This document shows, piece by piece, positions 1 through 64,000 of a stretch of DNA of 64,000 nucleotides. Source of the DNA: Natranaeroarchaeum sulfidigenes (GTDB taxonomy: Archaea; Halobacteriota; Halobacteria; Halobacteriales; Natronoarchaeaceae); NCBI RefSeq assembly GCF_017094485.1, contig NZ_CP064786.1, positions 744,001-808,000 of the forward strand, in the 5' to 3' direction. The notes beneath the pieces are model-generated. The model was given only the letters and a program-made list of their open reading frames with translations, did not search any database and was not told where the DNA came from. How positions within the stretch are numbered: position 1 is the first letter of the stretch; each line of letters begins with the position of its first letter. Both the position numbers and the translations under genes were made by a program.

Positions 1-996
1 TCGCTTCGGCTGCCAACCGGCTGGTTGCTGACCAAAGTCCCACGGCATCATCTCGTGCTGGTGTCGGGGACGATCCTCGCAGGCTCGTCGGCGGTGGCGG
101 CGACCGCAACGACGGTGCCACACCTGATGATCGGGACCTTCCTCATGGGGATCGCTTCGGGGGTCTACTTCGTTTCGGCGAACCCACTGGTGAGCGAACT
201 GTTTCCCGACCGGGTTGGTCGGGTGATGGGGGTCCACGGCGCGGCCAGTCAGGTCGCAGCGGTCGTCGCGGCCCCGCTGGTCGCGCTGACGCTGTTCGTG
301 AACTGGCGGCTCTCGCTGTGGCTCATCGCCGTTGGCGCGGGTGCTGTTACCCTCTATATCTACGTGGTCGCAGGTCAGACGGACCTCCCCGACGCCGGTC
401 GGGAGGATAGCGATCTGATCGCTGGCGCGCTTTCGGAGTGGCGACTCATCGGGACAGCGCTCGCTATCGCTGGCATCACCGTCTTCATCTGGCAGGGTGT
501 GTTCAACTTTTACGAACTCTACATGCAGTCGAAGGGGCTCTCCCGGGGCATGTCGAGCACGATGCTCACGCTGGTGTTTGCTGCGGGGATCCCCGCCTTC
601 TTCGTCGGTGGCGATCTCGCGGATCGACTCCCAAAAATTCCCTACCTGCTTGGTATCGTCGGAACCTTCGCCGCAAGCCTGTTCGTCTTGACGACCGTCG
701 AAAGCCTTCCTGGACTGATTGCTGTCACTGTCGTTATCGGCTTTGTCATCCACACGCTCTTCCCTGCAGTCGATACCTACGTCCTCGGGACGCTCCCCGA
801 CGAGACCCGCGGGAGCGCCTACGCGGTCTTCAGCTCCATCTGGATGCTCAGCCAGTCGCTGGGGTCGTATGTACTTGGTGTCTTCATCGAGGGGGGCTAC
901 ACCTACGACGAGGTGTTCGCCGCCAGCGCGGTCGTTCTGGGTGCGAGCGTCGTCATACTGTTCATCGTCGACCGGACCGGGCGGCTGCCGAGCTGA
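1..996 (+). CDS. MFS transporter, 5' end cut by the window edge
   Basis: Polytopic membrane protein of the major facilitator type; the reading frame is open from base 1, so the true N-terminus lies outside the window and the TTG at 25 is only an internal codon. Visible are repeated hydrophobic segments, a typical MFS loop motif after the second visible segment (DRVGRVMGVHGAASQ), a central soluble linker near residue 110-130 (DAGREDSD) and a second bundle of helices. The second-half loop (GGDLADRLPKIPY) resembles the MFS loop between helices 8 and 9. The substrate cannot be read from the sequence. It is convergent with the downstream oxidoreductase across a long palindrome. Confidence 0.85.
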   Translation, partial: SLRLPTGWLLTKVPRHHLVLVSGTILAGSSAVAATATTVPHLMIGTFLMGIASGVYFVSANPLVSELFPDRVGRVMGVHGAASQVAAVVAAPLVALTLFVNWRLSLWLIAVGAGAVTLYIYVVAGQTDLPDAGREDSDLIAGALSEWRLIGTALAIAGITVFIWQGVFNFYELYMQSKGLSRGMSSTMLTLVFAAGIPAFFVGGDLADRLPKIPYLLGIVGTFAASLFVLTTVESLPGLIAVTVVIGFVIHTLFPAVDTYVLGTLPDETRGSAYAVFSSIWMLSQSLGSYVLGVFIEGGYTYDEVFAASAVVLGASVVILFIVDRTGRLPS

Positions 997-1036
997 CGAA
1001 CTCGGGCGCGTGAGGAACTCATCATCGATATTCCCT

Positions 1037-1077
1037 TACTTCGAATACTGTAGCAATATGCTACAAGTATTGAAGTA
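1037..1077. repeat. 41-bp near-perfect palindrome between convergent genes
   Basis: Two 19-nt arms (1037-1055 and 1059-1077) are complementary over 18 positions with one unpaired base on each arm; the loop is ATA. It is AT-rich inside GC-rich DNA and sits between the ends of two convergent genes. It could be a bidirectional terminator structure, a protein-binding site or a small relic repeat. Archaeal termination normally relies on U-rich tracts, which are not prominent here. Confidence 0.8.
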
Positions 1078-1093
1078 CATAACTGAAACGAGT

Positions 1094-2116
1094 CTACCCG
1101 CTTCGCGCGTTTTCGAGCAGCGTCTGCACGTCGACGCGCTCCCCTCGTTCGGCCGAGATGGCTGCCGCCTCGGCGAGTGCGATGGCCCACAGGCCGTACT
1201 CGGGCGGTACCGCAACCGCCGAGTCGTTGCGGATCGCATCGAGCAGGTTCTCCAGTTTTGCCTCGGTCAGAGTGACGAAGTCCGTCTCGCCCTCCACTGG
1301 AATCGACGCCGGTTCCCCGCCCGGGTCGGTTCGCGTCACGCCGCTCTCGTCCTGAGAGACTCTTCCGTCAGTACCGTAGATGTTCAGCGAGTCACCGACA
1401 TCCGGCGTTGTTGGGCCATTGCCCACGAGCGCGGCGCTCGCGGTCACTCGCCCGTCCTCGCGCTCAAGTTCCACGGAGAGCGCGCTGTTGATGTCGACGC
1501 CCGTCCCGTGCTCGTCGATCGTCGCGCTCACCGAGACCGGCTCGGCGTCGAGCGTCCACAGCAGGACGTCGAGCAGGTGCGAGCCCGAGTCATAGAGAAA
1601 GCCACCGCCGGATAGCTCGGGATCGCCACGCCACGTCTTCGCGTAGTCGACCCAGTCCTGTTCGAGGTGACAGTCCACGAAGTGTGGCTCGCCGATCATC
1701 CCCGACTCGATACACTCGCGGAGTTCGCGAAAACGCGGATCGAAGTGACGCTGGTAGCCCACTTGCACCTGCTGATTCGACGCCGCAGCGGCATCGACGA
1801 GCGTAACGGCGTCCTCGACGGTCGTGGTCATCGGCTTCTCGACGTGGACATGCGCCCCGGCGTCGAGGGCCTGTAGTACCTGTTCGTGGTGGACCGAGTG
1901 GATCGAGGCGATGTTCACGATATCCGGCGCGTGCTCGTCGAGGAGTTCGTCGGTCGTCTCGTACGCCGGGGCGTCGAACTCGCTTGCGAACGTCTTTCGG
2001 GCCTTTCCGGACGGATCGGCACCGGCGATCACGTCGACGCCGTCCATATCCGCGAACAACTGGAGTTCTAGCTGACCGAGGCCGCCGAGGCCGAAGCCCG
2101 CGACAGTGAGTGTCAT
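1094..2116 (-). CDS. Gfo/Idh/MocA family NAD(P)-dependent oxidoreductase
   Basis: Predicted cytosolic sugar or polyol dehydrogenase, 340 aa, the usual length for the family. The N-terminal Rossmann fold begins with GFGLGGLGQ (about residues 7-15) and the family's EKP signature is at residues 93-95 (HVEKPMTT), containing the lysine expected near the active site. The C-terminal alpha/beta domain contains GSHLLDVLLW, in which the histidine lies where family members carry a catalytic residue. The substrate is not determinable. The start is the ATG whose complement ends at 2116. The gene diverges from the toxin-antitoxin pair that follows. Confidence 0.9.
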   Translation of the reverse strand: MTLTVAGFGLGGLGQLELQLFADMDGVDVIAGADPSGKARKTFASEFDAPAYETTDELLDEHAPDIVNIASIHSVHHEQVLQALDAGAHVHVEKPMTTTVEDAVTLVDAAAASNQQVQVGYQRHFDPRFRELRECIESGMIGEPHFVDCHLEQDWVDYAKTWRGDPELSGGGFLYDSGSHLLDVLLWTLDAEPVSVSATIDEHGTGVDINSALSVELEREDGRVTASAALVGNGPTTPDVGDSLNIYGTDGRVSQDESGVTRTDPGGEPASIPVEGETDFVTLTEAKLENLLDAIRNDSAVAVPPEYGLWAIALAEAAAISAERGERVDVQTLLENARSG

Positions 2117-2182
2117 GATTCGAGGTTGTTACCGAGCCGACTAATCACTGTGGGATGACGTGAGCGAAAACTGTTATACGTT

Positions 2183-2199
2183 TCCCACTCAAAGTGGGA
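2183..2199. promoter_or_regulatory. inverted repeat, candidate autoregulatory operator of the toxin-antitoxin pair
   Basis: A perfect 7-bp inverted repeat (TCCCACT / AGTGGGA, loop CAA) ends two bases before the antitoxin ATG at 2202. A TATA-like TTATAC lies about 27 bp upstream of that ATG, so the repeat sits between the promoter and the start codon, where AbrB-type antitoxins usually bind to repress their own operon. The binding role is inferred. Confidence 0.55.
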
Positions 2200-2201
2200 C
2201 T

Positions 2202-2477
2202 ATGGTTCAGGTCGACGCAAAAGGGCGGATCGTCCTTCCAAAGGAGCTCCGTGAGCGGCTCGGTATCGCGCCCGGTACGGAGGTCGAGGTCCGCGAGGAG
2301 GACGGGAAAGCGGTCGTCGAACCGGAACCCGATCCCGAACAGGTCATCGAACGGATGGAGCGACTCGTTGGAGAGACCGGTGCGGAAAGCGACCTGAAGC
2401 CGCTTGACGATGTGGCGCCGAGCGCCCGTCGGCACCGCGAGGCCGTGGAGCGTGGTGCGCGCGAGGGCGATCGATGA
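2202..2477 (+). CDS. AbrB/SpoVT (VapB-type) antitoxin
   Basis: 91-aa DNA-binding antitoxin. The first 45 residues form a swapped-hairpin AbrB domain (VDAKGRIVLPKELRERLGI, then GTEVEVREEDGKAVVEPEP); the acidic C-terminal tail would wrap around the partner toxin. An upstream in-frame GTG at 2160 was rejected because it would put the TATA-like box and the inverted repeat inside the gene, while the ATG at 2202 gives the normal leaderless spacing. The stop overlaps the toxin start (ATGA), so the two are translationally coupled. Confidence 0.85.
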   Translation: MVQVDAKGRIVLPKELRERLGIAPGTEVEVREEDGKAVVEPEPDPEQVIERMERLVGETGAESDLKPLDDVAPSARRHREAVERGAREGDR

Positions 2478-2941
2478 GCGATGGCGGAGGGCCATACCTG
2501 TTCGATGTCGGTGTGATCGCGCTGGCACACACCGACGCGCCGGTCCGCGACGCCGCGCTCTCGTACGTCCACGACGCGATCGCGGGCAAAATCGACGCCG
2601 TCGTCCCCTACCCCGCGCTGTTCGGTGCCCATGCCGTGCTGACGACCTACTACGGGCGGACGAACGCAGAAGCCGCCCGACTGCTGGAGAACTTCATGGA
2701 TGCCCGGCGGGTCCACTGGTGTAACCGACTGCCGGAGGCGACGGTCCGCGGCGGCTTCGACCGCGCCCGGACCGCCAACGTCGGCGGCTGGGATGGCTAC
2801 TACGCACAGGTCGCCATCGAGGAGGGCGTCAACACGGTGTTGACGATCGATGACGACTTCGAGCAGTTCGACGCGTTCGAGACGCACGTAATTCTGTCGA
2901 GAGAGGAGTTCCAGGAACTGAACGAGTTTCTCGGGGAGTGA
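2474..2941 (+). CDS. PIN-domain (VapC-type) toxin
   Basis: 155-aa PIN-domain protein, probable endoribonuclease toxin paired with the preceding AbrB antitoxin through a 4-nt overlap. The first acidic metal ligand is in YLFDVGVIAL (residue about 11), and the later conserved acidic patches are WDGYYAQVAIEEG and LTIDDDF. The second acidic position, usually a Glu after the first helices, is less clear here (VVPYPALFGAHAVL). The fold assignment rests on these motifs, the length and the gene pairing. Target RNA unknown. Confidence 0.8.
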   Translation: MSDGGGPYLFDVGVIALAHTDAPVRDAALSYVHDAIAGKIDAVVPYPALFGAHAVLTTYYGRTNAEAARLLENFMDARRVHWCNRLPEATVRGGFDRARTANVGGWDGYYAQVAIEEGVNTVLTIDDDFEQFDAFETHVILSREEFQELNEFLGE

Positions 2942-2959
2942 GCCGTCACCAGTGGTGTT

Positions 2960-2979
2960 GTGTTTGTATATACAGACAC
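2960..2979. promoter_or_regulatory. 20-bp palindrome upstream of decayed antitoxin gene
   Basis: Palindrome centred on TGTATATACA (2965-2974, perfect), extended to 20 bp with a single mismatched pair. It lies 4 bp before the GTG start of the broken antitoxin reading frame at 2984 and probably was its operator. Confidence 0.5.
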
Positions 2980-2983
2980 AAGT

Positions 2984-3125
2984 GTGGGGACAGAGACCAT
3001 CGGCATCCGGGAAGACGTCCTCGTGGATCGCATACTGGACGACGCGACCGCCGATTGGCCTGAGGGATTCGGAACGCTCCCGGAGGAGGACGCGGACGAA
3101 CTCGAAGGGATCGTCGAGAAGTCGC
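2984..3125 (+). pseudogene. decayed VapB-type antitoxin (UPF0330/DUF217-like), interrupted by an IS element
   Basis: From GTG 2984 the frame reads MGTETIGIREDVL, then VDRILDDATADWPEGFGTLP and an acidic helix ending in VEKSR. This resembles small haloarchaeal RHH antitoxins I know as UPF0330/DUF217. Compared with that family from memory, about 15 residues between the REDV segment and the VDRILD segment are missing, and the frame then runs into the right end of a TnpB element (GTGAACTACCCC, from 3126), adding about 15 foreign residues before a stop at 3169. No PIN toxin follows. I therefore read it as a relic with both an internal deletion and a truncation. Confidence 0.6.
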
Positions 3126-3133
3126 GTGAACTA

Positions 3134-3177
3134 CCCCACCCTACTCAGCCGCTGGTGCGGCTTCGTTGAGGGTGGGG
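3134..3177 (-). repeat. right-end hairpin of TnpB element 1, probable core of the omega RNA
   Basis: Perfect 9-bp outer stem (3134-3142 with 3169-3177) and an inner 6-bp stem (AGCCGC/GCGGCT on the minus strand). The tnpB stop codon lies inside the outer arm. Compared with element 2 one outer pair is C-G instead of T-A, a compensatory change. In characterised TnpB systems the guide RNA is made from this right end and its guide is the adjacent flank, here the sequence just below 3126. Confidence 0.65.
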
Positions 3178-4394
3178 CTTCCTGTTTCGATGACGCGCTT
3201 TGCAGACACCGAAGTGGTGTCCGTAGGGAGCGCAGTCTCCACAGGCGTGTCTTCGGGCCATCCCAGCCCTAACTCAGAAAAGCCTCTCTGCAAGACGTTC
3301 ATCGCTGCATTTGCATCACGGTCACATTCGAACCCACACGACGGACAGGAATGTTCTCTGACCCAGATGGGTTTCGCGGCTTCCACGCCACACGACGCAC
3401 ACTCTTTCGTCGTCCCAGCGGCTTCGACCTGAACGACGTGTGTCCCGTACAACTCGGCTTTGTATTCGAGGAGCGTGATGAACTGTCGCCACGCCGCGTC
3501 CTGCTTGTTACGAGCGTTGTGGGACTGTTCGAGCATCCCTTTTACGTTCAAGTCCTCAACGAACACAGCGTCGTACTCTTTGACCAGCCACGTCGTGAGT
3601 TTGTGTTGGTAGTCCAGCACCTTCTGCCGGAGGTGACGCTTGGCTTTCGCAACCTTCAGTCGTTGTTTCTCGTAGTTGTTTGACCCTTGTTCCTTCCGTG
3701 AGAGCTTGCGTTGCTCGCGGCGGAGCTGTTCGTGCTCGTCTTCGAGATCAAGCCAATCCACGGTCTTTCCATCGCTGGTGTGAATATAGTTGCGGATACC
3801 GAGGTCGATGCCAACGCTGTTGTTCGTGGTGAGCGAATCCACGTCAGGTTTCTCGGGGAGATCGGCCTCGTCGGTTTCGAGACCAAAAGAGACGAACCAC
3901 TCTCCAGTTGTCTCTTTCTTGATTGTGACTTCTTTGATGTCTGTTTTGTCGGGGATCTCGCGGTGGTACCGGATGTTGATGTCACCGATTTTCGAGAGCC
4001 AGAGTGTCGCGTGGCGGCCACTCTTGTTTTTGAGTTCGAAGCCGGACTGCGAATACGTCATACTCTGGTACTCCGCCGGAGATTTCCACTTGAGCATCCC
4101 GACAGTGTTCCCATTAGCTTTCTGTTCAGAGAGGTTCGAGAGGTTCTGGTAGAACCGCGTGACGGTTCGCTGGAGTGCTTTGGAGTGAACCTCTTTGAAC
4201 AGGGGGAACTCGTCTTTCCAGTCGGTGAGACGGTTGTGATGCTTGTACGCCGATCCAACATCGTCGGCGTCTCTGTGGGTTGTGTATTCGTACCGCGTAA
4301 AGTTGTACGCTTGGCGATGAACGTCGATGTGATGTTCGACAGTCTCCGCCACCTCTTGTGTCGGGTAAGCGTGGTAGCGGTGACTGTATTCCAT
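3141..4394 (-). CDS. tnpB: RNA-guided endonuclease TnpB family protein
   Basis: 417 aa with all hallmarks of an intact TnpB. An N-terminal helix-turn-helix region is followed by a RuvC-like nuclease: first Asp in VGIDLGIRNY, the Glu in AVFVEDLNVKGML, and the last Asp in CDRDANAAMN. A four-cysteine zinc ribbon (CASCG and CPSCG) separates the last two motifs. TnpB proteins cut DNA guided by an RNA from the element's right end and help the element persist. This copy has no adjoining transposase and no micro-ORF like the one before the second copy. The start is the ATG complement ending at 4394, preceded by a very AT-rich promoter region. Confidence 0.93.
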   Translation of the reverse strand: MEYSHRYHAYPTQEVAETVEHHIDVHRQAYNFTRYEYTTHRDADDVGSAYKHHNRLTDWKDEFPLFKEVHSKALQRTVTRFYQNLSNLSEQKANGNTVGMLKWKSPAEYQSMTYSQSGFELKNKSGRHATLWLSKIGDINIRYHREIPDKTDIKEVTIKKETTGEWFVSFGLETDEADLPEKPDVDSLTTNNSVGIDLGIRNYIHTSDGKTVDWLDLEDEHEQLRREQRKLSRKEQGSNNYEKQRLKVAKAKRHLRQKVLDYQHKLTTWLVKEYDAVFVEDLNVKGMLEQSHNARNKQDAAWRQFITLLEYKAELYGTHVVQVEAAGTTKECASCGVEAAKPIWVREHSCPSCGFECDRDANAAMNVLQRGFSELGLGWPEDTPVETALPTDTTSVSAKRVIETGSPTLNEAAPAAE

Positions 4395-4454
4395 CGCTAT
4401 TTATTGATTAAAAATATTTTTATTTAATGGTTTGCACTGCGTGCGGCGATTCAT

Positions 4455-4497
4455 CCCCTCCCTACTCGCCCCCGTTGGTCGCTCGTTGAGGAAGGGG
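4455..4497 (-). repeat. left-end hairpin of TnpB element 1
   Basis: Arms 4455-4463 and 4489-4497 pair over 9 positions with one wobble or mismatch; the same structure occurs at 50132-50174 in element 2. Such subterminal hairpins are recognition sites for the single-strand transposase TnpA in the IS200/IS605 group. Confidence 0.6.
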
Positions 4498-4542
4498 CAT
4501 TCTCGCCTTGATTCTGGTAAATAAACATACTATTCGATGATA

Positions 4543-5046
4543 CTATTCTTCTCTCAAAACGGTAAGACGAACGCTAATGACTTCCCCCTCGTGTTCGAGA
4601 TAGGGCGTCGTTGGAAGCTCTTCGGAACTCTGTTCTGGAAGATCCTCGTAGGCCTCCTGTGTCGCTTTCCCATCCTCGCTCATTACACTGATTTCGCCGG
4701 TAGAAACCGCCTCGAACTCGCCGAATTCAGCACTCCGAACAGTCCCTCGTTCGTGATCCTCGTCAGAAAGTTTCTCGAACACTTCGGTAAAGAGGCCAAC
4801 GCCGTCGACTCGATCATCGTCTGATGGAATCGGGTCAATAGATGCCGGTACATCCTCTATAATCCATGCGCTCAGATACAGATACTCGTCTGACGGTGGT
4901 TCCTCATCGGGGTCATTCTGCTGTTCGTCGGGGTCTTCGTCGTCATCCCCGTGTTCGTCTTCCGGCTGTGACTCTTGGTCTACACAGCCAGCGAGGAGAG
5001 CCATAGCACTCACGCCGAGGACCTGCCGACGGCTCGGGGGTGTCAT
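4543..5046 (-). CDS. Tat-exported lipoprotein of unknown function
   Basis: 167 aa. The N-terminus has a twin-arginine signal (SRRQVLG, residues 5-11) and a lipobox ending in Cys21 (LLAGC), so the protein should be exported folded and lipid-anchored. A low-complexity acidic stretch of Asp, Glu, Gln and Pro follows (about residues 22-53), typical of haloarchaeal surface lipoproteins. The rest has no domain I recognise. The stop lies only about 40 bp from the left end of TnpB element 1. Confidence 0.8.
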   Translation of the reverse strand: MTPPSRRQVLGVSAMALLAGCVDQESQPEDEHGDDDEDPDEQQNDPDEEPPSDEYLYLSAWIIEDVPASIDPIPSDDDRVDGVGLFTEVFEKLSDEDHERGTVRSAEFGEFEAVSTGEISVMSEDGKATQEAYEDLPEQSSEELPTTPYLEHEGEVISVRLTVLREE

Positions 5047-5202
5047 CGGCTACCCTCCAGCGCGTATTCAGGGGTGACCATGGGTAATCGGTGATGGGAT
5101 CGTCGTATATGTTTTGTGCCTGTCACGACGGTTCCACGATCCGACGTACCAGCTGACCGCTACCCAACCGATTAACTCCCTCGGCGGGCGATATGCGGTC
5201 GT

Positions 5203-6222
5203 ATGGAGTACACACAGCTCGGTTCGACCGGCACGTCAGTCTCACAGCTCTGTCTCGGTACGTGGCGCTTCGGTCGCGACACCGATGGGACCGTAGAAAC
5301 GAGCAAAGAGGAGGCCCACGAACTGCTCGATGCAGCGGCGGAGCGCGGGATCAACTTCATCGACACCGCGAACGTCTACGGCACGCCGAACGGGAAAAGC
5401 GAGCAGTGGATCGGCGAGTGGCTGGAAGACCAGAAGCGCGACGACTTCGTCCTCGCCTCGAAGGTCTACTTCCCCTACGACGGCGACGGCGAACCCGGCC
5501 CGAACGACTCGGGGCTTGGACGCAAGCACATCCGGTCACAGATAGAGGGCACGCTGGATCGGCTCGGTACCGACTACCTCGATCTGTACTACATCCACCG
5601 CTTCGACGACGATACGAGGATCGAAGAGACCCTGCGGACCCTCAACGACCTCGTGCGCGAGGGCAAGGTCCACTACATCGGGGCGTCGACGATGGCCGCC
5701 TGGAAGCTCACGAAGGCCCTCTGGAAGAGCGACGTGGAGGGGCTCGAATGGTTCGACGTAACCCAGCCCCTGTTCCACGCCGCCTATCGCGACGACGTGG
5801 TGGACTATCTGGACGTCTGCGCCGATCAGGACATCGCGGTCTGTCCGTACTCGCCGCTGGCGGGCGGGTTCCTGACGGGCAAGTACGAGCGCACCGACGA
5901 TGGCATCGACGCACCGGAGGGCTCACGCGGCGATATCGACCCCCGGTTCGACAACTTCTACGTCTCCGATCGGGGCTGGCAGGTGCTCGACGAGATTCGG
6001 GCCGTCGCCGAGGAGGTCGACGCCACGCCCGCACAGGTGTCCCTGCGCTGGCTCATGGATCAGGAGAAGTTCACCTGCGTCCCGATCGTCGGCGCGCGCA
6101 CCGTCGACCAGCTAGACGAGAACGTCGGCGCGGTCGACGTCTCGCTCAGCGACGACCAGCACGACCGGATCTCGGAGGCCCGCTACGACGAGGAGGGCAA
6201 GCGCTGGGGCCATCGAGACTGA
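5203..6222 (+). CDS. aldo/keto reductase
   Basis: 339-aa NAD(P)H-dependent oxidoreductase with the TIM-barrel AKR fold. The catalytic tetrad is visible as Asp54 and Tyr59 (FIDTANVYG), Lys87 (LASKVYF) and His132 (YIHRFDDD). The C-terminal coenzyme-binding segment (PIVGARTVDQLDENVGAV) is also present. The closest look-alikes are the potassium-channel-beta-like or YghZ-like AKRs, whose physiological substrates are often unknown. The gene stands alone, with a TATA-like GTATAT about 95 bp upstream. Confidence 0.92.
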   Translation: MEYTQLGSTGTSVSQLCLGTWRFGRDTDGTVETSKEEAHELLDAAAERGINFIDTANVYGTPNGKSEQWIGEWLEDQKRDDFVLASKVYFPYDGDGEPGPNDSGLGRKHIRSQIEGTLDRLGTDYLDLYYIHRFDDDTRIEETLRTLNDLVREGKVHYIGASTMAAWKLTKALWKSDVEGLEWFDVTQPLFHAAYRDDVVDYLDVCADQDIAVCPYSPLAGGFLTGKYERTDDGIDAPEGSRGDIDPRFDNFYVSDRGWQVLDEIRAVAEEVDATPAQVSLRWLMDQEKFTCVPIVGARTVDQLDENVGAVDVSLSDDQHDRISEARYDEEGKRWGHRD

Positions 6223-6236
6223 TTGCGGGGACGTAC

Positions 6237-6956
6237 TCACCGACGCCTGACCACGAGCGTCGGGCGGTTCGTTCGGTCGCTAATCCGGCCCGTGACGCCA
6301 CCGAGGATCCGTCGCCGGAGCGATGGCTCGGATTCACCGACGACCAGTAGGTCGTACTCCTCGGCAGTCGCTGCGATCGTTTTCGCCGCCGATCCGGACC
6401 GTTCCTGTTTCCATCCCACTCGGTCGGCATCGACGCCGTATTCCCGGAGTTTGTCGCAGGCACCGCGCAACAGGAACTCCGCACGCGCCTCGTCGGCGTC
6501 CGACTCCGCGACGTGGAACACGGTAACCGATGCCTCGCCGTTGTCGAGCAATCGACCCGTGAACTCCACGATGCGTACGATGTTTGGATCGCCCTTGATG
6601 GGCACGAGTACCTCGTCTACGCGGTCGTCGATCTCGGCGGGTGTTACCACTGCGTCGACCCCGTGCTCCTCGGCGACGCGGTCCACCGTCTGGGATCGGT
6701 CCCTCGTGAAAACGACCGTCGAGATGACGTCGTTCTCGCCCTCGAACTCGTCAACGATGGCCCCGATCCGCTCGCGCGCAGCGTCTCCAAACTCGGCTTC
6801 GTACTGCTCGGTCGGCGTCTGGTCGGGGACCATTCCGTAGCCGAGGACGACCACACGGTGGGGGCCCAGCAGGTCGATGAGTGCGTCCGGCGGCGTCGTC
6901 GGCTCGTCGACGTCGACCGGGAGAAGGACCGTTGGTTGTGTGAGGGTCGCTGTCAT
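6237..6956 (-). CDS. UspA-family universal stress protein, two-part
   Basis: 239 aa. The N-terminal half (VLLPVDVDEP, VVVLGYGMVP) looks like a degenerate UspA half-domain; the C-terminal half (DEVLVPIKGDPN, VTVFHVAESD) is a second one and ends with the usual strand pattern (LLVVGESEPSLRRRILGGV, PTLVVRRR). The nucleotide-binding G-x2-G-x9-G signature is only partly preserved. Cytosolic; likely a stress-linked nucleotide-binding protein of unknown partner. Convergent with the aldo/keto reductase, 14 bp away. Confidence 0.8.
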   Translation of the reverse strand: MTATLTQPTVLLPVDVDEPTTPPDALIDLLGPHRVVVLGYGMVPDQTPTEQYEAEFGDAARERIGAIVDEFEGENDVISTVVFTRDRSQTVDRVAEEHGVDAVVTPAEIDDRVDEVLVPIKGDPNIVRIVEFTGRLLDNGEASVTVFHVAESDADEARAEFLLRGACDKLREYGVDADRVGWKQERSGSAAKTIAATAEEYDLLVVGESEPSLRRRILGGVTGRISDRTNRPTLVVRRR

Positions 6957-7007
6957 ATGTACTAACGCGTCGCCTACAGTATCAACGGCCGGGGGAGCCA
7001 GCGGGTT

Positions 7008-8219
7008 TCATCGGGTGAACAGCAACACCGCGGCGAGCGTAGCGGAGCAGGCAATCGTCGCTGTGAGGACCCAGAACGTCGGGACGAACCCGACCGACTC
7101 GGAGAGGACGCCGACGACGGCCGGAGCGAGCGCACCCGATCCCATCAGGAGCGTCCGAACGATTCCCAGACTGCCCCCCGCAAGTGACTCGGGGAGCACC
7201 GACATCCAGTAGGCACCCCGGACTGGCCGAAATCCGTGTGAGCCGAGGCCGATCACCACGACGACCGCGCCGAGCACGAGCGGCCGACCCGTCGGCGTCA
7301 GGACGACAAGCGCGGCGAGTGCGGTCGTCGCCAGCGCGAGCGTAGCGACGATCACCGGTAACTCGCCAACCCGGTCGCTGAGCGTTCCGGAGACGACCTG
7401 CACGACGCTCGCGGCGAACAGCGCCGCAAAGAGCAGACTCGCGGTCGCGGGCGTCAGACCCGCCTCGCTGGTGAGATACAGCGGTAGAAAGGCGACGACG
7501 CCGTTGTAGGTAAACCCGAACAGCACCGTGACGAGGACGAAGGCGAGCAAGCGCGGGCTTCGAAAGAGCGTGACGTATTCACGAACTGTCCCGCCTGACG
7601 CGCCAGCACTGTCCGTCCCGTCCGGATCAGAGACCCGCAACGTGAACGCGACCGTTCCGGCGACCCCCGCGAGTCCAGCAACGAGAAAGACCGTGCGCCA
7701 GCTCTCGCCGAGCAGGGCTGGTCCCGCAAGGACGGCGACGACGACCGCCGGTGCGACCACACCCGCAAACGTGCCGATCGTATCCATCGTTCCCAGCGCC
7801 CGGCCCGTTCTGGCAGGATACAGGCGCGAAAGCAGGCGAATCGCGACCGTCTTGTGTGCACCCGTCCCCGCGCCCATCAGGACCATTGCGCCGACGAGGA
7901 CGGCGAAGGGCGAATCGATAACCAGGGCGAGCGCCGCCAGCGCGGCGACCATACTTCCGGTCGCGATGACGCGAACCGAGCCGAACCGATCCGCGAGCGC
8001 GCCCGAGGGGAACTGCATCGCGGCGTAGGTCAGCATGAACCCGGTGTACGCAAACCCGATTTCGGCGTTCGTGACTCCATAGACGCCCTGTAGCGGCTCG
8101 AACAGCGGCGGGAACGCATAACGGACGAACTTCGCGAGAAACCAGAGTAACGAGACGAGTACGAGCGCGTCAAACTCGTCGAGCGTCTTCAAACTGGTTC
8201 GAAGCGAGAGACGGGCCAC
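7008..8219 (-). CDS. MFS transporter
   Basis: 403-aa integral membrane protein with about 12 hydrophobic helices and the duplicated MFS layout. The helix 2-3 loop reads GALADRFGSVRVIATG, a clear form of the MFS signature, and the second half has the matching loop (VSGTLSDRVGELPVIV). The N-terminus is short and cytosolic. Substrate unknown; sequence style suggests an organic anion or drug exporter-like MFS. It stands alone between the stress protein and the oxidase island. Confidence 0.88.
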   Translation of the reverse strand: MARLSLRTSLKTLDEFDALVLVSLLWFLAKFVRYAFPPLFEPLQGVYGVTNAEIGFAYTGFMLTYAAMQFPSGALADRFGSVRVIATGSMVAALAALALVIDSPFAVLVGAMVLMGAGTGAHKTVAIRLLSRLYPARTGRALGTMDTIGTFAGVVAPAVVVAVLAGPALLGESWRTVFLVAGLAGVAGTVAFTLRVSDPDGTDSAGASGGTVREYVTLFRSPRLLAFVLVTVLFGFTYNGVVAFLPLYLTSEAGLTPATASLLFAALFAASVVQVVSGTLSDRVGELPVIVATLALATTALAALVVLTPTGRPLVLGAVVVVIGLGSHGFRPVRGAYWMSVLPESLAGGSLGIVRTLLMGSGALAPAVVGVLSESVGFVPTFWVLTATIACSATLAAVLLFTR

Positions 8220-8281
8220 AGCTACGTGGGGTTTCTACCTTCCGAAGTATAAAGCGCCCGAGACGAGTGTGGGCGCTGACG

Positions 8282-8965
8282 CTACCGCCCGAACGGCCGC
8301 CAGTACAGCAGGGCGACCGTCACGACGAAGACGGCCGTCGACAGGCCAAAGGACCACCCCGACGTGGCGGCGGTGAACGCGCTCGCCGAACCGCCGGTGA
8401 GACTTGCCACGATGGCGGCGATCAGCGGCCACGTACAGCTCACACAGGAGATCAATCCGAGCAGCCCCGAGATCGCGGCGTTGGTCGCATCGATAATCGT
8501 CGCGTAGACGAGATAGGTCAGCGCGGCGTAGCCGACGAGGAGGGCGGGCATCAGCGAGAGCTCGATAAGCTCACCGCCGTAGTACAGGTTCGGGACGAGC
8601 CCCGGCGGCCCCACGACGTTCACGTTGAATCCGCCTGCGAAGGCTGTCTCGTAGAACGACGCACCCGGTGAGACCAGCCCGCCGAGGAGGGCAAGCAGCA
8701 CGAAATAGCCCCCGGCGACTGCCCGCGCGATCCGCCGTGTTCGAACTGACGCCTCGGCCGGCGACGTTCGGTAGAGCGCCCACGCGCCGACGTTCAACCA
8801 GATCAGTGGGTAGACGTGAAACGTCGTCACACTCGTCTGACCGATCATGAGAAGATACATACCGACGAAGATGAGCTGGGTGTTGATGATGACCGCGTAC
8901 AGCAGGGCGGTCTCCCTGCCGGGCAGGAAACGATCGAGATCGGATTGTTCTGTGAGTAAGCGCAT
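8282..8965 (-). CDS. oxidase-island membrane protein with SCVSCT motif (copy 1)
   Basis: 227 aa with about seven hydrophobic segments, no recognised enzyme domain. Near residue 175 a helix carries two cysteines in GLLGLISCVSCTWPL. A clear paralogue at 21554 carries GLVGLLSCVTCTGSL in the same place and both have VYPLIW/AYPLIW and a LTYLVY segment. I know this kind of gene from haloarchaeal oxidase clusters (labelled DUF7546, from memory). It ends the minus-strand pair with the heme O synthase, 3 bp downstream of it. A role in metal or heme handling is only inferred from the cysteines and context. Confidence 0.75.
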   Translation of the reverse strand: MRLLTEQSDLDRFLPGRETALLYAVIINTQLIFVGMYLLMIGQTSVTTFHVYPLIWLNVGAWALYRTSPAEASVRTRRIARAVAGGYFVLLALLGGLVSPGASFYETAFAGGFNVNVVGPPGLVPNLYYGGELIELSLMPALLVGYAALTYLVYATIIDATNAAISGLLGLISCVSCTWPLIAAIVASLTGGSASAFTAATSGWSFGLSTAVFVVTVALLYWRPFGR

Positions 8966-8968
8966 CAG

Positions 8969-10408
8969 TTACAGGACGAGTGCGTCGACGACGATTGCGA
9001 CGAGCAGCGCACCGAGATAGGCGTTTGAGGCGTGGAACGCGCGGAACGCCGCCTGTTCGGTGCGCTCCCAGTGGAGGCGGATGACTGCCCAGAGGAAGAC
9101 AGCGCCCAGGGTGACTGTCGTCGCGGCGTAGAGAACGCCGAGGTCCGTGATGACCGAAAGTGCGCTCGCGCCCAGCAGGGTTGCAGCCAGATACCACAGG
9201 ATATGCTTTCTCGTGACCGCTTCACCGTGGACGACCGGCATCATCGGGAACCCGCCTCTGGCGTAGTCGTCCTTGTACGCCAGTGCGAGGTTGTAGAAGT
9301 GAGCGGGTGTCCACAGGAAGATCACACCTGCGAGCGCGAGCCCCGGCAGGCCGATCCGTCCTGTGACGGCCGCCCAGCCGATCATCGCAGGGAGTGCTCC
9401 GGCAGCGCCGCCGATCACCGTATTCTGGACCGTGTTCGGCTTTAGTACCAGCGTGTATATCACACTGTAAAACAGGATCGCAATCAGTCCAAGCGCTGCC
9501 GCAAGCAGGTTCACCTGCAGGAAAACGGCGAGTGACGCGACGGTCAGCAGGCCTCCAAAGGCTATCGCATTTCGAACGGGGACGAGGTGGGTTGCGACCG
9601 GTCGGTCCGAGGTTCGGGCCATCTTTTTGTCGACGTCGCGTTCCAGTACGTGGTTGAACGTCCCGCTCGCGCCGATCGCCAGTACACCACCGGTAAGCGT
9701 CAACACGATTGTCCGAACGGTCAGGTCGGGACCTGCGGCCAGCGCCATTCCTGCTGATGCCACGAGACAGAGCAGCCACATCAGACGCGGTTTCATCAGT
9801 CGGAAATAGGCGAATGCGGTCAGTTTTGCCCGGCCCAGCACGTCATCCGGGACCGCGGGTGTCGGAACATCTTCGACTGGTTCGGGCTCGGGCTCCGGCT
9901 CTGCGGGATCGGTGTCGACGTCGAGACCGGCCGTCTCGGCTTCGAGTGTCCACGCGAGCGCGATCACCAGCGTTCCAAACACGGCCATCGCGACGAGCAG
10001 GTGCAGGTTCGAGAGCACACCGGTCAGACCAACGGTCGCGGCGGCCGCGCCGATAGCCACCTGTGTCGTGTACAGGGCTACACCGAGCCCGAGCGCCGCC
10101 TGAACACGTCGTGACGCGTCCCCGATCAAGGCGATTCCAGCGGTGATCGCGACGAGCAGACCGACGATAAGGGCAGTTACTCGGTGGCCCCATGCGATCG
10201 CGATCTGTGTATCGGAGATGGCAACCCACTCTCCGCCACAGGCTGGCCAGCCCCCGCACGCCGCTGCAGCGTCGGTGATCGTCGTCGTCGCGCCGACGAC
10301 GATCAGCAGATACACACCCATCACCGTCGTGGTCAGTAACCACGTGAACCGGTCGTGAGTACCGACCAGCGGGAAACTCGATTCGCTTCGAACGGCGGGG
10401 TGTGACAC
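8969..10408 (-). CDS. ctaB: heme O synthase with N-terminal CtaA-like domain
   Basis: 479 aa; protoheme IX farnesyltransferase makes heme O for the terminal oxidases. The C-terminal part (about residues 195-479) is the UbiA-type prenyltransferase: the Asp-rich loop is NHVLERDVDKKMARTSDRP, and the second is YKDDYARGGFPMM. The first 150 residues are four membrane helices resembling half of CtaA/COX15 heme A synthase (VGATTTITDAAAACGGWPAC, then WGHRVTALIVG). An acidic proline-rich linker (about residues 165-190) joins the two. GTG start; divergent from coxB across a 117-bp promoter region. Confidence 0.9.
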   Translation of the reverse strand: MSHPAVRSESSFPLVGTHDRFTWLLTTTVMGVYLLIVVGATTTITDAAAACGGWPACGGEWVAISDTQIAIAWGHRVTALIVGLLVAITAGIALIGDASRRVQAALGLGVALYTTQVAIGAAAATVGLTGVLSNLHLLVAMAVFGTLVIALAWTLEAETAGLDVDTDPAEPEPEPEPVEDVPTPAVPDDVLGRAKLTAFAYFRLMKPRLMWLLCLVASAGMALAAGPDLTVRTIVLTLTGGVLAIGASGTFNHVLERDVDKKMARTSDRPVATHLVPVRNAIAFGGLLTVASLAVFLQVNLLAAALGLIAILFYSVIYTLVLKPNTVQNTVIGGAAGALPAMIGWAAVTGRIGLPGLALAGVIFLWTPAHFYNLALAYKDDYARGGFPMMPVVHGEAVTRKHILWYLAATLLGASALSVITDLGVLYAATTVTLGAVFLWAVIRLHWERTEQAAFRAFHASNAYLGALLVAIVVDALVL

Positions 10409-10525
10409 GTACGACTACCTCTTGAGATACCATTCGACTGGGGATACTTATGCGGCGCGCTTTGTCGGGCTGTGAGTCGAAAAGTCAGCACATATTTAAC
10501 CCCCTTTCCCTAAGAATGACCCATA
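10409..10525. promoter_or_regulatory. divergent promoter region ctaB / coxB
   Basis: 117 bp separate the divergent starts. On the plus strand a TATA-like CATATTTAA lies about 33 bp before the coxB ATG, consistent with a leaderless or nearly leaderless transcript. On the minus strand a TATA box for ctaB is less clear. No strong palindrome was seen. Confidence 0.45.
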
Positions 10526-11278
10526 ATGAAGAGAGCGCGGATCGCCCTGATCACCGTGTGGACGGGGACGCTGTTGCTGCTACTGGCTCAGCCGGTTTCG
10601 GCGGCGTCCACCTCTGCGGAGCTGATCTACGACCTCAACGAACGGCTGCTCATCGTCGCCCTGCCGATCACGTTACTGGTTCAAGGGATCCTCATTTACG
10701 CCGTCCTGAAGTTCCGGAACAACGACGATCCGAAGCCGACCGAGGAGAACCGCCGTCTGGAGATCACGTGGACGATCGCGACTGCTATCGTCCTGCTGTT
10801 CGTCGGTTTTGCCGCCTTCGAGGTCATGGCGGATCCCCAGGTCAGCTCAATGGCCGACGACGAACCACCCGAAGACGCCGTCGTTGTCGAAATCGAGGGA
10901 GACGACGCCTGGCAGTGGCACTTCGAGTACCAGAACGAGCACGAGGGCGTCGAGATGACGAACGAGATGTACATCCCTGAGGGGCAAGAGGTGTACATGC
11001 AGGTGACTGCGGAGAACTGGTTACATATGATTCACATACCGGAGCTGGGCGTGAAACAGCAGGCCCAGCCCGGCGTGGTCCACACTGTGTCGACGACCCC
11101 GACCGAGACTGGCTCGTATCAGGGCTACTGTACTGAGTACTGTGGCGCTGGCCATTCGGGCATGCTCTTTGAGACCCACGTCGTCACTGAAGAGGAGTTC
11201 GACGAGACCATGGAAGAGCAACTGGCCGAAGCTGAAGAAGAGGAGAACGGCGACGAAGCGAACGGTAACGACGAGTAA
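10526..11278 (+). CDS. coxB: cytochrome c oxidase subunit II (CuA subunit)
   Basis: 250 aa. A hydrophobic N-terminus ending in VSAAS may be a signal peptide; two membrane helices follow (about 42-62 and 84-104) and then an extracytoplasmic cupredoxin domain. The binuclear CuA site is complete: a His in HMIHIPELG, then Cys202, Glu204, Cys206, His210 and Met213 (YCTEYCGAGHSGM). The protein receives electrons (in haloarchaea probably from halocyanin) and passes them to subunit I. The tail is very acidic. No matching aa3-type subunit I is in the window; the only subunit I here is of ba3 type. Confidence 0.93.
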   Translation: MKRARIALITVWTGTLLLLLAQPVSAASTSAELIYDLNERLLIVALPITLLVQGILIYAVLKFRNNDDPKPTEENRRLEITWTIATAIVLLFVGFAAFEVMADPQVSSMADDEPPEDAVVVEIEGDDAWQWHFEYQNEHEGVEMTNEMYIPEGQEVYMQVTAENWLHMIHIPELGVKQQAQPGVVHTVSTTPTETGSYQGYCTEYCGAGHSGMLFETHVVTEEEFDETMEEQLAEAEEEENGDEANGNDE

Positions 11279-11394
11279 CCCTCCGGTGTTTTCAGCACGA
11301 CCAGTGGATCGTACAGCTATTGCGAGCCTGTTTTCGCTGCCCGTTCGAGAACCACACCAGACAACGTAAATCACCACACCCGATATAACGACGT

Positions 11395-13335
11395 GTGAAC
11401 CAGATGCTGTACCGTGGTCGGGAGCTAACCATTGCGGTGGTGATCATCGCTGGCCTGATGGGAATCATTGCTGTCGGCGTGTTCGTCGCTGATGTTGACG
11501 AAGCGGCCCCTTCGCCGGAACCGTTCGACTCAGTGACGACGCTGGGTATCTCACAGGAAGACCAGCGTGACGCCGAGCACGAGGACCTCTCGATCCCCCG
11601 TGTGCAGGTGTTTTACTCCCAGTACGAGTACGTAGTCGGCTACTACGGTGTCGAGCAGGCAGTTAGTACGCTCGACCAGCCCGAACACGAGCAGCAGTTC
11701 GGCTACCCGCTGGTCGTCTACGTCTCGAACTACGGGAGGACGTCAGTCGAACTCACGGATGAGGGGTATCTGACCGCCGAGACATCGACTGGCTGGGTCG
11801 ATGCGAGCGATGCGTCTTTCGTAGTCGACAGCGAGGCGCGTACGCCCGCTGGAGATGCGGTCGTCCCGTTCGGCACGGAATCCGCTGCCGCCGAGTTCAG
11901 TTCGGAGTACGGCGGCGAGGTCGTAGATTGGGCTGAACTCCGCACCAGAACGTTCGATGTCGATAGCGCCGATATCGTCCGGGACGGGGTCGACGACCAG
12001 CGCGCACAGGCGGACGATCGGGTCGACGCTGTCACTCCCCTGCTCGACCGCGAGGAAGTACGCACCGTCGAGGACGGAGAGACGATTCAGGAAGTGATCG
12101 ACGATGCACCGGCGGGGTCGACAGTCAACGTCGAGCCGGGGACGTACGAGGAGACGATCAGTATCGACAAGCCCCTTACGCTCAGTGGCGACGACGCGAC
12201 GATCCACGGTGACGGCGAGGGGAACGTTATCGAAGTCCGGACCGACGACGTAGCCATCGAAGGAGTTCACGTCGAAGGGGTTGGCAATCAGACTCGCGAT
12301 CCCGATGCGGCGACTGAAGACGAGGACGAAGATGACTGGGACGCCAACATCGAATCGGGGTACGGACACGGTGATGCTGGCGTCCACGTCGTCGACGCAA
12401 GCGGCGTCTACATCGCTGACGTCTCGATCGAGACACCGGCAAACGGTGTCTTACTTCGTGACGCCCCGGACGCGGTCGTCGATGGGATCGCAGTCGATGG
12501 GAGCGAGGAGTGGCGTGACGGCTTTATGGGCGTCATGTCGATGCGTTCGCCGGGTGTGGTCCAGAACTCCACGTTCGACGGTGGCCGCGATGGCGTCTAC
12601 CTCCACCGCTCACACGGGACTGTGATCCGGGACAACGAGTTCTACGACAGCCGCTTTGGCGTCCATCTGATGCACAGCTCGGACTCGGTGATCGCGGACA
12701 ACCACGCTCGTGGGCACGAACTCGCCGGGTTGACGATTATGACGAATCCGACTCACAACGCGATTGTCGGCAACGATGTCCGTGAGTCGACGCATGGGAT
12801 CCTTCCCGCCGGATCACAGAGCTACGTCGCCGACAACGTCGTCGCGGACAACGAGTACGGGATCACGACAAGCGCGGATCAGTCGCTATACGAGAAAAAC
12901 GTCGTCTACGACAACGATGTCGGTCTCCGAACCGGATCGATCCTGGCTTCGAACCGGGTCGTACAGAACGATATCATCGCAAACGACCAGCACGTCGACG
13001 CGAACATCGGACCGCTCCGGATCTGGACATTCGACGGAGCGGGCAACTACTGGGATGGTGCGTACGGCTCGTCATCCGGTGGCGTACTGGACCGCTCATA
13101 CTCGCCGACAGACCCCGTGCAGAGCCAACTTCATCGGACCGATGGCGCGGTGACCCTCGCGGAATCCCCCGCCGCACGGGGGCTGAGTGAGTTACGCGGG
13201 ACAACGCCCGGACTCCGTAGTGGAAGCGTCATCGACACCGCGCCGCTTGCGGAGCCTGCAAACCCTGAGACGCTCGCAACGCTCGACGAAGAGCAACGGT
13301 CCGACTCCGTCGAGGAGGGGGGTGACACATCGTGA
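11395..13335 (+). CDS. nosD: NosD-type copper-maturation protein with N-terminal NosL-like domain
   Basis: 646 aa, longer than a plain NosD. After an N-terminal membrane anchor (about residues 10-32), residues about 45-185 look like a NosL domain: WVDASDASFVVDSEARTPAG, VPFGTESAAAEF and YGGEVVDWAEL match the NosL core, but the Cys-x2-Cys-Gly-Met site is absent. From about residue 215 (EDGETIQEVIDDAPAGSTV) a right-handed parallel beta-helix of CASH repeats runs to the end. NosD delivers copper to nitrous oxide reductase in denitrifiers; with no nosZ here, a role in CuA or CuB loading of the oxidase is inferred. GTG start; overlaps nosF by 4 nt. Confidence 0.85.
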   Translation: MNQMLYRGRELTIAVVIIAGLMGIIAVGVFVADVDEAAPSPEPFDSVTTLGISQEDQRDAEHEDLSIPRVQVFYSQYEYVVGYYGVEQAVSTLDQPEHEQQFGYPLVVYVSNYGRTSVELTDEGYLTAETSTGWVDASDASFVVDSEARTPAGDAVVPFGTESAAAEFSSEYGGEVVDWAELRTRTFDVDSADIVRDGVDDQRAQADDRVDAVTPLLDREEVRTVEDGETIQEVIDDAPAGSTVNVEPGTYEETISIDKPLTLSGDDATIHGDGEGNVIEVRTDDVAIEGVHVEGVGNQTRDPDAATEDEDEDDWDANIESGYGHGDAGVHVVDASGVYIADVSIETPANGVLLRDAPDAVVDGIAVDGSEEWRDGFMGVMSMRSPGVVQNSTFDGGRDGVYLHRSHGTVIRDNEFYDSRFGVHLMHSSDSVIADNHARGHELAGLTIMTNPTHNAIVGNDVRESTHGILPAGSQSYVADNVVADNEYGITTSADQSLYEKNVVYDNDVGLRTGSILASNRVVQNDIIANDQHVDANIGPLRIWTFDGAGNYWDGAYGSSSGGVLDRSYSPTDPVQSQLHRTDGAVTLAESPAARGLSELRGTTPGLRSGSVIDTAPLAEPANPETLATLDEEQRSDSVEEGGDTS

Positions 13336-14057
13336 CGACCGAGGCGATCCTTCGAGCCGAATCCGTCAGTCACTCCTTCGATGAGGTCGACGTGCTCGAC
13401 GATATTTCGGTCGACGTCGAGCCGGGGCAAGTGATGGCGATCGTCGGACCGAACGGGTCGGGAAAGACGACGCTCTTGCGCGTGCTTGCCCGATTGTTAT
13501 CGCCGACCGAGGGGACCGTCGAGTATCGGGGGCCGGACCGCGAGCGCGAGATTGGGTACCTGCCCCAGCGTCCGACCTTCAGACCGGGGTTTACCGTTCG
13601 TGAGACGATCGATTTCTATCGCGCGCTCGTAGAGGAGGAGGGGACGGATCGGCTCTCACAGGTCGGCCTTGCGGACGCGTCCAACCGCCGCGTCGAAGCC
13701 CTCTCTGGCGGAATGACGCGACTGCTCGGAATCGCACAGGCAACCGTCGGCGATCCGCCGCTTGTCGTTCTCGACGAACCGGGGAGCGGGCTCGATCCCG
13801 GGATGCGGCGCCGGACCTTCGAAGTTGCAAACGAACTCGCCGCCGACGGCACAGCAGTGCTCGTAAGCTCGCACGATCTCTCGCTAGTCGAACGAACCGC
13901 TGACCGCGTGCTCGTGCTCGACCGCGGAAGCGTCGTGGCAGACGGGACGCCGACGGACCTGCGGTCGGCTCACGGCGTCGACTCGCTCTGGGATGTGTTT
14001 GGAGCGGCCACGACTGGTTCGACTGAGACGGTCGATGTCGCGGGGGTAAGCACATGA
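13332..14057 (+). CDS. nosF: ABC transporter ATP-binding protein, NosF type
   Basis: 241-aa ATPase subunit. Walker A is GPNGSGKTTLL (about residues 38-48), the Q-loop YLPQRP, the signature ALSGGMTRLLGIA (LSGG with a Met), Walker B LVVLDEPGSGLD and the H-loop VSSHDLS. It should pair with the permease that follows and with the beta-helix protein before it, as in nosDFY operons. GTG start overlapping nosD (GTGA), and its stop overlaps the permease ATG, so all three are translationally coupled. Confidence 0.9.
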   Translation: MTTEAILRAESVSHSFDEVDVLDDISVDVEPGQVMAIVGPNGSGKTTLLRVLARLLSPTEGTVEYRGPDREREIGYLPQRPTFRPGFTVRETIDFYRALVEEEGTDRLSQVGLADASNRRVEALSGGMTRLLGIAQATVGDPPLVVLDEPGSGLDPGMRRRTFEVANELAADGTAVLVSSHDLSLVERTADRVLVLDRGSVVADGTPTDLRSAHGVDSLWDVFGAATTGSTETVDVAGVST

Positions 14058-14869
14058 GCGGTCGCCGTGCGGCGCGGGTCCTCTTCGGTCGTGAACTGGC
14101 GAGTATCGTCCGGTCGCGTAGCTACCTTCTACTGTTCGCCGGTGTCGCCGCCGTTATTATCGGTATCGGGATCGTTGGTGGTGGCATCGACGCCGGATAC
14201 GTCCCGACCGCGGTCGATCTGCTTTTGCCGCTCGAACTGCTCGTTCCGGCGGTCGCGTTCGCGATCGGCTACCGGTCGATTGCGGACGATATCCAGCGTG
14301 ACGAGCTGTCAGTACTGGAGACCTATCCGGTGCCTGACTGGGCGTACGTCGCGGGCGTGTACGTGGGCCGAGCGGTCGCTCTCGTGGCGATGCTCGGTCT
14401 CCCACTCTTCGTGGTCGGTATCCTCGTCTGGCTCTCCGCTGGACCGGACACGACGATCGTCGCGACCCACCGTGGCATCGACTCGCCACTCCTGTTCGGT
14501 CGGTTCGTCCTCCTGACGCTTGCCTACGCACTGATGGTGCTGGCTGTGGTGCTTGCACTCTCCGCGCTGGCGAGCACCCGGAAAACGGCACTGACGTTCG
14601 CTGTCGTCGGTCTCGGTGGACTCGTAGTTGGGCTGGATCTGCTCGTCCTGCGTGGTGTCGGGGCGGGATGGGTGACCGGTGATACCTTGATTACAGCAAT
14701 CGCGGCGTCGCCCACGAGTGCCTACCGGGGGCTGGTGTTCGAGACGGTACTGTACGTCGCGTTCGAGACTGAGACCGGCTACGCCTCGCCCGTCGCGAGC
14801 ACGTTCAGTCTACTGGTCTGGACAGTGATCGGGCTGAGCGTCGCTGCGCTGGGCGTCTCGCAGCGGTGA
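14054..14869 (+). CDS. nosY: ABC transporter permease, NosY type
   Basis: 271 aa with six hydrophobic segments of the ABC-2 permease kind. It starts with RVLFGRELASIVRSRSY, a cytosolic amphipathic helix common in ABC-2 and NosY permeases, and contains SIADDIQRDELSVLETYPV between helices 2 and 3, a segment typical of NosY. With NosF it would power sulfur or copper-related maturation outside the membrane. Its stop abuts the nosL stop directly (tail to tail, no gap). Confidence 0.85.
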   Translation: MSGRRAARVLFGRELASIVRSRSYLLLFAGVAAVIIGIGIVGGGIDAGYVPTAVDLLLPLELLVPAVAFAIGYRSIADDIQRDELSVLETYPVPDWAYVAGVYVGRAVALVAMLGLPLFVVGILVWLSAGPDTTIVATHRGIDSPLLFGRFVLLTLAYALMVLAVVLALSALASTRKTALTFAVVGLGGLVVGLDLLVLRGVGAGWVTGDTLITAIAASPTSAYRGLVFETVLYVAFETETGYASPVASTFSLLVWTVIGLSVAALGVSQR

Positions 14870-15433
14870 TCAGTTCGCCATCGCATCGAGTAGCTCGCGG
14901 TTGATCTCGTCGTGGGTGACGACGTCACCACCGTGTTCGTCGGCGAAGGTCGCGGCATCGTCGTCGTCCCCGAACGGAATCAGATCGGGACCCATCGCGC
15001 CGTGGACATCCGATCCTGCGGCGAAGGTCATTCCTGTTTCATCGGCGTAGTCGTCCGGGTCCAGGTGCGCAGAGATGAACGGCTGCTCCTCGTCGTCCGT
15101 GAGGCTGTAATCGACGCCGCTGTAGTCGGTGAGATACGTGACGATCGGCGTTTGCCCGGCATCTTCGGCATCGAACCGGTACTGGTAGGTACAGGTACCG
15201 CTACAGAAGTGTGCTGGGCCCTCCCGATCGTCCGGGTAGTCCTCGAAGAATATTTGCCCAGTTGGGCCAGGGTGTTCCTCGATCACCATGCCACACTGAT
15301 CACAGGACTGTCCGTCGTCGAGGGCGATCGGCTCCGGTGTATCGTCATCACCGAGACAACCGGCGAGCGCGCCAACCGCTACCCCGGTCGCAGCTACCAG
15401 GACCCGTCGTCTGCCGAGATTGTTCTCGTACAT
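14870..15433 (-). CDS. nosL: NosL-type copper chaperone lipoprotein
   Basis: 187 aa from the ATG at 15433; an upstream GTG at 15457 was rejected because the signal peptide fits the ATG. Twin-arginine signal (GRRRVLV) and lipobox with Cys26 (ALAGC). The NosL metal site SCDQCGM is at residues 43-49, followed by the conserved HPGPTGQIFFEDYP; a further FCSGTC motif could also bind metal. The second half (AMGPDLIPFGDDDDAATFAD) matches the NosL-like domain found in the NosD protein opposite. Binds Cu(I) outside the membrane and hands it on. Confidence 0.88.
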   Translation of the reverse strand: MYENNLGRRRVLVAATGVAVGALAGCLGDDDTPEPIALDDGQSCDQCGMVIEEHPGPTGQIFFEDYPDDREGPAHFCSGTCTYQYRFDAEDAGQTPIVTYLTDYSGVDYSLTDDEEQPFISAHLDPDDYADETGMTFAAGSDVHGAMGPDLIPFGDDDDAATFADEHGGDVVTHDEINRELLDAMAN

Positions 15434-15490
15434 GGAGGGAAACAGGCAGTGGACCACATTAGGGCATCTGGTACGAGCGCCGAAACCCGC

Positions 15491-17863
15491 CTATAGACTC
15501 CGCGAAGAGTTGAGGACGACCAGAAGACTCGACAGCGCCATTGCGGCGGCGGCCAGCAGGGGGTTGAGGTGGCCGGTGATCGCGAGTGGAATCGCGATAG
15601 CGTTGTAGACGAACGCCCAACCGAGGTTCTGTTTGATCCGACGGTTCGTCCGCGCCGCGAGGTCGAACACGTCCGGGACGCCGCCGAGGTCGCCGCTGGC
15701 GATCACGGCATCTGCGGCGTCCGTCGCTAGCTCGGTGCCATTACCGAGTGCTATCCCGACGTCCGCAGCGGCCAGCGCCGGTGCGTCGTTGCTCCCGTCG
15801 CCGACCATCGCGGTCGTGCCCTGCGCTCGAAGCCGCTTGACGGTCTCGGCTTTGGCTTCCGGTGGGACTCCCGCGAACACATCGTCGACCGCCGGGGCGA
15901 CACGGAACCGCTCGGCCGCTGCTCCCTCGTCGCCGGTGATGACGACGACCCGCCGGTCCTCGCCAACCCGTGACAGGACGTCGTCCCAGTTCGGTCGTGG
16001 CGTATCGCCGACCACCACGACGCCCGCGGCCCGTCCGTTCCACCCAACGACGATCGGCACGGATCCGCTGTTACGCGCCTCGGCGATCGTCGATTCGAAC
16101 CGGGAGTGGATCTCCCAGTCACGTTCCGCGAACAGCAGTGGATGGCCGACAACAACCTGATCGCCGTCCAGTCGTCCCGTAACGCCGCGGGCGTGGCGTT
16201 CGAACTCGTCGACTTCGTGGGACGAACTGTCGTCAGCATCGCCGGCGTGTTCGACGATCGCCCGGGCGACCGGGTGTTCCGTAAGTCGTTCCAGCGCGGC
16301 CGCACGGGCGAGCACGGCTTCGGTGTCGTCGGCGTCGACGCGCTCGACCGTCATTTCGGCTGTCGTCAGCGTTCCGGTCTTGTCGAAGGCCACGATGTCG
16401 ACCTCCGGCGCGTCCTCGAAGATGGTCTCCGCGGCGATCACGATCCCGCGCTTTGCGGCCGTCTGTACGCCGGACGCGACAGCAAGCGGTGTAGCCAGTC
16501 CGAGCGCACAGGGACAGGAGACGATCAACACGGTGAGCGCGGTGAGCATCGCCGGCGTGAACGCTGATCCGGTGGCGAGCAACCAGAGGGCGGTGACCGA
16601 TGACAGCAAAACGACGAGCGGGACGAACACGATCGCGAGCCGATCTGCGAGCCGCTGGACGCCGGGGCGCGTGCTCTGGATCGACCACAGCAGTTCGACG
16701 ATGCGATCGAGCGTGCTTGCGGCCTCCTCGCCGACCTCGACGACGAGCGGCTGGTCGGTCACAACCGTCCCGCCGAGCACGGGGTCGCCCGGCCCTTTCT
16801 CGACGGGGACGGATTCGCCGGTGATCAGCGCCTCGTCGACGGCCGCGCTCCCGTCAAGAACTGTCCCGTCGAGCGGCACCCGTTCGCCCGGCCTGACGAG
16901 TAGTTCCTCGCCAGCATCGACCGCGTCGATCGGGACGGACTCGCCGCTCTCGTTCAGCCGGGCGTCCTCGACCTGTAACTGCGTCAGATCAGATAGCAGT
17001 CCCGCCGCGCGTTCCTTGATCCGCCCCTCGTAGTAGTTGCCCGCGGTGACGACCAGGACGACCGCTACCGTTACGTCGAAATACAGATCCGACCGCCCGG
17101 CGAGCATCGCGAGGGTGCTGTAGGCGTAGGCCCCTGTTGCAGCGAGGGTGACGAGCAGGTCCATGTTCGGCTGCCTCGCACGGAGACTGACGAGGGCTCC
17201 CCGAAGGATCGGATACCCGGTGTAAAAGAGAACCAGCGAGGTCAGCAGCCAGATGTTGGCGTAGATGTAGAGCCCGTCGAAGCCGCCCAGCTCGACGACC
17301 GGATCGAAGCCGAAGTAGGTGGGGTAAAGAAAGAGCACGTACCAGAGCATCACCATCATCCCGAACAGCCCGCCGCCGAGCAGGAACTTGACCAGCGCGG
17401 CGCTCTCGGTGGAGCTGTTCGTATCGTCCGCTCGTGGACGTGCCTCATAGCCCATCCCCGAGATCGCGTCGGGAAGATCACTGGGATCGGTCGTCTCGGC
17501 GTCGTAGGTGATCTGGACCGTGTCGGTCGCGTAGCTCGCCCGCGCCGCCTCGACGCCGTCGATCTCACTCGCACGGTTTTCGAGGAACAGTTCACAGGTC
17601 GAACAGTGCATGCCATCGACCGCGAGGTACAGCTCCTCCCCTTCAACCTCATCGGGATCGTCGGCGGTGTCCGCCCGGAGTTCGTCGACTCCGTCAGCAT
17701 CGACGTCACCGAGGGTACGCTGGACCGCCAGACAGCCTCTGCAGCAGAACTCGCCGTCCACCTCGGGGTCGGTGATGGGTTCTGCGGGAACTGGCAGTTC
17801 GCAGAGGCGACACTCGGCGTCGGTTTCTGTCGACTGTTGCCGGGTGGAAGCAGCGTTCTGCAT
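15491..17863 (-). CDS. heavy-metal P-type ATPase, CtpA/CcoI type copper exporter
   Basis: 790 aa P1B ATPase. The N-terminus has a Cys-rich domain as in CcoI/FixI (Cys18, Cys21, Cys40, Cys41, Cys44), then one HMA domain with Cys87-Ser-Thr-Cys90. The membrane copper site is Cys450-Pro-Cys452, the phosphorylated aspartate Asp494 (DKTGT), the TGES actuator motif and GDGSNDAPAL are present. This type exports copper for oxidase assembly rather than for detoxification. It lies in a minus-strand unit: small membrane protein, SafE-like protein (2 bp upstream), this ATPase, then nosL 57 bp downstream. Confidence 0.93.
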   Translation of the reverse strand: MQNAASTRQQSTETDAECRLCELPVPAEPITDPEVDGEFCCRGCLAVQRTLGDVDADGVDELRADTADDPDEVEGEELYLAVDGMHCSTCELFLENRASEIDGVEAARASYATDTVQITYDAETTDPSDLPDAISGMGYEARPRADDTNSSTESAALVKFLLGGGLFGMMVMLWYVLFLYPTYFGFDPVVELGGFDGLYIYANIWLLTSLVLFYTGYPILRGALVSLRARQPNMDLLVTLAATGAYAYSTLAMLAGRSDLYFDVTVAVVLVVTAGNYYEGRIKERAAGLLSDLTQLQVEDARLNESGESVPIDAVDAGEELLVRPGERVPLDGTVLDGSAAVDEALITGESVPVEKGPGDPVLGGTVVTDQPLVVEVGEEAASTLDRIVELLWSIQSTRPGVQRLADRLAIVFVPLVVLLSSVTALWLLATGSAFTPAMLTALTVLIVSCPCALGLATPLAVASGVQTAAKRGIVIAAETIFEDAPEVDIVAFDKTGTLTTAEMTVERVDADDTEAVLARAAALERLTEHPVARAIVEHAGDADDSSSHEVDEFERHARGVTGRLDGDQVVVGHPLLFAERDWEIHSRFESTIAEARNSGSVPIVVGWNGRAAGVVVVGDTPRPNWDDVLSRVGEDRRVVVITGDEGAAAERFRVAPAVDDVFAGVPPEAKAETVKRLRAQGTTAMVGDGSNDAPALAAADVGIALGNGTELATDAADAVIASGDLGGVPDVFDLAARTNRRIKQNLGWAFVYNAIAIPLAITGHLNPLLAAAAMALSSLLVVLNSSRSL

Positions 17864-17865
17864 GG

Positions 17866-18669
17866 TCAGAGCGGCTGATAGTGAGGGAGCGGCGGATGCG
17901 GCAGATGGATCCCGTACAGCATCAGTCCGTGCTGGAGCGGTATGTATCCAAGGAGAATGAACGCAGCACCAAGCGCGCGGTGGACGCGGCGACGGGACGT
18001 CGCCGACACTGCCTGAATGAACGTGCCGTAAATAAAGAGCGTCGGGATCGTCCCGAGGCCGAGTACGCCCAGTACGATCGCACCGTGGATCGGATCGCCC
18101 GTTGTGAAGGCGTACAGATAGGCCGGATAGATGATCGGACAGGGCAGCAGACCATGGATCGCGCCGAGACCGACGATCCCACCGGAAGTCGCCAGGCGGT
18201 CGACACGGCTTGCGAGGAGTCCACTCAGACGTCTGAAGACGGTTCCGAGGACCGGAATCCGCCCGCCGGGCACGCCCGACTGACCACGGAGGTAGTAGAC
18301 GCCGGCGAGGATGATCGCGATCCCGACGATGATACCAGTGCTGGCACGCACCGAATCACCGGCGGCCGCGATAGCCTCACTCGAAGCGAATGCGACGGCA
18401 CCGAGCAGGCCGAACACCCCACCGATCGCCGCGTAGCTGGCAGTCCGGCCGAGATTGAACAGCCCGTGCTGGCGGACCTCGAACCACGAGAGCGTGTCCG
18501 AGCGGCGGTCGTCCCTGGACGCCGAGATCCGGTCACCGTACGCCGTGACGAGCGGCCCACACATGCCGAGACAGTGTGCGCCCGCGAGGAGCCCGATCAG
18601 CACGAAGACGCCGAGTTCAACGACCGAGAGACCGCCAGCCCCGACCACCGCGAGAACGGTCGCGCTCAT
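17866..18669 (-). CDS. SafE/DsbD-like membrane protein (sulfite exporter TauE/SafE family)
   Basis: 267 aa with six or seven membrane helices. The signature HCLGMCGPLV at the first helix and HGLLPCPIIYPAY in the second half are the paired Cys motifs of the CcoH/SafE-like DsbD_2 group, which often sits beside CcoI-type ATPases and helps copper delivery or redox during oxidase assembly. The family name 'sulfite exporter' is probably misleading here. Closely spaced with the ATPase downstream (2 bp) and the small gene upstream (3 bp), so one transcript is likely. Confidence 0.82.
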   Translation of the reverse strand: MSATVLAVVGAGGLSVVELGVFVLIGLLAGAHCLGMCGPLVTAYGDRISASRDDRRSDTLSWFEVRQHGLFNLGRTASYAAIGGVFGLLGAVAFASSEAIAAAGDSVRASTGIIVGIAIILAGVYYLRGQSGVPGGRIPVLGTVFRRLSGLLASRVDRLATSGGIVGLGAIHGLLPCPIIYPAYLYAFTTGDPIHGAIVLGVLGLGTIPTLFIYGTFIQAVSATSRRRVHRALGAAFILLGYIPLQHGLMLYGIHLPHPPLPHYQPL

Positions 18670-18672
18670 CCG

Positions 18673-18885
18673 CTATGTCGACTCGTGGGAGTCGTCATCG
18701 GAACCGTGGAGGTCCCCCTCGACAGGCTGCATCGCGATGTACAGCGACCCGAAAATGATCACGATGTTCACAGCCGCAACGTAGCCGGCCAGACTCGGGC
18801 GTCCGATCGCGTACACGAGCGCGGGGATGATGGCCAGTAATCCCAGCGCTGCGCCGTGTCGAGGCGTGAGAAGAGAAGTAGTCAT
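18673..18885 (-). CDS. small two-helix membrane protein of the ba3 oxidase cluster
   Basis: 70 aa from the ATG at 18885 (an alternative start two codons upstream is less likely). Two hydrophobic segments (about 10-27 and 32-49) and a short acidic, His-containing tail. In haloarchaea comparable proteins beside ba3 oxidases are annotated as cytochrome-ba3 oxidase subunits; that is from memory and not proven by motif. It is the first gene of the minus-strand copper unit and is divergent from the oxidase operon. Confidence 0.65.
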   Translation of the reverse strand: MTTSLLTPRHGAALGLLAIIPALVYAIGRPSLAGYVAAVNIVIIFGSLYIAMQPVEGDLHGSDDDSHEST

Positions 18886-18984
18886 ACCCACATATCGGGG
18901 GATGCCCTACATGAATCTTGGTCACAATCCCAAAACATGAGAATAGACGACAGCGTAGAAATGAGGTGTTTCTAAAGGGGCCAT

Positions 18985-19149
18985 ATGACCGAGGAACGAG
19001 AAATACGAGAAATCGGGCACGACGAGTTCGACCCGATCGGAACGCTCACGCTGATTGCGATATATTTCGTGATCCTCACAATAATGTGGTTCTTCATGTA
19101 CTTCGTCGAGTTCGCCGAACACGGCCCGACGGTGGTCGGTACAGTATGA
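18985..19149 (+). CDS. ba3 oxidase micro-subunit (IIa/CbaD-like), 54 aa
   Basis: 54-residue protein: a charged cytosolic N-terminus (TEEREIREIGHDEFDPIG) and one membrane helix (TLIAIYFVILTIMWFFMYFV) with a short tail. Its last codons overlap the next gene (ATGA), which makes translation very likely. One-helix subunits of this kind accompany B-type oxidases (for example subunit IIa of the Thermus ba3 enzyme), where the helix replaces one missing from subunit II; that role is inferred. A plausible first gene of the oxidase operon. Confidence 0.75.
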   Translation: MTEEREIREIGHDEFDPIGTLTLIAIYFVILTIMWFFMYFVEFAEHGPTVVGTV

Positions 19150-19646
19150 ATATTCACAGCTACGAGAAACTCTGGCTCGTCGCGTCGATGGTGCTCATCG
19201 TGGGGTTCATCGCGACAGTAACCTACGGGGCTGTCGGCCTCGGTATAGCGATGATCGACGACTCGGAGTCCTCGATCGATCCGGACGGACTCGACGAGGA
19301 CGAGCGATTCGCTGATCCACGCGTCGCAGAGATGGATGATGGGACCTACGAGGCGTACGTCGTTGCCGAACAGTACCGGTTTAATCCCGATCCCCTCGAG
19401 GTGCCGGCCAACAGTACAGTGACCTTCCACGTCACCTCGCCGGACGTGATACACGGCTACGAAATCGTCGGTACGAACGTCAATACGATGGTGATTCCCG
19501 GGGAGGTGGCGACGATGACGGTCGAGTTCGAGGAGCCTGGCGAGTACGGAGTCGTCTGTAACGAGTACTGTGGCGCGGGCCACCACGGGATGGAAGGCGA
19601 GGTACATGTCGTCCCTGAAGACGAGTTCGAGGTGGACGAAGAATGA
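19146..19646 (+). CDS. cbaB: ba3-type oxidase subunit II (CuA)
   Basis: 166 aa from the ATG at 19146; longer upstream reading would overlap the micro-subunit and lacks support. One membrane helix (about 10-32) then a cupredoxin domain with a full CuA site: His103 (VIHGYEI), Cys138, Glu140, Cys142, His146 and Met149 (CNEYCGAGHHGM). Short subunit II with a single helix is the mark of B-type (ba3) oxidases. Its stop overlaps the subunit I start by 4 nt. Confidence 0.92.
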   Translation: MNIHSYEKLWLVASMVLIVGFIATVTYGAVGLGIAMIDDSESSIDPDGLDEDERFADPRVAEMDDGTYEAYVVAEQYRFNPDPLEVPANSTVTFHVTSPDVIHGYEIVGTNVNTMVIPGEVATMTVEFEEPGEYGVVCNEYCGAGHHGMEGEVHVVPEDEFEVDEE

Positions 19647-21355
19647 GCACGTACGTCGATCGGTTTCCACAGGAAGCCCGTATCATCCGTTATTCACTGT
19701 ACAGTTCCTTCGTCGCGCTGTTTTTCGGTGGCGTCTTCGGCCTGATACAGACGCTCCATCGCACTGATTTCGTCCGGATTATCGACTCGACACAGTACTA
19801 CGACGTGCTGACCGGTCACGGCGTCTTCATGGTGATCACGTTCACTATCTTCTTCCTGGTCGGCATCTTCACGTGGGCAGTCACGTCGAGCCTCGATCGA
19901 CACGTCGAGGACATCCGGTTTACCTGGTCGTGGTACGCGCTGATGAGTCTGGGGACCGTGTTCGTGGCGATCCCGATCTTCGCGGGCTTTGTCGATTCGA
20001 TCAACATGAGCGCGGCTGTCCTCTTTACGTTCTACGCACCGCTGCAGGCTCATCCGCTCTTTTACATCGGACTGACGATGTTCGTCATCGGGACGTGGCT
20101 TGCCGGTGCTGACTGGTTCCGATCGTGGTGGGCATGGACCAAAGAGAACCCCGACGACAGGATTCCGTTGCAGACGTTCATGGTGCTGACGACGATGATC
20201 ATGTGGTACATTGCGACGCTCGGTATCGCTGTCGCCATCCTCGTCTTCTTGCTCCCCTGGTCGCTGGGCCTGGTCGATACAGTCAATCCGCTGCTGACGC
20301 GGACGCTGTTCTGGTACTGGGGTCACCCCGTCGTGTACTTCTGGTTGATGCCCGCGTACCTGCTGTGGTACACTGTGCTGCCCAAGCTTTCGGGCGGACG
20401 GCTCTTCAGCGACCCGCTCGCACGTGTCGTCTTCGTTCTCTTCCTGTTGCTCTCGACGCCGGTCGGGATCCACCACCAGTATCTCGATCCCGGTATCGCG
20501 GAAGGGTTCAAGTTCATCGCGATGACCAACACGATGTTCTTGCTCCTGCCGAGCCTGCTCACCGCCTTTACCGTGGTCGCCAGCATGGAACACGGCGCGC
20601 GACAGCGCGGTGGCGAGGGCAAACTCGGCTGGCTCAAGGCCCTTCCGTGGCGCGACCCGGCCTTCGCCGGGATGGCGCTTGCAGGGTTGATGTTTGCCGC
20701 AGGCGGATTTAGTGGGATGATCAACGCCGGCATGAATATCAACTACCTCGTGCACAACTCGCTGTGGGTGCCCGGCCACTTCCACCTGACAGTCGGGACT
20801 GCCGTCGCGCTGACGTTGATGGCGGGGACGTACTGGCTCCTCCCACAGCTCACCGGCTCCCCGCTGTACAGCAAACAGATCGGCCTGTTTCAGGTGATCC
20901 TCTGGTTCGTCGGCATGACGTTCATGTCGAACGCGATGCATCGGGCCGGTCTACTCGGTATTCCGCGCCGGACTGCCGAGCCGCAGTATCAGGATGTCAC
21001 TTTCGAGGCATCGATTGGGACGGTTGGAGAACTGGACGCCCAGATCGCGCTCGGCGGGACCATCCTCTTTGTCTCACTGGTCCTGTTCCTCGGGAATGCC
21101 CTGCTCACCGCGCTTGGGCCCCGCGTCGAGAACCCTGTCGACGATGAGCTGCCTCCGGCACTGTCCGGACCCGAAGACGCCCCGCAGGTCCTCGACAATC
21201 TAAAGCTCTGGACGGCAATCGCGATCGTGATGGTTATCCTCGCGTACACGCTCCCTCTCGCCAGCATCGTTAGTGACGGTGGCCTGTTCGGTCTCGGTGG
21301 TGAAGCCTTCCCTGTCATGGCCGATCTCACTCACTTCATCGAGGTGTTGCGATGA
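19643..21355 (+). CDS. cbaA: ba3-type cytochrome oxidase subunit I
   Basis: 570 aa, about 13 helices. Low-spin heme ligands are His59 (LTGHGVF) and His381; CuB ligands His228, His277 and His278 (GIHHQY); high-spin heme His379 (PGHFHLTVG). The covalent His228-Tyr232 pair reads GHPVVY, with Val where A-type oxidases have Glu, so this is a B-type enzyme using only the K-type proton path. It reduces O2 to water at the cytoplasmic membrane and pumps protons. Overlaps both neighbours by 4 nt (ATGA), so the operon is tightly coupled. Confidence 0.95.
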   Translation: MSTYVDRFPQEARIIRYSLYSSFVALFFGGVFGLIQTLHRTDFVRIIDSTQYYDVLTGHGVFMVITFTIFFLVGIFTWAVTSSLDRHVEDIRFTWSWYALMSLGTVFVAIPIFAGFVDSINMSAAVLFTFYAPLQAHPLFYIGLTMFVIGTWLAGADWFRSWWAWTKENPDDRIPLQTFMVLTTMIMWYIATLGIAVAILVFLLPWSLGLVDTVNPLLTRTLFWYWGHPVVYFWLMPAYLLWYTVLPKLSGGRLFSDPLARVVFVLFLLLSTPVGIHHQYLDPGIAEGFKFIAMTNTMFLLLPSLLTAFTVVASMEHGARQRGGEGKLGWLKALPWRDPAFAGMALAGLMFAAGGFSGMINAGMNINYLVHNSLWVPGHFHLTVGTAVALTLMAGTYWLLPQLTGSPLYSKQIGLFQVILWFVGMTFMSNAMHRAGLLGIPRRTAEPQYQDVTFEASIGTVGELDAQIALGGTILFVSLVLFLGNALLTALGPRVENPVDDELPPALSGPEDAPQVLDNLKLWTAIAIVMVILAYTLPLASIVSDGGLFGLGGEAFPVMADLTHFIEVLR

Positions 21356-21546
21356 GTAGGATCTCGAATACAGGGCTCCTGATCCTGATCGGGTTTAGCA
21401 TCCCGGTACTAATCGAGCTCAGGACGCTCCTGTCATTCGTGAACATCGAGGTTTCTGCCCGTACCACGATGCTCGTCGGAGGGCTCTACATCGCCGCCCT
21501 CATCATCTATGGGAGGTTCCCGGACGGTTCGAGCGTGAACTCCTGA
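21352..21546 (+). CDS. small two-helix membrane protein, CbaC-like
   Basis: 64 aa with two membrane helices (about 8-24 and 39-54) and almost no soluble part. It overlaps the end of the subunit I gene by 4 nt, so it is co-translated with the oxidase. Comparable short proteins follow cbaA in other haloarchaea and have been called CbaC; assigned by position and size, not by motif. Confidence 0.7.
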   Translation: MSRISNTGLLILIGFSIPVLIELRTLLSFVNIEVSARTTMLVGGLYIAALIIYGRFPDGSSVNS

Positions 21547-21553
21547 TCAGCCC

Positions 21554-22210
21554 ATGGAACGAGTACACCGACAGACGGTTCCTGAGACGTCCCCCCCGTA
21601 TCGACTGCTTGCAGCGGGTGCCGGAGTGCTCCTGGTGGAAGTAGCCGCCGTGCTGGCGTACGTACAGACGTCCGGTGCGACCGATGTGTCGGCCTGGCAG
21701 TATGCGTATCCGTTGATCTGGATCAACCTGTCACTAGTCGCGATTGTCGTCGCATGGCGACGGTCTCCGCCAGTGTCCGGAACGGTCTCTGTGATCGCAG
21801 GTGCATACTTTTTGCTCCTCTCGTGGGTCGGCGGGCTCGTCTCTATCGGCGGTGCGGGTGGTGGTTTCACGGTTCATTCGCTCCCCCCCGGGTGGGGACC
21901 GATGATCGTCTACGAAGGATCGGGCCTCACAGTATCGGTCGTTCCGTTCCGCGTCGTCGCCTACCTCGGACTGACCTATCTGGTCTACGTTGCACTCGGT
22001 CGATCGCTTGGAGCCGGTTCTGTCGGACTGGTCGGCCTGTTGAGCTGTGTGACCTGTACCGGTTCACTGCTTGCCCTCGTCGTCGGTGCACTCAGTGGGG
22101 GATCGGTCGCGGCGACTGGAACACTCGATAGTGCGGCAGAACTCTCGTTGGTGATCTATGCAATATCCCTTGTCGCTCTGGTGTGGGTCATCGAACGACC
22201 TGCCGATTGA
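21554..22210 (+). CDS. oxidase-island membrane protein with SCVTCT motif (copy 2)
   Basis: 218 aa, about seven helices; paralogue of the protein at 8282. Shared landmarks are YPLIWINLSL, WVGGLVS, LGLTYLVYVAL and the cysteine pair in GLVGLLSCVTCTGSL (about residue 170). Two copies at both edges of one oxidase island suggest each serves a different oxidase or assembly line. The gap to the previous gene is 7 bp, so it belongs to the ba3 operon. No enzyme motif seen; cysteines in a helix would suit metal or thiol chemistry, which is inference. Confidence 0.72.
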   Translation: MERVHRQTVPETSPPYRLLAAGAGVLLVEVAAVLAYVQTSGATDVSAWQYAYPLIWINLSLVAIVVAWRRSPPVSGTVSVIAGAYFLLLSWVGGLVSIGGAGGGFTVHSLPPGWGPMIVYEGSGLTVSVVPFRVVAYLGLTYLVYVALGRSLGAGSVGLVGLLSCVTCTGSLLALVVGALSGGSVAATGTLDSAAELSLVIYAISLVALVWVIERPAD

Positions 22211-22278
22211 GACGTTCTCAGATCGCGGGAAGCGACTGCCTCTTTAATAATCCGGTCCCCAAATAACGGGTTGAGAAT

Positions 22279-22536
22279 ATGTCCAGTCACAAAGCACTCG
22301 AAAGCGGTGGGGTCGATTTCGGCGAACAGTTGTGGTTTCGCGCGCTCGTCGCTGTCCTCTGGCTCCTTGTTGGTGGACTGACAGCGATTGGCGTCTACTC
22401 CGTCGCTCCAGGACTGTTTACAGCCGTTCCGACACCGCTTGTCGGATCGATCGTCTTCGTCGGTGTCCTCGTCATCGTGACGATGTACCTCGGTCGAGAA
22501 CTATCGGCAAAGTATCAGCCCCAGCGACGATTGTAG
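22279..22536 (+). CDS. small two-helix membrane protein of the oxidase island
   Basis: 85 aa: a polar N-terminus of about 15 residues, two hydrophobic segments (about 21-42 and 52-72) and a short basic tail (KYQPQRRL). No motif recognised; conserved small proteins of this type occur in haloarchaeal oxidase clusters. The 68-bp gap upstream has a TATA-like TTTAATAA about 33 bp before the ATG, so it may have its own promoter. Confidence 0.65.
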   Translation: MSSHKALESGGVDFGEQLWFRALVAVLWLLVGGLTAIGVYSVAPGLFTAVPTPLVGSIVFVGVLVIVTMYLGRELSAKYQPQRRL

Positions 22537-22626
22537 CTGTCCGGTAGCGCAGCAGTCGCCTCGATCTAGTCCGTTACGCTGGTTCGGTTGGATGGATTTT
22601 TAATACTCGGAGTATAACCCCTCCAT

Positions 22627-23466
22627 ATGACCGTTGACGACGCTGCTGACGACCACGGGCACCACCTTCCCGCGGTGAAAGACTTCCCCCGCGGATTCGG
22701 GGAGGCTAGCTGGTGGCCCTTCATTACGGCGGTTGGTGGATCAGGATTTTATATTGCTGCTGCAATCTATCTACTCGGTGAACAACTCGTCGGTGGCGTC
22801 ACGTTCGCACTGAGTGCACTGATCTTCCTCGGCGGGATCTACGGCTGGCTCTACCACGCCTTCGTCGCCGACTTCTGGAGTCGTGAAGCCGATCATAAAC
22901 ACGAACAGAAGCTTCGGTGGGGAATGCTCACTTTCCTCGGCTCCGAGATAGCTACGTTCGGTGCACTGTTCGTCTACTACTTCTTTATCCGCGTTGGCGC
23001 GAGCTGGCCGACCGGTGATTTCAGCGATGTTCCGGCGCTAGTCAATTCCGTTGTGATTTTCAACACGATCATCCTGCTCGCCAGCAGTGCGACGATCCAC
23101 TACGCACACGTCGCGCTTCTCAACGAGAACCGAAAACGGTTCATCCGACTGTTCGGCCTGACGATCCTCCTCGGCGTGATCTTCATTAGCGGCTGGGCGT
23201 TCGAGTACTACGAGTTCATCGTCCAGTACAACTACGGCTTCTTCGAGGGCGCGTTTTCGAACGGTTTCTACGCGCTGACTGGTCTGCACGGTATTCACGT
23301 CGCGCTCGGTATCGTCATGATGAGTATCGTATTCGTCCGGGCGCTCAGGGGGCAGTACTCCGCCGAACGTCACGTCTCCGTGAGCACAACCTCGATGTAC
23401 TGGCACTTCGTCGATATCGTCTGGGTGTTCCTCGTCGTCGTGCTGTACGTCGGCGCAGGGCTGTAA
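22627..23466 (+). CDS. coxC: cytochrome c oxidase subunit III (heme-copper oxidase subunit III family)
   Basis: 279 aa, about seven helices, no cofactor. Family landmarks are LTFLGSEIATFGALFVYYF (the Glu is conserved in subunit III), ALNENRKRFIRLFGLT-type loop, EYYEF and GFYALTGLHGIHVALGI, followed by WHFVDIVWVFLVVVLYV at the end. Subunit III normally pairs with A-type oxidases; here the nearest subunit I is of ba3 type and the A-type CoxB lies 11 kb upstream. A TATA-like TTTTTAATAC lies about 30 bp before the ATG. Confidence 0.9.
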   Translation: MTVDDAADDHGHHLPAVKDFPRGFGEASWWPFITAVGGSGFYIAAAIYLLGEQLVGGVTFALSALIFLGGIYGWLYHAFVADFWSREADHKHEQKLRWGMLTFLGSEIATFGALFVYYFFIRVGASWPTGDFSDVPALVNSVVIFNTIILLASSATIHYAHVALLNENRKRFIRLFGLTILLGVIFISGWAFEYYEFIVQYNYGFFEGAFSNGFYALTGLHGIHVALGIVMMSIVFVRALRGQYSAERHVSVSTTSMYWHFVDIVWVFLVVVLYVGAGL

Positions 23467-23472
23467 TCGCGC

Positions 23473-23754
23473 ATGTCTGGAAGCCAAACCCACGGTCCGA
23501 GCCGGTACGAGGTTCCGGACGATGCACCGACACACAGCTGTCCGTACTGTAACCGACCGTTCAGGACCGAACGGCTCCGCAAGTTGCACGTCGGGCTCGA
23601 TCATCCCGAGTCGATCGATGACGACGAACGTGATACGTTTCAGGAAGCCTACTTGGCGGAAAACGATGAGATCGGTCTCTTCCGACTGAAAGTGCTGGCT
23701 GTGCTCGTACTGATTTATTTCTCCTTTCTGTTCGTCTACCTGGCCGTCAACTGA
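23473..23754 (+). CDS. C2H2 zinc-finger protein with a C-terminal membrane anchor
   Basis: 93 aa. A single C2H2 finger is seen at about residues 23-44 (CPYCNRPF, then LHVGLDH), followed by an acidic helix and one membrane helix at the C-terminus (about 70-91). A single finger tethered to the membrane next to oxidase subunit III (6 bp downstream) is unusual; a role in oxidase assembly or zinc or copper sensing is possible. I recall similar haloarchaeal genes under a DUF7410 label. Function unknown. Confidence 0.75.
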   Translation: MSGSQTHGPSRYEVPDDAPTHSCPYCNRPFRTERLRKLHVGLDHPESIDDDERDTFQEAYLAENDEIGLFRLKVLAVLVLIYFSFLFVYLAVN

Positions 23755-23774
23755 GCGCGCCAGTTCGACGGGGG

Positions 23775-24050
23775 TTACATTCCCATGTCCCTCGCAGCGT
23801 CGGGTACCGGGAGATCGTTCGGTGACGTCCCCAGTAGTTCGGCGGCGTGGTCCAGTGCCATGTCGAAGCCGTAGTAGCGTTCGAGTTCGTCGCCGTCCGC
23901 ACTCGGCCGGACTTTCAGCATCGCGTAGCCTTCGCTGTTCTGGGCGATCGCGGCAGTCCGGCCGTCCACTTCGAACGCGAGGATACGCTCGGTGTCAGTC
24001 GTGTAGTACTCCGCGGTGACGTCGTCTGCCTCGGCGGTCCCGTCGCTCAT
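23775..24050 (-). CDS. conserved haloarchaeal protein, 91 aa
   Basis: Soluble acidic protein without recognised catalytic motif. The sequence alternates strands (ILAFEVDGRTAAIAQNSEG, YAMLKVRPS) and ends in a helix plus LPVPDAARDMGM. I have seen this family in haloarchaea (DUF7111 from memory). Convergent with the zinc-finger gene and divergent from the PadR-like regulator. Confidence 0.65.
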   Translation of the reverse strand: MSDGTAEADDVTAEYYTTDTERILAFEVDGRTAAIAQNSEGYAMLKVRPSADGDELERYYGFDMALDHAAELLGTSPNDLPVPDAARDMGM

Positions 24051-24139
24051 ACACGGCGGTTAGGACGGCCCCTAATCGAAGCTGTCGGTTCCGGAAGCAG
24101 TATCGGAACGGCAAAGCGCCTGCCGTGAGTGTATCGAGT

Positions 24140-24427
24140 ATGTCCCAGTGGCTCCAGAGCGGCCTTCGACGCGACCTCTGTGTACTGCTGTACGACGAGG
24201 AACGCAACGGTCAGGCGCTCAAGACGGCGATCGAGCGACGATACGACAGACGGTTCGAGCCGCGGCAGTTCTACGGCGCGCTCGACCAGCTAGAACGAAC
24301 GGGATTCGTCGAGAAGCGAACCGAGGGACTGCACGACGTGTATGCGCTGACCGAACCGGGACGCCGGAGCGTCGAGCGCCAGTTCGAGTGGATGCGTGAG
24401 GAGCTCGACTATCCGTCGAGCACCTGA
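24140..24427 (+). CDS. PadR-like winged-helix transcriptional regulator
   Basis: 95 aa from the ATG at 24140 (an in-frame GTG at 24125 is the alternative). Helices SGLRRDLCVLLYDE and GQALKTAIERRY are followed by the recognition part QFYGALDQLERTGFVEKRTE and the wing HDVYALTEPGRRSVERQ, the pattern of PadR-type repressors. No sensor domain. It overlaps the 3' end of the convergent acyl-CoA dehydrogenase by 19 bp, so their transcripts are antisense to each other there. Confidence 0.75.
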   Translation: MSQWLQSGLRRDLCVLLYDEERNGQALKTAIERRYDRRFEPRQFYGALDQLERTGFVEKRTEGLHDVYALTEPGRRSVERQFEWMREELDYPSST

Positions 24428-25572
24428 TCGCCGATCGTGTTCCGAAGCACCTCGCTCGTCCCCTCGTAGATCTCGTTGAGCTTCGCGTCACGGTAGTAGC
24501 GCTCGACAGGGAAATCCTTCGTGTAGCCGTAGCCGCCGTGGATCTGGATCCCCTCGTTGGCGACCTCGCGCGAGACCTCGCTGGCGTAGAGTTTGGCCTG
24601 AGCGGCTTCCTTGATGTACTTCTCTCCCCGAATCTTCCGGTCGGCCGCGCGGTGCATGAGCAGTTTTGCGGCCTGCAGTCTGGTGTCCATGTCGGCAATC
24701 TTGTGTTTAATCGACTGGAACTCGCCGATAGGCTGGTCGAACTGCTCGCGTTCGTTTGCGTACTCGACGGCGGCGTCGAGGGCGGCCTGCGCGATTCCAA
24801 CCCCACGGGCCGCGATAGTAATCCGCCCGGCATTGAGCGTCTTCAGCGCCTGGACGAACCCGTCGCCCTCCGCGCCGAGGCGACGTTCGGCGGGGATTCG
24901 CAGGTCGTCGAACCGTAACTCCGCGGTCGGACAGCCCTTATCCCCGAGTTTGTGTTCGGTGCCCTCGACGTGGAACCCGTCGTCTTCCTCGGGTCGAACC
25001 ACGAACGAGGAGATCCCTTTGTTTCCGGCCTCCTCGTCGGTCTTGGCGAAGACGACGACGGTCTCGGCGACCGAGCCGTTCGAGATCCAGAGTTTGTTGC
25101 CGTTCAGGACGTACTCGGCGGCATCGCTATCGCTACCACCAACCGGGTCGGCAGTCGTCTCCATCGCGGGCACGTCACTGCCCGCGCCCGGTTCCGAGAG
25201 GGCAAACGCGCCGATCTCCCGGCCCTCGTTGAGCGGCGTCAGATACGTTTCTTTCTGTGTGTCGTCGCCGAACTCGTAGAGCATATTGCCCGCGAGGCTG
25301 GTGTGGGCGGCGACGATCGTCCCGAGCCCACCGCTACCGCGGCTGATCTCCGCCAGCGCGAGCGCGTAGCTGTGATAATCGAGTCCGGCACCGCCGTACT
25401 CCTCTGGAAACGGCATTCCGAGCAGGCCGAGGTCGGCCATCTCGTCGAGGAGGTCGCGCGGAAACTCGTCGGTCTCGTCGATCTCCCCTGCCCGTGGGAC
25501 GACTTCCTCATCGACGAACTCCGTCACCATCTCGTCGATCTGGCGTTGCTCCGTCGTGAGCGTGAAATCCAT
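24409..25572 (-). CDS. acyl-CoA dehydrogenase
   Basis: 387-aa FAD enzyme of fatty-acid or branched-chain acyl-CoA oxidation. It has the family's three-part fold: helical N-domain (FTLTTEQRQIDEMV), middle beta domain with FALSEPGAGSDVPAMET and LWISNGSVAETVVVFAKT, and C-terminal helical domain with RITIAARGVGIAQAALD and QIHGGYGYTKDFPVERYYRD. The last segment holds the Glu-less form common in many prokaryotic members; the base is likely in EIYEGTSEVLRNTI. Chain-length preference cannot be read. It overlaps the PadR-like gene tail to tail. Confidence 0.93.
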   Translation of the reverse strand: MDFTLTTEQRQIDEMVTEFVDEEVVPRAGEIDETDEFPRDLLDEMADLGLLGMPFPEEYGGAGLDYHSYALALAEISRGSGGLGTIVAAHTSLAGNMLYEFGDDTQKETYLTPLNEGREIGAFALSEPGAGSDVPAMETTADPVGGSDSDAAEYVLNGNKLWISNGSVAETVVVFAKTDEEAGNKGISSFVVRPEEDDGFHVEGTEHKLGDKGCPTAELRFDDLRIPAERRLGAEGDGFVQALKTLNAGRITIAARGVGIAQAALDAAVEYANEREQFDQPIGEFQSIKHKIADMDTRLQAAKLLMHRAADRKIRGEKYIKEAAQAKLYASEVSREVANEGIQIHGGYGYTKDFPVERYYRDAKLNEIYEGTSEVLRNTIGDQVLDG

Positions 25573-25714
25573 ACCGAACCGTTCGTGTCATGTCACTTCA
25601 CCGTTTTCATAACGTGCATCAAAAACCGTTTACAACGCACGAGTAGTGGATGTTCCGCTGGAGGTGATTCCTTAGACCTTTTTATCTCTGGCGTCTAGAG
25701 AAGTTACTACGAGG

Positions 25715-26770
25715 ATGAACGACACCCAAGAGGTGACGTTCGACGAGGACCTGGCCTGGTGTTTCGACGCCGTCTCGGACGTCTCGCGAACGTTTGCGAT
25801 CACGATTGACGTGCTGGACGAGCCTATGGCTTCGCGGATATGTGTCGGCTACCTCCTCTGTCGCGTCGCGGATACGGTCGAGGACGCGGGCCATATCCCC
25901 CCAGCTATCCAGCAGGAGTTGCTTGAAGAGTACCAAGAAGCGATCGCACGTGATGGGGACGTGACAGTCCAAGAGTTCGACGATGACGTCGCCGAGTGGA
26001 TTCCTGACGAACCCGGCGAGGACGCCGACGACTGGGAGGTCGTCGAGAACGCCCCCCGCATCGTTCGGACCTTCGAGCATCTCCCGGAAGCGGACCGGGA
26101 AGCGATACGAGATCCTGTCTGCGAACTGGTTGGCGGAATGGCGACGTTCGTTGACCGGCACGCCGAGACGGGCGGATTGCGGATCGAGACACCCGACGAA
26201 CTCGAGGAGTACTGCTGGTACGCCGCCGGGACCGTCGGCGAACTCATAACGAATCTGGTCACCCGGGGAACCGACCCACAGCGAACCGAAGTGTTACAGG
26301 AACACGCCCGTTCGTTTGCTCTCCTGCTTCAGCTCGTCAACGTTGCAAAGGACGTCACCGACGACTACCACGAGGAGAACAACGTCTACCTGCCCGCGAG
26401 CTGGTTACGAGAGTACGGCGTCGAGCAGGACGCCGTCTGCGAGAAACAGAACCGCCGCGAGGTGACGAGCGTGATCGAACGCGTCACCGACCGAGCGGCG
26501 GGCTATCTCGACGACGCTCTGATCTATCTCGAAGCGTTGCCGGAACACCGCGGGAACACGCTGGCCGCGTGGGCGATCCCCTATCTGCTCGCTGTCGGGA
26601 CGATCCGAGAACTCCGCGAACGCCCCGAAGATGTCCTCGAAGAAGGCGGCGTCAAGGTGCCAAAGCCCGAAGTACTCACGCTGATCGCGCAGTTCGACGG
26701 CGGTGTCGACAAGGCCGCACTGGCCGAGTTGCGCCAGCAGATGGAGCGTCGTCCGCTCCACCAGCACTGA
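25715..26770 (+). CDS. squalene/phytoene synthase family, probable squalene synthase
   Basis: 351 aa. The two Asp-rich motifs that bind the diphosphates are VADTVED (about residues 50-56) and NVAKDVTDDY (about residues 208-217). The opening FDAVSDVSRTFAITIDVL and CWYAAGTVGELITNLVTRG are typical of the farnesyl-diphosphate farnesyltransferase form seen in haloarchaea, which make squalene for membranes; phytoene synthase (carotenoid path) is the alternative. No carotenoid genes are nearby. TATA-like TTTTTATC about 35 bp upstream and a GAGG just before the ATG. Confidence 0.88.
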   Translation: MNDTQEVTFDEDLAWCFDAVSDVSRTFAITIDVLDEPMASRICVGYLLCRVADTVEDAGHIPPAIQQELLEEYQEAIARDGDVTVQEFDDDVAEWIPDEPGEDADDWEVVENAPRIVRTFEHLPEADREAIRDPVCELVGGMATFVDRHAETGGLRIETPDELEEYCWYAAGTVGELITNLVTRGTDPQRTEVLQEHARSFALLLQLVNVAKDVTDDYHEENNVYLPASWLREYGVEQDAVCEKQNRREVTSVIERVTDRAAGYLDDALIYLEALPEHRGNTLAAWAIPYLLAVGTIRELRERPEDVLEEGGVKVPKPEVLTLIAQFDGGVDKAALAELRQQMERRPLHQH

Positions 26771-26838
26771 CTGGACGCCCCAGCGCGACGCAATCGCCTG
26801 CGGGAACCTTATTCACTCCTCGTCCCTACAACGTGTAT

Positions 26839-27300
26839 ATGAGTCTCGATGTCGACCCCCCTGAACCGCCGGAACTGGTCGAACAGGTCCCCGACAAGTA
26901 CGAAGACGACGATCATCTCGATGAGGATTCGGAGTACCGCCGTGACGATCTCGAAACGTTTCTTCGGGAGGGTGCCTGGGTCGAGGGGTTCGATCACTGG
27001 TGCGATCACACCGACCTCGATGAGGAGGAGTACAGGATAGCGGTCGAACTCGGTATGTTCGCCGCGTTCGATTTCTTCTGGGACGACTTCGCAGATCGGG
27101 TGGGGTACAACGCGCCTGGCATTCCGGAGGACTGGCGCGAGCAGGAGTACCATTCCGACCTCGATTCTTGGGGCACCGTCTCGGGTATCAACGCCGCAAT
27201 GACGGAGTTCGGACAGATCATCTCGGAGGTGCTCAAAGAGGAGTACATCGACTGGGAAGCCGAGTACGACGCGCCAGACGATCTCCCCGATTTCGACTGA
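26839..27300 (+). CDS. conserved acidic haloarchaeal protein, 153 aa
   Basis: Start set at the ATG at 26839, preceded by a TATA-like sequence; the frame is open upstream but that part is Arg-rich antisense-like sequence. Very acidic and helical: EYRRDDLETFLREGAWVEGF, then a middle rich in Phe, Trp and Asp (FAAFDFFWDDFADRVGYNAP). No domain recognised, no signal peptide. It may share a transcript with nothing, as the next gene is convergent 3 bp away. Confidence 0.65.
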   Translation: MSLDVDPPEPPELVEQVPDKYEDDDHLDEDSEYRRDDLETFLREGAWVEGFDHWCDHTDLDEEEYRIAVELGMFAAFDFFWDDFADRVGYNAPGIPEDWREQEYHSDLDSWGTVSGINAAMTEFGQIISEVLKEEYIDWEAEYDAPDDLPDFD

Positions 27301-27303
27301 TCC

Positions 27304-28023
27304 CTACTTTTCGATCGACTCGGCTGGCTCGGCGTTTCCGAAGTACGGCTCCGGTCCGTCGGTCGGCGCGGCCCAGTCGACGGCGTTTACGATCACCTGT
27401 CGAATCTCGTCCTGGAAGTAGATCGGGTACTCCTCGTGGCCGGGGCGGAAGTAGAAGATCCGGCCGCTCCCACGGCGGTAACAACAGCCGCTGCGGAACA
27501 CTTCGCCGCCCTCGAACCAGCTCACGAAGACAAGCGCATCGGGCTGTGGTACGTCGAAGCGCTCGCCGTACATCTCCGCTTTTGGCACCTCAATGGACTC
27601 GTCGAGACCGGCGGTGATCGGGTGTCCCGGCTCGACAGTCCAGAGCCGTTCGGTCTCGCCGACTTCGCGCCACTTGAGCGAACAGCTCGTCCCCATCAGA
27701 CGCTTGAACGGCTTCGAGTAGTGTGCGGAGTGGAGTGGCAGAAAGCCCATCCCCTCCCGGACCCGTTCGACGACGCGCTCTGCGACGTCGTCGCGCACTT
27801 CGTCATGGGCGATATGGCCCCACCACAGGAGGACATCAGTGTCGTCGAGGACCGCCTGGGGGAGACCATGCTCGTCCTCGTCGAGCGTCGCAGTGCGGAC
27901 GTCGTGGCCCGCGTCTTCGAGCAGTTCCGCGAGGGCGGTGTGGATTCCATCGGGATAGATCTCACCGACTTCATCGTTCTCTCGCTCATGTCGGTACTCG
28001 TTCCAGACAGTGACACTGACCAT
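27304..28023 (-). CDS. ThuA-domain protein (trehalose utilization-like)
   Basis: 239 aa with a glutamine-amidotransferase-like flavodoxin fold of the ThuA group. Landmarks are [54 protein letters not shown] and [16 protein letters not shown]. The family includes ThuA of rhizobial trehalose or sugar use, but haloarchaeal members stand alone and their substrate is unknown. The conserved HSAHYS and RPGHEEYP segments hold the likely active-site histidines. Confidence 0.85.
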
Positions 28024-28085
28024 ACATGGAAGTCAACGTCTTGCGTAAAAGCACCAGCGCTTCTCTCCGGTCGAACGGAGTCGTG

Positions 28086-28310
28086 CTAGAAGACGTACTC
28101 GTCGTCGTGACCCATCATTCCGTCGTCTTCCAGCCCTTCGTCGAACCCCTGTTGTGTGTCGTCGGAAGGACCGCTCGTCTTGTACGCTTTGAGGCCTGCG
28201 GACAGCAGGTCTTCGATCGCTTCTTCACGGTTTACGAACTCGCCTTGCTCGATCATCTGTGTGATCTGCATCTCCAGATGTTCGGGCACGTTGATCTCGA
28301 CTTTGGGCAT
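28086..28310 (-). CDS. ribbon-helix-helix (CopG-like) protein with acidic tail
   Basis: 74 aa from the ATG at 28310 (an upstream start would add Pro/Arg-rich sequence with no homology). The N-terminal strand PKVEINVPEHLEMQIT followed by QGEFVNREEAIEDLLSAGLK is a clear RHH fold; the tail is Asp/Glu/Gly/Met-rich. Such proteins usually are small DNA-binding repressors. No toxin gene is adjacent, so it is probably a stand-alone regulator. Confidence 0.75.
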   Translation of the reverse strand: MPKVEINVPEHLEMQITQMIEQGEFVNREEAIEDLLSAGLKAYKTSGPSDDTQQGFDEGLEDDGMMGHDDEYVF

Positions 28311-28447
28311 TAGACAGTGGGGCTTTGCCGGAGCCATATTTAAGTTTGACGGGGATCGCCCGAAATCGAGAGTTGATACTGGACGGTGTTGTAGTGGTCC
28401 GGGACCGAACCGCGCCATTTACCCGCCAGTCTGGTCTACAGACCGGT

Positions 28448-28720
28448 ATGCCGATACCAAAATCCGAGTTCGATCAGCTCTTTCCCTGCGAATTCAGCAC
28501 GCCCGAAGATCTGCTCGAACCGGACCAACTGTACACAGTCTACGAGATCGCTCGCCTGCTCCAGCAACTCGACCCGGACGCCGAGCTGGAGGCCGAAACC
28601 GAGGACGTCCTGCTCGACTGGGCGATCCCGTGGGTGATGGTCCACGCCGACGATCTGGTGATCGCCGACCCCCGATCAGAGGATGAACCGGGCTACTACG
28701 GCCTGCAGACCGACGAGTAG
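28448..28720 (+). CDS. conserved haloarchaeal protein, 90 aa
   Basis: Start at the ATG at 28448; upstream in-frame starts lack support. Acidic, helical, no Cys clusters: FDQLFPCEFSTPEDLLEP, YTVYEIARLLQQLDPDAE, then LLDWAIPWVMVHADDLVIAD. It looks like the family labelled DUF5827 in haloarchaea (from memory). Function unknown. Confidence 0.65.
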   Translation: MPIPKSEFDQLFPCEFSTPEDLLEPDQLYTVYEIARLLQQLDPDAELEAETEDVLLDWAIPWVMVHADDLVIADPRSEDEPGYYGLQTDE

Positions 28721-28748
28721 GAACTGACTGCAGACCACGATAGCCGAG

Positions 28749-29327
28749 TCATCGCTCGCGCGCCATTCGCCTGGAAAGCTCGATCTGGGAGTAGGGCTCG
28801 TTCGTGACGCTCGGCCCGTGGCCCACGTGTAACTCAGAGAGCGAGTCGTCGATTCGGGCGAGCACTCTATCGATACTCTCGACCAGCAGTTCACGATCGC
28901 CTTCAGGAAGATCCGTCCGACCGAACGCGCCGTTCTGAAACACGAGGTCGCCAGCGAACAGCCGGCTCGCCGCCGCCGAATAAAAACAGAGGTGATCGTT
29001 CTTGTGACCCGGCGTGTGCAGGGCGACGTACTCGTCGTCGCCGAGTATGAGGGTTTCCTCGTCCGTGATGGCAACGTCGACGGCTGAGTGGTCGGCATCG
29101 TAGCCCCACGTCTCGACATCGAAGGCGTCCGTGATTGCGGGCACGTTGTCGATGTGGTCCTGATGTGTGTGCGTCAGGACCACCGCATCGAGCGTGTCGA
29201 CGCGCTCGCGGAGTCTGCCAACGGCGTCGAAGTTCGCGCCTGTGTCGACGAGCACCGTCCGGTCACCCGGAACGAGAAACGCGTTGCTGGTGAACGCCTG
29301 TACGCCCTTCGCGATGTTCGTAACCAT
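28749..29327 (-). CDS. metallo-beta-lactamase fold hydrolase
   Basis: 192 aa from the ATG at 29327; 14 upstream residues in the longer frame were discarded because translation from MVTNIAKGV matches the fold's first strand. Metal ligands: THTHQDHIDN (His, His, Asp, His), then TPGHKNDHLCF and FAGDLVF with the bridging Asp, and the last His in HVGHGPSV. It is a glyoxalase-II-like hydrolase of unknown substrate, cytosolic. Confidence 0.87.
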   Translation of the reverse strand: MVTNIAKGVQAFTSNAFLVPGDRTVLVDTGANFDAVGRLRERVDTLDAVVLTHTHQDHIDNVPAITDAFDVETWGYDADHSAVDVAITDEETLILGDDEYVALHTPGHKNDHLCFYSAAASRLFAGDLVFQNGAFGRTDLPEGDRELLVESIDRVLARIDDSLSELHVGHGPSVTNEPYSQIELSRRMARER

Positions 29328-29376
29328 AGCAGGCTGATAGGTCAGCCCGGTGTTTGGACCTGTCGGCACGAGGTCG

Positions 29377-29715
29377 CTACTCCGGTACGCTTACCAGCAG
29401 CAGCCGTACCTTCCCGTCGTCAATGTTATGTAATTGCCGGGTCTGGTCCGCCGAGAGCCGGATCGCCACGTCCGGTCCGAGACGTTCGGCGTCCCCGTCG
29501 AGTTCGACTTCCACTGCTCCCTCGATCACGACGTAGACTTCCTCGATGTCGTCTTCGCTGTGGTCGTGCTACAGCCCGCTCTCTCCCTCTTCGAGTTCGA
29601 GGAGAGTCACACCGAGTGCCGCCGTATCGAGTGCGTCCCCGAGAAACCACATGCCGCCCTGTCCGTCGTCGATCACTGAGTCGACCTCGTCCGGTGCTGC
29701 GGTTTGATACACCAT
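29377..29715 (-). pseudogene. cupin-domain protein broken by an in-frame TAG
   Basis: Reading from ATG 29715 gives 48 residues (VYQTAAPDEVDSVIDDGQGG, then LGVTLLELEEGESGL), a TAG at 29571-29569, and then 63 further in-frame codons (HDHSEDDIEEVYVVIEGAVE, LLLVSVPE) to a TAG at 29379-29377. The two halves together are one small cupin barrel; the stop falls just before the metal-binding His-Asp-His. A single base change from GAG or AAG would explain it. It is either a recent nonsense mutation or a base-call error. Stop-codon readthrough by pyrrolysine is very unlikely in this group. Confidence 0.8.
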
Positions 29716-29794
29716 ACTGTACACTGCTCGCGTGGGCGCTTCGATCCCATGGGGGAACAGTAGGATTATCTATCTCCCCTCTAGCCACGTGTGT

Positions 29795-30538
29795 ATGGAA
29801 GTCCAACTGCTCGAAGCAACGGAAAACCCCGAGGAGGTCATCTGTACCGGCGCGCGGAACGACTACATGTCCGAATTCGTTGGCGACCAGTCCTTCGAGG
29901 AGACGATGGAGTCGGTAGACGGTGAAACGATCGAAGACAAAAAGGCGACACTGATCGGCCATCTGCTCAACCACGGCCACTTTGGGCCGTTCGAGCACCC
30001 GCAAATAACGTTCGCCGTGAAAGGGATCAGTCGCTCGTGTATGGCACAGATCACGCGTCACCGCCACGTCTCTTTCGACGTGCAGTCGATGCGCTACGTC
30101 GCCTTCGACGACGTTGATCCTGCTGACGTCGAGGACGGCGAGATGGTTGTCACACCCCCCTCTGCGAGCGACCCCAACTGGGTCGGCCGGAATCAGAAAG
30201 CGGGACAGGTCGACGACGAGACGGTCGAGCGTCGCGAGGAGATATTTCAGCGGTCGGTACGCCAGTCGGTGGAGGACTATCAGGAACTGCTTGATCTGGG
30301 GATGCCGCCGGAGGACGCCCGATTCGTCCTACCGATCGGGACTGAAGTGAACATGGTGATGTCGATGAACGCCCGGATGCTGATGCACGTGGCGGATATG
30401 CGAGGCGAAGCCGACGCGCAGTGGGAGATCCGTGGACTAACCGAGGATATCCTCGATATTGCCGAAGAATGGTGTCCGATCACGTTCGAGTACTACAACG
30501 AGCACATGAAAGGACGGAAGAACCGATTGGCTCCCTGA
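29795..30538 (+). CDS. thyX: flavin-dependent thymidylate synthase
   Basis: 247 aa from the ATG at 29795. ThyX turns dUMP into dTMP with methylene-tetrahydrofolate, FAD and NADPH. The family signature is present at residues 88-100 as RHRHVSFDVQSMR, with the Ser and Arg of the dUMP site. A second conserved segment is GTEVNMVMSMNARMLMHVAD. Homotetrameric in known members. TATA-like GGATTATC about 33 bp upstream of the start. Confidence 0.95.
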   Translation: MEVQLLEATENPEEVICTGARNDYMSEFVGDQSFEETMESVDGETIEDKKATLIGHLLNHGHFGPFEHPQITFAVKGISRSCMAQITRHRHVSFDVQSMRYVAFDDVDPADVEDGEMVVTPPSASDPNWVGRNQKAGQVDDETVERREEIFQRSVRQSVEDYQELLDLGMPPEDARFVLPIGTEVNMVMSMNARMLMHVADMRGEADAQWEIRGLTEDILDIAEEWCPITFEYYNEHMKGRKNRLAP

Positions 30539-30610
30539 TCTGTCAGTAGATTTTCCGACCCGTCTCCTGTCGCAAGGTCTTTTGTACTACCCGCGTTGTT
30601 CTACTATACT

Positions 30611-31798
30611 ATGGAGCGCTCGCTGGGTATCGGACTCGTGGTTATTCTGCTGATTGTGGGTACTCTGGGTGTTATTCCTGCAACCGGCAGTGTGACGGCA
30701 GGCGAGCACGTCTCAACGAGCGAAGTTGAAACCGACAGCCAGCTGTCGGCCGCTCAGAGCGAGGAAGTCGACAACGAACAGTTCAAGCTCACGATCCACG
30801 AGAACGGGACGGTACAGTGGACGTTCCAGACGAACCGGCATCTCGACGACGATGAAGAGGTCGAACAGTTCGAGACGTTCGCAGCCGAGTTCAATGACGA
30901 CGAGGACCACCAGTTGTTCGCCGACTTCCGCGATCAGGCGGAGGCACTCGTCAGGAATGCGGATGACGAACTGGACCGTGAGATGGCGGCCCGGCAGTTC
31001 GAACGCGAGGCTGGCGTTGAAACCGACACGCAGGGTAACTCGGTCGGCGTCGTCAGAATGTCGTTTTACTGGGAAGGGTTCGGTGACCAACAGGACGACC
31101 GCGTGGTGGTCGGCGATATCTACGAGGGCGGACACTACATCGGTGAGGATCAGTGGATCGTCTTCGAGGCCGGAGATGGACTCGTCTTCACTGAATACGA
31201 GCCGAGAGAGACCGGAGAGTACTCGGGATCGGAGCTGACCGACAGCGACTCGATTACGTGGAAGGGAGAGGAGGTCTTCAGCGATAACCAGCCACGAGCG
31301 GTCCTTCAGCCTGCAGATGCAGTCGATGAATCGGAGGTGAACGGTGAACCGAACGCGAATCCGAACGGGTCGGAAGACGACGATCCGTGGATGCTGTTCA
31401 CCGGGATTATCGTGCTCGTGCTCGGAATCGGAATTATCGTCGCGTGGCGACGTGATGCGACGGTGTTCGAACGGCTTGTGCCCGCCAATACGGCCGAGCA
31501 ATCGAGGGATTCGACTGAGCCGTCGGCGTCGGAGTCGACGGACGACCCGGCGGTTCCTGACGAGGAGTTACTGACCGACGAAGCGCGCGTGAGGTCGCTC
31601 CTCGAGGAGAACGGCGGCCGGATGAAACAGGTTCGGATCGTCGAAGAGACCGGCTGGTCGAAGTCGAAGGTGAGTATGCTTCTCTCGGATATGGAAGACG
31701 AGGGAGAGCTCTCGAAGTTACGGGTGGGCCGTGAGAACATCATCAGTCTCGATGGACACGAACCGGAAGCCGCCGGATCGCCGTTCGACGACGAGTAA
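30611..31798 (+). CDS. membrane-anchored winged-helix regulator
   Basis: 395 aa from the ATG at 30611. A signal or anchor helix (about residues 4-30) leads to an extracytoplasmic domain of about 220 residues, a second membrane helix (about 257-278: WMLFTGIIVLVLGIGIIVAW), an acidic linker and a cytosolic winged helix at the end (LTDEARVRSLLEENGGRMKQ, then TGWSKSKVSMLLSDMEDEG). The layout is a one-component receptor in which an outside signal could change DNA binding. This kind is common in haloarchaea; its signal and targets are unknown. It is convergent with pelA. Confidence 0.82.
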   Translation: MERSLGIGLVVILLIVGTLGVIPATGSVTAGEHVSTSEVETDSQLSAAQSEEVDNEQFKLTIHENGTVQWTFQTNRHLDDDEEVEQFETFAAEFNDDEDHQLFADFRDQAEALVRNADDELDREMAARQFEREAGVETDTQGNSVGVVRMSFYWEGFGDQQDDRVVVGDIYEGGHYIGEDQWIVFEAGDGLVFTEYEPRETGEYSGSELTDSDSITWKGEEVFSDNQPRAVLQPADAVDESEVNGEPNANPNGSEDDDPWMLFTGIIVLVLGIGIIVAWRRDATVFERLVPANTAEQSRDSTEPSASESTDDPAVPDEELLTDEARVRSLLEENGGRMKQVRIVEETGWSKSKVSMLLSDMEDEGELSKLRVGRENIISLDGHEPEAAGSPFDDE

Positions 31799-31820
31799 CT
31801 TTGTAAACAATGTACCACTG

Positions 31821-32888
31821 TCAATCCAGGCGATATCGGAGCAGTGCCGCGATCCCGCCGAGGTTCGATAACTGCTGGCCGGGATCAAATTCGCCCGAGA
31901 AGACGACGACATCGCCGCCCTGTCGTTCGACCTGCGTAATCACGTCGTCGGCGTCGATCGCCCAGTCCCCCTCGCCGCTTCGTTCGGTTCTGAGCCGGTC
32001 ATCAAGGATCAGCAGCGTCTCGATCGCCCCGAACTCCGCTGCCTCCGCGACGTTCCCGGGACCGTAGGACGCTTTTGCGCCGTCAGCCATCCGCTGTGTT
32101 AGCTCGTCGATCAGGTCTGCCTCCTCGGCGATGCGAGTTTCGGCCTGGACGTCATCGACCGCACCACGCTTGAGCACCTCGTGGACGCCCCGGTCGCCGA
32201 CGCCGCTCGTGTCGACCATCGTTATTCTGTCTGTCAGTTCCGACGCTTCCTCTTCGATGTACGAGTAAGTGTCTTTCTTGGTAAATCCCGGTCCAGCAAG
32301 GATGATGGCGTCGACGTCCAGACGGGCGAGCGCGTCGGTTAGCTCCCCGAACAACTCGTCGCGCGACCGGGAGAACTCGCCTTTCCCAGTCGTGCCCGTA
32401 AATCGGGCGTACTCCTCGGTGCCGTACTGCTCGACCGAGTGGATGTGTGCCTGTCCCTCCTCGACGGTCGCGATGGCGACGTCCGGATTATCGGTGGCTT
32501 CGACGGCCTCCTGCAACCGTTCTTCCTGATCGGGTTTGAACCGCTTTTCGACGGTGATCTCGTCGCGTTCCTCGACGTTGAGCGTGTGATGCAGACCGAG
32601 CTGGTCCTCTCGCGAGCAGTCGTCGATCGTTCCGGCGACGCGCAGGCGATTCGAGAACTTGTGGAACTCGACTTCCTCGACGTCGATGGTGACGGACATG
32701 TGTTCGCGCTCGCCACCGGTGTCGCGCATCTGGTCGTCGTTGCGCTGAATCCGGCGCGTCGTATCGCCGCCGACGAGGTCGCCGGGTTCGAGGACGTACT
32801 GCAGATGCCAGAGGTCGTCGAGGCTCTCGGGGACGAGCGTCATCCGCTCGCGACCCCCCTCGACCTGATGGCGATCCTGAATTCTCAT
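31821..32888 (-). CDS. pelA: mRNA surveillance / ribosome rescue protein Pelota
   Basis: 355 aa, the archaeal Dom34/Pelota length. The N-terminal Sm-like domain has [20 protein letters not shown] and [18 protein letters not shown]; the central eRF1-like domain lacks the GGQ of release factors; the C-terminal domain ends in [20 protein letters not shown]. With its GTPase partner (aEF1A in archaea) and ABCE1, it frees stalled ribosomes. RqcH, which acts on the peptide after splitting, is 1.8 kb downstream on the same strand, with a kinase gene on the other strand between. Confidence 0.95.
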
Positions 32889-32997
32889 ATCGATTGGTGC
32901 GTTCCCGTCCGGTAAGTGCGCTGTTATTCGTGCCCGTCGGGAAGTGGCCGATACATTGAATTATCAGTATGGTGTGGTGTAGGACGAACGATCGCCA

Positions 32998-34683
32998 ATG
33001 GACGGAGTTGCCGCGATGCCAGCGTGGGTGTGGGTGCTCGTCGTCGTCGCCGTCACGGCCGGTGTGCTCTCCGTGTACACGTTCCGGTATCGGACGATTC
33101 CCGGCGCGCTCTGGCTTACTGCAATGAACCTCGTGGTCTGTGTCTACACGGGGACCTATATTCTTCTCGCGACGGTGATTCGGGCTCCGGCGACACTGGC
33201 ATTTCTGGAACACCTCCAGCTGGCACTCGGAACGCTGGCGGTCGCCTGCTGGTTTCTCTTCGTGCTCACCTACACTGGTCGGGCGGAACTGCTGGGACGT
33301 CGTGGACATCTCGCCGTCATCACGGTACTGGCTAGCGTGTTCGTGCTCAACGTCACGGGTCCGATTCACGGGCTGGTCTTCTCGGAGGTGTTCGTCGACC
33401 TCTCGGGCGACGTGCCGATCGTCGATACCGACTCGAACGTCATCCACGTCGTCCAGTTGCTCGCGCTGTTCTCGCTGTCGCCCATCGGGCTCGTGTTCCT
33501 TCACAGATCGCTCTCGGAGCACGACGAGCTGTTCTCCGAGCAGGCGTTTGCCCTCCTTCTCGGATCGGTCTCGCCGTACGTGGCGGCCGGGATCGACGTT
33601 ATGCAGCTTGAACCGGACCCTGCGATGCCCCTGTTGCCACTCGGTTTTGGTGCAATGAGCGTTGCGCTCACGTACGCGGCTGCCAGACATCGCCTGTTCG
33701 AGTTCGTCCCGGCAACCCGTCGGATCGGCGAAGCGAGGGCGCTCCAGCAACTCGACGACGGCGTCGTCATCGTCTCGACTGACGGGACGGTGTTACAGAT
33801 CAACGAGAGCGCCTGCCAACTGCTGGATTGCGACCGTGCCCAGTGTCTCGGTGAGCCACTGGCGAACCTCCATGAGACTGGAGATGGTGGTCCGACAGAT
33901 GTCCCCGAAACGATCGACCGACTCGGCCGAACGCTTCAGACGAGCCGCTCAGCAGTCGAGGGCCCGACCGGCGACGTGATGGGCTATGCGGTCGTCTATC
34001 GAGATGTCACGGGGAAGCGGCGACGACAACAGCGAATTACCGTGCTGAACCGGCTCCTCAGACACAACTTGCGCAACGAACTCTCCCTCGTCGAGGGGCA
34101 CGTCACTCAGCTGGCCGAGATCGAGGATTCCGAGCAACGCCAACAGCGTGTCGACGAGATTGAAGCCGTCATCGAGGGGATCGTCGACCTTAGCCAGCAA
34201 GCACACGCCGTCGAACGTCACCTGTCGGTAGCCGACCGTGCGATCGAGCGGGTCGCAATCGGTGATCTGGTCGATCGGATCGTCGAACGGACTGCCCGGA
34301 ACTACCCCTCGGCCGAAATCGTCAGCGACGTCCCACCGGATCTCGCTGTCTCGACATACCCTCACCAACTCGAAGTAGTACTCGAAAACCTCGTCGAGAA
34401 CGGCCTCCAGCACAACGACTCGTCAGAACGACGGCTCGGGATTACTGCAACGAGGGACTCGGATGGTGTCGCCATCGTGATCGCCGACGACGGCCCCGGA
34501 ATCCCCGATCACGAGATCGAGGCGATCGAATCCGGGGAGAGCTCACAGCTCTACCACGGGAGCGGACTCGGGCTCTGGCTCGTCAGCTGGGTCGTCGCGG
34601 TACTCGGCGGTGATCTCGACTTCGAGGTAACCGATAGTGGTACGACCGTACACGTGTGGGTGCCGAATCTAGGCGAGCAGTAA
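32998..34683 (+). CDS. sensor histidine kinase with 7TM N-terminal domain and PAS
   Basis: 561 aa. The first about 220 residues hold seven membrane helices of the histidine-kinase N-terminal 7TM type. A PAS domain follows (about 240-335: LQQLDDGVVIVSTDGTVLQI). The HisKA-like helix has the phosphoacceptor in LNRLLRHNLRNELSLVEGHV, and the ATPase domain shows the N box (VLENLVENGLQHND), G1 (IADDGPGIPD) and G2 (GSGLGLWLVSWVV). No response regulator lies next to it, which is usual for haloarchaeal kinases. Signal unknown. Confidence 0.9.
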   Translation: MDGVAAMPAWVWVLVVVAVTAGVLSVYTFRYRTIPGALWLTAMNLVVCVYTGTYILLATVIRAPATLAFLEHLQLALGTLAVACWFLFVLTYTGRAELLGRRGHLAVITVLASVFVLNVTGPIHGLVFSEVFVDLSGDVPIVDTDSNVIHVVQLLALFSLSPIGLVFLHRSLSEHDELFSEQAFALLLGSVSPYVAAGIDVMQLEPDPAMPLLPLGFGAMSVALTYAAARHRLFEFVPATRRIGEARALQQLDDGVVIVSTDGTVLQINESACQLLDCDRAQCLGEPLANLHETGDGGPTDVPETIDRLGRTLQTSRSAVEGPTGDVMGYAVVYRDVTGKRRRQQRITVLNRLLRHNLRNELSLVEGHVTQLAEIEDSEQRQQRVDEIEAVIEGIVDLSQQAHAVERHLSVADRAIERVAIGDLVDRIVERTARNYPSAEIVSDVPPDLAVSTYPHQLEVVLENLVENGLQHNDSSERRLGITATRDSDGVAIVIADDGPGIPDHEIEAIESGESSQLYHGSGLGLWLVSWVVAVLGGDLDFEVTDSGTTVHVWVPNLGEQ

Positions 34684-34703
34684 CAGAGACTGTCTGGTCC
34701 CCC

Positions 34704-36824
34704 CTACTCGTCCAGCATTCGGCTCCCGCCCGGCGGCAGGAAATGCTGGATCAGATCGGGGCTCGCGACCTTCCGGACGAAGGAGGTATCCGCGAACCGC
34801 TCGCGGAACTGCCGGTAGATCCGTTTTGCCACGTCTCCCTGTGCGTACCTGCCCGGTTCGACCTCGATCACGGTCTCGGCGTGTTCGCGAACCGCGGCGG
34901 GTGGCCCACCGATTACACGCGTCGACGGTTCACAGGTAATCCCGACCGCGGCACCGATCTCGACGTCCCGGAAGTACTCGCGGTCGCCACGGATCGCGAA
35001 GCCGCCTTTCTCCAGAAACTCGCCGCTCTCGGGCGTCTTCGAGACCTGATCGTGGTCGACTGCGTAGACGTCCCCCGAGTAGCGGCCATCCTTCCAGACC
35101 GACGAATAGGATACCGCGAACTGTGCGGCCTCCTGCTCGCTGGAGTCAGGGACGTCGACATCGCGTGCCGCCTCGCTCGGATCCGTGGCCTTCAGAATCG
35201 TCACCGGGCCGCCGTGGGCCTGCGCGTGGAAAAAGCGGTCGCCCTTGTCGAGGTACTTCTTGACCAGTTCCTCGTTCTGGTCCGCGTTCCGCCCGCCGAT
35301 CACGAGATAGCCGTCGGTTGTGCGGAACCAGCGGAAGCGCTCGTACCACTGCTCGGAGCTACGGACGGGGATCGACGGCATGGAGAGCCAGTCGCGATCG
35401 GTCTCTTCGTCGTCACCCTCCTCGTCCGTGTCGTCTTGCTCCTGTCGCCGTTCCCACTCGTCGCGGCGCTGCCTGACGTCTTCGAGCGCCTCGCGGGTGT
35501 CCTCGATGGCCGCCAGCGCGCCCTCTTTCTTTTCTTCGATACGCTTTGCTTCCCGATACAATCGATCAGCGTTGTGTTCGACGCCCTCGCTCGCGTCGAG
35601 GCGCACGTCGACGCCGTCGATGTCGATGGTGACGAATCCCTCGTCGGCGTCGATCCGGCGGACGGCTTCGGCCTCTGCGATCCCCTGTTCTGCACCCTGT
35701 TCGAAGGTTTCCTCGATCTCGTCCCACGGCACGTCCTCGGCTCGGGCGGCCTGAATCGTCGAGAGCACCTCGTCGACCAGATCGTAGTTGGCGTACAGCG
35801 ACTCGGCCTTTTCGCGCTCGACGTCGGCGTCCTGCTCGAACCCCTCGATCGCGCCCTCCTGCTGTTCGATGATCCGTTGTTGTTTCTCGATCTCGCTCTC
35901 GAAGTCGGGCCGCTGTGTCTCGCCCGAGCTTTCCTCCTCTTCGGTCAGATCGAGTTTATAAAAATACTCGTCGACGGCGGCGTTGAACGTGTCGAAGACC
36001 TCGCTCTCCAGGTGATCGTACTCCTCCAGCGGGATCGGCGTCACGTCGACCTGCCGTCGGCTCCCCTCGTCGGTTTCCTCGTAGTACACGCGGGGGTCTC
36101 TGCCTCCGGTCCGCAGTTCGACCGCGAGTTCGTCGATGGCGGCGTACAGCGGTTCGTACACCGACTCGTCGGCATCGCCAATGTCGGTCGTCTTCTCGAT
36201 GCCTGCGCGGGTACAGAGCTCCTCGGCGTAGAGCCCGCCGAAGTTGAGCTGTGTTGCGAGGGTCCGGACGACGTCGGAATCGGAGTCGTCCATGATCGCG
36301 ACAAAGGCCTCGTAGGACATCGTCAGCGGATGGATCTGCGATTCGGGGAACTCGTACTGTGCGCCGGGAGCAACGGTCCGGGATTTCAGCCGGACGGTGT
36401 CGAGACAGTCGATCACATCGTTGTTCGGGTCGACGACAGCGACGTTGCCCGGCCCGAATAGCTCGGTGACAATGGTCGTGTTCTCGTCGTCGCGCTCGAA
36501 TTCGAAACTGAGGATCCGGTCGAACTCGTACTGCTCTACCCCGGCAAAGTCCGCACCCGAAAGCCGGTTGCGAAGCATCATTGCGAAGTTCGGCGGTCGC
36601 CCCGGCGCGTCGGGGACGCGCTCGGGCGCAGCGAGATGGGCACGCTTGACGTCGCTGATCTCGACCAGCAACTCGACGCGACCGCGGTCGAAATCCCGCA
36701 TCTTCAGCCGGAGGAAGTCGTCGCCGTAGAGATAGGCTTTGTCGACTTTCGCCCCCTCGTACGCTCCGAACTCGGAGACGAGGGCGGCGAGGTCGACGCT
36801 CGTCAGCTCCTGCTTCTGGTCCAT
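34704..36824 (-). CDS. rqcH: ribosome quality-control protein RqcH (NEMF/Rqc2 family)
   Basis: 706 aa from the ATG at 36824. The N-terminal NFACT-N domain begins KQELTSVDLAALVSEFGAYE and contains FAMMLRNRLSGADFAGVEQ. A long coiled coil (about residues 310-430, rich in Glu, Gln and Arg) is followed by the NFACT-R domain (WYERFRWFRTTDGYLVIGGR, DRFFHAQAHGGPVTILKAT). It binds large ribosomal subunits carrying a stuck peptidyl-tRNA and in bacteria and eukaryotes adds C-terminal residues. Together with Pelota nearby it forms a ribosome-rescue neighbourhood. Confidence 0.9.
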   Translation of the reverse strand: MDQKQELTSVDLAALVSEFGAYEGAKVDKAYLYGDDFLRLKMRDFDRGRVELLVEISDVKRAHLAAPERVPDAPGRPPNFAMMLRNRLSGADFAGVEQYEFDRILSFEFERDDENTTIVTELFGPGNVAVVDPNNDVIDCLDTVRLKSRTVAPGAQYEFPESQIHPLTMSYEAFVAIMDDSDSDVVRTLATQLNFGGLYAEELCTRAGIEKTTDIGDADESVYEPLYAAIDELAVELRTGGRDPRVYYEETDEGSRRQVDVTPIPLEEYDHLESEVFDTFNAAVDEYFYKLDLTEEEESSGETQRPDFESEIEKQQRIIEQQEGAIEGFEQDADVEREKAESLYANYDLVDEVLSTIQAARAEDVPWDEIEETFEQGAEQGIAEAEAVRRIDADEGFVTIDIDGVDVRLDASEGVEHNADRLYREAKRIEEKKEGALAAIEDTREALEDVRQRRDEWERRQEQDDTDEEGDDEETDRDWLSMPSIPVRSSEQWYERFRWFRTTDGYLVIGGRNADQNEELVKKYLDKGDRFFHAQAHGGPVTILKATDPSEAARDVDVPDSSEQEAAQFAVSYSSVWKDGRYSGDVYAVDHDQVSKTPESGEFLEKGGFAIRGDREYFRDVEIGAAVGITCEPSTRVIGGPPAAVREHAETVIEVEPGRYAQGDVAKRIYRQFRERFADTSFVRKVASPDLIQHFLPPGGSRMLDE

Positions 36825-36913
36825 ACCCACAGGTCTTGCCGGGGGCAAAAATGCGTGTCGCTCCGCATGGATACTGAAGTCCCCTCCCGACGAACTGTCA
36901 AGTGGTCGTATCG

Positions 36914-37696
36914 ATGGTTTCACTGCTGGAAGTCACGCTAATCGCGCTCGCGGCTGGCTGTGCCACCGGAATCGGCGCACTCCCGGTCCTGATCACCGGA
37001 CGGATCAGCCACCGAACCTACGATGGTGCGGTCGGGATGGCGGCGGGGATCATGTTCGGTGCGGCCGTGTTCGCCCTGCTCGTCCCCGGCCTCGAACTCG
37101 GCGGCATCGGCGAGGTGCTGGGCGGTTTTCTGGTCGGCGGTATCGCCCTGCTCGGTGCTAACAGATTGTTACCGCACGTTCACCTGTACTTTCGCGGGCC
37201 AGTGGTTCACGGCGCTGATGACGATATCACGCTCAAGAACGCCGAAAACTGGCGACAGGCCGTGCTGATCGCTGGCTCGATCACTATCCACAACATCCCG
37301 GAGGGGCTGGCCATCGGGATCGCCTTTGCCAGCGGCTTCGACGCCGTTGGTGTCGCTCTTGCCATCGCAATCGGCGTCCAGAACATCCCTGACGGCTTCG
37401 CGATGGCCGTCCCCGCGGACAGGGCAGGGCTCTCGAAGGGGAATACGATCCTCTACACGACGCTTTCGGGTGCGGTCCCCGAACCGATCGCAGCGGCACT
37501 CGGGTTCGTGCTCGTTACGGTCGTCTCGGGACTGTTCCCCGCGGCAGCCGGATTTGCGGCCGGAACGATGGTCGCCGTCGTCTTCCGGGAGATGATTCCC
37601 TCCAGCCACGGCCACGGCTACGCCGATCTGGCGACGCTCACCTTCCTCACCGGGTTCGGCGTGATGCTCGTGGTGGACGTCGCGCTCGCGGTCTGA
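36914..37696 (+). CDS. ZIP-family metal transporter
   Basis: 260 aa from the ATG at 36914 (a GTG four codons upstream is possible). Eight helices are expected; the ZIP metal site is visible as TIHNIPEGLAIG in helix 4 and GVQNIPDGFAMAVP in helix 5. The family takes up zinc, iron or manganese into the cytosol. The His-rich loop between helices 3 and 4 is short (HVHLYFRGPVVHG). It diverges from rqcH across 89 bp. Confidence 0.9.
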   Translation: MVSLLEVTLIALAAGCATGIGALPVLITGRISHRTYDGAVGMAAGIMFGAAVFALLVPGLELGGIGEVLGGFLVGGIALLGANRLLPHVHLYFRGPVVHGADDDITLKNAENWRQAVLIAGSITIHNIPEGLAIGIAFASGFDAVGVALAIAIGVQNIPDGFAMAVPADRAGLSKGNTILYTTLSGAVPEPIAAALGFVLVTVVSGLFPAAAGFAAGTMVAVVFREMIPSSHGHGYADLATLTFLTGFGVMLVVDVALAV

Positions 37697-38107
37697 TCAG
37701 TGCTCGAATTCGACATCGCGTTCCTTGCGCCGCTGTCTATCCTCGACGTCTTCGAGCGTCTCCGTTTCCAGCAACCGGTCGAGTTTCCGCTCGAACTGCT
37801 CGTCAGTGAGATCGCCGCGAGCGTATCGAGTCCGCAGCGTTTCGAGGGCATCTCTCGGGTGAGAGTCGTCGTCTCGTGGTGTCGACACTTCCCCGTCGTA
37901 CTCGTCGACCCATTCTTCCATCTCCTCTTCGTCGCCGAACAGCATCGCGGTCACGGGGACGATAACGATGTAACCAAAGAGCAAGAATGCTAGCCAGGCC
38001 ATGCTGTCGGGGATCAGAAACAGCATCGCCAGCCACGTCCCGGTAACGACTGTCGACGCGATTCCGACAGCGTTCTCGCGGAACCGCTCTGCGGTTCGTT
38101 CGTGCAT
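37697..38107 (-). CDS. two-helix membrane protein with C-terminal SHOCT domain
   Basis: 136 aa from the ATG at 38107. Two membrane helices (about 13-57) precede an acidic linker and a SHOCT (short C-terminal) domain, ALETLRTRYARGDLTDEQF followed by ERKLDRLLE. SHOCT domains are oligomerisation modules found in many small prokaryotic membrane proteins; no enzymatic role is known. Convergent with the ZIP transporter with no gap. Confidence 0.82.
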   Translation of the reverse strand: MHERTAERFRENAVGIASTVVTGTWLAMLFLIPDSMAWLAFLLFGYIVIVPVTAMLFGDEEEMEEWVDEYDGEVSTPRDDDSHPRDALETLRTRYARGDLTDEQFERKLDRLLETETLEDVEDRQRRKERDVEFEH

Positions 38108-38187
38108 GGGTTGCACCTACGACGGCACTGATAAAAACTGTCGGTATTCCTACGGGTGGTCCCCGAAGTACGGATAAATTGGTCTGA

Positions 38188-38382
38188 TTACTGTCGGTCG
38201 TCGAGGGCTACGAACGACTCTGCTTTCGCCGAGATCCAGGTGGTCGTCTCCCGGTCGTCCGGGACGTCGGACGGGAAAATAGTACACTCGTCGGCTTCGT
38301 TGTCGTACTCTTCGATTATCGCGCGGAGCCCGGTGAGGTTCTGGGCGCTCTCGTCTTCGTGGAGCTCGTGTGATTCGTTCAC
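38188..38382 (-). CDS. conserved small haloarchaeal protein, 64 aa
   Basis: Acidic single-domain protein with LTGLRAIIEEYDNEADECTI and ETTTWISAKAESFVALDD. Similar short proteins with a 'DECTI-P...TTW(I/L)SA' pattern are common in haloarchaea (DUF7511 label from memory). Function unknown. It diverges from the histidine kinase downstream. Confidence 0.65.
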   Translation of the reverse strand: MNESHELHEDESAQNLTGLRAIIEEYDNEADECTIFPSDVPDDRETTTWISAKAESFVALDDRQ

Positions 38383-38409
38383 GGGTAGTATTGTGGGACC
38401 GCTACGGCA

Positions 38410-39474
38410 GTGTTATTATTCTCTACTCCATTATTATTAACTCTGGCGTTTACCGTTCCTGTGAAATTATTGCCAGTCGCCATGGTTATAGGCATCGAAC
38501 TACTGATACTCCGTATGAGTCGCGTCAAGTCCCTGATCAGCATGTCGCCGCTGAAAATCTCGCTCGGGTACTTGGTATTCGGAATTCTCTGGGTCCCTGC
38601 CACGGATTTGCTGCTGGCGGCGCTCTTTACCGCTCAGGCACCGCCGACTGCGATCGGACTGGCAAAAAGCTGGACCTTCATCGCTCTTTCTGCCGTGTTG
38701 ATCTACCTGCTCTCGACCATCCACCGCCAGCAGATGTCAACCGCCCAGACGAAGCTACGGGCTGCGAACGAACAACTGCAGGTGCTCCACCGGGTCTTCC
38801 GACATAACATCCGAAACGACATCAACGTGATACAGGGGTACGCCGAGATCCTCACCGAGCGTCTGGACTGCGAAACGGATCGGGACCACGCCAGAGCGGT
38901 CCAGCAGACTGCCGAAGGGATTACGGCAATCAGCGAGAAGCTAAAGATGCTCGAAAACGTCGATCCGACCCTTAGCGACGAGCACGTTGTAGACCTCGTC
39001 GAAATCGTCAAGAGCGAGGTTGAACACGCCGGGTCGGGGAATCTCGCCGTCGATATCACGACCGATCTCCCGTCCAGAGCGTGGGTCGAATGCGACGAGT
39101 CGATCCGATACGCGGTCCGGGAAGTCCTCGAAAACGCGGTCAGACACAACGAAAAATCTCTTCGTCAGATCCACATCTCGCTGGATCGGACGGACGGCGC
39201 GGTCTCGCTTGACATCGAAGACAACGGTCCGGGAATCCCGGATGCGGAACTGCGATCACTCGATGCAGGTGAAGAGACTGCACTCGTCCACGCCAGTAGC
39301 GTCGGCCTGTGGCTGGTCAGGTGGGTATCACAGCTACACGACGGGCGGGTCCAGTTCGACACCGAGGATTCCAGCGGAACGACAGTGTCGTTCGAATTTC
39401 AGGCCGGGTCCAGAACGACGCTCCTCGATGCCGAGGCGAGCGTCAACGACCGGATCGAGGCGGTGGCCGACTGA
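38410..39474 (+). CDS. membrane sensor histidine kinase
   Basis: Up to 354 aa; the true start could be the ATG at 38410, 38482 or 38515, as the region is AT-rich and the first helix is weakly defined. Two or four membrane helices are followed by a coiled linker (QMSTAQTKLRAANEQLQVLH), the phosphoacceptor His in RVFRHNIRNDINVIQGYAE, and the ATPase N box (REVLENAVRHNEKS), G1 (DIEDNGPGIPD) and a final GLWLVRWVSQLH. No PAS domain. Orphan kinase; partner unknown. Confidence 0.87.
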   Translation: MLLFSTPLLLTLAFTVPVKLLPVAMVIGIELLILRMSRVKSLISMSPLKISLGYLVFGILWVPATDLLLAALFTAQAPPTAIGLAKSWTFIALSAVLIYLLSTIHRQQMSTAQTKLRAANEQLQVLHRVFRHNIRNDINVIQGYAEILTERLDCETDRDHARAVQQTAEGITAISEKLKMLENVDPTLSDEHVVDLVEIVKSEVEHAGSGNLAVDITTDLPSRAWVECDESIRYAVREVLENAVRHNEKSLRQIHISLDRTDGAVSLDIEDNGPGIPDAELRSLDAGEETALVHASSVGLWLVRWVSQLHDGRVQFDTEDSSGTTVSFEFQAGSRTTLLDAEASVNDRIEAVAD

Positions 39475-39538
39475 ACGGCTCGCTACACTCCTCGAAAAAT
39501 CTCGGCCAAAAACTGCTCGCTCGGACCGCCCTCGCTCG

Positions 39539-41197
39539 CTACAATCGCTTGCTCACGTACGGCCCGTCTTGATAATACCCCAGCTTCTCACGGTAGTACT
39601 CGCGGGCACCGATGCCGCTGATCACGCTGACCTTGCCGTAGCCAGCGTCGGCGGCCAGTTCCTCTGCCGTCTCGATGAGGCGTCGACCATACCCCTTGTG
39701 CTGGTGCTGGTCTCCGGCGGCGTCCTGTCCGATCGCGGCCTCGCTGCCGTATACGTGCAGTTCCCGGACCAGCGCGGCGTCCTGTAGCTCCCGGCGCACG
39801 GGGTCGTTCGGGAGCCGGAGTCGACAGAAGCCGACCAGAATGTCCTTCTCGAAATCTTCGAAGCTGATGAAGTGTTCCGTCCCGCCGCTTGCCTCGTAGG
39901 TCATCACGTCGAGTTCGATATTCTCGGGCTCTTCATCATTCATCCCCGCTTCACGGGACCGGATGTCCTCACACTCCCAGCCGTGCTTGTCCATCTCCTT
40001 CCAGGCAAGCTGGCGAAGGTTGGACTTCCAGACGCCTGCGTCGATGAAGTCCGCGGGGATGTCCCGCTGGACGCGCTGGAGCCGAGTGTATCGGGGAATC
40101 ATCGACATGATCTCGGCGACGATTTCGGCGGCCTCCTCGTTGGTCAGGGGATCGTACTCGCCGTCGTGCCACATGTCGTAGGTCCGGGTCCCACGGACGA
40201 TCAGCGTCGGGTAGATCTTCAGGTAGTCGGGCTTCCACTCCTCGTCCTCGAACAGCCGGCGGAAGTCCTCGATACACATTTCGTGGGACATACCGGGCTG
40301 GCCGGGCATCATGTGGAAGCCGACCTTGAACGCGGCGTCCCGAAGCCGGCGGTTGGCGTCGATCGACGCCTGTGCGCCGTGACCGCGATGCATCTCGCGG
40401 TTGATCCGCTCGAAGGTAGTCTGGACGCCGACCTCGACTTTCGTCCCACCCAGATCGAGCATTCGGTCGATCTGTTCGGGGTCACACCAGTCCGGTTTGG
40501 TCTCGAACGTCGTCCCGATATTGCGGATCTCGTTTGTCTCGTTTCGCGCGATGACGTCTTCGAGATACTCGAACTCGACGTCTTCGGGGTCGGGTGCGAA
40601 ACTCATTTCCTCGGCGGGCGAGGGCTCTGCCTCCAGATCGTAGTCGTTCATCGCCTGGAGGGCGCGCTTGACGAACCATTCCTGATAGTCGTGGCTCCGG
40701 GCGGTCATCGTCCCGCCCATCAGGATCAGCTCGACCTTGTCGACGGGATGGCCGATCTCCCGGAGCTGGTGGAGCCGCAGGGTCACTTGCCCGTAGGGAT
40801 CGTAGTCGTTCTGCTCGCCACGGGCCGCCGCTGGCTCGTGGCCAGTGTAGCTCTGTGAGCTCGAAAACTCCGAGCCCGGGCCGCCGGGACAGTACAGACA
40901 CTTCCCGTGCGGGCAGTTGTGCGGGCTGGTCATGATCGCCACCGGCGAGACGCCCGAGGCCGTTCTGACCGGTTTGCGCTGCAGGACGGCTTCCAGTTCC
41001 TCGCGGCGCTCCTGCGGTGCGTAATCCAGTAGGTCAGTATGTTTTGGCACCTTGGGCGAGGAAAACTCCGAGCAGACATCGAGCTTGGCGCTCTCCAGGT
41101 CGTCTCGCTCTATCTCCCCCGCGAGGATCTGATCGACAAGCTCCGAACAGGCGTTCTCGAACGCCTCGCTTTCGGTGGCGTCCGACTCGGTACTCAT
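39539..41197 (-). CDS. elp3: Elp3-family tRNA uridine-34 modifying enzyme (radical SAM + GNAT)
   Basis: 552 aa from the ATG at 41197; a longer frame to 41329 reads back into the next gene and was rejected. The radical-SAM cluster site is Cys95, Cys100 and Cys103 (CPHGKCLYC). The C-terminal acetyltransferase domain carries the acetyl-CoA loop GQDAAGDQHQHKGYGRRLIE. Archaeal Elp3 works alone to start carboxymethyl modification of U34 in tRNA wobble positions. Full length and with every motif intact. Confidence 0.93.
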   Translation of the reverse strand: MSTESDATESEAFENACSELVDQILAGEIERDDLESAKLDVCSEFSSPKVPKHTDLLDYAPQERREELEAVLQRKPVRTASGVSPVAIMTSPHNCPHGKCLYCPGGPGSEFSSSQSYTGHEPAAARGEQNDYDPYGQVTLRLHQLREIGHPVDKVELILMGGTMTARSHDYQEWFVKRALQAMNDYDLEAEPSPAEEMSFAPDPEDVEFEYLEDVIARNETNEIRNIGTTFETKPDWCDPEQIDRMLDLGGTKVEVGVQTTFERINREMHRGHGAQASIDANRRLRDAAFKVGFHMMPGQPGMSHEMCIEDFRRLFEDEEWKPDYLKIYPTLIVRGTRTYDMWHDGEYDPLTNEEAAEIVAEIMSMIPRYTRLQRVQRDIPADFIDAGVWKSNLRQLAWKEMDKHGWECEDIRSREAGMNDEEPENIELDVMTYEASGGTEHFISFEDFEKDILVGFCRLRLPNDPVRRELQDAALVRELHVYGSEAAIGQDAAGDQHQHKGYGRRLIETAEELAADAGYGKVSVISGIGAREYYREKLGYYQDGPYVSKRL

Positions 41198-41240
41198 TAC
41201 CCGATCAAAGCGACTTGCGGCGAATAAGAGTATCGACTGG

Positions 41241-43412
41241 TTACAGCTCGCTCGCGATCGATGCGATGACGGCTTCGAGCACGTCGTCACGGCCGCCCGC
41301 GAGGAACTCGATGTGACCGTCACGGCCACCCACCGCGGAAACGGCGGCGTTGTTGGCTCGCTCGGCTGCCTGGTCGGCTATCTCTCGGACGTCGAGGCCA
41401 ACCGAGCTACGCACATGGATCTCGTCGTCGTCGACGCCGAGCGTCACGAGCGGCGTCCCCAGCTCCTCGCTCTCGCGACGGTGGAGCGCGTCGACGAGTA
41501 GCGTCGTCGTCGGGAAGTCGTACTGGTGGGTGTAGGCGTCGGTATCGAGAACCGCGAAGTGAACGCCTTTTGCCTCCCGCGTGGTCAGGTTCCGTTCGGC
41601 GGTCTCGATCTCGGTGTCGAGTTTCGTTCGGAACTGCTCGCTGACGTGCCCGGCGAGCCCCTCGGCGCGCTCGAACAGCAGGTCCGTGATCAGTTCGCGC
41701 TTGTCGCGGTAGGTCTGGTAGAACGCCTCCAGCGCGATCGCTTCGCGGAGCTCCTGTACTGCCTCGGTGTCGTAGCCCGCTTCGTTGGCAAGCTCGACGT
41801 ACTGCTCGGGAGCGGCTTCCCAGTACCCAACTGCGGGGACGTGTTCGAGATCAGCGCGAACGTCGGGGTTGACCGCCGCAGCGACGTTCGCTGCGATCGC
41901 GGGTGTCGTGACATCCTCGGCGGAGACGAAGGTATCGACGGCCGAATCGACGCCCTCGTCCGGCGCGTGGGTGTCGATTACAACGCGTTCGACGTCGTAG
42001 ACATCCAGCAGTTCGTAGCCGTCTCTGGACTCTTTCGTGCTACCGACGTCCACAAGCACGACCAGGGGTAGCTGTTCGCCGTGTCGTTCACGGGCTTCCA
42101 GCATGTTCGTCACGTCGTTGGTCGCGGCCTCCATGTCGTAGATATGACCTTCGAGCGGTCGTCGATTGAAGTAGTTGTAGATCGCATCCTGTCGGTCGTG
42201 TTCCTCGCGGATCAGGGGCAGTGCAGCGCGTTCGAGTGCGGCACCGGCCGCGTAGCCGTCGGCGGTCGCGCTATGGCGAACGACGATCGGTCGACCGATC
42301 ATGATGGCGCGACGGATCGCCGTCGTTGCGGCTTCGATTCCATCCTCGACTGCGGCGACGGCGTCGTGGTCGGCCAGCAGCTCGATCTCCTCGGGCCGGG
42401 CAGCCTCCGAGAGCGCGTCCCGGAGTCGCTCTTCGACGACGGCGCGCTCGCCGCCGGTCAGCTCCATCAGGGCCGCGGTCTCGACCTGCAGTTCCTCGCG
42501 TCGGAGTTCGACCTCGCCGTCGAGCCTGACGAAGTCGTCGGTCTCGATCTCGGGGTACGCTCGAACGCCCGCTTCCTCGAAGGCGGCACACTCGACGGTG
42601 CCGGTCTCGTCTCGCAGCTCGAAGATCGTCGGGCCACTGGTCTGCCGGACGCTCACGACTTCTCCTTCGATCCGGACGCGGTCGCCGACTCTGTCTCCGA
42701 GCGTGTCGATCTCGGAACGTTCGATCGTCTCCGCCGCTACATCGTCTGCTGGCTCGTCGTCGATGTCGGGCTCCGGCTCATCCGCCTCGATATCGTCGTC
42801 CGGTTCTTCCTCGTCCGATTCGCCATCTTCGAGGGACGATTCCGCGTCGTCCGCATCGGCAGACTCGTCGACGAGCGTCTCGACTGCTTCGTCGACTACC
42901 GTCGTCGCGTCCCCGGTCTGCTGTTCTCCCTGCGTCGTGCCACCGTTCGGAGCCACCGTCTCGTCCGTCGTGTCAGGTGCTGTATCGTCGTCGACCGTTG
43001 CCGACGACTTATCGGCGTTTCCCGACTCGTCCTCGTCGTACTTTTTGTCGCCGCTCGGTGCGTCAATCAGTCGGCCGCGGAAATCCCGGTCTTCCTGTCG
43101 GATCGACCAGCCCAGATCGACATCGCCGTTGTCCCGAATCGATTTGACCTTGACGTACATGTCGTCGCCAGTGTCCCAGTCGAGGCTGTCAAGTCGCTGA
43201 TCGAGTTCGCTACGGTGGAGGAGGCCGGTGACGCTATCGCCGATGTTGACGAAGACGCCGAACTCGGCGAAGCCATCGACCTCACCCTTATAATACCGGT
43301 TCGGCGTGAGCTGCTCCGGGGAGTTCCCACGGAACTCGAACGCAACGTCCTCTTCGTGTGTGCTACAGACGAGCCCATCCACGGGCTTGCCACAGATGAT
43401 ACAGTTGCTCAT
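41241..43412 (-). CDS. S1/OB-fold/DHH phosphoesterase (RecJ-like)
   Basis: 723 aa in distinct modules. Residues about 1-20 hold a zinc-ribbon-like Cys pair (CIICG and VCSTH); about 38-110 an S1 RNA-binding domain (YYKGEVDGFAEFGVFVNIGD); about 115-225 an acidic disordered linker; about 233-310 an OB fold (RVRIEGEVVSVRQTSGPTIF); and the rest a DHH/DHHA1 phosphoesterase. The DHH motif reads DTH (VIDTHAPDEG) and motif I is ADGYAAG, so the site is divergent from classical RecJ, though other Asp ligands remain (VVLVDVGST). Nuclease or nanoRNase-like activity is likely but not certain. Haloarchaea have several RecJ-like genes. Confidence 0.82.
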   Translation of the reverse strand: MSNCIICGKPVDGLVCSTHEEDVAFEFRGNSPEQLTPNRYYKGEVDGFAEFGVFVNIGDSVTGLLHRSELDQRLDSLDWDTGDDMYVKVKSIRDNGDVDLGWSIRQEDRDFRGRLIDAPSGDKKYDEDESGNADKSSATVDDDTAPDTTDETVAPNGGTTQGEQQTGDATTVVDEAVETLVDESADADDAESSLEDGESDEEEPDDDIEADEPEPDIDDEPADDVAAETIERSEIDTLGDRVGDRVRIEGEVVSVRQTSGPTIFELRDETGTVECAAFEEAGVRAYPEIETDDFVRLDGEVELRREELQVETAALMELTGGERAVVEERLRDALSEAARPEEIELLADHDAVAAVEDGIEAATTAIRRAIMIGRPIVVRHSATADGYAAGAALERAALPLIREEHDRQDAIYNYFNRRPLEGHIYDMEAATNDVTNMLEARERHGEQLPLVVLVDVGSTKESRDGYELLDVYDVERVVIDTHAPDEGVDSAVDTFVSAEDVTTPAIAANVAAAVNPDVRADLEHVPAVGYWEAAPEQYVELANEAGYDTEAVQELREAIALEAFYQTYRDKRELITDLLFERAEGLAGHVSEQFRTKLDTEIETAERNLTTREAKGVHFAVLDTDAYTHQYDFPTTTLLVDALHRRESEELGTPLVTLGVDDDEIHVRSSVGLDVREIADQAAERANNAAVSAVGGRDGHIEFLAGGRDDVLEAVIASIASEL

Positions 43413-43491
43413 TTGATCGAATTGAATAGCCCCGCCCTAAAACTGTTGTCGAAACTCTCTCGGCGCGTGGCCGGGACTGACGTCGGATCGA

Positions 43492-43755
43492 CTACTCGAA
43501 GGCCGGACTCTCCGCTTCTAGCTGGTCGATATCCTCGGCGATGGATCGGACGTCTTCGGGGAACAGTGCCACCTGTATCTCGCTGCCCTCAGCATCCTCG
43601 AACACGAGTTTGACGCGCTTGTCGCCGAACTCCCGCGCTGTTGCTTGCTCCACGTCGAATAGCTTCGCCGTCGCGGTCTTGTTCGACGGCCCGACGTTCT
43701 TGATCGCGCCGTCTTTCAGTTCGAGCATGAAGTCGTCCAGTTGTAGTGTGAGCAT
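43492..43755 (-). CDS. conserved small haloarchaeal protein, 87 aa
   Basis: Start at the ATG at 43755. Mostly beta-strand with LTLQLDDFMLELKDGAIK, KLVFEDAEGSEIQVALFP and a last helix. No recognised family. It precedes the S1/DHH gene on the same strand by 79 bp and may be transcribed with it. Confidence 0.6.
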   Translation of the reverse strand: MLTLQLDDFMLELKDGAIKNVGPSNKTATAKLFDVEQATAREFGDKRVKLVFEDAEGSEIQVALFPEDVRSIAEDIDQLEAESPAFE

Positions 43756-43935
43756 GGACACAGTTTATCCGGGAGGCTCAAAAGTCCCATCCTCGCGACC
43801 GCCTTCAGCGCTGGAGCGCCGGAACGTGCCAGTACCTGCCGGTGACCGGTACGTTCTTGTTGGGTATCTATGGGACTCCGTATCAGTCAATTCAGTTACC
43901 ACTAAGTGGATGAAGGGAGTACGCCCCGACGTACC

Positions 43936-44664
43936 ATGGAACTCACCTGGCACGGTCACTCGACCTGGCGCATCGTCGTCGGAGACACCGACCTGCTGAT
44001 CGACCCGTTCTTCGATAACCCGAAGACAGATCTCGACCCTACGGACATAGACTCCCCCGATTACGTGCTTCTCACCCACGGTCACGACGACCACGTCGCC
44101 GATGTTGGGGCCTTCGAGGACGCGACAGTCGTGGGCAACCCGGAAGTGACCGGACACGTGGTCAGCGAGCACGGTGTCGACGAGGACGCAGTGATCGGAA
44201 TGAACCTCGGCGGAACGGTCGAACTTGGCGACGCCTACGTGACGATGCACCGGGCCGACCACTCGAACGGCGTGGGCTCGGGCTTCGAGGCACCCAGTGC
44301 CGGAATGCCGGCGGGCTACGTCATCAGCGACACGAAGCCGACGCAGGTCGCTGACGAGGAGAGTACGACGTTCTACCACGCAGGCGATACCGGGCTGATG
44401 ACCGAGATGCGCGACGTGATCGCGCCGTATCTCGAACCCGACGCCGCGGCCGTTCCGGTCGGCGATCACTTCACGATGGGGCCGATGCAGGCGGCAATCG
44501 CAGTCGACTGGCTCGATGTCGACCACGCGTTCCCGATGCATTACGACTCGTTCCCGCCGATCGAGATCGACACGGACGACTTCGTCCGCGAGGTGAAAGC
44601 GACGGGAAGCGACGCTGACGTCCACGTGCTGGACGGCGACGAGAGCTTCGAGCTATCGTCGTAG
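43936..44664 (+). CDS. UPF0173-type metal-dependent hydrolase
   Basis: 242 aa from the ATG at 43936. Metallo-beta-lactamase fold of the UPF0173 group: [12 protein letters not shown] at the start, ligands in [13 protein letters not shown] (His, His, Asp, His), [10 protein letters not shown]-type motif ([10 protein letters not shown]), and HYDSFPPIE at the end. Known members are stand-alone hydrolases of unknown substrate. The last conserved segment [10 protein letters not shown] supports the assignment. Confidence 0.88.
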
Positions 44665-44728
44665 CTTTCACCATCCGCTTTCCGATTGAACAACCCTTAC
44701 AACGACGGGCGTTGAAACAGTGGCTGCT

Positions 44729-45115
44729 ATGGCCAAAGAAGTACACAGCACCTCCACGGAGGGCTTTTCGACGCAGAACAAGATTCGAGAGTTCGAGACG
44801 ACCATCGACGCCACCGGCGAGGACGCGCCTGACACGCTCGAAACACTGCTCGCCACGTATAGCGCGTGTTTCGTCCCGGCGCTCCGCGTCGGCTCCGAAC
44901 AACGTGGCGGCGGCGACCTCGGCGAGGTCGAGATCGCGGTTACGGGCGAACTGAACGACGACGACAAGCTCGAATCGATCTCGTTCGACGTCACGACCGA
45001 GGCCGACCTCGACGACGAGACGGCAGCAAAGGTCAACGAGCGCGCTCAGGAACTCTGCAAGGTCCACGACGCGCTCAAAGAGAGTCTGCACGCCGACGTG
45101 ACGATCAACGACTGA
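44729..45115 (+). CDS. OsmC-family protein
   Basis: 128 aa from the ATG at 44729. OsmC/Ohr proteins reduce organic hydroperoxides with two cysteines. One conserved Cys is in TYSACFVPALRVG and the second in AQELCKVHDALKES. The length and the GFSTQNKIREFETTIDA start are typical of haloarchaeal OsmC proteins. It follows the hydrolase by 64 bp and has a GTTGAAAC-type weak promoter, so it may have its own transcript. Confidence 0.85.
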   Translation: MAKEVHSTSTEGFSTQNKIREFETTIDATGEDAPDTLETLLATYSACFVPALRVGSEQRGGGDLGEVEIAVTGELNDDDKLESISFDVTTEADLDDETAAKVNERAQELCKVHDALKESLHADVTIND

Positions 45116-45169
45116 TCGGGCGGCTCCGTTTTCCACAGATCTAATACGGCTGTTAGCCGTACGACCGAT

Positions 45170-45634
45170 ATGGGCAACAGTGACTGGACCGACAGGATCG
45201 TCGGCGCACGTATGAAAGTAGATCAAGAGTTTTCGGAACAGGTACAGGCATCCGAGTTTTCCAGCCAGGAGTGGGGGATGATCATGACCGCGGTGGAGCT
45301 GGAGATCGAGAACCCCGAGACGCCGGAGGAGGCCCGGGTCGTCGCAAACACGGAGAGCGTCCCGCAGGTGATGCCCGCACTGGACGACGTGCGCGATCAG
45401 ATGGGCGCGATGGGCGGAGCCCCGGGAGGGTCGTCGGGAGGCAGTGGGGGTGGCGGCATCATCGACAGCATACTGGGTGTGTTCGGGATGGGTGGTGACG
45501 GCGGTGGGGACGCCAAGCGGATCGAAGCAGCCGAGACTCTCGCTCAGGAGTACGCAGAGCGACTACAGTCCCATCTCGAATCACAGGGACAGTGGGAGAC
45601 GGCATGCAATGCGGCAGCGAGAGCGTCTGAATAG
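45170..45634 (+). CDS. conserved haloarchaeal protein (DUF5799-like)
   Basis: 154 aa. An N-terminal helix-rich domain (DWTDRIVGARMKVDQEFSE, EWGMIMTAVELEIENPE) is followed by a Gly/Ser-rich hinge and a helical tail rich in Glu and Ala. The name rests on memory of the haloarchaeal family labelled DUF5799. Function unknown. Confidence 0.7.
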   Translation: MGNSDWTDRIVGARMKVDQEFSEQVQASEFSSQEWGMIMTAVELEIENPETPEEARVVANTESVPQVMPALDDVRDQMGAMGGAPGGSSGGSGGGGIIDSILGVFGMGGDGGGDAKRIEAAETLAQEYAERLQSHLESQGQWETACNAAARASE

Positions 45635-45721
45635 CCCGAAAACTGTAGTTCCCACTCTTTGAAAACCGACCCCGTCATTTGAAGGGTTTTGCCTGAGAAC
45701 CCAGAACTGGAGGCAACAATA

Positions 45722-46303
45722 ATGGCAACGCAACCATCGGAACGGACGCTCGAAACCGAGATGTTCGGTCGAACGGTAAGTTACGAATACTCGGAGACGT
45801 GGGTCGGCTACTCGATGCTCTCCCTGCGTCTCGTGATGGCGTGGATATTCTTTCAGGCAGGGATCGAAAAGTGGGCCGAAGGTGGCTTCGGCGATCCGCT
45901 CGCGTGGAGTTCGGCAGGATTTCTCGAAAACGCAATCGATCCGGCGAACCCGCTCAGCGGAATGTTCGCCGCATTCGCCGACCTCGCCTGGCTGTTCGAC
46001 CCGCTCGTGATCTTCGGACAGGTACTCATCGGACTTGCACTCCTGTTCGGCGTCTTCGTCCGCTTTGCGGCTATGATGGGTGCGATCCAGATGCTCATGT
46101 TCTGGACCGCCGCGTGGGAGGGTGGACTCATGGCCGGGTTCCCGGTCGAGAACGGCTACTTCATCGACAGCTCCTTTGTCTACATGCTCTTGCTGTTCGG
46201 TCTCGGCGCGTTCGGCGCTGGCCGGATCCTCGGCCTCGATTCCAAACTCGAACAGACCGAGATCGTCCAGCAGAATCCGTGGCTGCGCTACCTGCTGGGC
46301 TAA
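45722..46303 (+). CDS. DoxX-family membrane protein
   Basis: 193 aa from the ATG at 45722. Four membrane helices in the DoxX layout: RLVMAWIFFQAGIEKWAEGG in the first, then FDPLVIFGQVLIGLALLFGV and FGLGAFGAGRILGLDSKLE. DoxX proteins were first described as the small subunit of archaeal thiosulfate:quinone oxidoreductase, but many stand alone. The N-terminal soluble part may be a haloarchaeal extension. Confidence 0.85.
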   Translation: MATQPSERTLETEMFGRTVSYEYSETWVGYSMLSLRLVMAWIFFQAGIEKWAEGGFGDPLAWSSAGFLENAIDPANPLSGMFAAFADLAWLFDPLVIFGQVLIGLALLFGVFVRFAAMMGAIQMLMFWTAAWEGGLMAGFPVENGYFIDSSFVYMLLLFGLGAFGAGRILGLDSKLEQTEIVQQNPWLRYLLG

Positions 46304-46322
46304 GCTGACCGGGTGGGAACTA

Positions 46323-46463
46323 CTACTCAGTTTTGAATAACGTCAGTTCTTCAGCCTGATAGATGTTGATCAGTTCGTTGATTAGCTCGTCGTAGGACTC
46401 GTCCTCGACCTGCAGGTTGTCGAGTCGTTCGATCGTCTCCTCGTCGAGATCTATTTCTGGCAT
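46323..46463 (-). CDS. short antitoxin-like protein, 46 aa
   Basis: Micro-gene: start ATG at 46463, stop TAG at 46325. The sequence PEIDLDEETIERLDNLQVED and ESYDELINELINIYQAEELT resembles the small haloarchaeal RHH-type antitoxins labelled DUF7557 (from memory). No toxin gene is beside it. It lies between DoxX and leuB on the minus strand. Confidence 0.65.
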   Translation of the reverse strand: MPEIDLDEETIERLDNLQVEDESYDELINELINIYQAEELTLFKTE

Positions 46464-46555
46464 ATACGTTGGATTTCGCGCGGGGGTCGCTTAATCGTCG
46501 GGGCTCACCATTGACAGACCCCCGGAAAATACAGTCAAAAGGAGTAACCGGACAC

Positions 46556-47536
46556 TCAGAGCCGCTCGATGATCGCCGCGGTGACGTCCTCGGTGGACGC
46601 ATCGCCGCCGAGATCCGGTGTGCGTGGCCCCGCATCGAGGACAGCTTCGGTCGCATCGCGGACCCGGTCACCGTCCTCGCCGTATCCGAGATGGTCGAGC
46701 ATCATCGCGGCCGACAGAATCATTGCGGTAGGATTGGCGACGCCCTCACCGGCGATGTCGGGCGCAGAGCCGTGGACCGGTTCGAACAGCGCGTTCTCCG
46801 ACCCGACGTTCGCGCTCGGGAGGAGTCCGAGACCGCCGACGAGTCCGGCCGCCAGATCCGACAGCATATCGCCCGCGAGGTTCGGACAGATGACGACGCC
46901 GTAGTCCTCGGGATGGGTGATCAGATGCATCGCCAGCGCGTCCATCAGGGCGGTGTCGTATTCCGCGCCGCGTTCCTCGGCGACGGCCTCGGCGGTCTCC
47001 AGAAAGAGCCCGTCCGTCTCGCGCATGACGTTTGCCTTGTGGGCGATCGTCACGTCGTCGTAGCCGTTCGTCTCGGCGTACTCGAAGCCGAACTCGGCGA
47101 TATCCCGTGAGGCGTCCTCGGTGATGACGCGAGTCAGCGTCGTCACGCCGTCGGCGATTTCGCTTTCGATCCCCGAGTAGACGCCCTCGGTGTTCTCACG
47201 AATGAAGACGAGGTCGGTATCGGGCTGGACGGCGTCGAGGCCGGGGTAGGAGACTGCCGGGCGAACGTTGGCAAAGGAGCCGACGACCTCACGCAGCGGG
47301 AGGATCACGTCGGCGGCGGTCTCGCCCGCTGCACCGAACAGCGTCGCATCGGCACCGCGTGCGAGTTCGCGGGTATCCTGTGGAAGCGCTTCACCAGTTT
47401 CGGCTTTCGTCGCGTCACCCGCATCCCCCTCGACGAAATCGAACTCGATATCGAGGGCGTCGAGCACCTCGACTGCCGCTGGGGTCACTTCCTGTCCGAT
47501 TCCGTCGCCCGGGATCACGGCGATCCGATGTGTCAT
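46556..47536 (-). CDS. leuB: 3-isopropylmalate dehydrogenase
   Basis: 326 aa from the ATG at 47536. It oxidises and decarboxylates 3-isopropylmalate in leucine synthesis, using NAD. Landmarks: [80 protein letters not shown]. The leu/ilv operon ends 4.1 kb away at leuD, so leuB is detached here, with PiT, Usp, halocyanin and the TnpB element between. Homoisocitrate or isocitrate enzymes are related, but the Ser/Arg pattern fits LeuB. Confidence 0.9.
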
Positions 47537-47710
47537 TACCACCCCAGATGCTGTGAGGATAAGAAAGGGATTCGGTTCGACACCGCGACGTCACCTCAAG
47601 GATTAACCGCTCCGCCGACACATCCCATGATATGTACGCTACCGGGATCGGAACTCACGACCCGTCGGCGCTCCCGAGGACCAAGTGTCGCAGATCGGGG
47701 TGGCCCTGAC

Positions 47711-48916
47711 GTGTCGGTTGCGTTCTGGGCGCTCGTCGGCCTGGGGACCCTCACCTGCCTGTTTATGGCGTGGGCGCTCGGCGCGAACAGCAACTCGCCC
47801 CCCTTCGCCCCGGCGATCGGCGCGAACGCCATCTCGACAATGCGAGCGGCGTTTATTATCGGCATCCTTGCGGCGCTGGGCGCGCTCACGCAGGGTGGTG
47901 CGATCTCCGAGACTGTCGGACAGAGCCTGATTCTCGACGTTCAGATTACCGCGCTCGCCGCGATTGCGGGACTCATCACTGCTGCGTCATTCATGATCTT
48001 CGGTGTCTACTCCGGGTATCCGGTGCCAGCGGCGTTCGCGACGACCGGAGCGATGGTCGGTGTCGGGCTCTCGCTCGGCGGCGCGCCGGCAATCGATACG
48101 TATCGCGAACTCGTCACCTTCTGGCTCCTCGTCCCCCCGACCTCCGGTGGGATGGCCTATATAACCGCGAAACTACTCAGACGGGACGACATTCCCGATA
48201 CTGTCGGAGTTCCGCTGCTGGCGGGTATCGTCGGTGGGATCCTCGCGAATATTCGACTCGGCGTGATACCGTCGCCACCGGAAATCGACCAGAATTCGGT
48301 TGCGGAGTTCGTCTCGCGGCTCGTCGGAGAACCCACAGTGCTTGGGATCGACGTCGCTGTCGTGCTCGTAACCCTCGTGTTCGGCGTTGTGGGGTTCTCG
48401 TTTATCCGCAAGCAGACCATAAAATCGGCCGAAAAGGGTATCAAAACGTTCCTCCTCGTGCTGGGGGGTGTCGTCGCTTTCTCCAGTGGGGGCAGTCAGG
48501 TCGGACTGGCAACCGGCCCCCTCGAAAACCTCTTTGGCGTCGAACTCGGGCTCCCAGGAATCGTCCTGCTGACGATCGGTGCAGTGGGGATCCTTGCCGG
48601 TGCATGGATGGGCGCACCACGGCTGCTGCAGGCAACCTCCCGAGAGTACGCCCAGCTGGGAGCTCGTCGGTCGATCGCCGCGCTTGTCCCCGGCTTCATC
48701 ATCGCCCAGATCGCAATCGCGCTTGGCATCCCCACCTCCTTCAATAACATCATCATCTCGGGCGTGATCGGGGGCGGGCTCGCCGCTGGCTCGGCTGGCG
48801 TCTCGCGCAGAAAGATCGGCGTCACGCTGGCGTTCTGGCTGATCACGCTCTCGACGTCGATCGTCATCGGCTTCGGGCTGTATCAACTGCTTTCGACCGT
48901 GCTGGGAATTCAGTAA
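47711..48916 (+). CDS. PiT-family inorganic phosphate transporter
   Basis: 401 aa from the GTG at 47711, which places the start directly before the first helix; a longer frame from 47528 or 47627 adds a polar, Arg- and Pro-rich stretch and is less likely. PiT signature GANSNSPPFAPAIGANAIST (about residues 22-41) is the GANDVANA-type repeat, with the second repeat at GVVAFSSGGSQVGLATGPLE. About ten helices. Takes up phosphate with cations. Divergent from leuB across about 170 bp. Confidence 0.85.
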   Translation: MSVAFWALVGLGTLTCLFMAWALGANSNSPPFAPAIGANAISTMRAAFIIGILAALGALTQGGAISETVGQSLILDVQITALAAIAGLITAASFMIFGVYSGYPVPAAFATTGAMVGVGLSLGGAPAIDTYRELVTFWLLVPPTSGGMAYITAKLLRRDDIPDTVGVPLLAGIVGGILANIRLGVIPSPPEIDQNSVAEFVSRLVGEPTVLGIDVAVVLVTLVFGVVGFSFIRKQTIKSAEKGIKTFLLVLGGVVAFSSGGSQVGLATGPLENLFGVELGLPGIVLLTIGAVGILAGAWMGAPRLLQATSREYAQLGARRSIAALVPGFIIAQIAIALGIPTSFNNIIISGVIGGGLAAGSAGVSRRKIGVTLAFWLITLSTSIVIGFGLYQLLSTVLGIQ

Positions 48917-49348
48917 CTACCTGATCACAGTCACGGACACCGGAGCTTCCGCCACGACTTTCGTCGCAACCGTCCCGAGGAGCCGTTTTGCGATCCGATT
49001 CGCGTCGCCGCCGTGCCCGCCCATGACGACGTGATCGACGTCACGGTCCTCGGCAACGTCGAGGATCACGTCCGCCGGATCACCAGTCTCGATCATGATG
49101 TCGACCGTTCGATCCGCCACGTCTGCCTGACGTTCCGCTTGCTCGATTACCAGTTCGGCGTGCTCGCGGGCGGCACCGACTCGCTCCTCATCAGCGCCGA
49201 GAAGACCCCCCTCGCTCATCGGCGCGTCGAGCGGCAGGATGACGTTCACAACCGTGATCGGACACTCGAACGTTTCCAGTGCGTGTTCGAGTGCGTCGTC
49301 AGCCAGCGGCGAGCCGTCCAGCGGGACGAGGACGTGTGAAGGTGCCAC
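48917..49348 (-). CDS. universal stress protein
   Basis: 143 aa from the GTG at 49348 (codon preceding APSHVLVPLDGS), the normal length of a single UspA domain. The ATP-binding signature GGHGGDANRIAKRLLGTVATK (21 residues, positions about 110-130) holds the G-x2-G-x9-G pattern. Tail to tail with the PiT gene with no gap. Confidence 0.9.
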   Translation of the reverse strand: MAPSHVLVPLDGSPLADDALEHALETFECPITVVNVILPLDAPMSEGGLLGADEERVGAAREHAELVIEQAERQADVADRTVDIMIETGDPADVILDVAEDRDVDHVVMGGHGGDANRIAKRLLGTVATKVVAEAPVSVTVIR

Positions 49349-49443
49349 AGATGATCTTCGACTGGCGGGGTTTTGTATCTCACGGCGACCGGTCCGGCGG
49401 GACAAAGAAGCGGGACAAAAACGCAATTACTGCGGGTGGTCGA

Positions 49444-49977
49444 TCAGCCTTCGGTCTCGGTGACATCGATCGCGCCGTACATCCCTTCAGCAGTGTGGGG
49501 TTCACAGTAGTACAGCTGAATCCCGTCGTCGTCAAAGGACTGATCGAAAGTCGTCCCGTCTTCGGCAACGACATCACCGCTGTTGAAGTCCGATGCGGAA
49601 TCCTCGTCGGAGACGACGTTGTGCGCACCACCCTCCCAGACCCATTCGACGGTCGTGCCCGAGTCGATCCGGATCGCGGCCGGTTCGAAGACGTTGGTGT
49701 CAGTCAGTGAGACTGTCACCTGCTCCTCGCCTGTCGCGTCGACCATCGTCCCATCGTAGTTAGGCGCGTCCTGTAGATACTCCTCGATCGCTACAGGGAC
49801 CTCGTCGATCTCGCCGATAGATCCGTCGTCATCGTTTTCTGTTCCGTTCTCGTCGTCGCTATCGTCGACCTCCACGGCTCCGTTTTCATCGCCGTCATCG
49901 GCACAGCCGGCCAGGGCAGTGAGGGCGACGGTTCCACTCGCAGCGATAAATCGGCGGCGGCTCTGTTGGTTCGACAT
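49444..49977 (-). CDS. halocyanin-type blue copper lipoprotein
   Basis: 177 aa. Twin-arginine signal (SRRRFIAASG) and lipobox with Cys25 (ALAGC), then an acidic Asp/Glu linker and a cupredoxin domain. The type 1 copper ligands are a His in GGAHNVVSDE and a Cys, His, Met cluster in YYCEPHTAEGM. Halocyanins carry electrons at the outer membrane face and are plausible donors to the oxidases in this window. The promoter region contains TATAACTAT about 38 bp upstream of the start. Confidence 0.92.
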   Translation of the reverse strand: MSNQQSRRRFIAASGTVALTALAGCADDGDENGAVEVDDSDDENGTENDDDGSIGEIDEVPVAIEEYLQDAPNYDGTMVDATGEEQVTVSLTDTNVFEPAAIRIDSGTTVEWVWEGGAHNVVSDEDSASDFNSGDVVAEDGTTFDQSFDDDGIQLYYCEPHTAEGMYGAIDVTETEG

Positions 49978-50131
49978 GCACCGCGAGGTTGGTTTCTATG
50001 GTCAAAAGCACAGTGGTATAGTTATATTGATATGTATTGATTGATGCTGTACAATAGATACAGCTACTCTCTCCGTCAGCAACTCAGAAAAACGAATCTA
50101 CGGCGGTTTTAGCTGAACCGAGGCGCTAAGC

Positions 50132-50174
50132 CCCCTTCCTCAAGGAGCGACCGAAGGGAGCGAGTAGGGAGGGG
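50132..50174 (+). repeat. left-end hairpin of TnpB element 2
   Basis: Arms 50132-50140 and 50166-50174 pair over 9 positions with one wobble or mismatch. The same structure is at 4455-4497 (element 1). Confidence 0.6.
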
Positions 50175-50269
50175 ATACAGCGCCGCACGAGTAGCAAACA
50201 CGTTCAACACTCGGCCCACAGGCCCACGCAATCGCAACTCTTATTTGTGTAGTTTGTGTATTGTGTGGT

Positions 50270-50392
50270 GTGGCAACGCGCAAGAACATCTCTATCCGCG
50301 ACGACCAAGCCGAGTGGATTCAGGAAAACCACCTGAACCTTTCCTCGTTCGTTCAAGAAAAATTGGATGAACTAATCGAGGAGCGAGAGTAA
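50270..50392 (+). CDS. 40-aa ribbon-helix-helix-like micro-ORF upstream of tnpB
   Basis: GTG start at 50270, TAA at 50390-50392, only 3 nt before the tnpB ATG. The protein reads ATRKNISIRDDQAEWIQENH, then LNLSSFVQEKLDELIEER: one short strand plus two helices, the minimal shape of an RHH DNA-binding domain. Tight spacing implies co-translation with tnpB. Element 1 lacks it. Whether it represses the element, aids TnpB or is a remnant is unknown. Too short to be found by most gene callers. Confidence 0.7.
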   Translation: MATRKNISIRDDQAEWIQENHLNLSSFVQEKLDELIEERE

Positions 50393-50395
50393 CGG

Positions 50396-51637
50396 ATGTA
50401 CTACGCCTACAAGTACCGTCTCAAACCGTCCGACGCCCACCGCGAGGAGTTGGACCGCCACCGAGACATTTGTAGGCAACTGTACAACCACACGCTCTAC
50501 CGCCTCAACGAGTACCAAGATGAACACGGCGAACTGCCGTCCATGACCACGCTTCGGTCGGAACTTCCCGACCTCAAGAAGTGGTGGGACGGCCTCTCGG
50601 ACGTGTACTCGAAGGTCCTCCAAACCGTCGTGGAACGCCTGTTCGACAACCTCAAAGGACTCTCGGCGCTCAAGAAGAACGGCTACGGCGTCGGTCAACT
50701 CAAGTGGAAGTCGCCACGGGAGTTCCGCAGTTTCACGTACAGTCAGTCTGGCTTCAAGCTCGACAAGAAGGGCGGTCAGACTGTGCTGTCACTCTCGAAA
50801 CTCGGAAACATACCGATTCGACTCCACCGCGCCATCCCCGACGACGCGACGCTCAAACAGGTCACGGTTAAGAAGGAACCGACGGGCGAGTGGTTCGCCA
50901 CCTTCGGCGTCGAAATGGACCGCGAACCACCCGAACCGCCTGAGAACCCCGAGAAATACGTCGGTATCGACGTAGGAATTCTCAAGTACGCCCACGACAC
51001 CGACGGGACGGCGGTCGGGTCGCTCGACCTCACCGACGAGCGCGAACGCTTGGAACGCGAACAGCGGTCCCTCTCACGGAAGGAACACGGGTCGAACAAC
51101 TGGGAGAAGCAACGGCGACGGGTCGCGGAGTGTCACGCCGACCTTCGACGGAAGCGCCGCGACTTCCTCCACAAGCTCTCGGCGTACTACGCCCGAGAGT
51201 ACGACTTCGTGGCGGTCGAAGACTTGAACGTGAAGAGGATGCTCGAATCACCGTCGAACAGTCGCAACAGGGCGTCGGCGGCGTGGCGAACGTTCCTCTC
51301 GTTGCTCGAATACAAGTGTGAGCGCGAGGGGACGCACTTCGTCGCGGTCAACCCGGGAGGGACGACCAAGGAGTGCGCGGCGTGCGGCGTTTCGACGGAG
51401 AAGCCGTTGTGGGTCCGTGAACATTCCTGTCCCGCCTGCGGGTTTGAGGCGGACAGGGACGCGAACGCGGCGTGGAACATTCTTTCTCGCGGCCTCGAAG
51501 ACATAGGAGTGGGATACTCCGAATCAACGCCTGTAGAGACTGCGCTCCCTGTGGATACGCCTGTATCTGCAAAGCGCGTCGTAGAATCAGGAAGCCCTAC
51601 CCTCAAGGAGCGAACGGCGTCAGCCGTGAGCGAGTAG
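50396..51637 (+). CDS. tnpB: RNA-guided endonuclease TnpB family protein
   Basis: 413 aa. The RuvC-like active site is complete: Asp192 (VGIDVGILKY), Glu275 (VAVEDLNVKRML) and Asp355 (ADRDANAAWN); zinc ribbon CAACG and CPACG. The spacing fits the biochemically studied TnpB (ISDra2) well. Its N-terminal half holds the helical RNA- and DNA-binding region (MYYAYKYRLKPSDAHREELD). The stop codon lies inside the right-end hairpin, as in element 1. No TnpA in the window. Confidence 0.93.
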   Translation: MYYAYKYRLKPSDAHREELDRHRDICRQLYNHTLYRLNEYQDEHGELPSMTTLRSELPDLKKWWDGLSDVYSKVLQTVVERLFDNLKGLSALKKNGYGVGQLKWKSPREFRSFTYSQSGFKLDKKGGQTVLSLSKLGNIPIRLHRAIPDDATLKQVTVKKEPTGEWFATFGVEMDREPPEPPENPEKYVGIDVGILKYAHDTDGTAVGSLDLTDERERLEREQRSLSRKEHGSNNWEKQRRRVAECHADLRRKRRDFLHKLSAYYAREYDFVAVEDLNVKRMLESPSNSRNRASAAWRTFLSLLEYKCEREGTHFVAVNPGGTTKECAACGVSTEKPLWVREHSCPACGFEADRDANAAWNILSRGLEDIGVGYSESTPVETALPVDTPVSAKRVVESGSPTLKERTASAVSE

Positions 51638-51644
51638 GGTAGGG
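51595..51644 (+). repeat. right-end hairpin of TnpB element 2, probable core of the omega RNA
   Basis: Perfect 9-bp outer stem (51595-51603 with 51636-51644) and an inner ACGGC/GCCGT stem. The tnpB stop codon is in the outer arm. One outer pair differs from element 1 by a compensatory T-A to C-G change. The predicted guide would be the flank from 51653 onward, which is the 3' end of leuD. Confidence 0.65.
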
Positions 51645-51648
51645 TAGT

Positions 51649-52254
51649 TCACTCGTCCGATTCGACGTAGGGAAGCCCGTCAACGGTCGCCTCGACCTTG
51701 CTCATGTTCGAGTACATCAGCGCGGTCGTGTCCCAGATCCCGTCGACGAGCGCTTCTTGCATCGAGCTGTCAATATCGACATCCACAGTGGTCTCGCCGT
51801 AGGTGACGGTCTCGTCCTCGACGTCGATCTCGACGTCGCCGTCCGGGTGCTCGCGGATCCACTCCTGGAGCGCGGTCACGGTCTCTTTGTCCGCCGTCGC
51901 GGCGGGGATGCCAAGGGACTTGCAGTTGTCCGCGAAGATCTCCGCGAACGTCTCGCCGACGACGCCGTCGACGCCCCAGCGCATCATGGCCTGGGGGGCG
52001 TGCTCGCGGGAGGAGCCACAGCCGAAGTTCTTGTTGACGACCGCGATGTTGGCCCCCTCGAACTCGTTGAGCGGGTGGTCGTTGAACTCGCCGTCGTCGT
52101 CCCGCCGCGCGTCGTAAAAGAGGTAATCGGCCATGTTGTCGAAGGTCACCTCTTTCATGAACCGCGCGGGCAGGATCTGATCGGTGTCGATGTCGTCGCC
52201 GGGGATCGGGACGCCGGTGCCCGAAACCTCGGTGATGTGGTTCTCACCCGACAT
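51649..52254 (-). CDS. leuD: 3-isopropylmalate dehydratase small subunit
   Basis: 201 aa. LeuD forms the swivel domain of isopropylmalate isomerase with LeuC. Landmarks: IPGDDIDTDQILPARFMKEV, FGCGSSREHAPQAMMRWGVD. The last codons read ESDE then TGA, and that TGA lies in the conserved terminal sequence of TnpB element 2, so the stop codon is apparently supplied by the element. Start ATG overlaps the leuC stop by one base (TGATG), showing translational coupling. Confidence 0.92.
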   Translation of the reverse strand: MSGENHITEVSGTGVPIPGDDIDTDQILPARFMKEVTFDNMADYLFYDARRDDDGEFNDHPLNEFEGANIAVVNKNFGCGSSREHAPQAMMRWGVDGVVGETFAEIFADNCKSLGIPAATADKETVTALQEWIREHPDGDVEIDVEDETVTYGETTVDVDIDSSMQEALVDGIWDTTALMYSNMSKVEATVDGLPYVESDE

Positions 52255-53720
52255 CAGTCTGCCACCTCCTCGACGTCGTCGGCTGCAAGCACGTCCGACG
52301 GTCCGTCGTCCAGGAACCGTCGGGCATCGGTAACTTCACCCTCTACCGCCGCGGCGGCGACCATCGCAGGGCTCATGAGGACGGTCCGCCCGTCCTTGTC
52401 TCCCTGCCGGCCGATGAAGTTCCGGTTCGAGGAGGACGCACAGACCTCGTCGGCACCGAGTTTGTCGTCGTTCATCGCCAGACACATCGAACAGCCAGCA
52501 CGTCGCCATTCCCAGCCAGCCTCGATGAACGTCTGGTCGATACCGCGGGCCTCACACTCCTTGCGGACGGTCTCCGATCCGGGAACCGCGAGCGCCCAGA
52601 CGTCGTCGGGGACCTGCTGGCCCTCGATGATGTCGGCAGCGACTTCGAAGTCCGAGACTCGACCGTTCGTACAGGTGCCAAGGAAGGCGACATCGACGTC
52701 GTAGCCGAGCATCGAGTCGCCCGGCGACAGCTCCATGTGATCGAGCGCCTGTTCGGCGGCCTCCTGTTCTGTCTGGGTGGGAAGATCCGAGGGAGCCGGG
52801 ATCGGCTCGGATACCTCGATGACCTGTCCGGGGTTGATCCCCCAGGTCACGAGGGGGTCGATGTCGTCGACGTTGATCGTCACGACGTCGTCGTATTCGG
52901 CGTCGGCGTCGCTTTTGATCGACTCCCAGTATTCGACGAGTTCGTCGAAGGCCTCGCCCTCGGGGACGTACTCGCGACCGCGCAGGTACTCGTAGGTGGT
53001 TTCGTCGGGGTTGATATAGCCCGCTCGCGCGCCGCCCTCGATCGACATGTTACAGATCGCCAGGCGGCCTTCCATATCGAGCTCCTCGATCGCCGGGCCG
53101 CCGTACTCGTAGACGTGACCGACCCCGCCGTCAACGCCCAGCTCCTGGATGATCTTCAGGATGATGTCCTTGGCGTAGACGCCCTCGCCGAGACTCCCCT
53201 CGATCTCGATACGGCGGACTTTCTGCTTGTCGGCGGCGATACAGCCAGTCGCGAGCACGTCGCGGATCTGGCTGGTTCCGATTCCCACGCCGATCGAGCC
53301 AAAGGCACCGTGAGTCGCCGTGTGGCTGTCACCACAGGCGACAGTCATCCCGGGCTGGCTCAGCCCCAGTTCGGGCGCGACGACGTGCGTGATTCCCTGC
53401 TTGCCCGATTCGAAGTCGAAGAAAGTGATGCCGTTCTCGCCCGTGTTGGTCTCCAGGGCATCGAGCATCTCCTCGGACTTCTCGTCTTCAAGGGGTCGTT
53501 TTCGCTTTTCCTCCTGAGTCGGGACGATGTGGTCTGTCGTCGCGAACGTCCGCTCGGGGTACGCGACGTTCAGGTCGCGTTCGCGCAGCATGCCGAAGGC
53601 CTGTGGGCTCGTCACCTCGTGGACGAGATGCAGGCCGATGAACAGCTGATCCTGTCCGTTCGGCAGCTCCGTTACCTTGTGGTTCTCCCATACCTTGTCG
53701 TACAGCGTTCCATCACTCAT
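52254..53720 (-). CDS. leuC: 3-isopropylmalate dehydratase large subunit
   Basis: 488 aa aconitase-superfamily enzyme. Iron-sulfur ligands are Cys in FLGTCTNGRVSD and the pair in GCSMCLAMN. Active-site segments VACGDSHTATHGAFGSIGVG and NRNFIGRQGDKDGRTVLMSP are complete. Works with LeuD to isomerise 2- to 3-isopropylmalate. It overlaps the 83-aa upstream gene by 8 nt. Confidence 0.95.
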   Translation of the reverse strand: MSDGTLYDKVWENHKVTELPNGQDQLFIGLHLVHEVTSPQAFGMLRERDLNVAYPERTFATTDHIVPTQEEKRKRPLEDEKSEEMLDALETNTGENGITFFDFESGKQGITHVVAPELGLSQPGMTVACGDSHTATHGAFGSIGVGIGTSQIRDVLATGCIAADKQKVRRIEIEGSLGEGVYAKDIILKIIQELGVDGGVGHVYEYGGPAIEELDMEGRLAICNMSIEGGARAGYINPDETTYEYLRGREYVPEGEAFDELVEYWESIKSDADAEYDDVVTINVDDIDPLVTWGINPGQVIEVSEPIPAPSDLPTQTEQEAAEQALDHMELSPGDSMLGYDVDVAFLGTCTNGRVSDFEVAADIIEGQQVPDDVWALAVPGSETVRKECEARGIDQTFIEAGWEWRRAGCSMCLAMNDDKLGADEVCASSSNRNFIGRQGDKDGRTVLMSPAMVAAAAVEGEVTDARRFLDDGPSDVLAADDVEEVAD

Positions 53721-53964
53721 TATATACTCCCTCGTCGTGTGTGACTACGTCAGCCTGCCGGTCTCCGCCGCGCTCGAAGGCGGGGGCTGCCCCCTCGCCA
53801 TGGGGCGGGACGTGATCGACGTCCGCCATCTGTCCGTCGCTCGTCTCGTCCGATTCTGGAGACCCGCCGTCGGTAACGACTGTCGGGCCGCGCTCGAACG
53901 AGCGGGCCGCGCTGGCGTCCCCGAACGGGTGGGTGTGATCGACGTCTTGCATGCTGTCAGTCAT
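53713..53964 (-). CDS. 83-aa protein with internal repeat, embedded between ilvC and leuC
   Basis: The start (ATG at 53964) overlaps the end of ilvC by 8 nt and the stop overlaps the start of leuC by 8 nt, so translation is locked into the operon. The protein contains two copies of a DVDHxxPxGxxxAxxFERG motif: [20 protein letters not shown] near residue 7 and [19 protein letters not shown] near residue 48. Acidic, His-containing, no known family. A regulatory or metal-linked role in the pathway is a guess. Confidence 0.78.
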
Positions 53965-54988
53965 CTGCTGGCACTTCCTCCCGCTGTTCTTCCCACGCGA
54001 ACAGTTCGCGCAGACGGCCGCCGACGTCCTCGATCTCGTGTCCCTCCTCGGCGGCGCGCAGCTGTTTGTAGCTCGGTCGGTTCGTCTGGTTCTCGGTGAT
54101 CCACTCGCGGGCGAACTCGCCGTTCTGTACCTCTTCGAGTACCTGCTCCATCCCCTCGCGGGCGTACTCGTCGTCGACGACGTACTCGCCGCGGGTTATT
54201 CCGCCGTACTCGGCGGTGTCCGAGACGGAGTTCCACATGCCCATCAGCCCGTCCTCGTAGATCAGGTCGACGATGAGCTTCATCTCGTTCATGCACTCGA
54301 AGTAGGCCATCTCCGGGGAGTAGCCCGCATCGACGAGCGTCTCGTAGCCCATCTTCATCAGCTCCGTGACGCCGCCACAGAGAACGGCCTGCTCGCCGAA
54401 CAGGTCGGTTTCGACCTCCTCCTGGAACGTCGTCTCGATGACGCCCGCACGGGTACAGCCGATCGCTTCCGCGTAGGCCAGCGACTGTTCTTTGGCATCG
54501 CCGGTCGCGTCCTGATACACCGCGATCAGACCCGGAACACCCTCGCCGCGCTGATAGGTGCGGCGCACGAGATGGCCGGGGGACTTCGGAGCGACCATCG
54601 TCACGTCGACGTCCTCCGGCGGGCGGATCTGGCCGTAGTGGATGTTGAATCCGTGAGCGAACTGCAAGGTATCTCCGGCCTCCAGTCCATCGGCTATCGC
54701 CTCGTAGACTGCGGGCTGGATCGTGTCGGGCACGAGCATCTGCACGATGTCGGCCTCGGCGGCGGCGACATCGGGCGTCTCGACGCGCAACCCCTCGCTT
54801 TCGGCCTCGGGCCACGAGGACGAATCCTCGCGCAGGCCAACGATCACGTCGACGCCGCTGTCGTTCAGGTTGAGCGCGTGTGCGTGGCCCTGGCTCCCGT
54901 AGCCGAGAACGGCGACCGTCTTGTCTTCGATATACGTGCTATCCGCGTCTTCGTCTCGATATACTGTCGTGGTAAATTCGTCTGCCAT
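53957..54988 (-). CDS. ilvC: ketol-acid reductoisomerase
   Basis: 343 aa class I enzyme. N-terminal Rossmann fold with [20 protein letters not shown]; the catalytic knotted C-domain has the Mg-binding [18 protein letters not shown] and [20 protein letters not shown]. It converts acetolactate or acetohydroxybutyrate with Mg and NAD(P)H. 14 nt separate it from ilvN upstream. Confidence 0.95.
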
Positions 54989-55002
54989 AGGTCTCTCAGT
55001 GT

Positions 55003-55662
55003 TTAGTCGTCGGCCGGCACTTCTTTGCTTTCCGGTTCTGCGATCTGCGGTCCGTTGGGCGCGGTCCGTTCTGCGCCGCGGGTCAGCGCGGCCGTTCCGG
55101 TCCGGACGATCTCGACGATCCCGAACCGCTCGAACGCGTCGATCGCGGCGTCAATCTTTTGCTCGCTTCCCGTGATCTCGACGGTGACGGTCTCCTGCCC
55201 TGCGTCGACCGCCTGCCCGCCGTACATCTCCGCCAGGGACTGGACCTGATCGGGATGGGTCCCATCGACCTTGATCAGGGCCAGATCCCGCCGCGTCGCG
55301 TCGGCCGGCAGCTCGGTCACGGAGACGACAGGCACAAGCTTCTGTAGCTGTTTTTTGGCCTGCTCGATGCCCGGATCCGGCTCCTCGATGACGAGCGTGA
55401 TTCGGGCGCGGTTCTCGTCGGTCGTCGCGCCGACGGTCAGGCTCTCGATGTTGAACTGGCGCCGGCTGAACAGCGAGGCGACGTTCGCGAGTACGCCGGG
55501 TTCGTGAGCGACCAGCGCGGAGAGGACGACCTGCCGGGTGTCCGGTTCGGCCTCTGCGTCGGGGTCGATCCGGATTCCCTGCGGGTTGCGTCTTCGTGAC
55601 GTCTCCGGTCGTTCGCTCGGATGCGGTCCCTCCAGTGCCTTGGAATCGATGTCGTCGCTCAT
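55003..55662 (-). CDS. ilvN: acetolactate synthase small (regulatory) subunit
   Basis: 219 aa. The N-terminal ACT domain ([20 protein letters not shown], then [19 protein letters not shown]) binds branched-chain amino acids for feedback control. An approximately 35-residue acidic haloarchaeal extension precedes it, and a second conserved domain follows. Two nt lie between its start and the ilvB stop, so the two are made together. Confidence 0.93.
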
Positions 55663-55664
55663 TG

Positions 55665-57431
55665 TCAGATGTCGTCCAGCTGGCTTGCGTTCAGTGCGAA
55701 CTTCCCGTTGTTTCCACCGCTTGGGACCATCGGGTAGACGTTCGCCTGTGGGTCGATGCGGAAGTCAATGACACTCGGGCCGTCGTACTCCATTGCGGCC
55801 TCGACGGCGTCTGCGACCTCGTCGTAGTTCTCGACTGCCTCGCCGTGGGCGCCGAACGCCTCGGCGAGCTTGTCGAATTCGGGACACCAGCCGTACTCCG
55901 AGGCGGCGTGACGCCCCTCGAAGAAGGCGTCCTGCCACTGGCGAACCATCCCGATGTACTCGTTGTTCAACACGGCGACGGTGATGTCCATGTTCTCGCG
56001 GACGGCGACAGAGAGCTCCTGCATCGTCATCAGGAACGAGCCATCGCCCTCGAAACAGATGACCTCCTGGTCATCGTCGGCCGCGACGCGTGCGCCGATC
56101 GCCGCGGGCAGGCCGTAGCCCATCGTTCCCAGACCGTTCGAGCTGACGAACGTGCGCGGTTCCAGCCAGTCCCAGTACTGCCAGGCCCACATCTGGTGCT
56201 GGCCGACACCGGTAGTGACGATCGCACGATCGCTCGTGGCCTCGTCCAGCGCCTCGACGACGAACTCCGGCTGGAGCGCGCGGTCCTCGGGGACCGGGTA
56301 ATCCATCGGATACTCCGCTTTCCACGTCTGGCACTGCTCGCGCCACTCGTCCGCGTCGGGCGCGTGCTCGATCTCGTCGTCGAGCTGCTCGATAACCGTC
56401 CCCGCGTCGCCGATCAGCGGGTAGTCGGCATGGACGTTCTTGCTGATCTCGGCGGGATCGATATCGACGTGAACGACCTCGGCCTCGGGGGCGAACGTCT
56501 CGATGCCGCCGGTCAGCCGATCGTCGAAGCGCGTCCCGATACCGATCAGCAGGCTGGAATGGTGCATCGCCATGTTGGCGAAGCCGGTGCCGTGCATTCC
56601 GCCGCCCGCCATCGAGAGCTCGTGGTCCTCCGGGAACGCGCCGGTGCCCGGCATCGTCGTGACGACCGGGATCTCGTACTCCGTCGCGAACTCGTACAGT
56701 TCCTCGGAGGCCTCGCTCCGGATGACACCCCCGCCCGCGAGGATCGTGGGCCGTTCCGCAGCTTCGATCGCGCGTGCGGCTTCCGCGATACTGTCCGGCT
56801 CGGCGTGCTCGGTGTACTCGTATGTGTCCGGAACCGTCGCTTCGCCCGGTTCGGCGTCGGTCTCGCCCAGCGTGATATCCTTGGGCAGGTCGACCAGGGT
56901 CGGACCGGGTCGTCCCTCACGGGAGAGCGCGAGCGCGGAGCCGACATCGTCGCCGACCGTATCGGAGTCGTCCGCAAAGATGTTGTGTTTCGTGATCGGA
57001 TCGGTCACGCCGGTCGTATCCGTCTCCTGGAAGGCGTCGTTACCGACGAAGTTCGTCGGGACCTGTCCAGTCAGGGCGACGAACGGATCGGAGTCCATTG
57101 AGGCGTCCGCGATGCCCGTGATGAGGTTCGTCGCGCCCGGCCCGGACGTCGCAAGACAGACACCAGGGTCGTTTGCGACGACGCCGTAGGCGTCCGCAGC
57201 GTGAGCCGCACCCTGCTCGTGGGCCATCGTGACGTGGGTGAGCTGCTCTGAGCTGTACAGCGCGTCGTAGACGGGCATGATCGCCCCGCCCTGAACGCCA
57301 AAGAGGTGTTCGACGCCGTCGTTTTCGAGCGCGCGGACGACCGCCTCCGCGCCCGTAGTGACGGGCTGTTGGTCCGCTTTGGCGTCTTCACCGTCCTCGG
57401 GAATCTCCGCGGCGTGTGCCGGTTCGCTCAT
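55665..57431 (-). CDS. ilvB: acetolactate synthase large (catalytic) subunit
   Basis: 588 aa thiamine-diphosphate enzyme; it joins pyruvate with pyruvate or 2-oxobutyrate. The catalytic Glu is in HEQGAAHAADAYG; the thiamine motif is GDGSFLMTMQELSVAVREN with NNEYIGMVRQWQ. A perfect Shine-Dalgarno (AGGTGATC) sits 4-5 nt before the ATG at 57431, which means the gene is read from a leadered mRNA; that fits the leader ORF and promoter found upstream. Confidence 0.95.
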   Translation of the reverse strand: MSEPAHAAEIPEDGEDAKADQQPVTTGAEAVVRALENDGVEHLFGVQGGAIMPVYDALYSSEQLTHVTMAHEQGAAHAADAYGVVANDPGVCLATSGPGATNLITGIADASMDSDPFVALTGQVPTNFVGNDAFQETDTTGVTDPITKHNIFADDSDTVGDDVGSALALSREGRPGPTLVDLPKDITLGETDAEPGEATVPDTYEYTEHAEPDSIAEAARAIEAAERPTILAGGGVIRSEASEELYEFATEYEIPVVTTMPGTGAFPEDHELSMAGGGMHGTGFANMAMHHSSLLIGIGTRFDDRLTGGIETFAPEAEVVHVDIDPAEISKNVHADYPLIGDAGTVIEQLDDEIEHAPDADEWREQCQTWKAEYPMDYPVPEDRALQPEFVVEALDEATSDRAIVTTGVGQHQMWAWQYWDWLEPRTFVSSNGLGTMGYGLPAAIGARVAADDDQEVICFEGDGSFLMTMQELSVAVRENMDITVAVLNNEYIGMVRQWQDAFFEGRHAASEYGWCPEFDKLAEAFGAHGEAVENYDEVADAVEAAMEYDGPSVIDFRIDPQANVYPMVPSGGNNGKFALNASQLDDI

Positions 57432-57569
57432 GCACGATCACCTGTTGGCCGTGCTGTGGTGGTTGGCTGGCGATACTGTCGTCGTGGGTGTCGGGATCGA
57501 TACATGGTTCGAGCGGTGACTGTGTGATCTACGGTCGATGCGGGCCGGGTCGAAAACTGTAGTAGTGGT

Positions 57570-57585
57570 GGGGCTAGAAGGCCCC
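57570..57585 (-). repeat. small GC hairpin overlapping the stop of the leader ORF
   Basis: GGGGC (57585-57581) pairs with GCCCC (57574-57570) around a six-base loop. It overlaps the stop of the 29-codon leader ORF. There is no strong U tract after it, only TTTT about 13 nt downstream. Confidence 0.5.
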
Positions 57586-57663
57586 TACGATCACACCGAG
57601 AAGACGTCGGACGGACCGGGTGCTGGCGGCCTCGGGCACACCAGCCGTGACGGTCCGTGTCAT
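57574..57663 (-). CDS. candidate leader peptide upstream of ilvB, 29 aa
   Basis: ATG at 57663, TAG at 57574. The peptide reads TRTVTAGVPEAASTRSVRRL and ends LLGVIVGAF: Leu-Leu-Gly-Val-Ile-Val lie in a row, the end products of the operon, as in bacterial ilv and leu leaders. A TATA-like element is centred 31 nt before the ATG, so the mRNA should start at or near it. An 8-bp perfect inverted repeat spans the first half of the ORF. The function is inferred. Confidence 0.5.
   Translation of the reverse strand: MTRTVTAGVPEAASTRSVRRLLGVIVGAF
57611..57658 (-). repeat. inverted repeat inside the ilvB leader
   Basis: ACGGACCG at 57611-57618 and CGGTCCGT at 57651-57658 are perfectly complementary (8 bp, 32-nt loop, itself with a GCTGG/CCAGC pairing). 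In the transcript it forms ahead of the Leu/Val/Ile codons. Confidence 0.55.
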
Positions 57664-57679
57664 CAGTACGCTTCTGATG
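57661..57679 (-). promoter_or_regulatory. inverted repeat at the ilvB leader start, operator candidate
   Basis: CATCAG (57661-57666) and CTGATG (57674-57679) form a 6-bp inverted repeat that overlaps the leader ATG, immediately downstream of the TATA box, in a position typical for repressor binding. Could also be a 5' hairpin of the mRNA. Confidence 0.45.
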
Positions 57680-57690
57680 CCCTTCGTGTA

Positions 57691-57697
57691 CATAATT
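57691..57697 (-). promoter_or_regulatory. TATA-like element of the ilvB leader promoter
   Basis: AATTATG on the minus strand, centred 31 nt upstream of the leader-ORF ATG (57663), the expected spacing for haloarchaeal promoters with transcription starting near the ATG. Confidence 0.5.
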
Positions 57698-57720
57698 CTT
57701 GTGAGTCGGAGCGACGTGTA

Positions 57721-57747
57721 CCGGTAGCTCGGGGTTGTCACTACCGG
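57721..57747. repeat. 7-bp inverted repeat between leuA and the ilvB promoter
   Basis: CCGGTAG (57721-57727) and CTACCGG (57741-57747), perfect, 13-nt spacer. It lies directly downstream of the leuA stop and upstream of the ilvB leader promoter; either a structure at the leuA 3' end or a regulator site. Confidence 0.5.
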
Positions 57748-57765
57748 CAAACCGGGAAGCGGTCA

Positions 57766-58996
57766 TCAGGCGCGGACCTCCTCGGTGCGCTTGATGCCCT
57801 GCTCGTGGGCGAACTCCTTCAGCATCTCCATCGTCACACGTTCTTTCTCCGCGCCACGGTCTTTCACCTGACGTGTGAGCGCCCGAACTTCCTCGTCGGT
57901 CGGCGCGAATCCGGCGTCTTCCAGCCGTTCGCGAACCGAGTGGTTGCCGGTGTGTTTACCCAGCACCAGCTTGCGGTGTGCGCCGACCATCTGTGGGGTC
58001 ATGACGCCCGGCTCGAACGTGTCGGAGTTCTCGATGACGCCCGCGGCGTGGATACCGCTCTCGTGGGAGAAGGCGTTCTCGCCGACGACGGGCTTGTTGC
58101 CCGGCACGTCGATCCCGCTTTTCTCCTCGACCAGCCGCGAGAGCTCGGTGATACGTGTCGTGTCGATGCCGGTATCGACCTGATACACCGATTCGATCGC
58201 CATCACGAACTCCTCGTAGGCCGCGTTGCCAGCGCGCTCGCCGATCGAGTTGACCGACACCTGTGCCTGTTTTGCGCCCGCCTCGATGCCCGAAAGGGCG
58301 TTGGCGGTCGCCAGCCCGAAGTCGTCGTGGGTGTGGACGTCGACGTTGGCGTCGGTGTGGGAGACGACCGTGCTGATCAGGTCGTAGAACCGGCGCGGCG
58401 TCGCCACGCCGCAGGTATCGGGGATGTTGATCCAGTCGGTCCCGGCCTCGGTTACCGCCTCGATTACCTCGATCAGATAGTCCTCGTCGGTGCGGGTCGC
58501 GTCCATCGGCGAGTACATGCAGATCGCGCCTGCATCCTTGACTCGCTCCACGGCGGCGACCGAACGCTCTACTACTTCCTCGCGGGTTGCGTGCATCGAA
58601 TCCTCGATCTGGACATCGCTCGTCGAGGAGAACACGTGGACCATCTCGACGCCGCTGTCGAGCGCGGCCTCGATGTCCTTGTCGACGACCCGGGCCAGAC
58701 CGCAGGTCGTCGTGGACGTGTGTTTTGCGATGTCACGTACTGCCTCGAACTCCGCGTCGGAGTTGACGGGGAACCCGGCCTCGATGACGTGGGTGCCCAT
58801 CTCGTCCAGCACAGCCGCTATCTCGCGTTTGTCTTCGTACGAGAACGATGTGCGGGGTGACTGCTCTCCGTCGCGGAGTGTGGTATCGAAAACGCGTGCT
58901 GACTCAATTTCGTCAGTGGAATCTAACGTGCCCTGGAAGAACTCGACCCCCCTGACTGGTGTCAGAGGACGAATCCATGGACGGTTGGTCGGACAT
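57766..58996 (-). pseudogene. leuA: 2-isopropylmalate synthase gene, frameshifted near its 5' end
   Basis: The body (from about 58940 to 57766) is intact: the sequence continues through FHTHDD-type region (VDVHTHDDFGLATANAL), GNKPVVGENAFSHESGIHA and GKHTGNHSV. The frame that encodes VEFFQGTLDSTDEIE and DTTLRDGEQSP has no start codon before a stop at 59013. The ATG at 58996, 30 nt after a TATA box (59023-59029), opens another frame (MSDQPSMDSSSDTSQG) that meets six consecutive Gs (58952-58947). Removing one G joins both frames into a 409-aa protein. As it stands, the frame is broken by +1. The first in-frame start after that (GTG 58812) would lose the metal-binding DTTLRDGEQ. Confidence 0.82.
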
Positions 58997-59022
58997 GGTA
59001 TCTCAACGAATCACGTCCCAAC

Positions 59023-59029
59023 ATATAAG
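59023..59029 (-). promoter_or_regulatory. TATA box of leuA
   Basis: CTTATAT on the minus strand, centred about 30 nt from the ATG at 58996. This fixes the leuA start and supports the frameshift reading. Confidence 0.6.
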
Positions 59030-59114
59030 CGTATCGTTCGTTCGGCCAGTCCGGCCCGGTGAGAGGACGTCAAATATGACAAATCCGGATCTACAGGCGG
59101 AACAGGCCGAGTGC

Positions 59115-59142
59115 CTCGGGGCTTGACCCCGGAGCAGTTCAC
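59115..59142 (+). other. possible relic of a TnpB-element right end
   Basis: CGGGG (59117-59121) and CCCCG (59127-59131) form a small hairpin, followed by AGTTCAC (59136-59142), the same seven bases that close both TnpB elements in this window. A short frame (ATG 59076) stops inside the hairpin, as the tnpB genes do. The rest of the 284-bp intergenic region (58997-59280) holds the leuA promoter and nothing else I recognise. Tentative. Confidence 0.25.
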
Positions 59143-59280
59143 CCTGTGCTCGCCAGCGAAGCGGCGTCAGACGACATACGTTCTCGGGATCACCACGAGT
59201 CGTGTCCACAGGCCAGTGAGCAGACGCTTCTCCCACAGAACTGAGAAGGTTTTTTCTCGGGGGGGTGCCTCGGGTGGGAC

Positions 59281-59580
59281 ATGTCCGATTTCAACCTCGA
59301 TCTCCGGTCGGTCGAAGACTACATAGAGGACGAGGAAGACGGCGAGTCCCTCGAGGGGCGGGTCGTGCTGGGCGTGCTTGATGGGACAACCGATCCCGCG
59401 GAGTGGCTCCAGACCGTCCTGGACGGAAACGTCCTTGTACTCAATGTGGATGGGGACGTGAACGAACTGGCTGCTGGCTTCGCCCGGGAGGTGCGCGACG
59501 AGGACGGCGAACTGGTCCACTTTCGGGGATTCCTGATCGTCACGCCGCCCGGCGTCGAGATCGATCGCGACCGGCTGTAG
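59281..59580 (+). CDS. conserved haloarchaeal protein, 99 aa (DUF5779-like)
   Basis: Acidic alpha/beta protein: FNLDLRSVEDYIEDEEDGES, GRVVLGVLDGTTDPAEWLQT, then NVLVLNVDGDVNELAAGF and FRGFLIVTPPGVEIDRDRL. Looks like the haloarchaeal family labelled DUF5779 (memory). A T-rich element (GTTTTTTCTC) is placed about 28 bp before the ATG. Function unknown. Confidence 0.68.
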   Translation: MSDFNLDLRSVEDYIEDEEDGESLEGRVVLGVLDGTTDPAEWLQTVLDGNVLVLNVDGDVNELAAGFAREVRDEDGELVHFRGFLIVTPPGVEIDRDRL

Positions 59581-59609
59581 CTCCGTCTGTTTCGTACACC
59601 TGCCTGTAG

Positions 59610-60257
59610 TTAATCCGTTCCGTACGCCCGGTTGAACCGGCTTTCCGAGAGCAGCAGGTCCTCCATCGCGGGCATATGTTTGACGTTGAAGACGACTTGC
59701 GTGTCCTCGGTTACCGGCGTCGTGATGCAGGAAAGCCGGATTCCGCGGTCGATCATCTCCTGGGTGAGAACGTGACTCGTCGGGATCGGAACTTCGCCGT
59801 CGATCACCGCGACCGCACAGTTCGAGCAGGCCCCGCCGCGACAGGCGAAGGGCCATGCCAGCCCGGCGTTCTCGGCGGCTTCGAGCAACGTTTCCGACTC
59901 CTCGACCGTGATCTCACCGTAGTCCGCGTTCCCCAGATTCGCGTCGGCTGCCTTCTCGAACAGGTCCTCGTCGTCGAGGCTCCAGTCGTGCTCGTCCAGT
60001 CGCTCGTAGTTGAGAAACTCCACCCGATACTGCGGACGCTCGTCGGTCTCCTCGACGGCTTCGCGTCCCTCGTGAACCGACACCGGACTGACCTCGCCCG
60101 CCTCGATCCGCTCGTAGGCCGTTTTGACGGCCTGGAACGCGCGTGCGGAGCCGCCGTGGTCCGGATGCGTCTCCTTGACTCGTTCTCGATAGGCGTCAAG
60201 CACCTCCTCCTCGTCGGCGTCACGCGTCACGCCGAGGATATCGTAGGGCGATGCCAC
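59610..60257 (-). CDS. J-domain / 2Fe-2S ferredoxin fusion protein
   Basis: 215 aa. Residues about 3-55 form a J domain with the HPD motif (KETHPDHGG), the part of DnaJ that activates DnaK. Residues about 75-215 are a plant-type 2Fe-2S ferredoxin with the cluster loop FACRGGACSNC and a last Cys in RLSCITTPV. Ferredoxins of this type in haloarchaea carry electrons for oxoacid oxidoreductases; the J domain may aid cluster delivery or bring Hsp70 to a partner. The ATG at 60257 sits close to divergent unknown gene control sequences. Confidence 0.88.
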   Translation of the reverse strand: MASPYDILGVTRDADEEEVLDAYRERVKETHPDHGGSARAFQAVKTAYERIEAGEVSPVSVHEGREAVEETDERPQYRVEFLNYERLDEHDWSLDDEDLFEKAADANLGNADYGEITVEESETLLEAAENAGLAWPFACRGGACSNCAVAVIDGEVPIPTSHVLTQEMIDRGIRLSCITTPVTEDTQVVFNVKHMPAMEDLLLSESRFNRAYGTD

Positions 60258-60342
60258 GGACTCGGCTAGCGGCCCGGTGTATATATTCCCTACTTTCGAC
60301 CCGTCGTTCGCCGCTATCGGAGGACGGCTTTACTTCGGAAAG

Positions 60343-60391
60343 TGTAGTAATTAACTATATTATTTGTAGTGAGCACTTCGATAACTGTAGT
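60343..60391 (+). promoter_or_regulatory. three TGTAGT direct repeats spaced two helical turns apart
   Basis: TGTAGT occurs at 60343, 60365 and 60386 (spacing 22 and 21 bp), in an AT-rich patch. A TATA-like GTTTATC lies about 27 bp further, 31 bp before the next ATG at 60455. The same-face spacing suits an activator or multimeric repressor of that gene. Confidence 0.4.
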
Positions 60392-60454
60392 GTTACAGAA
60401 CTGACCGCGACGACAGGGTTTATCGGCGTCGGTTCCCCAGTATCCGACAGACAG

Positions 60455-61135
60455 ATGCCCATCAAAGCCAGCGGGAAAGCCGAACTGGAGAAGACGGTCG
60501 AGTGGGACGGCGGAATGAGCTGGATTGCCTATCCCGACGAGGGGATGGAACGCGCCGGTCACGCGATCGTCGTCGACGAGGAGGTCTGGCTGGTCGATCC
60601 GGTCGATGCCGATGGACTGGACGATGCCGTCGCGGAGTATGGCCCAGTCGCGGGCGTCGTCGTTCTCCTCGACCGGCACAAGCGCGACAGCGCCGCGATC
60701 GCGCGGCGTCACGACGTGCCCGTCTACGTCCACGAGTCGATGGACGACGTGGCCACAGCGCTCGACGCCGACATCGAGCGCTTCGGCGACACCCTGCAGG
60801 GCACGCCTTTCGAGGTCATCCCGGTAGTCGAGAGCCGGTTCTGGAAGGAGATCGCGCTGTACGATGCCGAGAGCGGAACCCTCGTCGTTCCCGAATCGTT
60901 CGGCCGGGCGAGCTACTTCGTTACCGCGGACGAGCGCGTCGGTGTCCACCCGATGCGTCGCGGGACCCCGCCACGGGACGCCTTCGAGAACGTCGACGCA
61001 GAGCGGCTCCTCGTCGGCCACGGCACGCCCGTACTGGAAGACGCAACGCCCGCGATGCGGGACGCACTCGCCGGGTCCCGAAAGCGGATGCCTCGCGTCT
61101 ACCTCTCCGCGGCGCGTTCGATGTTGCCGTTCTGA
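60455..61135 (+). CDS. metallo-beta-lactamase-like protein lacking the metal motif
   Basis: 226 aa from the ATG at 60455. The order of segments (HAIVVDEEVWLVDPVDADGL, GVVVLLDRHKRDSAAIARRH, VPVYVHESMDD, ESGTLVVPESFG and LLVGHGTPVLEDATPAMRDAL) follows an MBL fold, but the HxHxDH motif is reduced to LDRHKRD, and only the late LVGHG is retained. Probably not a standard metallo-hydrolase. Substrate unknown. Confidence 0.65.
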   Translation: MPIKASGKAELEKTVEWDGGMSWIAYPDEGMERAGHAIVVDEEVWLVDPVDADGLDDAVAEYGPVAGVVVLLDRHKRDSAAIARRHDVPVYVHESMDDVATALDADIERFGDTLQGTPFEVIPVVESRFWKEIALYDAESGTLVVPESFGRASYFVTADERVGVHPMRRGTPPRDAFENVDAERLLVGHGTPVLEDATPAMRDALAGSRKRMPRVYLSAARSMLPF

Positions 61136-61184
61136 GCTGTCCGGAGCGGTATCGTTAACAGCCGTTCCCCTCAAGCACCATACA

Positions 61185-61628
61185 GTGAGCCGTGACACAG
61201 ACGTCTTCGTGACCGAGGGGCTGGTAGATGCGTTGCTGGAGTATGCCGCCCAGGAGGATCCCGAGTCGCTGAGTATGGCGCTGTCGGTGACTCCCGCTGG
61301 CGACCTCGACGGGGCCGAGGATCTCGACCCTGATACCCCCGTGTTCACGGATCTGTACGTCCCACAGCAGGATCGGTCAGTTAACGTCGTCTTCGGGATG
61401 GACTTTACAATCCCGCCGCGACAGACACAGGGGCGGTTCCTCTCACATCCTGACGGTACCCACGACGTGACGCGCGAAGACGATCTTCACGAGGTGATGC
61501 TGGTCGCCGTCCCGCCCTGGAAGCGATCGGACCTTCGGGCGTATAATCGCTCGGGCAGGCGGCTATCCCTCACTATCCTCAACGCTATCCCGCCCGAGGA
61601 TGGGTTCGAGGACGGTTACTCCAGATAG
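61185..61628 (+). CDS. conserved protein of unknown function, 147 aa
   Basis: GTG start at 61185. Predicted alpha/beta: DVFVTEGLVDALLEYAAQED, MALSVTPAGDL, FTDLYVPQQDRSVNVVFG, then PPRQTQGRFLSHPDGTHDVT and VMLVAVPPWKRSDLRAYNRS. No domain recognised; no signal peptide. The end overlaps the RHH gene on the opposite strand by 13 bp. Confidence 0.62.
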   Translation: MSRDTDVFVTEGLVDALLEYAAQEDPESLSMALSVTPAGDLDGAEDLDPDTPVFTDLYVPQQDRSVNVVFGMDFTIPPRQTQGRFLSHPDGTHDVTREDDLHEVMLVAVPPWKRSDLRAYNRSGRRLSLTILNAIPPEDGFEDGYSR

Positions 61629-61825
61629 CCCAGTTCGCTCAACTGTTCTGCGAGTACCTCGAACTCGGCTTCGGTCAGCTCGCCGCGTTGCTGGTGCTGG
61701 ATGACGATACTTCTGAGCATAAACCGGACGAGGTCGCTGGTGCTCGAAAAGCTCGTCCCCTCGATAGTCTCGTCGACCCGGTCGGCGAGATCCTTCGGGA
61801 TCGAGACGGTCGTGTACTCGGTCAT
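61616..61825 (-). CDS. ribbon-helix-helix (CopG-like) regulator
   Basis: 69 aa. YTTVSIPKDLADRVDETIEG forms the strand and first helix, FSSTSDLVRFMLRSIVIQHQ the second; the acidic C-terminus completes it. DNA-binding repressor-like protein without an adjacent toxin. Start is ATG. Confidence 0.78.
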   Translation of the reverse strand: MTEYTTVSIPKDLADRVDETIEGTSFSSTSDLVRFMLRSIVIQHQQRGELTEAEFEVLAEQLSELGYLE

Positions 61826-61924
61826 GGCCGGACGTTGGCCGGAGATACCGATAGACCTTGCGACCGAACTAGCTCCCGGCGGGCAAGCACAGAGTTGATT
61901 TAGGGGGACGTATCTGTGTTAGGT

Positions 61925-62251
61925 ATGGCAGCCCGCCCACCGAGTAACGGCAGCGAAGAACCCGACGCGATCGAGTTCGGTATCGCGGCCGTCGACGCCC
62001 GTCTCGATGAGACCGATCTGGCGTTTCCAGCGACCGACGAAGAGATCGTCGACGCCATCCAGAACGAGTCCATCCCGTTCAACACCCACGGTTTCACCGT
62101 CGATCTTCGAACTGCACTCGACGAAACGGGGCGCTCGGAGTTCGACTCGGAACAGGACCTGCTCAATGCCCTGTATCCCGTCTTCGAGGAGCGACGGAAC
62201 TCGACGTCGGTCGGACTGCTGGCACAGGTCCGCGAGATGCTTCCGTTCTAG
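61925..62251 (+). CDS. conserved haloarchaeal protein, 108 aa (DUF5789-like)
   Basis: Acidic soluble protein with DLAFPATDEEIVDAIQNESI and GFTVDLRTALDETGRSEFDS, and a terminal LLAQVREMLPF. Resembles the family labelled DUF5789 (from memory). Function unknown; 12 bp from the end of the convergent glycosyltransferase. Confidence 0.65.
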   Translation: MAARPPSNGSEEPDAIEFGIAAVDARLDETDLAFPATDEEIVDAIQNESIPFNTHGFTVDLRTALDETGRSEFDSEQDLLNALYPVFEERRNSTSVGLLAQVREMLPF

Positions 62252-62262
62252 ACCGACCGTAC

Positions 62263-63180
62263 TCACTCGTCGTCCTCCGCGATCCGCTCGATGCGCCGTC
62301 GCTGTTCCCGGTGCAGCGTGACGATCATATCAGAGAGGATACCGAACATTAGTATCTGGACTCCCAGCAATATCGTAAATGCGGACAGCAACGCAAGCAC
62401 CTCGTGGCTGATCCCCTCGAAGAACCAGCGGTAGCCGACGTAGAGGCCGAGGACAACGCCGACTGTACCGCTCGTCAACCCGATCGAGCCGTAGTACAGC
62501 ATCGGGTTGTTGAGTTTGGCAAGTCGATAGAGTGTGAGGAAGATCACTGCGCCATCTCGGATCGGATTGAGGTTCGTTTCCGAGCCATCGGGCCGTGGCT
62601 CGTACGTGATTGGGACGACTTCGATGTCGATCCCCTGGCGGACACACTCGACTGCCAGTTCAGTCTCGATCCCGAACCCGTTAGCCGAAAGGTCCAGTTG
62701 ACGGACAGAGTCTGCGGTGAACGCCCGGTAGCCGCTGAGCACGTCGGTGAGATCTCGGTGATGAACTGCGGCAAACGTCCGGTTGATCAGTCGGTTACCG
62801 AACCGGTTGAGCCGCGACATCGCCCCTGGTGTCATATCCGCAAACCGGTTGCCGATGACGTGTTCTGCTCGCCCCTCCCTGAGCGGTTCGAGCATTTTCT
62901 CGGCGTCCCCTGGCCGATACGTCCCGTCCCCGTCAACGAGCAGCACGTACTCGGTCTCGATTCGGTTGAGGGCTTCCGACACAGCCTGGCCTTTCCCATC
63001 GCCGCGCTGTTCGAGGACGTCAGCTCCGTGTTCGCGTGCGATCGATTGCGTTCCATCAGTCGATCCGCCATCTATTACGAGGATCGTCTCGTACCCTTCC
63101 GATCGAAACCCATCGATCACGTCACCGATCGTCGTGGCCTCGTCGAGGGTTGGGATCAACACACAGACGTCCTCGGTCAT
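62263..63180 (-). CDS. aglJ: family 2 glycosyltransferase, AglJ-like (dolichol-phosphate)
   Basis: 305 aa from the ATG at 63180. GT-A fold with CVLIPTLDEATTIGDVIDGF, VIDGGSTDGTQSIAREHGAD and the DGDGTY (DxD-type) motif; the C-terminus has two membrane helices (about residues 225-285). In Haloferax, AglJ adds the first sugar to dolichol phosphate for S-layer N-glycosylation. The adjacent nucleotidyltransferase is consistent with an agl cluster. Confidence 0.85.
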   Translation of the reverse strand: MTEDVCVLIPTLDEATTIGDVIDGFRSEGYETILVIDGGSTDGTQSIAREHGADVLEQRGDGKGQAVSEALNRIETEYVLLVDGDGTYRPGDAEKMLEPLREGRAEHVIGNRFADMTPGAMSRLNRFGNRLINRTFAAVHHRDLTDVLSGYRAFTADSVRQLDLSANGFGIETELAVECVRQGIDIEVVPITYEPRPDGSETNLNPIRDGAVIFLTLYRLAKLNNPMLYYGSIGLTSGTVGVVLGLYVGYRWFFEGISHEVLALLSAFTILLGVQILMFGILSDMIVTLHREQRRRIERIAEDDE

Positions 63181-63379
63181 CGTTTCCGGATGCTCGCCAC
63201 GCCCGCAAAAACCTTGCTGGTCATCGTTTTGCTGTTCCTGTGGCACCGAGTTGACGAACCCAGCACCGCTGCCACGCCAAAGTATTCAAACCAGTACGAG
63301 GACATTCACCCGTGACTCACACAGACAACGGCGGAGAGACCCCGACCGCCCAGCCCTCCACAACTGGGGTGATAGAACG

Positions 63380-64000
63380 ATGAAAGCTGTCGTTCTCGCC
63401 GCAGGTGAAGGAACGCGGATGCGACCGCTGACCGCGACCAGACCCAAGCCGATGCTTCCGGTTGCCGGCAAACCATTGGTCGAGCACGTCCTCGATATCG
63501 CTGCCGAACACGTCGACGGCTACGTCCTCGTTGTCGGGTATCGGGCAGACTCGATCCGTTCGCACCTCGGGGACGAACACCTCGGCAAGCCGATTACGTA
63601 CGTCGAACAGACCGAACAGCGGGGCACAGCACACGCGATCGAAGAAGCTGGACCACACATCAGCGAGCGGTTCCTTGCGCTCAACGGAGATGTGATGATC
63701 GATGACGGGCTCGTCGCCAAGCTGGCCGACGCCGAGACCAGCGCCATTGCCACGATGCGCGTCGATGATCCGACCGCATACGGCGTCATTTCCCGAGATG
63801 GCGACCGGGTAACTGGGATCGTCGAGAAGCCGTCCGATCCCCCCTCGAATCTCGCCAACCTCGGGCTGTACAGCTTCGAACCGGAGATCTTCGAGTACAT
63901 CGACCGGACGGGACGCAGCGAGCGCGGCGAGTACGAGATCACGGACTCGATCGAACTCGCGATCGAGGACAGTCGACCGGTCGTCGCTGTCGAACACGGC
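63380..64000 (+). CDS. sugar-nucleotide nucleotidyltransferase, AglF-like, 3' end cut off
   Basis: 207 codons are visible, frame open at the window end. NTP transferase fold begins MKAVVLAAGEGTRMRPLTAT, followed by KPMLPVAGKPLVEHVLDIA, and LGLYSFEPEIFEYI. It makes UDP- or dTDP-sugars and is the type of enzyme called AglF in haloarchaeal glycosylation. Its start overlaps a 23-codon frame upstream (see rejected). Divergent from aglJ across about 200 bp. Confidence 0.85.
   Translation, partial: MKAVVLAAGEGTRMRPLTATRPKPMLPVAGKPLVEHVLDIAAEHVDGYVLVVGYRADSIRSHLGDEHLGKPITYVEQTEQRGTAHAIEEAGPHISERFLALNGDVMIDDGLVAKLADAETSAIATMRVDDPTAYGVISRDGDRVTGIVEKPSDPPSNLANLGLYSFEPEIFEYIDRTGRSERGEYEITDSIELAIEDSRPVVAVEHG

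Follow-up and report, generated by a model that had tools for sequence, protein, structure and literature searches.

We propose that ilvB in haloarchaea is probably under ribosome-mediated attenuation: translation of a short upstream ORF, uORF1, would sense the supply of Ile- and Val-tRNA, and the result would be read out at the level of transcription. The sensor step appears very likely from the conserved sequence, and transcription as the read-out is the less certain half of the model. Ribosome-mediated attenuation is a textbook bacterial mechanism, and acetolactate synthase, with which Val and Ile synthesis starts, makes the precursors of both. An earlier note on this DNA had described a leader-peptide-like arrangement before ilvB and had named conservation in relatives as one of the tests that could refute it. 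The Ile/Val run is retained in 80/80 related loci, and the conserved ORF end, hairpin and codons in these relatives support the arrangement.

ilvB, leuA and the leader elements all read on the minus strand, and coordinates are those of the window, the whole 64,000-nucleotide stretch of DNA that was analysed. A gap of 334 nt separates the end of leuA at 57766 from the ilvB start at 57431. The features of this region are:

57689..57695, minus strand: TATA box TTATGTA of the leader promoter, beginning 32 nt before the uORF1 ATG
57574..57663, minus strand: uORF1, a 29-codon ORF (MTRTVTAGVPEAASTRSVRRLLGVIVGAF, then stop), probably leaderless, with an orthologous ORF in 80/80 relatives
57611..57658, minus strand: 8-bp inverted repeat inside uORF1 (57658-57651/57618-57611), present in the window and not conserved
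57586..57591, minus strand: putative sensor codons ATC-GTA (Ile-Val), with GTA in 81/81 loci and Ile at the preceding codon in 80/81
57570..57585, minus strand: stop hairpin GGGGC-CUUCUA-GCCCC, with TAG in the loop and 3' arm and a stem in 81/81 loci
57552..57569, minus strand: G-poor pyrimidine/A stretch with TTTTC (57556-57552), a candidate termination zone by its T-runs and composition
57428..57505, minus strand: uORF2 (MYRSRHPRRQYRQPTTTARPTGDRA, then stop), whose TGA overlaps the ilvB ATG (ATGA), absent from the earlier note
57436..57443, minus strand: Shine-Dalgarno sequence AGGTGATC of ilvB, within the end of uORF2, with an SD-like sequence before ilvB in 67/81 loci
55665..57431, minus strand: ilvB, acetolactate synthase large subunit (TIGR00118 acolac_lg above cut-off), the presumed controlled gene

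Several of these had been read from the window before, and we confirmed the 29-codon ORF before ilvB at 57663-57574, the promoter TATA as AATTATG at 57697-57691 (core TTATGTA at 57695-57689), the hairpin at the ORF stop (GGGGC at 57585-57581, GCCCC at 57574-57570) and the perfect Shine-Dalgarno AGGTGATC before the ilvB ATG at 57431 (57443-57436). None of the coordinates given earlier, whether of the TATA, the Shine-Dalgarno, the 8-bp repeat or the stop hairpin, is off by more than 2 bases.

Our comparison set consisted of 80 ilvB loci of other haloarchaea (n = 81 with the window locus). leuA lies upstream of ilvB in 80/80 of these, with a leuA-ilvB gap of about 280-650 nt. The loci are kin and counts over them are not independent; hence, key numbers were repeated on 40 cluster representatives. 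The motif pattern was composed after the first loci had been viewed, and whole-genome scans then tried it on other genomes. An extra set comprised six genomes without the strict pattern and two with it, and some of these eight may repeat species of the first set. The Rfam covariance models for leaders and riboswitches gave no match at gathering score in the window, and around the locus no hit appeared even at E values up to 10.

A small ORF with the end (Ile/Val)-GTA-GGG-G(C/T)..stop is present in the leuA-ilvB gap of 80/80 haloarchaeal loci, and in all 80 its stop codon lies inside or just past the GGGG/CCCC hairpin. At the DNA level, this end reads ATT/ATC-GTA-GGG-G(C/T), stop, CCCC. At the protein level, it reads (Ile/Val)-Val-Gly-(Ala/Val), mostly with one or few further residues before the stop. 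One locus within the 80, L051, is a variant with GTA-GTA-GGG, and four of the six genomes outside the strict pattern have variants with another CCCC spacing, or with Val (GTA) or Leu (CTC) in the place of Ile. The element is absent from two of 88 loci, L085 (G010) and L088 (G021), which have no recognisable uORF1. L088 also has the most divergent ilvB, with 60% identity. Whole-genome scans detected about one copy of the element per genome in most Halobacteria genomes; in the rest of the phylum, outside Halobacteria, they gave background-level matches only, without the stop. Compared across relatives, the leader ORF is far beyond what chance would produce. The body of its peptide is not conserved, with a synonymous share of changes of 31% versus 32% expected (20 pairs), and this fits an attenuator leader rather than a microprotein. 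The bodies of both uORF1 and uORF2 lack synonymous bias, and we reject a functional microprotein on that ground.

The start of uORF1 is also constrained. A recognisable TATA-like box stands 31–33 nt before the ATG in 70/80 loci, and exactly 32 nt before it in 58/80, using a TATA pattern that was widened by hand after the sequences had been viewed. Independently of that pattern, the first ATG past the TATA shares its frame with the IVG motif in 78/80 loci and in 37/39 cluster representatives. In the Haloferax locus L074, the leader ATG lies about 245 nt ahead of ilvB. With a spacing of 31–33 nt, the transcript is expected to begin with the ATG or only a few nt away from it, and uORF1 is thus probably leaderless, as are 72% of Haloferax protein-coding transcripts (PMC4983044). 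The earlier note took the Shine-Dalgarno before ilvB as what a leadered mRNA needs; the leader ORF itself is probably leaderless by its TATA spacing.

It is the codons at the end of uORF1 that point to a sensor. GTA occurs at the motif in 81/81 loci, although ilvB genes use it for just 0.4% of their Val codons. It is preceded by ATT in 68 loci, by ATC in 12 and by GTA in one, and ATT accounts for 7% of Ile codons in ilvB genes; in a few species, the motif has Val or Leu instead of Ile. At codons -6 to -2, which exclude the pair, ATT encodes Ile 56 times and ATC 11 times (84% ATT), and GTA accounts for 10 of 55 Val codons, with the rare Ile and Val codons standing at differing positions in differing clades. 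The rare-codon enrichment persists in the 40 cluster representatives (P 2e-21 and 7e-9). From this pattern we infer a sensor of tRNA charging, which would be expected to rely on rare codons for the amino acids that the pathway makes. Leu-Leu, which had been suggested as part of the sensor, is not conserved; Leu is encoded there by the common CTC and is therefore unlikely to be sensed, and Ile/Val codons are kept instead. The comparison does support the earlier view that the branched-chain codons are sited so that a stalled ribosome would cover the stop hairpin.

GGGG-CCCC pairing is found in 81/81 loci, in stems of 5–9 bp whose 5' arm directly follows GTA; in the window, the 3' arm starts with the G of the TAG stop. 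The next inward pair is C-G in 68 loci, T-A in five and T-G in two, the change from C-G to T-A being compensatory. In three of the five T-A loci, the last A of a TAA stop forms the pair. Nine loci have a GGGGCG/CGCCCC stem with the TAG 12 nt farther downstream, and across loci the identity of the stop varies between TAG, TAA and TGA, yet a stop is retained. Together, these stem variants and changed or moved stops show that stop codon and stem are both kept despite sequence change. Shuffled sequences are as stable as the 53-nt hairpin segment of the window (z 0.34), and hence support for the hairpin is comparative; the full leader is only slightly more stable than shuffles (z -1.3). RNAalifold found only the stop hairpin to be consistent across groups, and the two-hairpin switch of the earlier note is not supported, since the first hairpin is not a conserved partner of the second. 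That first hairpin, the 8-bp repeat, is perfect in the window but is not conserved (some perfect 8-bp repeat occurs in 12/81 loci, 4.1 expected), and we reject it as an antiterminator for that reason. No conserved antiterminator or second hairpin was found across the loci.

The 60 nt behind the hairpin are pyrimidine-rich, with nearly no G at +20 to +30. T-runs of at least four occur in 42% of loci, versus 11% of shuffles and 2% of all windows, and TTTTC occurs in 31/81 loci versus 12 expected. Transcription in Haloferax is terminated by T-stretches that end at C, and at a hairpin site put to the test there 59% of transcripts ended (PMC7237163). The T-rich stretch fits a termination zone, but it is not universal, as the count for TTTTC indicates. 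We also considered that the termination factor FttA might load at a C-rich site, an idea weakened by its preference for U-rich RNA (PMC11616081). Upstream of uORF2, about 45–60 nt past the uORF1 hairpin, Natrialbaceae and Haloferax loci (e.g. L053, L021) share the conserved sequence CGCA(C/T)CGTTTTCA-AGCGAC; the candidate termination motif TTTTC falls within it.

How would ilvB be translated from a transcript that passes this zone? The first ATG between the hairpin and ilvB opens the frame with the ATGA overlap in 68/74 loci, where one third would be expected, and in 32/36 representatives. This ORF, uORF2, is A/C-rich and its peptide shows no sign of selection; no constant TATA that could serve as a second promoter for it was found in the loci compared. 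Among Haloferax operons, genes that overlap by 4 nt are the most frequent arrangement; SD motifs in 5'-UTRs there recruit no ribosomes, and those near stops have been proposed to aid re-initiation (PMC3986360). Because Haloferax 5'-UTR SD motifs recruit no ribosomes, the Shine-Dalgarno before ilvB more likely serves re-initiation from uORF2. The ATGA overlap, the Shine-Dalgarno in the end of uORF2 and these precedents suggest that ilvB is probably translated by re-initiation.

In the mechanism that we propose, translation of uORF1 would report the supply of charged Ile- and Val-tRNA and would thereby control ilvB, and probably the genes behind it too. When Ile- and Val-tRNA are plentiful, the ribosome would reach the stop and depart, the GGGG/CCCC hairpin would form, and most transcripts would end in the T-rich zone ahead of uORF2. 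When either tRNA is scarce, a ribosome paused with ATT/ATC or GTA in its A site would cover the 5' arm of the stem, because a footprint of the general ribosomal size, with ATT or GTA in the A site, would reach that arm. With the 5' arm covered, the hairpin would not form and transcription would go on, and ribosomes entering uORF2 would re-initiate on ilvB. The locus has several traits of a ribosome-mediated attenuator, namely a putatively translated leader ORF with conserved frame, start and promoter, codons for the pathway products near its end, and a hairpin that a paused ribosome would block. Against the model stand the shortness of the hairpin in the window and its stability no greater than that of shuffles, the occurrence of TTTTC in a minority of loci, the failure to find a conserved antiterminator, and the two of 88 loci without the element.

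The same sensor could instead have a translational read-out, which we regard as possible but rather unlikely. In that case, the RNA of uORF1 would hide the start of uORF2 or ilvB, a paused ribosome would free that start, as in erm-like systems, and uORF2 would pass ribosomes on to ilvB. uORF2, with its ATGA overlap and Shine-Dalgarno, is consistent with such control, as are perfect complements of at least 8 nt between the uORF1 end and the ilvB start in 25% of loci (versus 3.9% of codon shuffles) and, in some species, complements of 9–12 nt to the stretch before uORF2. However, duplex energies from uORF1 to the ilvB start or the uORF2 start equal those of shuffles, and the longer complements occur in some clades only (for the ilvB start, in two), at varying places. 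A translational read-out would also leave the stop hairpin without a clear role.

Attenuation through tRNA charging differs from stalling on the peptide itself, in which a small molecule, for instance free valine, would cause a nascent Ile-Val-Gly-Ala/Val chain to arrest the ribosome. An arrest peptide would be expected to end in nearly invariant residues, as IVG(A/V) are here, but Gly-Ala is imposed by the GGGGC of the stem, and the residues upstream of IVG are not conserved, so that the conserved exit-tunnel sequence typical of such peptides is lacking. Moreover, the rare synonymous codons ATT and GTA are preferred, for which a peptide-level mechanism has no need; we consider arrest improbable. 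A similarly low probability attaches to the view that a protein binds ATTGTAGGGGC..GCCCC as RNA or DNA, or that this sequence signals mRNA ends or processing, with the ORF incidental. Although the high nucleotide conservation of the 10-mer plus stem and the roughly single copy per genome would suit such an element, in 78/80 loci the promoter is followed by an in-frame ATG, the stop is retained through TAG, TAA and TGA and through a moved position, and the rare Ile/Val codons occupy differing positions by clade. Finally, a chance arrangement in one genome, which the short hairpin and small ORF might suggest, is refuted by conservation, since the arrangement recurs in 80/80 relatives with spacing and frame conserved, and its probability is negligible.

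Among known systems, the actinobacterial ilvB leader of Corynebacterium, Mycobacterium and Streptomyces comes closest (PMC1262725, PMC10272879). There too, a short ORF precedes ilvB, and its Ile/Val/Leu codons overlap the terminator (PMC1262725), that is, a hairpin followed by a T-rich stretch; the simplest cases need no separate antiterminator, and none is conserved in the haloarchaeal element. In contrast, the actinobacterial leader has a bacterial intrinsic terminator with poly-U, whereas the haloarchaeal element has a putatively leaderless uORF, a less regular T-stretch, a shorter hairpin that holds the stop codon, and a second ORF overlapping ilvB. Codon changes in a similar ilvB leader of Streptomyces were without effect (PMC1262725), a warning for the haloarchaeal case. 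Enterobacterial trp, leu and ilv attenuators share with our element rare or repeated product codons where a paused ribosome alters RNA folding, but the haloarchaeal element lacks their conserved antiterminator/terminator pair and long run of regulatory codons. Like erm and cat translational attenuators, it has a leader ORF whose paused ribosome could release a downstream start; unlike in those systems, pairing at the start site is not consistently supported. In Haloferax, mapping of transcription start sites identified small ORFs in long 5'-UTRs, two of them before tRNA-ligase genes (PMC4983044, Table 2). The likeness lies in the small 5'-UTR ORFs; the table does not include ilvB (HVO_1508), sensor codons or a mechanism. 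A literature search, largely without subscription journals and preprints, found no archaeal leader-peptide attenuator, and an archaeal Ile/Val leader before ilvB appears not to have been described before.

The neighbouring gene, leuA, has an unusual start of its own:

58913..58996, minus strand: leuA start overlap region, with TCGAGTTCTTC at 58946-58936

In 73/79 loci, leuA has no in-frame ATG, GTG or TTG within 66 nt before its conserved N-terminus. The frame one base earlier does offer an ATG in 79/79 loci, often with a TATA 32–35 nt before it, and TCGAGTTCTTC (CGA-GTT-CTT) is invariant where the two frames would join. Downstream of TCGAGTTCTTC, the leuA frame is strongly coding (68% synonymous versus 29% expected); upstream, the ATG frame is weakly coding (29% versus 23% expected). 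An in-frame CTG is available to leuA in 49/79 loci. This pattern fits either a +1 frameshift at the rare CUU Leu codon or a non-AUG start. The start problem of HVO_1510 (leuA2), with possible slippage or a CTG start, has already been noted, and leucine control of leuA2 at the level of translation has been speculated upon (PMC8305020). That case concerns the adjacent gene of the same cluster, with an out-of-frame leuA start and no separate ilvB leader. As a tentative extension, the haloarchaeal ilv-leu cluster might be under decoding-speed control, with a leaderless Ile/Val leader and a re-initiation ORF for ilvB and a +1 frameshift at a conserved CUU for leuA; together they would make up a class-wide system of amino-acid control through translation, evolved independently of bacterial attenuators.

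Elsewhere in the cluster, an 83-aa ORF between ilvC and leuC (53713-53964, minus strand) consists of two similar halves (VDH..P.G...A..FERG) and has no Pfam or NCBIfam match. A TnpB/OrfB IS605-type protein (PF01385, PF07282) is encoded at 50396-51637 on the plus strand, opposite to the ilv-leu cluster and immediately past its leuD end.

What would such a leader mean for haloarchaea? A Halobacteria-wide leader, if true, would show that coupling between translation and expression is used for amino-acid feedback in archaea, and Haloferax volcanii would be a genetically tractable model carrying such control. A leaderless leader ORF and a re-initiation ORF would be twists on the bacterial design. 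For annotators, the element offers one conserved short ORF per genome to name.
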